Source: Deltaproteobacteria bacterium (GTDB taxonomy: Bacteria; Myxococcota_A; UBA9160; PR03). From it: DNA of 44,062 nucleotides. Below are positions 1 to 44,062 of this stretch, piece after piece. The position numbers and the translations under genes are program-made. The stretch's first letter is position 1. Each line of letters begins with the position of its first letter. The notes beneath the pieces are model-generated. The model had not been told where the DNA came from and did not search any database. It worked only from the letters and a program-made list of their open reading frames with translations. The stretch covers positions 1 through 44,062 of the forward strand of contig JAPSFT010000028.1 in NCBI GenBank assembly GCA_035063765.1, in the 5' to 3' direction.

Positions 1-67
1 CCCGGCGATCCGGCGATTCGCAGTGAGCTGCTGGTCATCTCCGCCTTGGAATCGCCGGATCGCCGGG
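1..67. terminator. Long inverted repeat downstream of shc, possible operon terminator
   Basis: Bases 1-18 and 50-67 are exact reverse complements: 18 bp arms around a 31-base spacer. The right arm ends 9 bases past the shc stop codon on the minus strand, so the hopanoid operon transcript would fold into this stem. No T-run can be judged because the window begins at base 1, and the stem may extend further. It could be a terminator, a transcript-stabilising hairpin or part of a dispersed palindromic repeat. Confidence 0.5.
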
Positions 68-76
68 TCTGTCCCC

Positions 77-1954
77 TCAGATGCCGCCTCGCACCCAGCG
101 GCCGAGGGCCATCACGGGGAAGTGGAGGCGATAGAGGTGGTAGCGGAGGTAGAAGTCGCCGGGGAAGCCGGTGCCGGTGAACTCGGGCTCGTCCCAGTCG
201 CCGTTCTCGAGCTGGGTCGAGGCCAGCCACTCGACGCCGCGCGCCGCGGCCTCGCCACGCTCGCCCGCGGCGAGCAGCGCGAGGAGCGCCCAGGCCGTCT
301 GCGAGGCCGTGCTCCGCCCGCGCCCGCGCCAGGCGGGGTCGACGTAGGAGCGCAGGTCCTCGCCCCAGCCGCCGTCCGGGTTCTGGCGCGAGGCGAGCCA
401 GCGCACCGCGCGCCGGATCACGGGATCGTCGGGGGCGATGCCGGTGCGGATCAGCGCGGGCACCGCCGCGCCGGTGCCGTAGACGTAGTTCGCGCCCCAG
501 CGCCCGAACCAGGAGCCGTCGGGCTCCTGCGCGCGCAGGAGCCAGTCGCGGCCCGCGCGGCAGCGCGGGTCGTCGGCGCGGCCCTCCTCGGCCAGCATCT
601 CGATCACGTGCGCGGTCACGTCGGCGCTCGGCGGGTCGATCACCTCGCCGAAGTCGCAGAAGGGCAGCTCGCCGCACAGGGGCTGGGTGTTGTCGGCGTC
701 GAAGGCGGCCCAGCCCCCGTCCTTGCACTGCATCCCGAGCGTCCACTCGAGCGCGCGCCGGACGGCGCCCTCGGTGCGCGCGCGCCCGCCGCCGCCCGCG
801 CGCAGGGCGAGGATCACCTCGGCGGTGTCGTCGATGTCGGGATAGTTGTCGTTCTCGAACTCGAAGGCCCAGCCGCCGGGCGCGAGCCCGGGCCGGCGCA
901 CGGCCCAGTCGCCGGGCACGCGGATCTCCTGGCCGAGCAGGTACTCGGCGCCCCGCCGCATCGCGGGGTGCTCGGGTGCCACCCCGGCGTCGCGCAGCGC
1001 CACCATCGCGAGCGCGGTGTCCCAGACCGGCGACTGGCAGGCCTCGAAGCGGCGCAGGCCCGGCTCGCGCAGCGCGAAGCCCTCGAGCGCCTCCCAGCCC
1101 TTCGCGAGCGCGGGATGGTCGAGCGGGTAGCCGAGCAGGTGGAGCGCCAGGATCGAGTAGACCCAGGGTGGCTGGATCCCGCCCCAGCAGCCGTCGGCCT
1201 CCTGGCGGCGCAGGATCCACTCGGCGCAGAGCGCGAGGGCGTGGCGGCGCAGCGGGCCGAGCGGGCGCTTCTCGTAGCGATGGAGCGCGCGGTCGAGCGC
1301 CTGGAAGCGCCCGCCCCAGCTCCGCAGCGACAGCCGCTCGGGCTGCCAGTCGCCCGTGCGCAGCTCCGCGAGCCCGAAGCCGAGCGCGCGCTGCGGGCGG
1401 AACGAGGCCACCACGCACAGCGGCACGATCGTCTGGCGCGCCCAGCTCGCGAAGTCGTAGACGTTGAGCGGGAACCACGAGGGGAGCAGGATCACCTCGG
1501 GCGGAAGCGCCGGGAGCCGCTCCCAGGGCCACTCGCCGAAGAGCGCGAGCCAGATCCGGGTGAAGACGCGCGAGCGCTCGATCCCGCCGAGCTCGCGGGC
1601 GAGGGCGGCGGCGCGCTGCATGTGGGCGGCGTCGGCGGGATCGCCCGCGAGCCGCAGGGCGGCGTAGGCCTCGATCGTGGCCGAGAGGTCGGGCGGGCCG
1701 CCGTGGAAGGTCGCCCAGCCGCCGTCGGCGTCCTGCTTCCGGCGGATCCACGCGGCGGTGTCGCGCAGGATCGCCTCGTCGCGGCGGCCCACGAACTGGC
1801 GCAGGAGCAGGTCCTCGGCCTCGATCGTGACGTTCGTCTCGAGCTCGGCCTTCCACCAGCCGGCCTCGTTCTGGAGCGCGAGCAGGCGGTCGCGGCCGCG
1901 CGCGAGCGCGCGCTCGGCGGGCGTCGTGAGCGGGGTGGCGAGCGAAGCGGTCAT
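77..1954 (-). CDS. shc: Squalene-hopene cyclase
   Basis: This 625-residue protein is predicted to cyclise squalene to hopene/hopanol at the membrane, the last step of this operon. The protonating motif D-I-D-D-T-A is visible, with D373, D375 and D376. QW-type repeats (Q-x-x-x-G-x-W, for example QNPDGGW and QDADGGW) occur along both the N- and C-terminal alpha-barrel halves. The length matches bacterial SHC (about 630 residues). The reading frame stays open upstream to 2206, but ATG 1954 is preferred: a strong AGGAGG lies just upstream, and the extension is Pro/Arg-rich and overlaps hpnE. The gene follows hpnE by about 37 bases and is the last of the operon. An enzyme cyclising another triterpene is the only realistic alternative. 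Confidence 0.95.
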   Translation of the reverse strand: MTASLATPLTTPAERALARGRDRLLALQNEAGWWKAELETNVTIEAEDLLLRQFVGRRDEAILRDTAAWIRRKQDADGGWATFHGGPPDLSATIEAYAALRLAGDPADAAHMQRAAALARELGGIERSRVFTRIWLALFGEWPWERLPALPPEVILLPSWFPLNVYDFASWARQTIVPLCVVASFRPQRALGFGLAELRTGDWQPERLSLRSWGGRFQALDRALHRYEKRPLGPLRRHALALCAEWILRRQEADGCWGGIQPPWVYSILALHLLGYPLDHPALAKGWEALEGFALREPGLRRFEACQSPVWDTALAMVALRDAGVAPEHPAMRRGAEYLLGQEIRVPGDWAVRRPGLAPGGWAFEFENDNYPDIDDTAEVILALRAGGGGRARTEGAVRRALEWTLGMQCKDGGWAAFDADNTQPLCGELPFCDFGEVIDPPSADVTAHVIEMLAEEGRADDPRCRAGRDWLLRAQEPDGSWFGRWGANYVYGTGAAVPALIRTGIAPDDPVIRRAVRWLASRQNPDGGWGEDLRSYVDPAWRGRGRSTASQTAWALLALLAAGERGEAAARGVEWLASTQLENGDWDEPEFTGTGFPGDFYLRYHLYRLHFPVMALGRWVRGGI

Positions 1955-1991
1955 CGGGAGCTCCTCCTGGGACGGATCCGGTGCAGGACGA

Positions 1992-3350
1992 TCAGGCGGC
2001 CGCGACGGCCGGCAGCGCGGCGGGGGCCGCGCCGAGCGCGGCCAGCGCGGCGCGCGCGGCGGCGTGGCCGCTGCGCACCGCGCCTTCCATCGTGGCCGGC
2101 CAGCCGGTGTCGGTCCACGCGCCGGCCACGAAGACGCGCGGCAGGCCCACGTCGGGCGCGGGCCTCCGGGCGCGCGTGCCCGGCGCCTGCCGGAAGGTGG
2201 CGACACGTTCGGCGGTCACGAAGAAGCGCAGGACGCGCGCGCCGCGCGCCTCCGGCAGGAGCGCCTCGAAGGCCGGCAGGAAGCGGCTGCGCAGCGCGGC
2301 CTGCGAGAGGCCCAGATAGGCCTCGGCCGAGGACAGCGAGACGGCGAGGTACTGGCCGCGCGCGAGCCCGGAGGACGCCGTGCGGTCGAAGATCCACTGG
2401 AGCGGCGAGTCGATCGCGGCCAGCAGCGGCTCGCGCAGCACGGGCCGGTCGAAGACCACGTGCAGGTTCACGATCGGCCCGCGCCCGAGCCCGCGCCAGG
2501 CCTCCGGGTCCGCCTTCGCGCCCGGCGGGAGGAGCGCGGCCGCCTCCTCGTGCGGCACCGCCAGCACCACCGCGTCCCCCTCGAGGCGGGTACCGTGCGA
2601 CACCACCGCGGGTCGGCGCCCGGCGCCGGCGTCGATCGCGTCGACCGGTGCGCGCACGAGCACGCTCGCGCCGGCGGCGCGCAGCGCGCGCTCGGCGGGG
2701 TCGGCGTGGACGGCGCGCAGGGGCGCCAGCGCCCAGCCCACGTCGGCGCCGTCGGCGCGCTCGAGGAAGCCGGTCTGGATCACCTTGGTCGCGAGCGCGA
2801 GCGAGGCCTCGCGGGCCGGGAGGTTCAGGGTCGGCCGCACGAGGAGATCCCAGAAGCGGTCGACGGAGGCCTGCGGCTCGCCCGCCGCGCGCAGCCAGTC
2901 GCCGAAGCGCACGCGGTCGAGAGCCGGGTCGGCGAGGTCGAGCGCGCCGATCCGGCGCGCGGTGCGGGCCGCGCGCAGCCGGTCGGGGAACGCGAGGTGG
3001 TGGAAGCGCAGCAGGCTCGGGGCGAGGTGCGCGGGGCACGGCAGCCGCGCGCTCCGGATCCAGGCCGTCCCGCGCCCGGGCGCCGCCACCGGGACGGCGA
3101 GGCGCGGCTGGAGCGCGACCAGGTGCTCGACGCCGAGCCGCGCGAGGAAGCCGCGGTACGCCGTGCAGCAGCGCAGGAAGACGTGCTGCCCGTTGTCCAC
3201 CTCGAGCTCGCCGCGCCGGGCCGACCAGGTGGCGCCGCCGAGCCGCGGGCGCCCTTCGAGAAGGGTCACGCGCGCGCCCGCGTCGACGCAGTCGAGCGCC
3301 GCGCTCAGGCCCGCGAGCCCGCCGCCCACGACGAGGACGTGGCCCGTCAC
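1992..3350 (-). CDS. hpnE: Hydroxysqualene dehydroxylase HpnE (FAD-dependent)
   Basis: A 452-residue amine-oxidase/phytoene-desaturase-like flavoprotein. The N-terminus carries the dinucleotide-binding G-x-G-x-x-G (VVGGGLAGL), followed by a glutamate ending strand 2 and an R-x-G-G motif. The C-terminus has the typical FAD-closing segment (VFVAGAWTDTGWPATMEGAV). HpnE reductively removes the hydroxyl from hydroxysqualene to give squalene, and this family is diagnostic when it lies beside HpnC and HpnD, as here. The start is GTG 3350, overlapping the hpnC stop by GTGA, so the two are probably translationally coupled. Assignment rests on fold plus context; on sequence alone a carotenoid desaturase would be hard to exclude. 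Confidence 0.9.
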   Translation of the reverse strand: MTGHVLVVGGGLAGLSAALDCVDAGARVTLLEGRPRLGGATWSARRGELEVDNGQHVFLRCCTAYRGFLARLGVEHLVALQPRLAVPVAAPGRGTAWIRSARLPCPAHLAPSLLRFHHLAFPDRLRAARTARRIGALDLADPALDRVRFGDWLRAAGEPQASVDRFWDLLVRPTLNLPAREASLALATKVIQTGFLERADGADVGWALAPLRAVHADPAERALRAAGASVLVRAPVDAIDAGAGRRPAVVSHGTRLEGDAVVLAVPHEEAAALLPPGAKADPEAWRGLGRGPIVNLHVVFDRPVLREPLLAAIDSPLQWIFDRTASSGLARGQYLAVSLSSAEAYLGLSQAALRSRFLPAFEALLPEARGARVLRFFVTAERVATFRQAPGTRARRPAPDVGLPRVFVAGAWTDTGWPATMEGAVRSGHAAARAALAALGAAPAALPAVAAA

Positions 3351-4198
3351 CGGCGGCGCCTGCGTGCGACGAGGGCCAGCGCATGGCGGGCGAGATCGCG
3401 CCGGCGCGGGCGCGGGGCGCCCGCGCTCGGGTCGAAGCCCGCGCGGGCGAGCGCGTCGGCCGTCGCCCGCCCGCCCGCCGCGAAGCCCGCGACGAGCCAG
3501 CGCCCGCTGCCGCGCAGCGAGGCGACGAGCGGCCCGGCCGCCCGCAGGAGCGCGCGCGCCCGCTCGACCTCGAAGGCGACGGCGGCGCGCAGGGCCGGCG
3601 GCGCCGGGCGCCGGACGAGGTCGGCCTCGCCCACCCCGAAGCGGGCGAGATCCTCGGCCGGCAGGTAGACGCGCCCGCGCCCGTGGTCCTCGACCACGTC
3701 CTGGCAGTGCTCGAGGAGCTGGAGCGCCGTGCAGACGTCGCCGGAGAGGGCGATCCGATCCGGTGTCGCCGCGCCAAGCGCGTGCAGCACGAGCTCACCG
3801 ACCGGGGTGGCGGACAGCGTGCAGTAGCCGGCGAGCTCGGCCCAGCTCCCGTAGCGCGCGACGCGCTGGTCGCGGCGATTGGCCTCGAGCAGGCGCCGGA
3901 AGGGCGCGGCGGGCAGGCGCCCGGCGGCGAGCGCCGGCCCGAGCCTCCGCACGAGCGGATGGCGCGCCGCGCCCGCCGGCGCGCGCAGAAGGTCGGCTTC
4001 GAGCTCGTCGAGCAGCGCCAGGCGCTCGCCGGCGCTCGCGGGAGCCTCGTCGCCGGTGTCGTCGGCGAGGCGCGCGAAGCCGTAGATCGCGAGCAGGTCC
4101 TCGCGCAGCGCGCGCGGCAGCCAGCGCGGGGCCACGGGGAAGTTCTCGTGGGCCGAGCGGGCGAGGAGTGCGTCGGGCGCGAAGAGCGGGGTGGTCAC
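3347..4198 (-). CDS. hpnC: Hydroxysqualene synthase HpnC
   Basis: A 283-residue trans-isoprenyl diphosphate synthase of the squalene/phytoene synthase family. Two aspartate-rich Mg-diphosphate motifs are visible: RLADDTGDE near the N-terminus and QDVVEDHGRGRVYLP in the second half. The N-terminal segment (AHENFPVAPRWLP) is the HpnC signature that separates it from HpnD. In the three-enzyme route HpnC converts presqualene diphosphate to hydroxysqualene. The start is GTG 4198, overlapping the tetR stop by GTGA; the longer open frame upstream is shadow sequence over tetR. It lies between tetR and hpnE in the hopanoid operon. Confidence 0.9.
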   Translation of the reverse strand: MTTPLFAPDALLARSAHENFPVAPRWLPRALREDLLAIYGFARLADDTGDEAPASAGERLALLDELEADLLRAPAGAARHPLVRRLGPALAAGRLPAAPFRRLLEANRRDQRVARYGSWAELAGYCTLSATPVGELVLHALGAATPDRIALSGDVCTALQLLEHCQDVVEDHGRGRVYLPAEDLARFGVGEADLVRRPAPPALRAAVAFEVERARALLRAAGPLVASLRGSGRWLVAGFAAGGRATADALARAGFDPSAGAPRPRRRDLARHALALVARRRRR

Positions 4199-4914
4199 GG
4201 CACCCGCCGCGCCGGCGCCGCCGCGCCGAGCGCGCGCTCGACCATCCGGCGCAGGCCCGCCCGGCGCAGGCGCGCGCGATGCGGATCGCCGTCGACCATC
4301 GCGAGCAGCAGGTTGCCGTGCAGCATCGAGATCAGGCCCATCGCGAGCGCCTCGGCGGGCTCGCGGTCGCCGAGCGCCTGGGCGAGCGCGTCGCGCACGT
4401 CGCGCACGAAGTGGTCGTGGAGCGCGAAGAGCGGCTCGCGGATCGAGCCGCGCAGCGCCGGCGACTCGATCACCCAGCGCACGAAGGCCTGGATCGCCGG
4501 GATCTGCTCCTCGACGAAGCGCTCGTAGACCGAGATCAGCTCGACGAGCCGGGTGGCGGGGTCCGCGTGCGTGAGCGTGCGCGCCACTTCCTCCGCGAAC
4601 GGCACCAGCATGCGCCGGAAGGTCTCGCGGAAGAGCGTCTCCTTGTCGCCGAAGTGCCAGAACACGGCCGAGCGCGAGACGCCCGCGCGCGCCGCGATCG
4701 CCGAGATGCTGGCGCCCTCGTAGCCGCGCGCCGCGAAGAGCGCCGCGGCCGCCGCGAGGATGCGCCCCTGGGTGCGCGCCTTGGCGTCGGGCGCGCGCCG
4801 GCCGGAACGCCCGGCGCGCCCGCGGGCGCCTCCGCCGGCGTTCGCCTCGGCCTCCGGACCGCTCGTGCCCGGCGCCCCCCCGCCCGAGCCCGGCGGCTGC
4901 CCCTGCGGCTGCAT
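4195..4914 (-). CDS. TetR/AcrR-family transcriptional regulator inside the hopanoid operon
   Basis: A 239-residue regulator. After a Gly/Pro/Arg-rich disordered N-terminus of about 45 residues comes a clear TetR helix-turn-helix (ISAIAARAGVSRSAVFWHF, then GDKETLFRETF). The rest is helical and would be the ligand-binding and dimerisation domain. The frame is open to 4950, but ATG 4914 is preferred because GGAGGGGAG lies 7-8 bases upstream and it leaves a small gap after idi. It overlaps hpnC by GTGA. Its position between isoprenoid and squalene genes suggests it controls this operon, perhaps sensing an isoprenoid or lipid intermediate; that is inference. A matching palindrome pair is described at 4979 and 8792. 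No ligand can be read from the sequence. Confidence 0.9.
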   Translation of the reverse strand: MQPQGQPPGSGGGAPGTSGPEAEANAGGGARGRAGRSGRRAPDAKARTQGRILAAAAALFAARGYEGASISAIAARAGVSRSAVFWHFGDKETLFRETFRRMLVPFAEEVARTLTHADPATRLVELISVYERFVEEQIPAIQAFVRWVIESPALRGSIREPLFALHDHFVRDVRDALAQALGDREPAEALAMGLISMLHGNLLLAMVDGDPHRARLRRAGLRRMVERALGAAAPARRVP

Positions 4915-4946
4915 CACGCGGCTCCCCTCCGCCGCCGGAAACGGTT

Positions 4947-6047
4947 TCAAATTTCAGGGCTTCCGACACCCTGGCATCGCTGACCGGAAGCCCCCGATCG
5001 GTCAGCGAGCGCGAGCCAGCGCGCGAGCCCGGGACCCAGCACGCGCGGCCCGCTCCGCAGCTCGCCGACCCGCCGCGCCCCGGTCAGGGCCATCACGGCG
5101 CGCAGCCCCTCGGCGAGCTGCGCGGCCGCCTCGAAGACCGCCGCCTCGCCGCCCGCCGCCCACGCCCGCAGGAAGGGCAGCGCGAGGCCGACCGCGCGCG
5201 CGCCGAGCGCGAGCGCGCGCGCCGCGTCGAGGGCGTCGCGCACGCCGCCCGACGCGATCGCGGCGAGGCCCGCGCGCTCCGCGTAGACGAGCGCCGCCGC
5301 CGTGGGCACGCCCCAGTCGCGCAGGAGCTCGCCGAGCGCGCGCTGGCGCGGCGAGCCCCGCAGCGACTCGACCCGCGTCCAGCTCGTGCCGCCGGCGCCC
5401 GCGACGTCCACCCAGCCCACCCCGGCTGCGCGCAGGCGCGCGAGCGTGCGCGGCGCCAGGCCGCAGCCGGTCTCCTTCACGATCACCGGCAGGGGCAGCT
5501 CCTGCACCAGCTCGGCGAGCACCGCGTAGAGGCCGCGGAAGTCGCGGTCGCCCTCGTCCTGCACCAGCTCCTGGGCCACGTTCAGGTGGATGCAGATCGC
5601 GTCGGCGCCGATCGCGCGGGCGAGCTCCGCCACGCGCTCGGGCCCGGCCTCGCGCGCCTGCACGGCGCCCAGGTTCGCGAGCAGCAGCGCGTCGGGCGCG
5701 ACCTCGCGCATCCGGTAGCTCGCCGCGAGCGCGGGATCGAGCAGCATGGCCCGCTGCGAGCCGACGCCGATCCCGAAGCCGTGCTTCTGCGCCGCCGCCG
5801 CGAGCGCCAGGTTCACGGCGCGCGTCTCCGGCGCGCCGCCGGTCATGCCGCTGATCACGAAGGGCGCGAGGAGCTGGCGCCCGAAGAGCTCGACGGAGGA
5901 GTCCACCTCCGTCCAGGCGAGCTCCGGCAGCGCCTCGTGCAGGAGCTCGACCTCGTCGAGGAGCGTCCCGCGCCGGGCCTCGACGTCGGCCTCGATGCAG
6001 AGCTCGAGGTGCTCGAGCTTGCGCCGGCTCACCTCGTTCCCACTCAT
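4947..6047 (-). CDS. fni: Isopentenyl-diphosphate delta-isomerase type 2 (FMN-dependent)
   Basis: A 366-residue FMN/NADPH-dependent type 2 isomerase that interconverts IPP and DMAPP, the two C5 units made by the MEP pathway. Visible hallmarks are the N-terminal R-R-K-x-E-H-L-E-L (RRKLEHLELC), the M-T-G-G loop, GVGSQRAML, HLNVAQELVQDEGD, VKETGCG, and the phosphate-binding stretch SGGVRDALDAARALALGA. Length matches the family. ATG 6047 overlaps the hpnD stop by ATGA. The last codons lie over the 4979-5006 palindrome. In an MEP-pathway organism this isomerase balances the C5 pool ahead of farnesyl diphosphate synthesis. Confidence 0.93.
   Translation of the reverse strand: MSGNEVSRRKLEHLELCIEADVEARRGTLLDEVELLHEALPELAWTEVDSSVELFGRQLLAPFVISGMTGGAPETRAVNLALAAAAQKHGFGIGVGSQRAMLLDPALAASYRMREVAPDALLLANLGAVQAREAGPERVAELARAIGADAICIHLNVAQELVQDEGDRDFRGLYAVLAELVQELPLPVIVKETGCGLAPRTLARLRAAGVGWVDVAGAGGTSWTRVESLRGSPRQRALGELLRDWGVPTAAALVYAERAGLAAIASGGVRDALDAARALALGARAVGLALPFLRAWAAGGEAAVFEAAAQLAEGLRAVMALTGARRVGELRSGPRVLGPGLARWLALADRSGASGQRCQGVGSPEI
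4979..5006. promoter_or_regulatory. Palindrome GCTGACCG-N12-CGGTCAGC, candidate TetR operator upstream of tetR
   Basis: Left half-site 4979-4986 and right half-site 4999-5006 are exact reverse complements. Including one more flanking pair gives 9 bp arms around 12 bases. It overlaps the 3' end of idi and lies about 65 bases upstream of the tetR start. The same half-sites with the same 12-base spacing recur at the operon head (8792-8819). Size and dyad symmetry fit a TetR-family operator, but a hairpin role in the transcript is also possible. Confidence 0.5.
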
Positions 6048-6916
6048 GCGCGGGCTCCGATCCCGAGCCACGCGCGCGCCGCGATCGCGAGCCGGCGCGG
6101 CTTCGACAGGCGCAGGGGGGGGCCGAGGCAGGGGAAGCCCCGGGCGTGGAGCTCGTCGAGGAGCGCCCGGTAGATGCCGCCCATCGCTTGGGCCGGGCGC
6201 AGGGCGCGGCGGTCCTCGGCGGGCAGCAGGCGCGCGGCGGCCTCGTAGCGGATCCGCGCGCGCTCGGCGTAGAGCGCCAGGAGGAGCCGGGTCTCCTCGT
6301 CGAGCTTGCCCGCGCGCAGGCTCTCGGGCGGCACGTGCAGGCGCTCGAGGTCCTCGCGCGCCAGGTAGATCCGGCCGGCGGCCGCGTCCTCGCCGACGTC
6401 GCGCAGCACGTTCGTGAGCTGCACGGCGATCCCCATCTGGCGCGCGTACTCGAGCGAGTCCGGGTTGCGGGCGCCGAGGATCCGCACGAGCAGGAGCCCC
6501 ACCGTCGAGGCCACCCGGTAGCAGTAGCGCTCGAGGTCCGCCCAGGTCGCGATCGGCTCGCCGCGCAGGTCCGACTCGACGCCGCACAGGAGGTCGGCGA
6601 AGACCTCCTGCGGGAGGCGGAAGCGGCGCACGGCGTCGCCGAGCGCGATCCCGACCGGGTGCGTGGCGTCGCCGCGGTAGGCCGCGGCCAGCTCGGCGCG
6701 CCAGCGCTCGAGCAGGCGCTGGCGGTCGCCGCGCACGGCCGGGTCGTCGGCGACGTCGTCGGCGAGCCGGCAGAAGGCGTAGACGGCGTGGAGGGCGCGG
6801 CGCTGCGGGGCCGGCAGCATCCAGAACGCCGCTGCGAAGCTCGAGCCGCTCTCGCGCAGGACCCGCGCGCAGTGCGCGTAGGCGTCGCGCAGCGCGGGGG
6901 CGAGCGGCTCGCTCAC
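6044..6916 (-). CDS. hpnD: Presqualene diphosphate synthase HpnD
   Basis: A 290-residue squalene/phytoene-synthase-family protein, paralogous to hpnC. It condenses two farnesyl diphosphates to presqualene diphosphate. The first Asp-rich motif is FCRLADDVADD and the second is NVLRDVGEDAAAGRIYLA, with the usual YCYRVASTVG segment between them. Conserved substrate-pocket text AMGGIYRALLDEL lies near the C-terminus. The frame extends to 7012, but GTG 6916 is preferred because it overlaps the dxs stop by GTGA and the protein then starts at the conserved domain. With HpnC and HpnE downstream it completes FPP to squalene. A phytoene synthase is possible on sequence alone, but context argues against it. 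Confidence 0.9.
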   Translation of the reverse strand: MSEPLAPALRDAYAHCARVLRESGSSFAAAFWMLPAPQRRALHAVYAFCRLADDVADDPAVRGDRQRLLERWRAELAAAYRGDATHPVGIALGDAVRRFRLPQEVFADLLCGVESDLRGEPIATWADLERYCYRVASTVGLLLVRILGARNPDSLEYARQMGIAVQLTNVLRDVGEDAAAGRIYLAREDLERLHVPPESLRAGKLDEETRLLLALYAERARIRYEAAARLLPAEDRRALRPAQAMGGIYRALLDELHARGFPCLGPPLRLSKPRRLAIAARAWLGIGARA

Positions 6917-8775
6917 CGCCGGGCCCTGCGCCGCGCGGGGCGCGCGCTCTCGGAGAGCGCGGCGCGCGCGGCCGCCGCGATCGCGTCCGCGTCGATCCCG
7001 ACCTCGCGCCACTGCTCGTCCTGCTCGCCGTGCTCCACCACCCGGTCGTCGATGCCGAGCCTCCGCACGCGGGTAGCGGGCGCGCGCGCGGCGAGGAGCT
7101 CGAGCACGGCGCTCCCGAAGCCGCCCGCGAGCACGTGGTCCTCGATCGTGACGACGACGCCGACGCGCTCGGCCAGGTCGGCGAGGAGGGCCTCGTCGAG
7201 CGGCTTCACGAAGCGCGCGTCGGCCACCGCCGCCGAGATGCCCTGCGCCGCCAGGGCCTCCGCGGCCGCGAGGGCGGGGGGGACGGTGCGCCCGAGCGCC
7301 ACGAGCGCGACGTCGGCCCCGTCGCGCAGGAGCTCGCCGCAGCCGATCGGGAGCGGCTTCGGGTCCGGGTCGAGCGCGACGCCGCAGGCCGCGCCGCGCG
7401 GGAAGCGCAGCGCGAAGGGCCGGCCCGAGTCGATCGCGGTCGCGAGCAGGTGCTGGAGCTGGTTCTCGTCGCGCGGGGCCGCCACCACCAGGCCCGGGAT
7501 CGCGCGCAGGTAGGCGAGGTCGAGGACCCCGTGATGGGTCGGGCCGTCGGCGCCCACCAGGCCCGCGCGGTCGAGCGCGAAGGTGACGGGCAGCTCCTGG
7601 AGCGCCACGTCATGCGCGACCTGGTCGAAGGCGCGCTGGAGGAAGCTCGAGTAGATCGCGCACACCGGGCGCAGGCCCTCGGCCGCGAGCCCGGCCGCGA
7701 AGGTGACGGCGTGCTGCTCGGCGATGCCGACGTCGTAGACCCGGTCCGGGAAGCGGCGGGCGAAGCGGTCGAGGCCGGTGCCGTCGGGCATGGCCGCGGT
7801 GATCGCGACCACGCGCGGGTCGCGCGCCGCCACCCGGGCGAGCGCGTCGGCGAAGCACGCGGTCCAGGTGGGAGGCGCGGCCGCGGCCGCGCGCCGCGCC
7901 CCGCTCGCGCGCTCGAAGGGGGCGGTGGCGTGCCACGCGAAGGGATCCGCCTCGGCCGGCGCGAAGCCGCGGCCCTTGCGGGTGCGCACGTGCAGCACGG
8001 CCGGCCCGGATGCGGCCCGCAGCGCCGCCAGCGCGTCGAGGAGTGCCTCCAGCTCGTGGCCATCGACGGGTCCCCGGTACGCGAGCCCCAGCGCCTCGAC
8101 GTAGCCGCGCACGTCGCCGCTGCGCGAGAGCCCGCCCACGTTCGGCGCGATCGACATGCCGTTGTCGTTGAAGACCACGCGCAGGGCGGGGGCGGCGCCC
8201 TGCCGGGCCAGCTCGCCGGCGTGGTTGAGCGCCTCGAAGGCCATCCCGGCCGTAGCGCCGCCGTCGCCGATCACGGCCACCGCGCAGGCCGGCTCGCCGC
8301 GCCGGCGCAGCGCCTCGGCGATGCCGAGCGCGGCCGACAGCGAGGTGCCGGCGTGGCCGGCGCCGAAGGCGTCGAAGGGGCTCTCGCTGCGGCGCAGGAA
8401 GCCGCTCGGGCCGTCGGCGCGCCGGATGCGCGGCAGCGCGCCGAGACGCCCGGTCAGGGCCTTGTGGCCGTAGGCCTGGTGGCCCACGTCCCACACGAGC
8501 CGGTCGCGCGGCGTGTCGAAGACCGCGTGCAGCGCCACGCTCAGCTCGACCACCCCGAGGCTGCCCGCGAAGTGCCCGCCCTGGGTCGCGCCGAGCTCGA
8601 TCAGCGCCTCGCGCAGCTCCTCGACGAGGCGCGGCAGCACCGCGCGCGGAAGCCGGCGCACGTCCGCGGGCTCGCGGATCGCGGCGAGCACGGGAACGGA
8701 GCTCGCGGACCTCGTCTTCAGGGACGTCGGCACCTCTTCACCCACCGGTGCGGAGGGTTGCGCGGCTCGCCGCAC
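6913..8775 (-). CDS. dxs: 1-deoxy-D-xylulose-5-phosphate synthase
   Basis: A 620-residue thiamine-diphosphate enzyme condensing pyruvate with glyceraldehyde 3-phosphate, the first and rate-limiting step of the MEP pathway. Seen in order: GGHFAGSLGVVEL, WDVGHQAYGHKALTGR, the ThDP/Mg motif GDGGATAGMAFEAL with downstream FNDNGMSIAPNVGGLS, the transketolase pyrimidine domain (DVGIAEQHAVTFAAGLA) and a C-terminal transketolase domain. Start GTG 8775 is used; a shorter start is possible because the first ~18 residues are poorly constrained. A TA-containing box (minus-strand TAGGCG, 8784-8789) ends 8 bases before this GTG, and the 28 bp palindrome lies immediately upstream, so the head of the operon looks regulated there. 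Confidence 0.95.
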   Translation of the reverse strand: MRRAAQPSAPVGEEVPTSLKTRSASSVPVLAAIREPADVRRLPRAVLPRLVEELREALIELGATQGGHFAGSLGVVELSVALHAVFDTPRDRLVWDVGHQAYGHKALTGRLGALPRIRRADGPSGFLRRSESPFDAFGAGHAGTSLSAALGIAEALRRRGEPACAVAVIGDGGATAGMAFEALNHAGELARQGAAPALRVVFNDNGMSIAPNVGGLSRSGDVRGYVEALGLAYRGPVDGHELEALLDALAALRAASGPAVLHVRTRKGRGFAPAEADPFAWHATAPFERASGARRAAAAAPPTWTACFADALARVAARDPRVVAITAAMPDGTGLDRFARRFPDRVYDVGIAEQHAVTFAAGLAAEGLRPVCAIYSSFLQRAFDQVAHDVALQELPVTFALDRAGLVGADGPTHHGVLDLAYLRAIPGLVVAAPRDENQLQHLLATAIDSGRPFALRFPRGAACGVALDPDPKPLPIGCGELLRDGADVALVALGRTVPPALAAAEALAAQGISAAVADARFVKPLDEALLADLAERVGVVVTIEDHVLAGGFGSAVLELLAARAPATRVRRLGIDDRVVEHGEQDEQWREVGIDADAIAAAARAALSESARPARRRARR

Positions 8776-8791
8776 CGCGGCAACGCCTATC

Positions 8792-8819
8792 GCTGACCGC
8801 GAGCCGCCTCGCGGTCAGC
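8792..8819. promoter_or_regulatory. Perfect 12 bp-arm palindrome at the head of the dxs/hopanoid operon
   Basis: Arms 8792-8803 and 8808-8819 are exact reverse complements around a 4-base centre. The outer half-sites GCTGACCG and CGGTCAGC have the same 28-base total span as the 4979-5006 site. No gene ends here: dxs and the enolase-superfamily gene diverge from this gap, which argues against a terminator. It abuts the likely dxs -10 region, a good place for repression. The most likely regulator is the TetR protein of the operon. Confidence 0.55.
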
Positions 8820-8884
8820 ACGCGCCCGGCGCCGGGGCGCGCGCCACCGGGCGGCACGGAATGAATCCAGGGCGACGCGCCCGC

Positions 8885-8890
8885 TACCCT
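8885..8890 (+). promoter_or_regulatory. TACCCT -10-like box 8 bases before the start codon
   Basis: TACCCT ends at 8890 and the ATG begins at 8899. No Shine-Dalgarno sequence lies between, which fits a leaderless or near-leaderless transcript. No convincing -35 box is visible. Confidence 0.4.
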
Positions 8891-8898
8891 GCCGCGCC

Positions 8899-10116
8899 AT
8901 GACCCGGCCCCCGCGTCCCACCGTCGAGCGCCTCGAGCTGTGGGCGCTCCACGTTCCCTTCCGCGCGGCCGTGCGCGAGACGATGGCCCGGAGCGAGGGT
9001 GGGCTCGGGATGGCGATCCCGGCCGAGGAGCCCTGGAGCGGCGGCGACTTCGTGCTGGCGCGGCTCACCGCCGAGGACGGCTCGAGCGGCATCGGGGAGG
9101 CCTTCGTGTGGCTGCCGGAGACGGGCGTCTCCCCGGCCCAGGTGATCGACGCGATCGAGCACGGTCTCGCCCGCTACGTGCTCGGCGCGGATCCCTTCGC
9201 CGCTGCGGCGCTGCGCACGCGCCTGGACGCCAACGTCGCGCGCAGCGAGGTGGCGAAGGGGCTCCTCGACCTCGCCTGCCACGACCTCATGGGGCGCATC
9301 GCGGGGCGGCCGCTCTGGGAGCTGCTCGCGGCGCGTGCGGGCGAGGGCGAGGGCGAGCCGCCGCCGCGCCCCGCTCCGGAGCCGCTGCCGCTCGCCGCGC
9401 TGATCCCGCTCGTGGACCCCCGCGCGATGGCCGACCTCGCCCTCCGCTTCCAGCGCGGCGGCACGCGGAGCTTCCGCCTGAAGCTCGGCCGCGGCGTCGA
9501 GGCCGACCGCCGGATCGTGGCCGCCGTGCGCGAGGCGCTCGGCGACGAGGCGCGCCTGCGCGTCGACTACAACCAGGCCTACACGCCCGGGGAGGCGGTG
9601 CGCGCGATCGCCGCGATCGCGCCCTTCGGGATCGACTGCGCCGAGCAGCCCGTGCGCGCCGACGACTGGCCCGGCATGGCGCACGTCCAGCGCGCGGTCG
9701 CGGTGCCGCTCCTCGCGCACGAGAGCTGCTTCTCGCTGGTCGACGCGATCGCGCTGCTCGAGCTCGGGGCGGTCGGCGTGCTCGGCGTCAACAGCGAGCG
9801 GCCCGGCGGGATCACGCACGCGCTGCGCGCCATCGACCACTATGCTGCCCGCGGGCTCGGCACGGTCCTGCACAACCAGCCGCTCGGGATCGCCTCGGCC
9901 GCCCAGGTGCACCTCGGCGCCGCGCGCACCGGCGTGCTCGGGCACGCGATGGAGCTCTTCGGCCACGTGATGCTCGAGGACGACCTGATCGTCGCTCCGC
10001 TCGACTACGCGGGCGGGCGCGTGCGCGTGCCCGAGGGCCCGGGCCTCGGCGTGACCCTCGACCTGGACGCGCTCGACCGCTACGCGCTCGCCGCCCCGGT
10101 GGTGCTCGCACGATGA
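8899..10116 (+). CDS. Enolase-superfamily protein (mandelate racemase/muconate lactonizing type)
   Basis: A 405-residue protein with the capping domain (about 1-140) and the (beta/alpha)7-beta barrel of this superfamily. Metal ligands appear as D223 (RVDYNQ), E249 (CAEQPV) and E275 (AHES). The catalytic positions look unusual. The K-x-K motif at the end of strand 2 reads R193-L-K195. The position usually Lys (MLE group) or Asp (MR group) before the GG turn appears as N298 (GVNSERPGG). H325 (LHNQPLG) may be a strand-7 base. The substrate is unknown; dipeptide epimerase or sugar-acid dehydratase would be guesses. It starts the plus-strand set with the amidohydrolase (ATGA overlap) and a GNAT protein. 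Confidence 0.85.
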   Translation: MTRPPRPTVERLELWALHVPFRAAVRETMARSEGGLGMAIPAEEPWSGGDFVLARLTAEDGSSGIGEAFVWLPETGVSPAQVIDAIEHGLARYVLGADPFAAAALRTRLDANVARSEVAKGLLDLACHDLMGRIAGRPLWELLAARAGEGEGEPPPRPAPEPLPLAALIPLVDPRAMADLALRFQRGGTRSFRLKLGRGVEADRRIVAAVREALGDEARLRVDYNQAYTPGEAVRAIAAIAPFGIDCAEQPVRADDWPGMAHVQRAVAVPLLAHESCFSLVDAIALLELGAVGVLGVNSERPGGITHALRAIDHYAARGLGTVLHNQPLGIASAAQVHLGAARTGVLGHAMELFGHVMLEDDLIVAPLDYAGGRVRVPEGPGLGVTLDLDALDRYALAAPVVLAR

Positions 10117-11745
10117 GCGCCGAGGGGGCCCCTGCCGTCCTCTACGCGCGCGGCCGCGTCGTCACGCTCGAGCCCGCCCGGCCCGAGGCCGAGGCGCTCG
10201 CCACGCTGGGCGGCCGGATCCTCGCGGTCGGCGACGAACGGAGCTGCCGCGACGCCCTGCGCCGGGCGGGCGCCGCCGACTGGTCGGCCGTCGATCTCGC
10301 CGGCCGCGCGCTCCTCCCGGGCTTCCTCGACACGCACCTGCACCCGATCGCGCTCCTCTGGTTCGACCTGAACGCCGACCTCTCGGGTGCGCGGAGCCTG
10401 GCCGACGTCGAGGCGGCGCTGCGCGCGCGCGCGGACGGCGCCGCGCCGGGCGAGTGGGCCGCCGGCCTGCGGCTCGACGTCGAGGCGCTCGCCGAGCGCC
10501 GGCTCCCGAGCGCCGGCGAGCTCGACCGCGCCTGCCCCGGGCGCCCCGCGCTGGTGCTCGCCCACGACGGCCACAGCGCCTCGGGCAACCGGCAGGCGCT
10601 CGCGGCGGCGGGCATCGGCGCCGGAACGCCCGATCCGCCGGGCGGCCGCATCGAGCGCGACGAGCGTGGCGTGCCCGCGGGCCCGTGCCGCGAGAGCGCG
10701 GCGCAGCTCCTGCTCGGCGCGCTCCCGGCCCCGGCGCCCGAGCGCCTGCGCGCCGGCGCGCAGGGCTCCTTCGGCCGGCTCGCGGCCTGCGGGATCACCT
10801 CGGCCGGCGTCGTGCTCCAGACCGACGACGAGGGGGCCGGGCGGCGCTGCGGGCCGCCTCGAGGGGCTCGCGATGGGCCTGCTCCTCGACCTCACGCCCT
10901 TCTCGACCTACGCGCTCCTGATCGGGCGCACGCCCGCGGCCGCCATCGCCGCACGGGCGACCCCGCTCCACGACCCGCCCGCCGGCCGCCGGGTGGGCGG
11001 CTACAAGCTCTTCGCCGACGGCACGCTCGGGAGCTGCACGGCCGCCATGCGCGAGCCCTTCGCCGACCGCCCGGGCGAGCGCGGGATGGCGACGCTCGCC
11101 GAGGAGGAGCTCTTCGCGCGCATGCGCGCCGCCCACGAGGCGGGGCTCCAGATCTGCGTCCACGCGATCGGCGACGCCGCCGTCGAGCGCTGCGTCGGGG
11201 CCTACGAGCGGCTCCTCGCCGAGCGGCCGCGGCCCGACCATCGCCATCGCATCGAGCACGCCTCGCTGGTGCCGCCCGAGCTGATCCCGCGCCTCGTGCG
11301 GCTCGGCCTGTGCATCTCGACCCAGCCCCTCTTCGTGCACTCCGAGAAGACCTGGCTCCACCGCCGGCTCGGGCCCGCGCGCGCGCGCCAGGTCTACCCG
11401 CTGCGGGCGCTGGTCGAGGCCGGCGTCCCGGTGGCCGGCGCCTCGGACGCGCCGGTCGAGTCGCCCGAGGTGCTGCACGCGATCCAGTGCTGCGTCACCC
11501 GCGAGGGCTTCGAGACGCAGCAGGCGCTCACCCCCGCCCAGGCGCTCGACCTCTTCACGCGCCAGGCCGCGCGCCTCCAGTTCGAGGAGCACGAGAAGGG
11601 CACGCTCGCGCCCGGCAAGCGCGCCGACCTGGTGGTGCTGTCCGGGAGCCCCCTCGCGGTGGCGCCCGAGCGGATCGCCGGGCTGCGCGTCCTGCGCACG
11701 GTGTGCGCCGGACGGATCACCCACGACGCAGGAGAGCTCGCATGA
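10113..11745 (+). pseudogene. YtcJ-type amidohydrolase interrupted by a one-base frameshift
   Basis: The two halves read in different frames. The N-terminal part (from ATG 10113) has the amidohydrolase metal motif in DTHLHPIAL and runs to about TDDEG. The C-terminal part continues in the +1 frame with GYKLFADGTLGSCTAAM, the HAIGDAA segment, HRIEHASLV and GASDAPVE, ending at 11745. The break maps to a run of five G at 10832-10836, and removing one G gives a continuous protein of about 543 residues, normal for the family (metal-dependent amidohydrolase family 3). The lesion may be real or a homopolymer sequencing error, since both halves are well conserved. The start overlaps the upstream stop (ATGA), and the end overlaps the GNAT start. 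Confidence 0.8.
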
Positions 11746-12221
11746 ACGAGGCCGACAGCGGAACGGCGCGGGTGCGGGAGGCGGCCGCCGGCGACCTCGA
11801 GGTCCTGGTGGGCTTCGCCGCGGCCATGGCGCGCGAGACCGAGGGCCGGGAGCTCGACGGCCCGACCCTGCGCGCGGGCGTCGCGGCGCTGCTCGCGGAC
11901 CCGGCGCGCGGCCGCACCTTCGTGGTCGAGCGCGCGGGCGCCGTGGTGGCCTCGCTGATGCTCACCCTCGAGTGGAGCGACTGGCGCAACGGCTTCTGGT
12001 GGTGGATCCAGAGCGTGTACGTGACGCCCGCCGAGCGCGGCTGTGGCCACTATCGCCGGCTCCACGAGCACGTCCGCGCGCAGGCCGCCCGCCAGCCCGA
12101 CGTGTGCGGCCTGCGCCTCTACGTCGAGACCGAGAACCGGGGCGCGCAGGCCACCTACCGCGCGCTCGGCATGCACGAGGCGCCCTACCGCATCTACGAG
12201 CAGTCGACCCGCGAAGGCTGA
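11742..12221 (+). CDS. GNAT-family N-acetyltransferase
   Basis: A 159-residue protein with GNAT architecture. A central strand (WWWIQSVYVTPAERG) leads into the acetyl-CoA pyrophosphate loop R-G-C-G-H-Y-R-R, followed by LRLYVETENRGAQATYRALGM, the typical beta5-alpha4 segment. The acceptor is unknown. ATG 11742 overlaps the amidohydrolase frame by ATGA, with GGAGAG just upstream. Its final 28 bases overlap, on the opposite strand, the end of the PEP-CTERM-like gene. Co-transcription with the two upstream enzymes suggests a shared small amine or amino-acid derivative as substrate; that is inference. Confidence 0.85.
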   Translation: MNEADSGTARVREAAAGDLEVLVGFAAAMARETEGRELDGPTLRAGVAALLADPARGRTFVVERAGAVVASLMLTLEWSDWRNGFWWWIQSVYVTPAERGCGHYRRLHEHVRAQAARQPDVCGLRLYVETENRGAQATYRALGMHEAPYRIYEQSTREG

Positions 12222-12898
12222 GGGCGGCGCAGGCGCCGGCGGCCGAGCATGACGAGGGCCAGGAGCGCGGCTCCGTGGCGCAGGGCGCTCGCGGGCTCGG
12301 GCACCAGCGTCACGCCGTACGTCCTCGACGGTTGATCGACGGCGCCCGCGAGCCCGAAGACATCCCCCTCGCCGAGGACCAGCACGACCTCGATGCCTTC
12401 CTCGGGCAGCGTCCCGACCTCGAAGGAGAGGCGGTCGAGCACGTACACGCCGCCCGCGAGGCCCGGGCCGGGCGTGAGGCTGGCGGCGTTGACGTTGCGC
12501 AGCTCGGTGCCGCCCAGGTGACCTCCCATCGCGCCCTTCCCCGCCACCGTGTACGGGCCGAAGAGATCCGGCACGAGCGGCGGCGTCGCGCTCTCGACGC
12601 GAACGAGCGTGAGCTCGGTGATCTCGCCGCCCGTCCAGTCGACCCCGTACACGTAGCCCTCGAGGCTGGCGCCCAAGGTGTCGAGCACGACCTCCAGCTC
12701 GACGACCCCCTGCGGCGCCGTCGCGAGCACGCTCGGCGCGCCGACCACGAAGGAGCCGGCGGGACGCAGCGTGAGCGAGGGCCCGACAAACGGGAGCCCG
12801 ATGATCACGATCCCCGCCTGCGCCGGCGTCGCGAACGACGCCAGGCATGCGACGGCCACCGCCCCGAGAAGGCGTCGCGCTCGCGCCCGGACGCTCAC
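12194..12898 (-). CDS. Secreted protein with PEP-CTERM-like tail
   Basis: A 234-residue protein with a Sec signal (RRLLGAVAVACLASFATPAQAG), a beta-rich middle and a C-terminal VPEP-hydrophobic-RRR tail (VPEPASALRH, then ALLALVMLGRRRLRR). This is the tripartite sorting signal handled by exosortase-type systems. The middle resembles cohesin-like or adhesin-like exported domains only vaguely. The start is GTG 12898, overlapping the TSP3-protein stop by GTGA, so the two are coupled. The 3' end overlaps the convergent GNAT gene by 28 bases. No exosortase gene is in the window. Function unknown; probably surface or extracellular. Confidence 0.75.
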   Translation of the reverse strand: MSVRARARRLLGAVAVACLASFATPAQAGIVIIGLPFVGPSLTLRPAGSFVVGAPSVLATAPQGVVELEVVLDTLGASLEGYVYGVDWTGGEITELTLVRVESATPPLVPDLFGPYTVAGKGAMGGHLGGTELRNVNAASLTPGPGLAGGVYVLDRLSFEVGTLPEEGIEVVLVLGEGDVFGLAGAVDQPSRTYGVTLVPEPASALRHGAALLALVMLGRRRLRRPQPSRVDCS

Positions 12899-15800
12899 GG
12901 CGCCGCTCCCGGGCCGGGCGCCTGGCCGAGGCGCGGCCGGAAGCCCAGGAAGAAGTCGACGGCGTCGACCACGCCATCCTCGTTCGCGTCCGCGAGCGAG
13001 CACCCGTCGGCCGCCGGTCCGGCCGTCATGCACGGCCGGAACCAGCCGTGAAAGTCGGATGTGCCCACCACCCCGTCGTTGTCGAAGTCCGCATCGCAGA
13101 CGTCGCCGTACTGCTGCGTCCCTTCGAGTGAGCCGTCGTCGTCGGCTCCAGCGTCGCGATCCGCCTGGTCGGGATTCGCGACCTCGCGGCAGTTGTCGCA
13201 GGCGTCGCCGACCCCGTCGCCGTCGGTGTCGGCCGGGTCGGGATCGGCGGCGGCGGGGCAGCCATCACACGCGTCCCCGCGCCCGTCGCCGTCCCCGTCC
13301 TCCTGGAACGGGTTGGCGCGAAGCGGGCAGTTGTCCTCCTCCCCCGGCCAGCCATCGTGATCGGGGTCCGCCGGCTGGCAGGCGTCGCCCACGCCATCCC
13401 CGTTCAGGTCGGACTGGTCGCGATTCGGGCTGAAGGAGCAGTTGTCGAGATCGTCGATCACGCCATCGCCGTCCCAGTCGTGCTCGCAGGCGTCGCCGGT
13501 GCCATCGCCGTCGGCGTCGGCCTGACTCGGGTTGAAGCGCAGCGGGCAGTTGTCGTCCTGGTCGACGACGCCGTCGCGATCGGTGTCGGGCGGCTCGCAG
13601 GCGTCGCCGATGCCGTCATCGTCCAGATCCATCTGGTCCGGGTTCCATTGCGAGGGACAGTTGTCGAGGTCGTCGATCACCCAGTCCCCGTCCGTGTCGC
13701 CCTCGCACTCGTCGCCGGTGCCGTCGGCGTTCGAGTCGACCTGGCTCGGGTTGTAGGCGAACGGGCAGTTGTCCTCGCCGTTCGGGACGCCGTCGAGGTC
13801 GCGATCCGGCGGTGTGCAGGCATCGCCGAGCCCGTCGCCGTCCTCGTCGGCCTGGTCGGCGTTGGAAACCAGCAGGCAGTTGTCGTGGTCGTTGGGCACC
13901 CCGTCGCCGTCCCAGTCCGGCTCGCAGGCGTCCCCCACGCCGTCGCGGTCGGTGTCCGCCTGGTCCGGATTCGGAACCTCGACGCAGTTGTCGTCGGCAT
14001 CCCCCACGCCGTCGCCATCCGCGTCCGGCGGCTCACAGGCATCGCCGGTGCCGTCGCCGTCCGTGTCTGCCTGGTCCGGATTCGGATCGGTCGGGCAGTT
14101 GTCCAGAAGGTTCGGCCAGCCATCGCGGTCGGCATCCGAGGGCTGGCACGCGTCGCCGATCCCGTCCCCGCTCACGTCGGCCTGGTCGGGGTTGGCGGCG
14201 CTCGGGCAGTTGTCGTCGTCGTCGGGGACCCCGTCCTCGTCGAGGTCGTCGTCGCCCGGGCCCTTGACCCAGAAGCGCGGCGCCCCGTCCAGCATCGTGA
14301 CGATCAGCAGCTCGTCATCGAGGGCGAACACCCGCAGCGGTGCACCCAGCGCGAGGACGTCTCCCGCGAGGTTGTAGCTCGCGTCCCAGCCCTGGACGCG
14401 CGTCAGCTCCTCGAACGCGTGCAGGGTGAAGAGCTGGCCGTTCAACCAGGCGGCGTCCAGCAGATCGCTCGAGAGCGTGTCCTCCTGGGCGAGGTCGATG
14501 GGATCCATCACCCAGCCCGTACCGAGCACGACGGCGGATCCATCCGGCGCGACACGGATCGGGGCGCGCGGAGCCTGGGAGGAGAAGTACACTTCCTTCC
14601 GATCGCCAAAGGCGCCGGTGGACTCGATCTGCTGCCAAGCGAAGTCGCCGTACACGTCCAGGAAGTACACGCGCTGGTTCACGGCGTTCCAGACGAGCTC
14701 GCCGGCGGCGAGGTCCCAGACGTCCTTCTGGGCGATCCGCTGGCCGTCGGGTCCATAGCTGTAGAGCGAGCCCGGGAACCCGCCGGGATCGCACACGACG
14801 AGGAACGCGCCCGCCGCCACGAGGCCGCACGGTTGCCGCGAGACCGTCACGAACGATCGCTCGGGGCCGAGCGGAGCGAGCCCGATCCTCGTGATCCGCC
14901 CCGTCGCTTGGGCGAGATAGAGGGCGTCGTTCTCGCCCGAGTAGGCCATCGATCGCGGCGCCTCGACGAGCGGGATGCTCTCGAGGTAGCGCTGCTCCGC
15001 CAGCGACCAGCGAAAGATGCTCAGGTGCTGGCGACTCAGCAGGTAGACGATCCCGTCGTCGCCGAGCAGCAGCTGGTCGGGCACGTAGGGAAGCCCCGTC
15101 GGGTCGACCGGCTCGCCCGGCTCGAGCGGTGCGATCTCCGCCACGGACACGACCTCGACGCCGATCCCGGCCGCCTCGGGCGTGAAGGCGAACACCGAGT
15201 CCCCGTACACCGCGATGCTCCGCGGCACCGTGTCCAGGGCGAGCCGGCCTGCCTCGAGCAGGGCATTCGAATAGCCGTAGAGCGTGCCGCCACGGAGCAC
15301 GATCGGGAGATCGACCAGGAAGTCGACGTCGTCGAAAGCCCCACCGAGGCTCGCCGCGTAGGCGAGGTCGCTCGCGTGGTAGACGATGCCGGAATCGTCC
15401 AAGACGCGCCCGCCGCCTGCCAGCACCCAAACGTCGCTCGCGTGCGGGTAGTCGCCGTGGTACGGGCTGTCGTGCTGCTCTCCGAGCGAACCGTCGTCCC
15501 CGTATGCGAACGAGAGGATGTCGGAGGGGCTCGTACCCTGGCTGCGCGCAAAGATCCGATTGGCTTCTCGACTCACCGCGAGGCGGCCCACGCCATACCA
15601 CGAATCCCTGCTGTCGAGCCGGTTGCCGCTCGACTTGTCGACGCTGATCAGCGCCTCCCCGACGGCGAGGAAGAGCAGGTTTCCGTCGGTCGCAAGGTCG
15701 TGGATCGTCTGGGTCGTGTTCTCGAGCGGGAGCTCGGTCGTGGCCTCGAAGTCGAGGCGTGAGACGCGCCGGTCGAAGGCGACGAAGAGGCCGTCGTCGT

Positions 15801-16008
15801 CGACGGTGAAGGCCGTGGGGACGTCGGAGAGCTGCAAGGGCGGAAGCCAGCCCCGCGCGTCCAGGTCGTAGCGCCGGATCGTGCCGTCGCCGTAGGCGAA
15901 ATAGACGATGCCGCCATGCTCGCGTTTCACGAGCCACGCCGGGCCTTCGACGCAGCTCGGGCCGACACACAGAAGAATGAGCATGCACAGGAGGACGATG
16001 CGACGCAT
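12895..16008 (-). CDS. Large secreted beta-propeller protein with 11 thrombospondin type 3 repeats
   Basis: A 1037-residue exported protein. An N-terminal hydrophobic signal ends near a possible lipidation cysteine (VGPSC, weak lipobox). Residues about 30-580 are repeating beta-sheet text (DLATDGNLLFLAVG, SMAYSGENDALYLA) typical of a propeller. From about 584 to 960 there are 11 Ca-binding TSP3 units of the form DNCP-x-NPDQADTDGDG-x-GDAC, spaced 30-35 residues apart. A C-terminal pair of EF-hand/dockerin-like loops follows (DADFDNDGVVGTSDF, DANEDGVVDAVDFF). It probably acts outside the cell in calcium-stabilised adhesion or envelope structure. Third codon positions in the first half look more A/T-rich than in neighbouring genes. 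It is coupled to the downstream PEP-CTERM-like gene. Start ATG 16008 has only a weak ribosome site. Confidence 0.88.
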   Translation of the reverse strand: MRRIVLLCMLILLCVGPSCVEGPAWLVKREHGGIVYFAYGDGTIRRYDLDARGWLPPLQLSDVPTAFTVDDDGLFVAFDRRVSRLDFEATTELPLENTTQTIHDLATDGNLLFLAVGEALISVDKSSGNRLDSRDSWYGVGRLAVSREANRIFARSQGTSPSDILSFAYGDDGSLGEQHDSPYHGDYPHASDVWVLAGGGRVLDDSGIVYHASDLAYAASLGGAFDDVDFLVDLPIVLRGGTLYGYSNALLEAGRLALDTVPRSIAVYGDSVFAFTPEAAGIGVEVVSVAEIAPLEPGEPVDPTGLPYVPDQLLLGDDGIVYLLSRQHLSIFRWSLAEQRYLESIPLVEAPRSMAYSGENDALYLAQATGRITRIGLAPLGPERSFVTVSRQPCGLVAAGAFLVVCDPGGFPGSLYSYGPDGQRIAQKDVWDLAAGELVWNAVNQRVYFLDVYGDFAWQQIESTGAFGDRKEVYFSSQAPRAPIRVAPDGSAVVLGTGWVMDPIDLAQEDTLSSDLLDAAWLNGQLFTLHAFEELTRVQGWDASYNLAGDVLALGAPLRVFALDDELLIVTMLDGAPRFWVKGPGDDDLDEDGVPDDDDNCPSAANPDQADVSGDGIGDACQPSDADRDGWPNLLDNCPTDPNPDQADTDGDGTGDACEPPDADGDGVGDADDNCVEVPNPDQADTDRDGVGDACEPDWDGDGVPNDHDNCLLVSNADQADEDGDGLGDACTPPDRDLDGVPNGEDNCPFAYNPSQVDSNADGTGDECEGDTDGDWVIDDLDNCPSQWNPDQMDLDDDGIGDACEPPDTDRDGVVDQDDNCPLRFNPSQADADGDGTGDACEHDWDGDGVIDDLDNCSFSPNRDQSDLNGDGVGDACQPADPDHDGWPGEEDNCPLRANPFQEDGDGDGRGDACDGCPAAADPDPADTDGDGVGDACDNCREVANPDQADRDAGADDDGSLEGTQQYGDVCDADFDNDGVVGTSDFHGWFRPCMTAGPAADGCSLADANEDGVVDAVDFFLGFRPRLGQAPGPGAAP

Positions 16009-16111
16009 GACGGTTCCGCTGCCATTCTCGATGGAACACCGCGAAAGTCAACGAGAAAATCCGCGTCCGTTCCGCAATTCCTGGCCGAAGGAAGACACCG
16101 CCGAGAATTGG

Positions 16112-16531
16112 CTACTCGAGCGCAGCGGTGATGCGGGCGGCCAGGTCGGTGAGGGGTGCGAGCTCCGCCTTGGCGCGGCCGTGGATGCGCAGCTCGCTAC
16201 CGGCGCGGCGCGGCAGGAGATGCGCGTGGTAGTGGAAGACGGTCTGGCCGGCGGCGGCGCCGTTGAGCTGGAACATCATCATGCCCTCGGGCGCGAGGGC
16301 GCGGCGCATCGCGAGCGCCACGCGGCGGGCCAGGAGGTGCACGTCGGCGAGCGTCTCCTCGTCGGAGTCGAAGACGTTCTCGTAGTGGGTCTTCGGGATC
16401 ACCAGGACGTGGCCCTCCGCGGCGGGGAAGAGGTCCATGAAGGCCAGCGCGTGCGCGCTCTCGGTGATCCGCGCGGCCGGCGCCCGGCCGGCGGCGATCT
16501 GGCAGAAGATGCAGTCGGGCTTCTCGATCAC
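16112..16531 (-). CDS. HIT-family nucleotide hydrolase/transferase
   Basis: A 139-residue histidine-triad protein. It begins with the zinc-type start C-x-x-C (CIFCQIAAG) and carries the catalytic triad HYHAHLLPR, in the H-x-H-x-H arrangement. HIT proteins hydrolyse AMP-lysine or other nucleoside phosphoramidates. The start is GTG 16531, chosen because GGAGGAG lies 6-7 bases upstream and it overlaps the hemY stop by GTGA; the frame upstream is shadow. It is the last gene of the acyl-CoA dehydrogenase/heme operon. Confidence 0.92.
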   Translation of the reverse strand: MIEKPDCIFCQIAAGRAPAARITESAHALAFMDLFPAAEGHVLVIPKTHYENVFDSDEETLADVHLLARRVALAMRRALAPEGMMMFQLNGAAAGQTVFHYHAHLLPRRAGSELRIHGRAKAELAPLTDLAARITAALE

Positions 16532-17892
16532 GGGCTCTCCTCCACGAGCAGGCGCGCCGCCGCGGCGGCGCCCGAAGCGAGCGCGTCCCCGAAGGCGACG
16601 CCGTCGAAGCAGGCGCCGGCCAGGGCCAGGCGCGGGAAGCGGGCCAGGCGCGCGCGCACCGCCGCGACCGTGCGCGGGTGCTCGCGGCCGGGCTGGGGCA
16701 CCGCGCGCGGCCAGCGCGCGACGCCGAGCGGCGTCGGCTCGCCGAGCAGGCCGAGGGCGCGGTCGAGGTCGCGGAGGAGTGCGGCGGCGAGCCGGTCGTC
16801 GGGGAGATCGAGGAGCTCGGGGCGGCGCGTGCCGCCCGCGAGGAGCGTGAGGAGCGCGCGGCCCGCGGGCGCGCGGCCCGGGAAGAGCTCGCTCATGAAC
16901 AGGCAGCCGAGCAGCGCGTCGGCCTCGCCGCGCGGCACGAGGAAGCCGAAGCCGCGCGGCCGCTCGCGCAGCGCGCCGGGGGCGATCCCGAAGGAGACGC
17001 TCGCGACCGGGGCGTAGGCGATGGCCGCCACCGCCTTCGCGGCCTCCGGATCGAGCGCCTCGAGGAGCGCCGCGCAGGCCGCCCCGGGCAGGGCCAGGAG
17101 GAGGCTCCGCGAAGTCACGGCAGCAGGACCCGATTCCGCTTCGATCTCGATGCGATAGCGCCCCGCCTCGAAGCCGATGCGCGAAGCCCGGGCACGGCGC
17201 CGGAGCGCGCTCCCGAGGGACCCCGCGAGCGCCTCCGCGAGGCCGCCGAGCCCCCCGGCCGCCGACCACGAGCCGGCCCGCCCGCGCGGGCGCCCGCGCG
17301 CGAGCGCTCCGGCCAGGAGCCCGCGCGCGATCGAGCCGTGGCTCCGCTCCGCCTCGACGAGGCTCGGGAAGACGGCCGCGGCGCCGAGCGCGTGCTCGTC
17401 GCCCGCGTACACACCGGTGAGGAAGGGCCCGACGAGGGCCTCGACGGCCTCGCGCCCGAGCCGGCGCGCGCAGAACCCGGCCACCGACTCGCCCTGCCCG
17501 TCGCCGCGGCGCACGAAGGGCTCGGCCAGCAGGCGCGCCTTGGCGCGCGCCGAGAGGAGCGGCGAGCGCGCGAGCGCGAGCGGGCCCATCGGCACCGGCA
17601 CGAGGCGCCCCGCGCGCAGGAGGAAGCGCTCGCGGCCCGCGGGCGACGCCGCGACGAGCTGCGCCTCGAGGCCCGCCGCGCGCACGAAGGCGAGCGCGCC
17701 CGGCCCGAGCCGCAGGGCGTTCGGGCCGCGCTCGACGAGGTAGCCCTCGCGCGCCTCGGTCCAGGCGGCGCCGCCCGCGCGCGCCGCCGCCTCGAGCACC
17801 AGGACCTCGCGCCCGGCCGCGCGCAGCGCGGTCGCCGCGGCGAGGCCCGCCGCGCCGGCGCCGATCACGGCGACGTCGGCGTCGGCCGCCAT
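16528..17892 (-). CDS. hemY: Protoporphyrinogen oxidase, oxygen-dependent (HemY/PPOX type)
   Basis: A 454-residue FAD enzyme that oxidises protoporphyrinogen IX to protoporphyrin IX. The N-terminus has VAVIGAGAAGLAAATAL and LEAAARAGG for FAD binding, then GPNALR. VGPFLTGVYAGDEHALGAAAVFPSL is a strong PPOX signature, as is the C-terminal LALAGACFDGVAFGDALASG. The family is also called HemG or PgoX in some annotations. ATG 17892 shares one base with the hemE stop (TGATG), so the two heme steps are coupled. Oxygen dependence of this enzyme type suggests an aerobic host. Confidence 0.93.
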   Translation of the reverse strand: MAADADVAVIGAGAAGLAAATALRAAGREVLVLEAAARAGGAAWTEAREGYLVERGPNALRLGPGALAFVRAAGLEAQLVAASPAGRERFLLRAGRLVPVPMGPLALARSPLLSARAKARLLAEPFVRRGDGQGESVAGFCARRLGREAVEALVGPFLTGVYAGDEHALGAAAVFPSLVEAERSHGSIARGLLAGALARGRPRGRAGSWSAAGGLGGLAEALAGSLGSALRRRARASRIGFEAGRYRIEIEAESGPAAVTSRSLLLALPGAACAALLEALDPEAAKAVAAIAYAPVASVSFGIAPGALRERPRGFGFLVPRGEADALLGCLFMSELFPGRAPAGRALLTLLAGGTRRPELLDLPDDRLAAALLRDLDRALGLLGEPTPLGVARWPRAVPQPGREHPRTVAAVRARLARFPRLALAGACFDGVAFGDALASGAAAAARLLVEESP

Positions 17893-18935
17893 CAGCCGCC
17901 CGCCGGCGCGAGCGCGCGCGCGGCGCCGGTGAAGGCGCGCACGCCCGCGACGGGCGTCTCGGGCAGGCAGCCGTGGCCGAGGTTCAGCACGTGCCCGCGC
18001 GCCGGCGCCGCCGCCCGCGCGAGCCCGCGCACCATCTCGGCGATCGCCTCGGGCGGCGCCGCGAGCGCGCAGGGGTCGAGGTTGCCCTGGAGGCTCGCGC
18101 GCCGGCCGGCGCGGCGGGCCGCCTCGGCGAGCTCCACGCGCCAGTCGAGCGAGAGCACGTCGGCGCCCGATTCCACCATCTCGTCGAGGACGTGCGCGCC
18201 GTCGTTCACGTAGAGGATGAGCGGCGCGCGGGTGCGCTCCACGCGCTCGGCGATGGCCTGGTGCGTGGGGAGCACCCAGGCCCGGTACTCGGTGCGGGGC
18301 AGGATCCCGGCCCAGGTGTCGAAGAGCTGGACCACCTGGGCGCCGGCCGCGATCTGCGCGTTCAGGTAGGCGACGGTCAGGTCCGTGAGCCGCTCGAGGA
18401 GCGCGCGCAGCACGGCGGGCTCGGCGTAGAGCAGGCGCTTGAGCCCGGCGAAGTGGCGCGAGCCCTGCCCCTCCACGAGGTAGGCCGCCAGCGTGAACGG
18501 CGCCCCCGCGAAGCCGAGCAGCGGCACCTGCTCGGGCTCGAGCGCCGCGCGCAGCCGGCGCAGGATCTCGAAGACGTAGGGGATCGAGCCCGCGAGGTCG
18601 GGGGCGGCGAGGCGCGCGACGTCGTCGCGGGTGCGGATCGGCCGCTCGACGACCGGCCCGGGGCGGAAGTCCACCCCGACGCCGAGCGCCAGGATCGGCA
18701 CGAAGATGTCGCTGAAGAGGATCACGGCCTCGCTGCCGACGAGGCGCAGGGGCTGGAGCGAGAGCTCGACGGCGAGCTCCACGTCGCGGCAGGCGTCGAG
18801 GAAGCTGCCCGCGCCGCGCGCGGCTCGGTACTCGGGCAGGTAGCGCCCGGCCTGGCGCATGAGCCAGACCGGCGGCCGGTCGACCGGCTCGCCGCGGCAG
18901 GCGCGCAGCATCCGCTCGGTGCGCGTGAGGCTCAA
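17892..18935 (-). CDS. hemE: Uroporphyrinogen III decarboxylase
   Basis: A 347-residue protein converting uroporphyrinogen III to coproporphyrinogen III in heme synthesis. Signatures seen: PVWLMRQAGRYLPEYRAAR, ILFSDIFVPILALG with the catalytic Asp, GFAGAPFTLAAYLVEG, FDTWAGIL, LQGNLDPCAL and NLGHGCLPETP. The preferred start is a rare TTG at 18935, overlapping the acyl-CoA dehydrogenase stop by TTGA; it restores the usual N-terminal extension before MLRACRGEPVDRPP. ATG 18911 is the alternative but would clip conserved residues. hemY follows immediately. Confidence 0.95.
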   Translation of the reverse strand: MSLTRTERMLRACRGEPVDRPPVWLMRQAGRYLPEYRAARGAGSFLDACRDVELAVELSLQPLRLVGSEAVILFSDIFVPILALGVGVDFRPGPVVERPIRTRDDVARLAAPDLAGSIPYVFEILRRLRAALEPEQVPLLGFAGAPFTLAAYLVEGQGSRHFAGLKRLLYAEPAVLRALLERLTDLTVAYLNAQIAAGAQVVQLFDTWAGILPRTEYRAWVLPTHQAIAERVERTRAPLILYVNDGAHVLDEMVESGADVLSLDWRVELAEAARRAGRRASLQGNLDPCALAAPPEAIAEMVRGLARAAAPARGHVLNLGHGCLPETPVAGVRAFTGAARALAPAGG

Positions 18936-20074
18936 TAGCCGCCCAGGCGCGCCCAGCGCTCGCGGTGCCAGGCGGCGTCGCCGAAGGTCATCTCCGCGAC
19001 CCGCGCGCGCTTCAGGTAGAAGCCGAGGTCGTACTCGTCGGTCATGCCGACGCCGCCGAAGAGCTGGACCGCCTCGTTGGCGGCGAGCAGGAAGGCGTCC
19101 GAGCAGCGCGCCTTCGCGAGCGAGACGAGCCGCGGGAGCTCGGCGTCGCCCGCGTCGGCGGCGCGCACCGCCGCGAGCGTGGCCGAGCGGGCCAGCTCGA
19201 TCTCCATGAAGACGCGCGCCGCGCGGTGCTTGAGCGCCTGGAACGAGCCGATCGGCACCCCGAACTGCACGCGCGTCTTCAGGTACTGGACCGTGTCCGC
19301 GAAGACCTGGCTCATGGCGCCGAGCATCTCGGCGCACAGGCCGGCGGTGGCGCGGTCGAGCACACGGGCCAGGAGCGCCCCGCCGCCGTCCACCGCGCCC
19401 ACGACCGCCTCGCGCCCGAGCCGGACGCCGTCGAGCCCGAGGAGCGCCGCGCTCCGGTGGTCGATGCGGGTCTGGGGCGTGAGCGACAGGCCGGCGCTCG
19501 CGCGCGGCACGAGGAAGAGCGTGATCCCGGCCTCGTCGCCGGAGGCGCCGCTCGTGCGCGCCGCCACCACGATCGCGTCCGCCACCGCCGCGTCGGGCAC
19601 GGCGATCTTCGCGCCCGAGAGCACGAAGCCCGCGCCCGCAGCCTGCGCGCTCGTCTCGATCCGGAAGGGGTCGAAGCGGCTGCGCGCCTCCTGCCAGGCG
19701 AGGGTCAGGAGCTTCGTGCCGGCCGTGACCCCCGGCAGCCACGCCTGCTGCTGCGCCTCGGAGCCGCCGAGGAGCAGCGCCTGGCCTCCGAGCAGGACGG
19801 TCGCGAGGAAGGGCTCGGGCGCGAGGCGCCGGCCGAGCTCCTCGAGCACGACGGCGAGATCCGCAAGGCCGAGCCCCGCGCCGCCGAGCGCCTCCGGGAA
19901 GGGGATCCCGACCCAGCCGAGCTCCGCCATCTGCTTCCAGAGCGGCCGCGAGAAGCCGGTGGCGTCGCGCGCGTCGCGCAGCGCGCGCACGCGCGCGACC
20001 GGCGAGTGCTCGCGCACGAAGTCGGCGGCGGTCTTCGCGAGGAGCTCCTGGTCCTCCGTCGGCACGAGCGACAT
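18932..20074 (-). CDS. Acyl-CoA dehydrogenase, shorter partner
   Basis: A 380-residue FAD acyl-CoA dehydrogenase. It has the N-terminal helical domain (ELGWVGIPFPEALGGAG), the middle beta-domain, YLKTRVQFGVPIGSFQALKH for FAD and subunit contact, and a C-terminal FGGVGMTDEYDLGFYLKRA. The TDEY glutamate aligns with the catalytic TEY of medium-chain enzymes. It lies 28 bases after a second, different dehydrogenase, resembling the paired FadE28/FadE29-type heteromers that act on steroid or branched acyl-CoA side chains; that substrate is inference. ATG 20074 has a GGAGA ribosome site. The stop overlaps hemE. Confidence 0.9.
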   Translation of the reverse strand: MSLVPTEDQELLAKTAADFVREHSPVARVRALRDARDATGFSRPLWKQMAELGWVGIPFPEALGGAGLGLADLAVVLEELGRRLAPEPFLATVLLGGQALLLGGSEAQQQAWLPGVTAGTKLLTLAWQEARSRFDPFRIETSAQAAGAGFVLSGAKIAVPDAAVADAIVVAARTSGASGDEAGITLFLVPRASAGLSLTPQTRIDHRSAALLGLDGVRLGREAVVGAVDGGGALLARVLDRATAGLCAEMLGAMSQVFADTVQYLKTRVQFGVPIGSFQALKHRAARVFMEIELARSATLAAVRAADAGDAELPRLVSLAKARCSDAFLLAANEAVQLFGGVGMTDEYDLGFYLKRARVAEMTFGDAAWHRERWARLGGY

Positions 20075-20102
20075 CGCGGTCTCCTGGTCCGGCCCGGGCC
20101 GG

Positions 20103-21317
20103 CTAGTCCGGCAGGCCCAGCACGCGCTTGGCGATGATGTTGAGCTGGATCTCGCTGGTGCCGCCCTCGATCGTATTGCCGCGCGAGCGCAGCCACTGGC
20201 GGGTCAGGTCGAGCTCGGCCTCGTCGAAGCCCGGGCCCTCCCAGCCGAGCGCCTGCGGCCCCGCGATCGAGACCTGGAGCTCCATGCGGCGCTGGTTCAG
20301 CTCGGTGCCGTAGATCTTGAACATCGAGCTCTCGGGGCCGGGCGCGTGGCCTGCCCGCGCGGCGTCGCGCGCGCGCTGGGTGGTGAGCACGAAGGCGCGC
20401 GTGTCCATCTCGGCCTGGGCGATGCGATGGCGCAGCGAAGCGTCGGCGAGCGCGCCGTCGGCCGCGACGCCAACGGCCTCGCGCGCGCGCGCCGCGAGTC
20501 CGCGCGTGCGGCCGCCGCCCGAGGCGCCGCCGAAGGCGTCGGCGATCATCGTGCGCTCGTGGGCGAGCAGCGCCTTCGCCACCGTCCAGCCGCCGTTCAC
20601 CTTGCCGACCACGTTCGCGACCGGCACGCGCACGTCGCTCAGGAAGGTCTCGCAGAAGGGCGAGGAGCCCGAGATGAGCGCGATCGGCTTCACGCTGACG
20701 CCGGGGCTCTCCATGTCGAAGAGGAGGAAGGTGATGCCCTCCTGCTTGCGGGCCTCGGGGTCGGTGCGCACGAGGCAGAACATCCAGTCGGCCTGGTCCG
20801 CGTAGGAGGTCCAGACCTTCTGGCCGTTCACGAGGTAGTGGTCGCCCTCCGGCCCCCCCGTCACGAGCACCGCGCGGGTCTGGAGGCCCGCGAGGTCGCT
20901 GCCCGCGCCCGGCTCCGAGTAGCCCTGGCACCAGCGGATCTCGCCGCGACAGATCTTCGGCAGGTGCTCGCGCTTCTGGGCCTCGGTCCCGAACTGGAGC
21001 AGCACGGGCCCGATCATCGTGAGGCCGAAGCCGATCAGGGGCGGGGGCATGCGCCGCTGCGCGAGCTCCTGGCGCAGCACCTTCGCCTCCTCGCGCGAGA
21101 GCCCGCCCCCGCCGTACGGGCGCGGCCACTCGGGCGCGGTGAAGCCGCGCTCGGCGCAGGCGTCGAGCCAGCGCTTCGCGTCGGGGTTCGACCAGACGGC
21201 CTTGCGCCCGCCCCAGATCCCCTCGAGCTCGCCACCGCCGCTTCCCGCCAGCGACGCCGGCGCGTGCTGCTCGAGCCACGCACGGAGCTCGGTGCGGAAG
21301 GTCTCGGGATCGGCCAT
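20103..21317 (-). CDS. Acyl-CoA dehydrogenase, longer partner
   Basis: A 404-residue acyl-CoA dehydrogenase and first gene of the operon. Seen: WPRPYGGGGLSREEAKVL, QGYSEPGAGSDLAGLQTRA (the conserved substrate/FAD loop), NGQKVWTSYA, then a C-terminal SRGNTIEGGTSEIQLNIIAKRVLGLP that contacts FAD across subunits. The pattern is that of FadE29-like partners, which pair with a shorter enzyme such as the next gene. ATG 21317 has GGAGGTGCC directly upstream, and a minus-strand TAGACT box lies at 21335-21340. The substrate is not determined by sequence; steroid, isoprenoid or aromatic acyl-CoA are all possible. Confidence 0.9.
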   Translation of the reverse strand: MADPETFRTELRAWLEQHAPASLAGSGGGELEGIWGGRKAVWSNPDAKRWLDACAERGFTAPEWPRPYGGGGLSREEAKVLRQELAQRRMPPPLIGFGLTMIGPVLLQFGTEAQKREHLPKICRGEIRWCQGYSEPGAGSDLAGLQTRAVLVTGGPEGDHYLVNGQKVWTSYADQADWMFCLVRTDPEARKQEGITFLLFDMESPGVSVKPIALISGSSPFCETFLSDVRVPVANVVGKVNGGWTVAKALLAHERTMIADAFGGASGGGRTRGLAARAREAVGVAADGALADASLRHRIAQAEMDTRAFVLTTQRARDAARAGHAPGPESSMFKIYGTELNQRRMELQVSIAGPQALGWEGPGFDEAELDLTRQWLRSRGNTIEGGTSEIQLNIIAKRVLGLPD

Positions 21318-21495
21318 GGCACCTCCGGGACGGAGCGCGCGAGTCTAACCGAGTCGGGGTCGCGCCGTGCCCGAGCCGCGCCGTCGTCGCGCCGACGGGA
21401 CCTCTCCGCCCCATGGGGATCACGCGAGCCCCGCGCGCGAGCGCGCGGCGGCGGGCGGGCGCGGATCCCCGCGCCTCCGCTAGCTTGCCCGCACC
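21318..21495. promoter_or_regulatory. Divergent promoter region between acyl-CoA dehydrogenase operon and ispH
   Basis: This 178-base gap has a minus-strand TAGACT box about 18 bases before the dehydrogenase start, with a good ribosome site between. On the plus strand TAGCTT (21481-21486) ends 9 bases before the ispH GTG, with no ribosome site. No convincing -35 elements, hairpins or RNA genes are visible. Confidence 0.4.
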
Positions 21496-22434
21496 GTGAA
21501 AGTCCTGCTCGCCAGTCCGCGCGGCTTCTGCGCCGGGGTCGACCGCGCCATCGAGATCGTCGAGCAGTGTCTCGAGCGCTTCGGGCCGCCCGTCTACGTG
21601 CGCCACGAGATCGTCCACAACCGCCACGTGGTCGAGACGCTGCGCGCCAAGGGCGCCGTCTTCGTCGAGGACCCGGCCGAGGCGCCGGCCGGGGCGCTGC
21701 TGGTCTTCAGCGCGCACGGGGTCTCGCCGGCGGTGCGCGCGGCGGCCGCGGCGCGCGGGCTGCGCGTGATCGACGCCACCTGCCCCCTCGTCACCAAGGT
21801 CCACGTCGAGGCGCAGCGCTTCGCGCGCGAGGGCTTCGAGATCGTGCTCGTGGGACACGCCGGGCACGTCGAGGTCGAGGGCACGATGGGGCAGGCGCCC
21901 GAGCGCATGCACCTCGTCGAGAGCGTGGACGACGTGGCGCGGCTCCAGGTCGGCGACCCGACGCGCCTCGCCTGCCTCACCCAGACCACGCTCTCGGTCG
22001 ACGACACGCGCGAGATCCTGGCGGCGCTCGCGGCGCGCTTCCCGGCGATCCGCCTGCCGCGCAAGGACGACATCTGCTACGCGACCCAGAACCGCCAGAA
22101 CGCGGTGAAGCAGCTGACCGGCGAGGCGGAGCTCGTGCTGGTGGTGGGGGCGCCCGAGTCCTCGAACAGCAACCGGCTGGTCGAGATCGCGAACCGCTCG
22201 GGAGCGCGCGGCTACCTCGTGCAGTCGGCGCGCGACATCGACCCGGCCTGGCTCGCCGGCGTGCGCTGCGTGGCGGTGACGGCGGGCGCCTCGGCGCCCG
22301 AGGTGCTCGTGCAGGAGGTGGTGGCGCGGCTGCGCGCGCTCGCCGGGCCCGACACCGAGATCGCGTCGCTGCCGCAGGTGGACGAGGGCGTCGTGTTCCA
22401 GCTTCCCGCGGAGCTGCGCGCTGGCGGAGCCTGA
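21496..22434 (+). CDS. ispH: 4-hydroxy-3-methylbut-2-enyl diphosphate reductase
   Basis: A 312-residue iron-sulfur enzyme making IPP and DMAPP in the last MEP step. The three cluster cysteines appear in [20 protein letters not shown] and [12 protein letters not shown]. Substrate residues are seen in HEIVHN, SAHGVSP, the catalytic-glutamate loop (EVEGTMGQ), QTTLSVDDT and SSNSNRL. Length is typical. Start GTG 21496 follows the TAGCTT box. It supplies the dxs/idi/hpn operon in trans, 12 kb away. The next gene, a MATE exporter, starts about 100 bases downstream. Confidence 0.95.
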
Positions 22435-22540
22435 CCCGAGGCCCGGCCGCGCGCGGGCGCGCGAGGAGGCGGAGGTCTCCGGGCCCGAGGATCCCGAGGC
22501 GGCGCCCGCCCTGCCCTCGGCCGCGGTCGCGGCGCACGCC

Positions 22541-23914
22541 GTGGCGCTGCGCCTGTCCGACACGCGCGGGACCGACCGCGAGATCTGGACCCTCGCCTGG
22601 CCCGTGATCGTGTCGCAGGTGCTGGCCAGCGCCGTCAGCCTGATCGACATCGCGATGCTCGGCCGGCTCGGGCCGAACGCGCTCGCCGCCGTCGGCTACG
22701 TGACCCAGTTCTTCTGGCTCTCGCACGCGGTGCTGATGGCGGTGGGGGTGGCGGGGGTCGCGCTGATCGCGCGCGCGCTCGGCGCGGGCGACCCGGCGCG
22801 CGCGCGCGCCGCCCTCGTCGGCTGCCTCGCGGTGGCGCTCGGCGTCTCGGCGACGATCGCGGGGATCGTGCTCGCGGTGCCGCGCGCGGTCCTCGGCCTG
22901 CTCGACGCGAGCCCCGAGGTGATCGAGACCGCCCTCCCCTACCTGCGCCCGATGATGCTCTCGACGCTGCTCTTCGCCGTCTCGATCACCCTCGAGTCGG
23001 GCTTCCGGGCGGCGCGCGACACGCGCACCCCGCTCGGGATCGCGCTCGTCGTGACGGTGGTGAAGACGGGGCTCAACGCGCTCCTGATCTTCGGCCTGGC
23101 CGGCTTCCCGGAGTGGGGCCTCGCGGGGGCCGGGGTGGCGACGGTCGTGGGGCAGGTGGTGGCGATCACGCTGCTCGCCGCCGGGAGCCGGCGCCGCGAG
23201 CTCCGCCCCGCGCTCGGCTTCGGCGTCCGCGACCTCGCGCGCGCGCGCGCCGACCTCGGCGAGGTGACGCGGCTCGCCGCGCCCGCGGTCCTCGAGCGGG
23301 TGGTCCTGAACCTCGCGCTGATGGACTACTTCGCGATGCTCGGCCACTACGGCCCGTCGGCGCTCGCGGCCTACACGGTCGGCGTGCGCATGATGTCGTT
23401 CTCGTGGATCCCCGGGGTCGGCTTCTCGGCGGCCGCCGCCACCCTGGTGGGCCACGCGCTCGGCTCGCGCGACCCGCAGGCCGCCACGCGCGCGGGCTGG
23501 CGGGCGGTGCGCTTCGCGCTCGTGGTCTCGATCGGGCTCGGCGCCGTCTTCGCGCTGGCACGCGGCCCGATCGCGCGCTTCTTCACCGACGACGCGGGGG
23601 TCCTCGCCGCCCTCGGGCCCTTCATGCTGACGCTCGCGCTCTCGCAGCCGCTGCTCGCGATGCACTTCACGCTCTCGGGCGCGCTGCGCGGCGCCGGCGA
23701 CACCGTGACGCCCCTGCTCGCCGCGGCGATCGGCAACTGGGCGCTGCGCGTGCCGCTCGCCTACGCCTTCGTGCGCTTGGACCTGCCGGTGCTCTGGATG
23801 TGGCTCGCGCTGGTCTTCGATCACGTGGCGCGCGCCACCTGGGTGGGCCTCGCCTTCACGCGCGGGCGCTGGCGCGAGCGCGCGGCGGGCGGCGCCGCGA
23901 CGCCCGCCGCCTGA
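22541..23914 (+). CDS. MATE-family efflux transporter
   Basis: A 457-residue membrane protein with about 12 hydrophobic segments in two homologous halves, as in Na+ or H+ coupled multidrug/toxin exporters. Typical text includes AWPVIVSQVLASAVSLIDIAMLGRLG in TM1, ESGFRAARDTRTP between halves, and ALRGAGDTVTPLL late in the protein. GTG 22541 is the first usable start in this frame, without a clear ribosome site; a CTG or a start a little upstream is possible. The substrate is unknown. Its last 59 bases overlap the 3' end of the convergent propeller gene. Confidence 0.9.
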   Translation: MALRLSDTRGTDREIWTLAWPVIVSQVLASAVSLIDIAMLGRLGPNALAAVGYVTQFFWLSHAVLMAVGVAGVALIARALGAGDPARARAALVGCLAVALGVSATIAGIVLAVPRAVLGLLDASPEVIETALPYLRPMMLSTLLFAVSITLESGFRAARDTRTPLGIALVVTVVKTGLNALLIFGLAGFPEWGLAGAGVATVVGQVVAITLLAAGSRRRELRPALGFGVRDLARARADLGEVTRLAAPAVLERVVLNLALMDYFAMLGHYGPSALAAYTVGVRMMSFSWIPGVGFSAAAATLVGHALGSRDPQAATRAGWRAVRFALVVSIGLGAVFALARGPIARFFTDDAGVLAALGPFMLTLALSQPLLAMHFTLSGALRGAGDTVTPLLAAAIGNWALRVPLAYAFVRLDLPVLWMWLALVFDHVARATWVGLAFTRGRWRERAAGGAATPAA

Positions 23915-25100
23915 GCCCGAGCGCGGCGAGTGCGGCCAGCGCTCCCGGCGCAGCACCCGGCTCCGGCACCAGCACCCGCACGCCGAGCGCGGTGCTGGTG
24001 TAGAGGTAGCGCCCGTCGGGGCTGCTGACGCCGCTTGCGATGATGCGGCCGGTCTCGACCCGCGCGATCGGCGCCATCCCACCCGCCTCGTCGCGGGACC
24101 ACGCCATCACCGGAAGCCCGGGCGGGCCGCTCGAGATGCCGGCGAAGAAGACCCGCCTCCCGTCCGGGCGCTGCGCGAACCACGCGAGGGTGCCCGCGAA
24201 GAAGCCGGGCTCCTCGATCGGCCGGGACGCGAGGAAGGAGAGCCGCCCGTCTCCGGGGTCGCGCGTGTAGCGGCGCAGGGCAGCGCCCGCGCCCGGGAAC
24301 GCGCCGCCGTCGAGCACCAGCAGCTCGGCGCCGTCGGGGGTGAGATCCATGTCCGCCGCCAGGTCCGAGAGGAAGGCATCCACGTCGAGCGACTCGACGA
24401 AGGAGAGGGAACCGTCCGGCTCGCGGCGGAGCAGGACGATCGTGTCGAGGAAGACCGGAGGCTCGTCCTGCGCCTGCCGGCGCCCCGATACGTACACGTG
24501 CCGATCGTCCGGGCTCACGGCGAGGAGCCTGGGGATCCCGAGGCCCGAGACGCCCGGGTCGGTGTTCTCGATCCGCTGGGCGAAGGCGAGCGCGCCGGTC
24601 TCGGCGTCCCGCGCGTAGACGACCAGCGCGTCGTAGCCGGGGCTCGTCACGTAGACGCGCTGGCCGTCCCGGCTCGTCGCCAGATCGGAGACGGACCCCC
24701 CGAGCTCCGCCACCTCCACCTCGACCCAGGTGAGCGTGCCGTCGGCCTCGTTGCGCCGGAACGACACGACACCGGCCTCGCCCGCCTCGGAGGCGAGCGC
24801 CAGCACGCCCCGGCCGTCGGGCGGCACGACGACACGGATGCCCTCGCGGCCGAGGAGGTGCTCCTCCACGAACGCGAGCTTGCCGTCCGGCAGGCGGCGC
24901 AGGACGACCAGGAAGTCCGCGCCCGACGCGTAGACGTGGCGGCCGTCGGGGCTCACGGCCACGTCGGTGGTGACGGCCGAGAGGCCCTGGTTCTCCTGGA
25001 GGATCGCCAGCGGGAGCTCGGGCTCGGCCGCCGCGGCCCCGGCGATCACGAGCCCGGCCGCGAGCAGGGCGCCGATCGGCCCTGTCCTCGCCCGCGCCAC
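23856..25100 (-). CDS. Secreted beta-propeller protein with PEP-type C-terminus
   Basis: A 414-residue exported protein. A Sec signal (GALLAAGLVIAGAAAAEPE) is followed by repeated blades such as VAVSPDGRHVYASG, LAVSPDDRHVYVSG and VSSPDGRYLYTST, the lactonase/YVTN-type propeller pattern. The tail VPEPGAAPGALAALAALGLRRRASRRR resembles a PEP-CTERM signal. The start is GTG 25100, just after the DsbA-like stop at 25106; the longer open frame is shadow. Its end overlaps the MATE gene by 59 bases. Enzymatic lactonase activity is not supported by any motif I can see; a surface or scaffold role is more likely. Confidence 0.8.
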   Translation of the reverse strand: MARARTGPIGALLAAGLVIAGAAAAEPELPLAILQENQGLSAVTTDVAVSPDGRHVYASGADFLVVLRRLPDGKLAFVEEHLLGREGIRVVVPPDGRGVLALASEAGEAGVVSFRRNEADGTLTWVEVEVAELGGSVSDLATSRDGQRVYVTSPGYDALVVYARDAETGALAFAQRIENTDPGVSGLGIPRLLAVSPDDRHVYVSGRRQAQDEPPVFLDTIVLLRREPDGSLSFVESLDVDAFLSDLAADMDLTPDGAELLVLDGGAFPGAGAALRRYTRDPGDGRLSFLASRPIEEPGFFAGTLAWFAQRPDGRRVFFAGISSGPPGLPVMAWSRDEAGGMAPIARVETGRIIASGVSSPDGRYLYTSTALGVRVLVPEPGAAPGALAALAALGLRRRASRRRPPRARASARA

Positions 25101-25105
25101 GCCCG

Positions 25106-25837
25106 CTAGCCCTTCAGCTCGTCGTCGATCACCCGCTGGAAGGCGTCGATCGGCTGCGCTCCCGACAGGAAGCGGCCGTTGATGAAGAAGGCGGGCGTCC
25201 CCGACACGCCGAGGCGGTTCGCCTCCGCCTCGTCCTTCGCGATGCGGGCGCGCACGGCCTCCGAGCGGCGGTCCTTCTCGAAGCGCGCGAGGTCGAGCCC
25301 GAGCGCGCGCGCCCACTCGACGTACTTCGCGTCGGACAGCTCCCGCTGGTTCGCGAAGATCTTGTCGTGCATCTCCCAGAACTTGCCCTGCAGGCCGGCG
25401 GCCTCGGCCGCTGCGGCGGCGCCGGGCGCCTCGGGATGGATGCGCAGCGGCAGGTGCTTGTAGACCAGCTTCACCCGGTCGCCGTAGGTCTCGCGGAGCT
25501 GGTCGAGGGTCGGGACGACGCGCGCGCAGAACGGACACTGGAAGTCGCTGTACTCGACGATCGTCACCTCGGCCTCGGCGGGGCCCCGCACCGGGGCGCC
25601 GTCGATCGCGATCTCGACCTTCTTGCTCGGGTCCGGCCCGCGGCGCGCTTCGGCGCGGTCGGCCCGCAGCGGCCCGCCCGCCAGGGCGCCCTCGATCTCG
25701 GCCAGGCTGTCCTGGACGCCGAGCAACACGGCCGTCTGCCCGTCGATCCCGTTCTTCACGACCAGGCTGCCGACGACGATCGCGGCGCCGAGCACCAGCG
25801 CCGCCACCACCGAGCCGCCGCCGGAGCTTCCCGCCAT
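25106..25837 (-). CDS. Membrane-anchored DsbA-like thioredoxin-fold oxidoreductase
   Basis: A 243-residue protein. An N-terminal membrane anchor (VVAALVLGAAIVVGSLVV) leads to a thioredoxin/DsbA domain with the redox motif C-P-F-C (YSDFQCPFCARV), an inserted helical region and the cis-proline loop SGTPAFFINGRFL. It probably oxidises or isomerises disulfides outside the cytoplasmic membrane, like BdbD-type proteins. ATG 25837 is preferred over the open frame to 25879 because GGAGGTGTCC lies directly upstream; a TATGCT box is at 25867-25872 on the minus strand. The neighbouring propeller protein may be a client; that is speculation. Confidence 0.9.
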   Translation of the reverse strand: MAGSSGGGSVVAALVLGAAIVVGSLVVKNGIDGQTAVLLGVQDSLAEIEGALAGGPLRADRAEARRGPDPSKKVEIAIDGAPVRGPAEAEVTIVEYSDFQCPFCARVVPTLDQLRETYGDRVKLVYKHLPLRIHPEAPGAAAAAEAAGLQGKFWEMHDKIFANQRELSDAKYVEWARALGLDLARFEKDRRSEAVRARIAKDEAEANRLGVSGTPAFFINGRFLSGAQPIDAFQRVIDDELKG

Positions 25838-25918
25838 GGACACCTCCTCGCCCGCAGGGGCGCGCGAGCATAGCCCCACGGCCGGCGGGCGGCCCGGCCC
25901 CCGCGCCCGGCGGCCCGA

Positions 25919-28318
<2,400 letters not shown>

Positions 28319-28325
28319 CGGTCCG

Positions 28326-28667
28326 CTACTCCTTCTCGACCCCGGCGCGCAGCGGGAAGCCGCGCTCCTCGGCGAGCTGGTGCACCATCGCCACCTTGGT
28401 CTCGGCCACCTCGAGCACGTAGACCCCCGCGACGCCCATCCCGGAGCGGTGGATCGTCAGCATGAGCTGGGTCGCCTCCGCCGGGCTCTTGCGGAACACC
28501 TGCTCGAGCAGGTTCACGACGAACTCCATCGGCGTGTAGTCGTCGTTGAAGAGCAGCACCTTGAAGCGCGCGGGCCGCTCGAGCTTCGGCCGCGTGCGCG
28601 TCGCCACCTCGCGCTCGCGGAGCGGGGTGTCGGCCGGCCCTGCGGGGCCCTTCGGGGCTTCGGGCAT
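28326..28667 (-). CDS. clpS: ClpS adaptor for N-end rule proteolysis
   Basis: A 113-residue adaptor that binds ClpA and delivers proteins with destabilising N-terminal residues. The core FKVLLFNDDYTPMEFVVNLL is diagnostic, with the NDDYTPM amino-acid pocket, followed by QLMLTIHRSGMGVAGVY and the ClpA-binding strand. The N-terminal 35 residues are a flexible Pro/Arg-rich tail. The start is ATG 28667: a TATCCT box (28674-28679, minus) ends 6 bases before it, so the mRNA may be leaderless. The frame stays open upstream to 28865 but crosses repeat sequence and adds no family-like residues. clpA follows within 8 bases. Confidence 0.95.
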   Translation of the reverse strand: MPEAPKGPAGPADTPLREREVATRTRPKLERPARFKVLLFNDDYTPMEFVVNLLEQVFRKSPAEATQLMLTIHRSGMGVAGVYVLEVAETKVAMVHQLAEERGFPLRAGVEKE

Positions 28668-28736
28668 GGGAGCAGGATAGCGGGGCACGGGGGGCGCGGG
28701 CGCGGCCTGGTCGGGAAGGCAAGGGTTCGCGGGGGG

Positions 28737-28771
28737 ATCGGATCGACGGCCTTCGAGGCCGTCGATCCGAT
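28737..28771. repeat. Perfect 16 bp hairpin in the clpS upstream region
   Basis: Arms 28737-28752 and 28756-28771 are exact reverse complements around a 3-base TCG loop. It lies between two divergent genes, so it is not an ordinary terminator. It is followed within 25 bases by dispersed repeat copy B, and the two may form a single mobile palindromic element. Confidence 0.7.
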
Positions 28772-28793
28772 GAACTTGCCAAGCCTCGCAGGC

Positions 28794-28831
28794 GTCCTGA
28801 TGGCTTCGCTCGCCTTCGGCTCGCTGCGCGC
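28794..28831. repeat. Dispersed repeat copy B, intergenic
   Basis: This 38-base stretch is nearly identical to 26984-27022 in clpA. It lies between clpS and the divergent acyltransferase-like gene, next to the 28737-28771 hairpin. The whole gap 28668-28926 otherwise holds the clpS TATCCT box and the TAGCCT box before 28927. Confidence 0.65.
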
Positions 28832-28914
28832 TCCGCAGCCGCAAGGCCGGCTGCTCCGCTTGCATGGCGCCGACCCTGCGCGTGGCTTCGCGTCCTTGCT
28901 ACTCCGCGCGTTGC

Positions 28915-28920
28915 TAGCCT
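28915..28920 (+). promoter_or_regulatory. TAGCCT -10-like box 6 bases before GTG 28927
   Basis: TAGCCT ends exactly 6 bases before the start codon, the spacing expected when transcription begins at the first base of the coding sequence. No ribosome site is present. Confidence 0.45.
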
Positions 28921-28926
28921 CCGCGC

Positions 28927-30072
28927 GTGGCGGAGATCGAGCTGGCCGAGGGTGTGCGCGCGATCGCGCGCGAGGAGTGGAACGCGCTGGTCGGCGGGGA
29001 TTCGCCGTTCCTCGAATGGGAGTGGCTGGCCTCGCTCGAGGAGTCGGGCGCCGTCGGGGCGGAGGCCGGCTGGCTGCCGCGCCCGCTCGTGGCACGCGCG
29101 GGCGGGCGGCTCGTCGCGGCCTGCCCGCTCTACCTGAAGGCGCACAGCGAGGGCGAGTTCGTCTTCGACCACGGCTGGGCCGATGCCGCCGAGCGCGCGG
29201 GCATCCGCTACTACCCGAAGCTGCTGGTGGGCGTCCCGTTCACGCCGGTCAGCGGCGCGCGCCTGCTCGTCGCGGCGGGCGCCGATCGCGGCGCGTGGCT
29301 GGCGCGGCTCGCCGCGGCGCTGCGCGAGCTCGGCGAGAGCAACGGCCTCTCGGGCGCCCACGTGAACTTCTGCCGCGAGGACGAGCTCGCGGCCCTCGTC
29401 GCCGCCGGCTGGCTGCCCCGCCTGGGCCTCCAGTACCACTGGCTGCGCCGCGACTGGAGCTGCTTCGAGGACTACCTCGGCGGGCTGCGCCACAAGCGCC
29501 GCAAGGAGGTCCGGCGCGAGCTGCGCGCCGTCGCCGAGGCGGGGCTCACGATCGAGACCCGCAGCGGCGCCGCCATCCCCGACGCCTGGTTCGCCCCGAT
29601 GTGGCGCTTCTACCGGGCCACGGTCGACACCAACCCGTGGGGGCGCCGCTACCTGAACCCGCGCTTCTTCGAGCTCGTGCGCGAGCGCTTCCGCGAGCGG
29701 CTGTGCTTCGTGATGGCGCTGCGCGACGGCGTGCCGGTGGCGGGCGCCTTCAACGTGCAGAAGGGCGATGCGCTCTACGGCCGCTACTGGGGCGCCGACG
29801 ACTACGTGAAGCACCTGCACTTCGCGGTCTGCTACTACGCGGGCATCGAGCACTGCCTGCGCGAGGGCCTCGCGCGCTTCGAGCCCGGCGCCGGCGGCCC
29901 CTACAAGCAGGTGCGCGGCTTCGACGCGCAGCCGACGCGCAGCGCCCACTGGCTCGCCGACGGGCGCCTGCGCGACGCCGTCGCGCGCTACCTGGCGGAC
30001 GAGCGTGCCGAGACCCGCGAGGCGATCGAGCGGCTGCGCGAGCGCTCGGCCCTCAAGCCCGAGGCCTGCTGA
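28927..30072 (+). CDS. PF04339-type FemAB-like acyltransferase (GNAT-related), function unknown
   Basis: A 381-residue protein. Recognisable family text includes FLEWEWLASLEESG, ACPLYLKAHSEGEFVFDHGWADA, YYPKLLVGVPFTPVSGARLL, HKRRKEVRRELRAV, NPWGRRYLNPRFFELV and YGRYWGADDYVKHLHFAVCYYAGIEHCL. This is the family once called DUF482 and now labelled peptidogalycan-biosynthesis-like, with a tandem GNAT-type fold. Members are predicted aminoacyl- or acyl-transferases, but the substrate is unknown to me. GTG 28927 follows a TAGCCT box by 6 bases. The DCC-family gene begins 4 bases after its stop, so the two form an operon. Confidence 0.88.
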   Translation: MAEIELAEGVRAIAREEWNALVGGDSPFLEWEWLASLEESGAVGAEAGWLPRPLVARAGGRLVAACPLYLKAHSEGEFVFDHGWADAAERAGIRYYPKLLVGVPFTPVSGARLLVAAGADRGAWLARLAAALRELGESNGLSGAHVNFCREDELAALVAAGWLPRLGLQYHWLRRDWSCFEDYLGGLRHKRRKEVRRELRAVAEAGLTIETRSGAAIPDAWFAPMWRFYRATVDTNPWGRRYLNPRFFELVRERFRERLCFVMALRDGVPVAGAFNVQKGDALYGRYWGADDYVKHLHFAVCYYAGIEHCLREGLARFEPGAGGPYKQVRGFDAQPTRSAHWLADGRLRDAVARYLADERAETREAIERLRERSALKPEAC

Positions 30073-30076
30073 GGCG

Positions 30077-30511
30077 ATGGGCGCGCCGCCGGCCGCCCTC
30101 CCCGCCGACCTGCGCGAGCACCCGATCGTGCTCTTCGACGGCGTCTGCAACCTGTGCACGGGCGCCGTGCGCTTCGCGATCGCGCGCGACCCCGCCGCGC
30201 GCCTGCGCTTCGCGCCGCTCGAGTCCCCGCTCGGGCGCGCGCTGCTCGCGCGCCACGGGCTCGATCCCGGCGCGCTCGACACCCTCGTGCTCGTGGACGG
30301 CGACGGCGCCCACCAGCGCAGCACGGCGGTGCTGCGCCTCGCCGCCGGCCTGCGCGCGCCCTGGCGCTGGCTCGCGCCGGCCCTGCTGCGGATCCCGCGG
30401 CCGCTTCGCGACGCCCTATACGACCGGGTCGCGCGCCACCGCGATCGCTGGTTCGGCCGGCGCGCGGAGTGCCTCGTGCCGACCCCGGAGCTTCGCGGGC
30501 GCTTCCTCTAG
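30077..30511 (+). CDS. DCC-family (DUF393) thiol-disulfide oxidoreductase-like protein
   Basis: A 144-residue thioredoxin-fold-like protein with the family motif D-G-V-C-N-L-C (FDGVCNLCTGAVRF) near residue 20, followed by LRFAPLES and, in the C-terminal half, RSTAVLRLA and ALYDRVARHRDRWFGRR. The paired cysteines suggest redox activity, but no partner is known. ATG 30077 lies 4 bases after the previous stop. A GC-rich repeat tract follows it. Confidence 0.9.
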   Translation: MGAPPAALPADLREHPIVLFDGVCNLCTGAVRFAIARDPAARLRFAPLESPLGRALLARHGLDPGALDTLVLVDGDGAHQRSTAVLRLAAGLRAPWRWLAPALLRIPRPLRDALYDRVARHRDRWFGRRAECLVPTPELRGRFL

Positions 30512-30590
30512 CGCGCGGCGGGCGGCGCGCGGCGGGCGGGCGCGCGGCGAGCGGCGGGCGGGCGCGCGGCGAGCGGCGCGCGGCGGGCCC
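30512..30590. repeat. GC-rich imperfect tandem repeat between convergent genes
   Basis: The gap is filled by variants of GCGCGCGGCGGGCGG, including a 22-base unit present twice in succession around 30541-30584. Convergent genes end on both sides. It may hinder polymerases, but there is no T-run to call it a terminator. Confidence 0.6.
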
Positions 30591-32138
30591 TCAATCGAAG
30601 CCGAGCAGCCGGCACGAGGCCAGCACCATCGCCGGCACGAGCAGCGCGCTCGCGAGGTCGAGCACGAGGCCGTTGCGCGCCATCGCGAGGATCGGGATGC
30701 AGCCCGAGCCGTAGACGATCGCGTTGGGCGGCGTCGAGACGGGCAGCATGAAGCCCATGCTCGACATCAGCGCGACGGCGAGCGCGGGCGGCACCGGCGA
30801 CACGCCGGCGGCCTGCGCCGAGGCGATCACGAGCGGGGCGAGCATGGTCGCGGTCGCGGTGTTCGACGTGGTCTCGGTCAGGAGCAGCGCCACCCACGCG
30901 AAGAGGAAGGTGAGCGCCGGCAGCGAGTGGCTGCCCGTCCACGCCACGAGTCCCGCGCCGAGGGCCTCCGCGAGCCCCGTCCGGAACATCGCACCGCCGA
31001 GCGCGAGCCCGCCGCCGAAGAGGAGCAGCGTGCCCCAGTCGATGCGGGCCGCCTCGTGCCACTCGAGCGTGAAGCGCCGGGCCGCCCAGTCCACCGGCAG
31101 CACGAAGAGGAGCCCCGCGCCGAGCACCGCCACGACGGGCTCGGGCAGGAGCGCGTCGAGCCGCGCGACGAGCGGCGCCTCGGGCCCGAGCACGACCGCG
31201 AGCAGCCCCGGCGCGACCCAGGCCGCGACCGTGAGCGCGAAGACCGCGAGCACGTTGCGCTCGCGGCGCGAGAGCGGGCCGGCCCGGGAGGCGTCCCCTT
31301 CCAGGAGGGCGGTGCGGGCGGGCGGCGGGACGTCGGGCGGCAGCGCGAAGCGCAGCCAGCCGAGGAGCAGGGCCAGCATCACGAGCGCCACCGGCGTCCC
31401 GACCACCAGGAAGTGGAAGAACGGGATGCGCACGCCCGCGAGCGCCTCGAGCTGGCCCAGCGTGATCATGTTGGGGGCCGTTCCGACGGGGGTCGCCATG
31501 CCCCCGATCGACGCGGCATAGCCGACGGTCAGCATCAGCGCGGTGCCCCAGCGCAGCCGGCGCGGATCGGTGCCGGGGCCCTTCGCGCGGGCCAGGGCGG
31601 CGAGCACCGAGAGCGCGATCGGGAACACGATCGCCGTCGTGGCCGTGTTGTTGAGCCAGCCCGAGATGCCCGCGGTGAGCACGCCGAAGGCGACCAGGAT
31701 GCGCGTCGGCGAGGCGGCGACGGCGGGGCGCGCGAGCACGGCGAGCGCGATCCGGCGGTCGAGGCCGCTCGCGGCCATCGCCTCGGCGAGCAGGAAGCTG
31801 CCGAGGAAGAGGAACACGATCGGGTCGCCGAAGGGCGCGAAGGTCTCGGCGGCGCTCCCGATCCCGAGCACGACCGCGAGCGCGGGCCCGAGCAGCGAGG
31901 TGACCGGGATCGGCACCGCCTCGGTCATCCACCAGACGAGCACGAGGCCGAGCACGGCGGCGAGCCGCCCGGCCGCCGGATCCGGCAGCGGCAGCGGGAA
32001 GAGCAGCAGCGCCGCGAAGAGCAGCGGGCCCGCGAAGAGCCCCGCCGAGCGGCGCAGGCGGTCGACCCGCTGCTCGGCCGCCGAGAGCGTCTCGGTCGGC
32101 GGCGACTCGGAGTCGGAGGCGATCCGGGGCTCGAGCAC
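30591..32138 (-). CDS. DASS/SLC13-family anion or dicarboxylate transporter
   Basis: A 515-residue inner-membrane transporter with about 11 hydrophobic segments. Both signature S-N-T-like motifs are visible: WLNNTATTA in the first half and TSNTATA in the second, with the paired proline turns PVGTAPNM and PVSTPPNAI. Such proteins import dicarboxylates, citrate or sulfate with sodium. Which substrate cannot be told. The start is GTG 32138: a minus-strand TAGACT box (32146-32151) ends 7 bases before it, again without a ribosome site. It is divergent from the methyltransferase gene and convergent with the DCC gene. Confidence 0.9.
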   Translation of the reverse strand: MLEPRIASDSESPPTETLSAAEQRVDRLRRSAGLFAGPLLFAALLLFPLPLPDPAAGRLAAVLGLVLVWWMTEAVPIPVTSLLGPALAVVLGIGSAAETFAPFGDPIVFLFLGSFLLAEAMAASGLDRRIALAVLARPAVAASPTRILVAFGVLTAGISGWLNNTATTAIVFPIALSVLAALARAKGPGTDPRRLRWGTALMLTVGYAASIGGMATPVGTAPNMITLGQLEALAGVRIPFFHFLVVGTPVALVMLALLLGWLRFALPPDVPPPARTALLEGDASRAGPLSRRERNVLAVFALTVAAWVAPGLLAVVLGPEAPLVARLDALLPEPVVAVLGAGLLFVLPVDWAARRFTLEWHEAARIDWGTLLLFGGGLALGGAMFRTGLAEALGAGLVAWTGSHSLPALTFLFAWVALLLTETTSNTATATMLAPLVIASAQAAGVSPVPPALAVALMSSMGFMLPVSTPPNAIVYGSGCIPILAMARNGLVLDLASALLVPAMVLASCRLLGFD

Positions 32139-32228
32139 GGGCGGCAGTCTACCGGCGCGGGCGCGCGTCGCGCCCTTGTGCGCGGCCCGTCCGGGAGGCG
32201 ATCATGCCGCTCCCGACGGAGGCCCCCG

Positions 32229-33308
32229 ATGACCACCCCGCGACCGCTCGACCCCGACGCCCTCAAGGCCTACGCGAAGCGCCTCTTCGGCCACCTCGAG
32301 GGCGCCATGACCTCCGCGATGGTGTACCTCGGCGACCACCTCGGGCTGTATCGCGCGCTCGCCGGCGCCGGCGCGCTCGACGCTTCCGCGCTCGCCGCGC
32401 GCACGGGGCTGCACGAGCGCTGGCTGCGCGAGTGGCTCCAGCAGCAGGGGGCGGCGGGCCTCCTCCGCTACCACGGCGAGGGCCGCTTCGAGCTCCCGGC
32501 GGAGGGCGAGGCGGTGCTCGCGAACGAGGCGCACCCGGCCTGCGGGATCGGCTTCTTCGCGCAGCTCCCCGCGCTGATGGCGGTGGCCGAGCGCCTTCCG
32601 GAGGCGTTCCGCACCGGTGTCGGCCTGCCCTACGACGCCTTCGGGCCCGAGGGCGCCGCCGGCATCGAGCGCGGCCTGGCCCCCTGGTTCCGCGCGCTGC
32701 TCGTGCCCTTCGCGCTGCCGCGCGTCCCCGGCGCCCAGGCCCTCCTCGAGCAGGGCGCGCGCGCCGCCGACGTGGGCTGCGGCGCCGGCGTCGCCGTGCT
32801 CGAGCTGGCGCGGGCCTTCCCGCGCTCGGAGTTCCACGGCTACGACATCTCGCAGCACGCGCTGGGGCGCGCCGAGTCGAACCGCCGCGCCGCCGGCCTC
32901 GCCAACGCGCGCTTCCACGACGCCCTCGTCGACCCGCTGCCCGAGGACGGCTCGTTCCGCTTCCTCACCACCTTCGACTGCCTGCACGACATGACCGACC
33001 CGGCCGGGATGGCCCGCCGCATCCGGCGCGCGCTCGCCGACGACGGCCTGTGGCTGATCGCCGACATCAAGGCCCACGAGAGCTACGAGCGCAACGTCGA
33101 GAAGAACCCGATGGCGGCGATGATGTACGGCACCTCGGTGCTGAGCTGCATGTCCTCGGCGCTCTCGGAGCCGGGCGGCGCCGGGCTCGGCACGCTCGGC
33201 CTGCACGCGGGCCTGCTCGAGCGGATCGTGCGCGAGGCGGGCTTCACGCGCCTCGCGAGCCTCGACCTCGGCCACCCGGTGAACGCCTTCTACCTGGTCC
33301 AGCCTTGA
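32229..33308 (+). CDS. Class I SAM-dependent methyltransferase with winged-helix N-domain
   Basis: A 359-residue protein. The N-terminal 90 residues look like a dimerising winged helix ([33 protein letters not shown]), as in O- and small-molecule methyltransferases. The SAM-binding motif I is [16 protein letters not shown] (about residue 178), followed by FHGYDIS, FDCLHDM and a later [14 protein letters not shown]. The substrate is unknown. ATG 32229 has a GGAGG ribosome site 7 bases upstream. Its stop codon lies inside the -35 box of the copper promoter, but I see no functional link to copper. Confidence 0.87.
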
Positions 33309-33333
33309 CCACTACCCGGTAGGGGTATATCGT
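33305..33333 (+). promoter_or_regulatory. csoR promoter with CsoR-type operator in the spacer
   Basis: TTGACC (33305-33310) and TATCGT (33328-33333) are 17 bases apart, a textbook sigma-70 spacing. Between them, TACCC (33313-33317) and GGGTA (33323-33327) form an inverted repeat with a G-rich centre, like known CsoR operators. The -35 overlaps the stop codon of the methyltransferase. Binding of copper-free CsoR here would block the promoter, and copper would release it. Confidence 0.75.
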
Positions 33334-33358
33334 CCGGGCCTCCCGAGGAGGGAGAGCC

Positions 33359-33646
33359 GTGAAGCCCGCGCTCCGCACCCAGGTCGAGCAGCGCCTGCGC
33401 CGGATCGCCGGCCAGGTGGCCGGCATCCAGCGCATGGTGGACGAGGACCGCTACTGCGTGGACGTGCTCCTCCAGGTGGCGGCGGTGCGCGCGGCGCTCG
33501 ACGGGGTGGGCAAGCTGGTGCTCGCGGGCCACGTCGAGACCTGCGTGGCCGGCGCCTTCGCCGGCGGCAGCGCGCGCGAGCGCAAGAAGAAGATGGACGA
33601 GCTGCTCGAGGTCTTCGCCCGCTTCGGGGCGCTGGAGGCACGCTAG
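33359..33646 (+). CDS. csoR: CsoR-family copper-sensing repressor
   Basis: A 95-residue all-helical repressor that releases DNA when it binds Cu(I). The ligand triad is C33, H58 and C62 (H-x-x-x-C), the fingerprint of copper-type members rather than the nickel-sensing RcnR. The N-terminal text [22 protein letters not shown] is typical. Start GTG 33359 has GGAGGGAGAG upstream. It lies directly behind its own candidate operator and 2 bases before the copper ATPase gene, so the whole efflux locus is probably autoregulated. Confidence 0.94.
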
Positions 33647-33648
33647 CC

Positions 33649-35991
<2,343 letters not shown>

Positions 35992-36025
35992 CCAGGGACG
36001 GCCGCCCGCCGATGATGGGGACGCC

Positions 36026-36400
36026 ATGACCCGAGCCGACCCGAGAGGCCAGCGCCTGCGCCGCATCGCGGTGGCGTGGCTGCTGGCGGTCGGGCTCGCG
36101 AGCCTCCTCGGAGGCGTGGCGGCGGCGCAGGCGGCGGCCCGCGATCACGCCTGCTGCGGGGCCGCGCAGGATCGCGCCGAGGCGCCCCCGCCCTCCTGCC
36201 CGTCGCTCCTCCCTCTGGCCTGCTGCGACGCCACCACGGTCCCGGCCACGAGCCATCACGCCTCCGACCTCGGCGCCCTCCTCCCGGGGCCGGCGCTCGC
36301 CAGCGGCCCCGGCCCGGGCTCCGCGCGCCCGCCCTGCCCGGGCTGTGATCCGAAGCCGCGCGTCTCGCCACTCGAGCTCTCGGTCGTCCTGCACCTCTGA
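36026..36400 (+). CDS. Small secreted Cys-rich protein in copper operon
   Basis: A 124-residue protein I do not recognise by family. A twin-Arg-free Sec signal (RRIAVAWLLAVGLASLLGGVAAAQA) is followed by a short mature part with cysteine pairs: HACCG, SCPS, ACCD, and PCPGC, plus a His-His. The spacing suggests metal or disulfide binding in the periplasm. It lies between the copper ATPase and the cus genes in the same direction (34-base and 90-base gaps), so a copper-scavenging or chaperone role is plausible. ATG 36026 has no strong ribosome site. It could also be a spurious but conserved-looking frame; the signal peptide and cysteine clustering argue for a real gene. Confidence 0.65.
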   Translation: MTRADPRGQRLRRIAVAWLLAVGLASLLGGVAAAQAAARDHACCGAAQDRAEAPPPSCPSLLPLACCDATTVPATSHHASDLGALLPGPALASGPGPGSARPPCPGCDPKPRVSPLELSVVLHL

Positions 36401-36490
36401 TCCCCGCTCGCGTCCGGATCGACGGATCCCGCGGTGCGCCCCGGCGCTGGCACGCCGGCCCTTCGCGCCGCCCGACGAGCGAGGAGTCCG

Positions 36491-37858
36491 ATGCTCTCGA
36501 CATTCCGCTGCGCCGTCCTGGCGCTCGCGGCGCTGCCCGGCTGCTTCGGCGCCGGCGGCGCCGCCGTCCACCGGCTCGACCGCGAGCTCGATGCGCTCGA
36601 GGCCGTCCCGCCTCCGGCTGAGGCTCCCTTCGAGGGGGCCGCCGTCCTCGAGCGCAGTGCCCTCGTGGAGGAGGTGCTGCGCCGCAACCCGACGATCGCC
36701 GCCGCGCGCTACGCCTGGCGTGCCGCGCTCGCGCGCTACCCGCAGGAGACGGCGCTCGAGGACCCGATGTTCTCCTACGGGCTCGGGCCCAGGACCTTCA
36801 CCTCGGACGAGGCGCCCCAGGTCGGCCAGCGCTTCGAGCTCTCGCAGGCCTTCCCCTTCCCCGGCAAGCGCGCGCTGCGCGGCACGGCCGCGCTCGCCGA
36901 GGCCGAGGCCGCCGCCCGCGACTACCAGGCCGTGCGCCTGCGCCTGGCCGCGATGGCCTCCGCGCTCTACGACGACTACTGGCTGGTCACCCAGGCCGCG
37001 CGGATCAACGGCGAGCACCTCGCGCTCGTGCACGAGCTGCGCGAGGTCGCGACCGCGCGCTACGAGAGCGGCAGCGCCGAGCAGCAGGATCCCCTGCGCG
37101 CCGAGGTCGAGGAGACCGAGCTCCTGCACCAGGAGGTGTCGCTCGCCTCGGCGCGCCGGATCACCGAGCAGCAGCTCGCGCTCCTGCTCCACGCGCCGGG
37201 CGGGAGCCCGCTCCCGCCGCCGCCCGACGAGCTCGTGCCGGTGACCGTGGCGGACCCGGGCGCCGGGACCGGGCCCGCGCCGGCCGAGCGCCCCGAGCTG
37301 CAGGCGGCGGACGCCCGCGTCCGCGCCCGCGAGGCCGGCGCAGACCTCGCGCAGCTCGCCTACTTCCCGGACGTCCGGGTCCTGGCGGTCTACGACCGCT
37401 TCTGGGAGGCCGGTGACATGCAGCCGATGGTCGGCTTCGAGCTGAACCTGCCCTTCCAGCTCGCCCGCCGGCGCGCGGCGCTCGAGCAGGCACGGGCGGA
37501 GCTCGGCGCGGCCCGCAGCGAGCGGGAGCGGATGCAGGACGAGATCGCGACCGAGGTCGCGACCGCCCGAGAGCGGCTCGCCGAGGCCCGCCACCTGCTC
37601 GAGCTCGTGCGCGACCGCATGCTCCCGGCCGCGCGCGACCAGCTCGGCGCCGCGCGCGCCGGCTACGAGGCGGGGCGCGTCGACTTCGCGGACGTGATCG
37701 AGGCGGAGCGCGCGCTGCGCAAGGGCACGCTCGCGAGCGACGAGGCGCTGGCCGAGACGAGCCGCCGCGCGGCCGAGCTGGCCGCGGCGCTCGGCCGGAC
37801 TCCGGGCGAGGAGCCGGGAGGAGAGACCCCGCACGAGGGAGGCAGCCATCATGAGTGA
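36491..37858 (+). CDS. cusC: CusC-like outer-membrane efflux lipoprotein (TolC family)
   Basis: A 455-residue outer-membrane channel of an RND efflux system. The signal ends in a lipobox (LAALPGC, C18), consistent with lipidated CusC. The rest is long amphipathic helices with repeats typical of the OEP family: NPTIAAARYAWRAAL, QAFPFPGKRALRG, and FELNLPFQLARRRAALEQARAEL in the two halves. ATG 36491 has GAGGAG upstream. The 3' end has a His-rich tail (EGGSHHE) that may bind metal. It overlaps cusB by 8 bases. Confidence 0.9.
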   Translation: MLSTFRCAVLALAALPGCFGAGGAAVHRLDRELDALEAVPPPAEAPFEGAAVLERSALVEEVLRRNPTIAAARYAWRAALARYPQETALEDPMFSYGLGPRTFTSDEAPQVGQRFELSQAFPFPGKRALRGTAALAEAEAAARDYQAVRLRLAAMASALYDDYWLVTQAARINGEHLALVHELREVATARYESGSAEQQDPLRAEVEETELLHQEVSLASARRITEQQLALLLHAPGGSPLPPPPDELVPVTVADPGAGTGPAPAERPELQAADARVRAREAGADLAQLAYFPDVRVLAVYDRFWEAGDMQPMVGFELNLPFQLARRRAALEQARAELGAARSERERMQDEIATEVATARERLAEARHLLELVRDRMLPAARDQLGAARAGYEAGRVDFADVIEAERALRKGTLASDEALAETSRRAAELAAALGRTPGEEPGGETPHEGGSHHE

Positions 37859-39386
37859 CGCCACGCGACGCCGGCTCGTCACCAGCTTCGTGATCCTGCT
37901 CGCGGCCTGCGGCGGCCGGGGCTCGGAGCCCGCGGTCGTCGCAGGCGGGGGGCTGCGCCTCGAGGCCTCGGTCACGCCGGCCTCCCTGCGCGTCGGGGAG
38001 AACGAGATGGAGCTCGTCCTGCGCGACGCCGGGGGCCGCCCCGCCGACGACGCCACGGTGTCGGTGAAGGTCCACATGCACGCGATGGGCGCGATGCCCG
38101 CGATGGGCGGCGCCGCGCGCGTGGAGGACACCGGCCCGGGGCGCTGGCGCGCCCGCTTCGCGCTCGAGATGGGCGGCACCTGGCTGGTCGAGGTGCGCGC
38201 GACGCGCCCGGACGGCGACGCGCTCGCCGCGGAGGGCTCGCTGACGGTCGGCACGCCCGGGGTGCGGCTCGCCGCGACCGGGGCGGCGCCGGCGGCACCG
38301 CCCGGCTCCTCCGCACCGCCCGGCGCGGCCGCGGCGGGCGCCGGTCACGTCCACGGCGCGGCACCCCGGCCGAGCGGGGCGTCCGAGGGCGCCCCCGGCG
38401 AGTTCCGCTTCGACGCATCCCGCCTCCGCCAGCTCGGCATCGCGAGCGAGCCCGCCCGCCGCGAGGAGCTCAGCGTGTCGGTGCGCGCCTTCGGCCGCGT
38501 CGTGCTCGACGAGACGACGCTGCGGGACGTCACGGTGCGGGTCGGCGGCTTCGTCGGCGAGGTGGAGGCCGACGCGCTCGGCGCCCGCGTCGAGCGGGGC
38601 CAGGTGCTCTTCACCTTCTACGCGCCCGAGGCCTACGCCGCCCAGCGCGAGTACCTGGCCGCGCTGCGCAGCCAGCGCGCGGCACACGGGAGCAGCGCAC
38701 CCGCGCGCGCCGACGCGCTGGCGCGCGCCGGGGCGCGCCGGCTCGAGCTCTGGGGCTTCGCCCCGGAGGAGGTGGAGGCGATCGCCCGGCGCGGGACGCC
38801 GCAGGAGTACCTGCCCGTGCGCGCGCCGATCGCGGGCTACGTGGTCGAGAAGGCGATCGTGGCCGGGAGCCCCGTCGAGGCGGGCCAGCGCGTCTACCGC
38901 ATCGCGCCGCTCGACCGGATCTGGATCGACGCCGAGATCTACGAGGCCGAGCTCGGGCTCGTGGCGCCCGGCCAGCCCGCCGAGGTCGAGCTGCCCTACG
39001 CGCCCGGGCGTCGCTTCGGGGCGACCGTCGCCTACGTCTACCCGCGCCTCCAGGAGGAGCGGCGCACGGCGCGGGTGCGCGTCGAGCTGGCCAACCCGGA
39101 CCTGGTGCTGCGGCCGGAGATGTACGCCGACGTGTTCCTGCGGCGGCCCCTCGGCGCGCGCCTCACCGTGCCCGACACGGCGGTGCTGCGCACCGGCGAG
39201 CGCAGCTTCGTGTTCCTCGACCTCGGCGAGGGGCGGCTGCGCCCGCAGCCGGTGGAGATCGGGGTCGCGAGCGAGGGTCGCATCGAGATCCTCTCCGGGC
39301 TCGCAGAGGGCGCCCGCGTCGTCACCGCGGGCACCTTCCTGGTCGCCGGCGAGAGCCGGCTGCGCGCGGCGCTGGAGGCGTGGTGA
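37851..39386 (+). CDS. cusB: CusB-like periplasmic adaptor with N-terminal FixH/YtkA-like domain
   Basis: A 511-residue membrane fusion protein bridging CusA and CusC. It is a lipoprotein by LLAAC (C20). Residues about 33-135 form an extra beta-sandwich like FixH/YtkA domains, with a Met/His stretch HMHAMGAMPAMGG. A Pro/Ala linker containing GHVHG follows, then the adaptor proper: barrel-sandwich (VRVGGFVGEVEADALGARVERGQVLF), hairpin, the lipoyl-like VRAPIAGYVVEKAIVAG, beta-barrel and membrane-proximal domains. The fused N-domain is the odd feature and could deliver copper. ATG 37851 overlaps cusC, and its stop overlaps cusA. Confidence 0.92.
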   Translation: MSDATRRRLVTSFVILLAACGGRGSEPAVVAGGGLRLEASVTPASLRVGENEMELVLRDAGGRPADDATVSVKVHMHAMGAMPAMGGAARVEDTGPGRWRARFALEMGGTWLVEVRATRPDGDALAAEGSLTVGTPGVRLAATGAAPAAPPGSSAPPGAAAAGAGHVHGAAPRPSGASEGAPGEFRFDASRLRQLGIASEPARREELSVSVRAFGRVVLDETTLRDVTVRVGGFVGEVEADALGARVERGQVLFTFYAPEAYAAQREYLAALRSQRAAHGSSAPARADALARAGARRLELWGFAPEEVEAIARRGTPQEYLPVRAPIAGYVVEKAIVAGSPVEAGQRVYRIAPLDRIWIDAEIYEAELGLVAPGQPAEVELPYAPGRRFGATVAYVYPRLQEERRTARVRVELANPDLVLRPEMYADVFLRRPLGARLTVPDTAVLRTGERSFVFLDLGEGRLRPQPVEIGVASEGRIEILSGLAEGARVVTAGTFLVAGESRLRAALEAW

Positions 39387-42300
39387 TGGACGCGCCCGCC
39401 GCCCCCGCGCCGCGCGGCCCGATCGCGTGGCTGATCGCCGCCTGCGCCCGCCATCCGGGGCTCACGGCCCTGCTCGTCGCGGCCAGCGCCGCCTCTGGCA
39501 TCTGGTCGCTGCGCCAGATCCCCCTCGACGCGATCCCGGACCTCTCCGACGTGCAGGTGATCGTCTACACGGAGTGGCCGGGCCGCAGCGCCCAGCTCGT
39601 CGAGGACCAGCTCACCTACCCGATCTCGTCGCAGCTCCTGGCGGCCCCCGGCGTGCGCGCGGTGCGCGGGCAGTCCTTCTTCGGCCTCTCCTTCGTCCAT
39701 GCGATCTTCGACGACGGCACCGACCTCTACTGGGCGCGCAGCCGGGTGCTCGAGTACATGGCCGGCGTCGAGGACCGCCTCCCCGACGGCGTGACCCCCG
39801 TGATCGGCCCCGACGCCACGGGGGTCGGCTGGGTCTTCGAGTACGCGCTCGTGGACCGCAGCGGCCGCCACGATCTCGCGGCGCTGCGCTCGCTCCAGGA
39901 CTGGACGCTCCGCTACGCGCTGGCGAGCGTCCCGGGCGTCGCCGAGGTGGCCTCGCTCGGCGGCTGGGTGCGCCAGTACCAGGTGGACGTCGACCCGAAC
40001 CGGCTGGCGGCGCTCGGGGTGACGCTCGCCGAGGTGGTCGAGGCGGTGCAGGCCTCGAACGAGGACGCGGGCGGGCGCGTCCTCGAGCTGGCCGGCCACG
40101 AGTACGTGGTGCGCGGGCGCGGCTACCTGCGCGACGCCGGCGACCTGCGCCGCGCCGTGCTGCGGGCGGGCGAGGGGACGCCGATCACGGTGGACGACGT
40201 CGCCACGGTGGCGCTCGGACCCGACATGCGCCGCGGCGTCGCGGACCTCGACGGCGAGGGCGAGGTCGTCGGCGGGATCGTCGTGATGCGCTACGGCGGC
40301 GACGCGCTGGCGGTGATCGCCGCCGTGAAGGAGCGCCTCGCCGAGCTCGCCGAGACCCTGCCCGAGGGCGTCGAGGTCGTGCCCGTCTACGACCGCTCCG
40401 AGCTGATCCTGGCCTCGGTCGACACCCTGCGCCGGGCCCTCGTCGAGGAGCTCCTGATCGTCTCGGCGGTGGTCTTCCTGTTCCTGCTCCACGCGCGCAG
40501 CGCGCTGGTGCCGATCCTGACCATCCCGGTCGGCGTCGCGATCTCCTTCGTGGCGATCCGGCAGCAGGGCATGACCGCGAACATCATGTCGCTCGGCGGG
40601 ATCGCGGTGGCGATCGGGGCGATGGTGGACGCCTCGATCATCCTCGTCGAGAACGCGCACAAGCGGCTCGAGGCCTGGGAGCACGAGCCCGCAGCCAGCC
40701 GCCCGCCGCGCCGCGAGGTGATCGTGCGCGCGATGCAGGAGGTGGGGCCGAGCGTCTTCTTCGCGCTGCTCGTGATCACCGTCTCCTTCCTGCCGATCTT
40801 CGCGCTCACCGACACCGCCGGGCGGCTCTTCAAGCCGCTCGCCTTCACCAAGACCTATGCGATGGGCTTCGCCGCGGCGCTCTCGGTGACGCTCACGCCG
40901 GCGCTCGCGGCGCTCGCGATCCGCGGCCGCATCCGCCGCGAGGACGAGAACCCGCTGAGCCGCGCGATGGTGCACGCCTACGTCCCGGTGGTGCGCTGGG
41001 TCGTGCGCCGGCGCGGGCTCGTGGTGGCGGGCGCGGCGCTGCTGGTGGCCGCCACCGTGCCGGTCTTCCTCGCGCTCGGCACCGAGTTCATGCCGCCGCT
41101 CAACGAGGGCACGATCCTCTACATGCCGACCGCGCCGCCGGGCATGTCGCTCACCGAGGCCCAGCGCGTGCTCCAGATGCAGGACCGCGAGCTGCGCACC
41201 TTCCCCGAGGTCGAGCGCGTCTTCGGCAAGATCGGCCGCGCCGACACGCCGACCGACCCGGCCCCGCTCTCGATGGTCGAGACCGTGGTCACGCTGCGGC
41301 CCGAGTCGGAGTGGCGGCCGGGCATGACCTACGAGCGGCTGGTCCAGGAGATGGACGCGAAGCTCCGCTACCCCGGCATGCCCAACACCTGGTGGATGCC
41401 GATCCAGACCCGCAACGAGATGCTCGCGACCGGCGTGCGCACGCAGCTCGGGGTCAAGGTCTACGGCCCGGACCTCGCGACGATCGAGGAGGCTTCCATC
41501 GCGGTCGAGAAGGCCCTGGCCGGCGTGCCGGGCACGCGCAGCGCCTACGCCGAGCGGCTCACGGGCGGCTTCTACCTCGACGTCGAGCCAGACCGCGACG
41601 CGATCGCGCGGGTCGGGCTGCGCGTGCGTGACGTGAACGAGGCCGTCGAGGTGGCGATCGGCGGCACCAACGTCACCTACACGATCGAGGGTCGCGAGCG
41701 CTACCCGGTGCAGGTGCGCTACGCGCGCGCCTTCCGCGAGGACCCGGCCGCGCTCGAGCGGGTGCTGGTCGCGACCCCCGGCGGCGCGCAGGTCCCGCTC
41801 GGCCAGCTCGCCGGCATCACCGTGCGCACGGGCCCCGACATGGTGCGCAGCGAGGCGGGCCAGCTCGAAGGGCTCGTGCAGGTGAGCGTCGGCGAGCGCC
41901 CGATCGTGGACTACGTTGCCGACGCCCGGCGTGCGGTGGCCGAGCAGGTGCAGCTCCCGCCCGGCGTGCGCCTCGAGTGGGCCGGCCAGTTCCGGGCCTG
42001 GGAGCGCGCGCGCGACCGGCTCTACGTCGTGGTGCCGCTCACGCTCCTGCTGGTCGCGCTGCTGCTCTACGGGAACACGGGCTCGGCGGTCGAGACCGCC
42101 ATGGTGCTCCTGGCGGTGCCCTTCTCGCTGGTGGGCGCCATCTGGCTGCTCTGGGCGCTCGGCTACAACCTCTCGATCGCGGTCTGGGTGGGGCTCATCG
42201 CGCTGGCCGGCCTCGACGCGGAGACCGGCGTCGTGATGCTCCTCTACCTGACCCTCGCCCATCGCGACCACGAGGCGGCGGGGCGCATGCGCCACATGGC

Positions 42301-42565
42301 CGACCTCGAGGAGTCGATCGTCGAGGGGGCGGCGCGCCGGCTACGCCCGAAGGCGATGACCGTGATCGCGACGATGGCGGGCCTGCTGCCCCTGCTCTGG
42401 AGCAGCGGCACGGGCGCGGACGTGATGAAGCGCATCGCGGCGCCCATGGTAGGCGGCCTCACCACCTCGTTCGCGCTCGAGCTGCTCGTCTATCCTGCGC
42501 TCTTCGCGATCTGGAAGCGGCGTTCGCTTCCGGCTCGAGAGGCCACCCGGAGGGAACCCGCATGA
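39386..42565 (+). CDS. cusA: CusA-like heavy-metal RND transporter
   Basis: A 1059-residue inner-membrane pump of the HME-RND family that exports Cu(I)/Ag(I) from periplasm and cytoplasm. Seen: PLDAIPDLSDVQVIVYTEWPGRSAQLVEDQLTYP near the N-terminus in pieces, the proton-relay helix GAMVDASIILVENAHKRLE, ALGTEFMPPLNEGTILYMP starting the second periplasmic domain, and the terminal repeat helices (GLDAETGVVMLLYL, AMTVIATMAGLLPLLWSSGTG). Start ATG 39386 shares a base with the cusB stop (TGATG). It is coupled to cusF downstream. Methionine ligands cannot be placed exactly without a structure alignment. Confidence 0.94.
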   Translation: MDAPAAPAPRGPIAWLIAACARHPGLTALLVAASAASGIWSLRQIPLDAIPDLSDVQVIVYTEWPGRSAQLVEDQLTYPISSQLLAAPGVRAVRGQSFFGLSFVHAIFDDGTDLYWARSRVLEYMAGVEDRLPDGVTPVIGPDATGVGWVFEYALVDRSGRHDLAALRSLQDWTLRYALASVPGVAEVASLGGWVRQYQVDVDPNRLAALGVTLAEVVEAVQASNEDAGGRVLELAGHEYVVRGRGYLRDAGDLRRAVLRAGEGTPITVDDVATVALGPDMRRGVADLDGEGEVVGGIVVMRYGGDALAVIAAVKERLAELAETLPEGVEVVPVYDRSELILASVDTLRRALVEELLIVSAVVFLFLLHARSALVPILTIPVGVAISFVAIRQQGMTANIMSLGGIAVAIGAMVDASIILVENAHKRLEAWEHEPAASRPPRREVIVRAMQEVGPSVFFALLVITVSFLPIFALTDTAGRLFKPLAFTKTYAMGFAAALSVTLTPALAALAIRGRIRREDENPLSRAMVHAYVPVVRWVVRRRGLVVAGAALLVAATVPVFLALGTEFMPPLNEGTILYMPTAPPGMSLTEAQRVLQMQDRELRTFPEVERVFGKIGRADTPTDPAPLSMVETVVTLRPESEWRPGMTYERLVQEMDAKLRYPGMPNTWWMPIQTRNEMLATGVRTQLGVKVYGPDLATIEEASIAVEKALAGVPGTRSAYAERLTGGFYLDVEPDRDAIARVGLRVRDVNEAVEVAIGGTNVTYTIEGRERYPVQVRYARAFREDPAALERVLVATPGGAQVPLGQLAGITVRTGPDMVRSEAGQLEGLVQVSVGERPIVDYVADARRAVAEQVQLPPGVRLEWAGQFRAWERARDRLYVVVPLTLLLVALLLYGNTGSAVETAMVLLAVPFSLVGAIWLLWALGYNLSIAVWVGLIALAGLDAETGVVMLLYLTLAHRDHEAAGRMRHMADLEESIVEGAARRLRPKAMTVIATMAGLLPLLWSSGTGADVMKRIAAPMVGGLTTSFALELLVYPALFAIWKRRSLPAREATRREPA

Positions 42566-42870
42566 AGATCGGATCCGTTGCCTCGTCCGTCCTGCTCGTC
42601 CTGAGCCTGCTGGGGGCAGCCGCCTGCAGCGCCGCCGACGTCCAGTCGGGCACCGGCCAGGGCTCGGTGGTCGCCGTCGACGCGGCGGCCGGCGAGATCA
42701 CGCTCGACCACGGCGAGATCCCGGGCCTGATGGGGGCCATGAAGATGAGCTTCCCGGTCGCCGACCCGAAGCTCCTCGAGGGCATCGAGCCCGGGCAGAC
42801 CGTCGAGTTCGACCTCGAGTACCGGGGCGGGATGTACACCGTGAAGGCGATCCGGCCGAAGCGCGACTAG
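42562..42870 (+). CDS. cusF: CusF-like periplasmic copper-binding protein
   Basis: A 102-residue exported protein with a signal or lipoprotein leader (SVLLVLSLLGAAAC) and a small OB-fold. The metal site is recognisable in DHGEIPGLMGAMKMSFPV, where the His and the two Met of M-x-M match CusF ligands; FDLEYRGGMYTVKAI ends the fold. It would hand Cu(I) to CusB/CusA. ATG 42562 overlaps the cusA stop by ATGA. The order cusCBAF is the classic one except that cusF is last. Confidence 0.92.
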   Translation: MKIGSVASSVLLVLSLLGAAACSAADVQSGTGQGSVVAVDAAAGEITLDHGEIPGLMGAMKMSFPVADPKLLEGIEPGQTVEFDLEYRGGMYTVKAIRPKRD

Positions 42871-42938
42871 CCGATGACCTCCGCTCGGCTCCGCCGCGCT
42901 GCGCGCCGGCCGCCTCGCGGGCCGGCCTCGTAGCCGTC
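42871..42938. other. Hairpin-bearing gap after cusF
   Basis: Inverted repeat GCCGGCC (42905-42911) and GGCCGGC (42920-42926) around 8 bases could be a weak terminator of the copper operon. The preceding 42872-42904 loosely resembles the dispersed repeat of 28794 (about three quarters identical by eye), so it may be a degenerate copy. No T-run follows. Confidence 0.4.
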
Positions 42939-43772
42939 GTGGGCTTCGAGGTCGGCATGCTCGTGGCCGCCGATCCGCTTGCGGGTCCTGGCGGCAGCGG
43001 TCGCGTGGGCGCGGGCGAGCGGCAGCGCGCGATCGTCGGGTGCGCGGCGCTCGCGGAGCAGCTCGGCTTCGACTCGCTCTGGCTCGCCGGCCCGCACGGC
43101 CCGGCGTCGGCGCCGGCCGTGGTGCTGGCCGCGATCGCGGCGCGCACGACGCGGCTGCGCCTCGGCGCCGAGCTCTGCCTCGGCGAGGGCCTCGACCCGC
43201 TCCGCGTCGCCGAGGACTTCGCGACGCTCGACGGGATCTCGGCCGGACGCGTCGAGCTCGGGATCGCCACGGGGCGCAGCGACGGCGAGAGCGGCGAGCG
43301 CCTCCGCGAGTCGGTCGCGCTGCTGCGCCGCCTGTGGAGCGAGACGGAGGTCACCTGGTCGGGGCGCTTCCGCGCAGCGCTCGCAGGGGTGACCGTGGAG
43401 CCGCGGCCGGTGCAGCAGCCGCACCCGCCGCTCTGGATCGGGGGCGGGGCTGCGGCGGAGGCGGCCGACCTGGCGGGCGAGCTCGGGCTTCCGCTGCTGC
43501 TGCACGAGCCTTCCGACGACTGGGAGCCGCTCGCCGGCCGCTATCGCGACCGGGCCGCGCGCGCGGGGCACCGGGCGCGGGTCGGCGCCGCCGGCCCCGC
43601 CCCGGGCGGGAGCCCGGCCGAGGCCGCGGCGGCGATCCTGGCGGCCCGCGAGCGGCTCGGGCTCGAGGTGCAGCTCGTGCGCTTCGATCGGGGAGGCCTT
43701 CCCGAGCCAGAGCTGCGCGAGGCGCTCGCGCGCTTCGGCGCGGCGGTGCTCCCGCTCCTGCGCGCGGCCTGA
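42939..43772 (+). CDS. LLM-class flavin-dependent oxidoreductase (luciferase-like)
   Basis: A 277-residue TIM-barrel protein of the bacterial-luciferase/F420 monooxygenase family. Typical text: AEQLGFDSLWLAGPHG, LAAIAARTTRLRLGAELCL, LRVAEDFATLDGISAGRVELGIATG, VTVEPRPVQQPHPPLWIGG. It is shorter than most (300-350), missing much of the C-terminal part. FMN or F420 use cannot be decided. GTG 42939 is the start; no ribosome site is obvious. It follows the copper operon in the same direction but is probably a separate unit. Confidence 0.85.
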   Translation: MGFEVGMLVAADPLAGPGGSGRVGAGERQRAIVGCAALAEQLGFDSLWLAGPHGPASAPAVVLAAIAARTTRLRLGAELCLGEGLDPLRVAEDFATLDGISAGRVELGIATGRSDGESGERLRESVALLRRLWSETEVTWSGRFRAALAGVTVEPRPVQQPHPPLWIGGGAAAEAADLAGELGLPLLLHEPSDDWEPLAGRYRDRAARAGHRARVGAAGPAPGGSPAEAAAAILAARERLGLEVQLVRFDRGGLPEPELREALARFGAAVLPLLRAA

Positions 43773-43815
43773 TCCCCTGCACCGTCGGGACCTTGCAGGC
43801 CAAACCGCCGTCGGA

Positions 43816-43821
43816 TAAGGT
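43816..43821 (+). promoter_or_regulatory. TAAGGT -10-like box before the Gly-rich gene
   Basis: TAAGGT ends 10 bases before ATG 43832 with no ribosome site between, like other first genes here. Confidence 0.3.
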
Positions 43822-43831
43822 CCGCGCCCTC

Positions 43832-44062
43832 ATGAGCCATCCCGAGCGACCTCCGTTTGGCGACCGCGGCGACCGCGGGCCCTCCGACCGCCCCCCGTTC
43901 GGGGACCGGGGTGACCGGCCCCATGGCGGAGGCGGCGGCTACGGCGGCGGGGATCGCTTCGGCGGCGGTGGTGGCGGCGGCTACGGCGGCGGCGGCGGGG
44001 ATCGCTTCGGCGGCGGTGGTGGCGGCGGCTACGGCGGCGGCGGCGGGGATCGCTTCGGCGGC
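43832..44062 (+). CDS. Glycine-rich low-complexity protein, 3' end cut by window
   Basis: The frame from ATG 43832 has no stop before the window end, so at least 77 residues are seen. It begins with a twice-repeated RPPFGDRGDR segment, then Gly-rich units of the type YGGGGGDRFGGGGGGG. Such Arg/Gly/Phe/Tyr-rich tails occur in RNA-binding and phase-separating proteins. The family cannot be told until the downstream part is known; a cold-shock or zinc-finger domain may follow. Low complexity is the main feature and the start is well placed. Confidence 0.6.
   Translation, partial: MSHPERPPFGDRGDRGPSDRPPFGDRGDRPHGGGGGYGGGDRFGGGGGGGYGGGGGDRFGGGGGGGYGGGGGDRFGG
43939..44062 (+). repeat. 48-base coding tandem repeat
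   Basis: A 42-base first unit (43939-43980), a 48-base second unit (43981-44028) and the start of a third (44029 on) are nearly identical. The first unit lacks two GGC codons. It encodes 16-residue Gly-rich repeats with one Y, one D-R-F each. Copy number may vary. Confidence 0.85.

Follow-up and report, generated by a model that had tools for sequence, protein, structure and literature searches.

Operator-like dyads precede a dxs-led hopanoid operon, and often its internal TetR gene, in a Myxococcota order

Few molecular fossils are used as much as hopanes, and to our knowledge the way in which a bacterium decides to make hopanoids, the sterol-like lipids of bacteria, is largely undescribed. 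In the alphaproteobacteria, hpnP is under EcfG general-stress control. TetR proteins are mostly repressors, and the local repressors of the TetR/AcrR class (AcrR, TtgR, SmeT and QacR) have a long pseudo-palindromic operator near their own gene and their target operon, whilst FasR and PfmR belong to a lipid-metabolism context. HpnR, despite the form of its name, is a ring-A (C-3) methylation protein and not a regulator (PMC12583986). In the open-access literature, which was the scope of our search, we came across no regulator dedicated to a hopanoid synthesis operon. A first-pass annotation of the locus described here was not aware of a described link between one such repressor, MEP entry, the isomerase and squalene/hopene synthesis.

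The window, the whole stretch of DNA that was analyzed (44,062 nucleotides), carries on its minus strand a run of seven genes in the order dxs-hpnD-idi2-tetR-hpnC-hpnE-shc. These encode a second, shortened 1-deoxyxylulose-5-phosphate synthase (dxs, 6913–8775; TIGR00204, 696 bits), presqualene diphosphate synthase (hpnD, 6044–6916; TIGR03465), type 2 isopentenyl-diphosphate isomerase (idi2, 4947–6047; TIGR02151), a 239-aa TetR/AcrR-type regulator (tetR, 4195–4914), squalene synthase HpnC (hpnC, 3347–4216; TIGR03464), hydroxysqualene dehydroxylase (hpnE, 1992–3350; TIGR03467) and squalene-hopene cyclase (shc, 77–1960; TIGR01507), the start of the last at 1960 being taken from its conserved N-terminus. 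NCBIfam equivalogs were used for HpnC, HpnD, HpnE, SHC, DXS and IDI2, and all scored above their cut-offs. Neighboring genes overlap by 4 nt at dxs/hpnD, hpnD/idi2 and hpnC/hpnE and by about 22 nt at tetR/hpnC; these overlaps argue for a single transcript, which may have a second start at the downstream of the two dyads described below (O2). Elsewhere in the window, a 1037-aa ORF (12895–16008, minus strand) reads in translation as having a lipoprotein-like start, many D-x-D-x-DG-type (thrombospondin type 3-like) repeats and a dockerin-like C-terminus.

Two dyads of the pattern GCTGACCG-N12-CGGTCAGC occur at this operon, at 4979–5006 and 8792–8819, each an exact match with no mismatches. Their coordinates, number, half-sites and spacing were as first annotated, and there was no third copy in the window or the genome. 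The operator-like dyad at the operon head (O1, 8792–8819) has the full 12-bp arms that had been reported for it (GCTGACCGCGAG/CTCGCGGTCAGC) and ends 17 nt upstream of 8775, the earliest start that dxs could have. The second (O2, 4979–5006), whose arms extend outward to 10 bp (TCGCTGACCG/CGGTCAGCGA), sits at the 3′ end of idi2, in the final ~60 coding nt before the stop at 4947, and the tetR ATG (4914) follows 65 bp further on. Its equivalent is intergenic in several relatives, and lies between idi2 and tetR in L059 and L061. The dyads had been described as framing tetR; as both are 5′ of that gene (O1 before dxs, O2 before tetR), they instead lie ahead of the operon and of tetR. A divergent gene of the enolase superfamily at 8899 was not supported as a conserved target, as it lies ~1 kb away from the dyad in G001.

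Allowing up to three mismatches, the window held six matches to the dyad, against 1.69 ± 1.38 in shuffled sequence. Across the whole 4.4 Mb genome there were two exact matches, both in the window, and none to a reversed-pattern control; no place matched at one mismatch, and at two mismatches there were 13 other places, about as many as for the control (12). The motif is thus not abundant, where occurrence in the hundreds had been named beforehand as the result that would count against a regulatory role. With the only two exact matches in the genome found 3.8 kb apart at one operon, O1 and O2 are not chance occurrences. Nothing at 0–1 mismatch beyond O1 and O2 indicated a wider regulon in the source genome. 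A scan for sigma-70-like promoters near both sites gave no match, and no terminator-like site was found at either.

Orthologs of tetR were sought in 118 relatives and the flanking DNA was read. In most of the relatives that carry hpn genes the orthologs keep the same operon order, and dxs-hpnD-idi2-tetR-hpnC-hpnE-shc was found in several families belonging to a single order of uncultured Myxococcota, and also in one genome from another family of the class. The operon has tetR at the same place in families f1, f4, f5, f7, f11 and f12 and in locus L125, with a differing gene order in family f8. Strong relatives of the TetR itself, sought in 379 genomes drawn evenly from the phylum, were confined to that order apart from a single genome that belongs to another family of the class. 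The exact N12 dyad was present in 15 of the 118 relatives (10 of 25 hpnD-positive and 5 of 93 hpnD-negative genomes) and the reversed control pattern in three. The expectation that related genomes would carry the dyad upstream of hpn/dxs operons with an internal tetR was borne out across families, and relatives that retain the operon and tetR retain the dyad as well, rather than lacking it. The exact dyads of the hpnD-negative genomes (G010, G024, G048, G077 and G117; for example at G024:C218:5044, G048:C420:1451 and G117:C110:37901) may be chance, given the three genomes with the reversed control.

The collected sites gave the consensus RCTGACCGAW-N7/8-WTCGGTCAGY, in which the gap between the CTGACCG and CGGTCAG cores is N12 at 17 of 25 sites and N11 at the remaining eight. 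A half-site model trained solely on exact sites from other families (leave-family-out) gave the top rank, in most operon loci, to a site preceding dxs or tetR. Over all hopanoid loci, 22 of the 23 sites scoring 15 or above fell within the 4.3% of sequence that precedes dxs, tetR or the head of the f8 operon (its MlaA/carotenoid-synthase end), and the 23rd was upstream of hpnD in G029, an exception in which the hopanoid operon has no dxs and the dyad precedes hpnD. The site upstream of dxs was first or second in its locus in nearly every operon for which that upstream sequence was available, and an operon-head site (upstream of dxs or of the first gene) was present in nearly all available operons, being degenerate in L062 and L149. 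Three loci examined after the motif had been fixed scored 21.4 (operon dxs of G005), 23.7 (operon dxs of G036) and 26.5 (L125); L151 and L152 carry the dyad too, but were found by pattern. Since several loci from the same family do not count as independent cases, the fair count is agreement at the level of families (f1, f4, f5, f7, f11, f12 and L125).

Of 21 operons, about 13 had a recognizable tetR-proximal site (exact, or scoring at least 10), and it was not seen in about 8, or ~40% (L055, L063, L064, L066, L069, L072, L076 and L125). The earlier proposal that the dyads are operators is supported in part: the element is conserved and operator-like upstream of the dxs-led operon and, in many genomes, of tetR. 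The sites themselves, with their uniqueness and conserved position, are seen directly in the sequence, and so are their linkage to tetR and two copies of dxs. Judging from these features, we consider it likely that the dyads are operators of the operon-encoded TetR, which would repress the hopanoid operon, with its dedicated dxs, and often its own gene, and would respond to a ligand.

The 239-aa regulator has an N-terminal TetR-type helix-turn-helix (PF00440, TetR_N; 65.9 bits against a cut-off of 24), and its AlphaFold2 model (nine helices, mean pLDDT 83.6) shows the all-helical TetR fold, with the divergent C-terminal ligand domain of that family. Foldseek matches of the model were TetR proteins, the closest solved structures including FasR, Rv0078, EthR2 and PfmR at about 21–27% identity, whilst the best sequence-profile matches included TtgR, NalD and AcrR. 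Against the FasR NCBIfam equivalog the regulator scored 41 bits, with a cut-off of 330, a likeness in fold only. A plasmid search for the TetR gave no match.

The dyads could alternatively serve as operators for another regulator, encoded outside the operon, with tetR in the operon by happenstance. In favor of this, the source genome has many other TetR-like proteins (73 first-look candidates), and the tetR-proximal site is absent from some operons. We nevertheless think this unlikely, as the presence of the dyad follows the tetR-containing operon across families, and in G071, whose tetR relative is encoded away from the supply operon, a strong dyad accompanies that gene. Also against it is a variant in G076 common to both sites, with an altered half-site type (GACCG to GACG, and CGGTC to MGTC), which coincides with a changed recognition helix: the G076 TetR is the only one of 19 aligned to have Pro for Arg at the start of this helix. 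G040 has Thr at the same position, yet a canonical site, so the covariation of operator and helix, being one case, is only suggestive.

Perfect inverted repeats can form hairpins and O1 is close to a translation start, so that the palindromes might act in RNA, as a leader hairpin, an attenuator or a processing site. We regard this as highly improbable, and an RNA element was ruled out as a candidate. At the six best-conserved pairs, none of the 25 sites showed a compensatory change; the letters are conserved in both arms whilst inner pairs break freely, which is not the covariation of a stem. There was also no Rfam match or terminator-like site, and the gap is variable in length. That the repeats are a by-product of chance or of coding constraint in a GC-rich genome is barely credible, for although O2 lies in coding sequence and the window is GC-rich, the exact sites have no counterpart in the control, the same element is intergenic in L059 and L061, and both the clustering of strong leave-family-out sites and the later-examined loci contradict it.

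The source genome has a full-length housekeeping dxs at C9:32979 (815 bits), and the operon DXS is without ~48 model positions (~185–233) that are present in this copy. Across a set of 41 genomes, the hopanoid operon came with the shortened dxs as an additional copy (G029 being the exception), whilst genomes lacking the operon had one dxs, full-length; copies were fragmented in a few draft genomes, and G012 shows the operon type only. The operon DXS forms a distinct, shortened lineage tied to hopanoid operons. No dyad was found upstream of housekeeping dxs genes, where nothing scored above 7, or, in the source genome, near hpnH (contig C42). The first-pass annotation had the circuit controlling MEP entry, and a dxs-led operon is indeed preceded by the dyad; this dxs is, however, a second copy, and, given the dyad-free housekeeping gene elsewhere, control of the essential entry step was rejected. 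Given a shortened second copy in the operon and a housekeeping dxs without a dyad, the circuit probably tunes an extra, dedicated MEP supply for hopanoids and not MEP entry as a whole.

For the operon-encoded TetR acting at these dyads, we infer regulator binding, repression, autoregulation, a second promoter and a ligand. A TetR dimer, or a pair of dimers, would bind O1 and block transcription of the operon from dxs through to shc. In many genomes it would bind O2 too, controlling a second start before tetR, through which the regulator would be autoregulated and the downstream unit set separately. DNA binding would be altered by a hydrophobic ligand, which might be an intermediate of the pathway or another lipid, and the dedicated second dxs would add hopanoid MEP flux on top of the housekeeping supply. 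The half-site centers are 18–19 bp apart, about twice the span usual for a single TetR-type dimer, and two dimers per dyad, as in QacR, would fit this spacing. The variation between N11 and N12 gaps is unusual for a rigid TetR dimer and counts against the explanation, as do the operons in which the tetR-proximal site is unrecognizable, the negative sigma-70 promoter scan and the f8 arrangement described below.

In G071 a fused squalene epoxidase-oxidosqualene cyclase gene replaces shc, and the supply genes dxs, hpnD, idi2, hpnC and hpnE follow. A related tetR lies apart from these, with an exact dyad ~55 bp upstream (L075:9607-14507), and is neighbored by ERG4/ERG24, SdmB-like and SdmA-like genes (the SdmA and SdmB models were matched below their cut-offs). 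The dyads before the fused cyclase are weak, at 9.9 in G071 and 8.5 in G073, scores that are reached in about 1 in 20 windows. As the G071 regulator falls in a paralog clade of the tree, it is an extension of the family and not an ortholog. Single ORFs of about 1120–1190 aa with squalene epoxidase and oxidosqualene cyclase domains (L147:3937-7296 and L096:1069-4632) look like fusions of the enzymes for two successive sterol steps; they occur in two of the order's genomes.

In family f8 (L065, L073 and L074) the dyad is located in the promoter region from which an MlaA lipoprotein gene and a PF04240 carotenoid-biosynthesis-like gene diverge, and hpnH is part of the hopanoid locus nearby. In L073, tetR is separated from the dyad by a reversed hpnG-like gene. 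Paralogous TetRs (L077-L103, about 34–43% identical) come mostly from f5, are mostly without a dyad and form a separate clade, adjoining conserved acyl-CoA dehydrogenase, SDR, MsrA and AMP-ligase genes.

A broader reading, which we put forward tentatively, is that a triterpenoid-sensing TetR family in one Myxococcota order and close kin might feedback-control the second dxs together with squalene/hopene synthesis, related members using the same operator in sterol clusters. Such a family would be a counterpart in function, not by homology, of sterol-sensing feedback. If true, the TetR circuit would provide a concrete regulator with its operators, a testable link between MEP supply, through the second dxs, and triterpenoid output, and a natural comparison of hopanoid-making with sterol-making relatives.

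With AcrR, TtgR, SmeT and QacR the regulator has in common the TetR_N domain and the all-helical fold. It differs from them in adjoining lipid biosynthesis genes, where theirs are efflux pumps, and the half-site RCTGACCG is unlike the AcrR and TtgR operators that we know of; whole-protein similarity to solved structures is low, at about 13–27% identity. The lipid-linked FasR, PfmR and EthR2 are among its best fold matches in the PDB, and the pathway here is, in contrast to theirs, that of triterpenoids. The likeness to EcfG is in the transcriptional control of hopanoid genes, but EcfG is a sigma factor and acts on hopanoid methylation, whereas the TetR described here would act on the synthesis operon. 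The proposed hopanoid circuit would be of the local TetR type, with an unusual set of targets.
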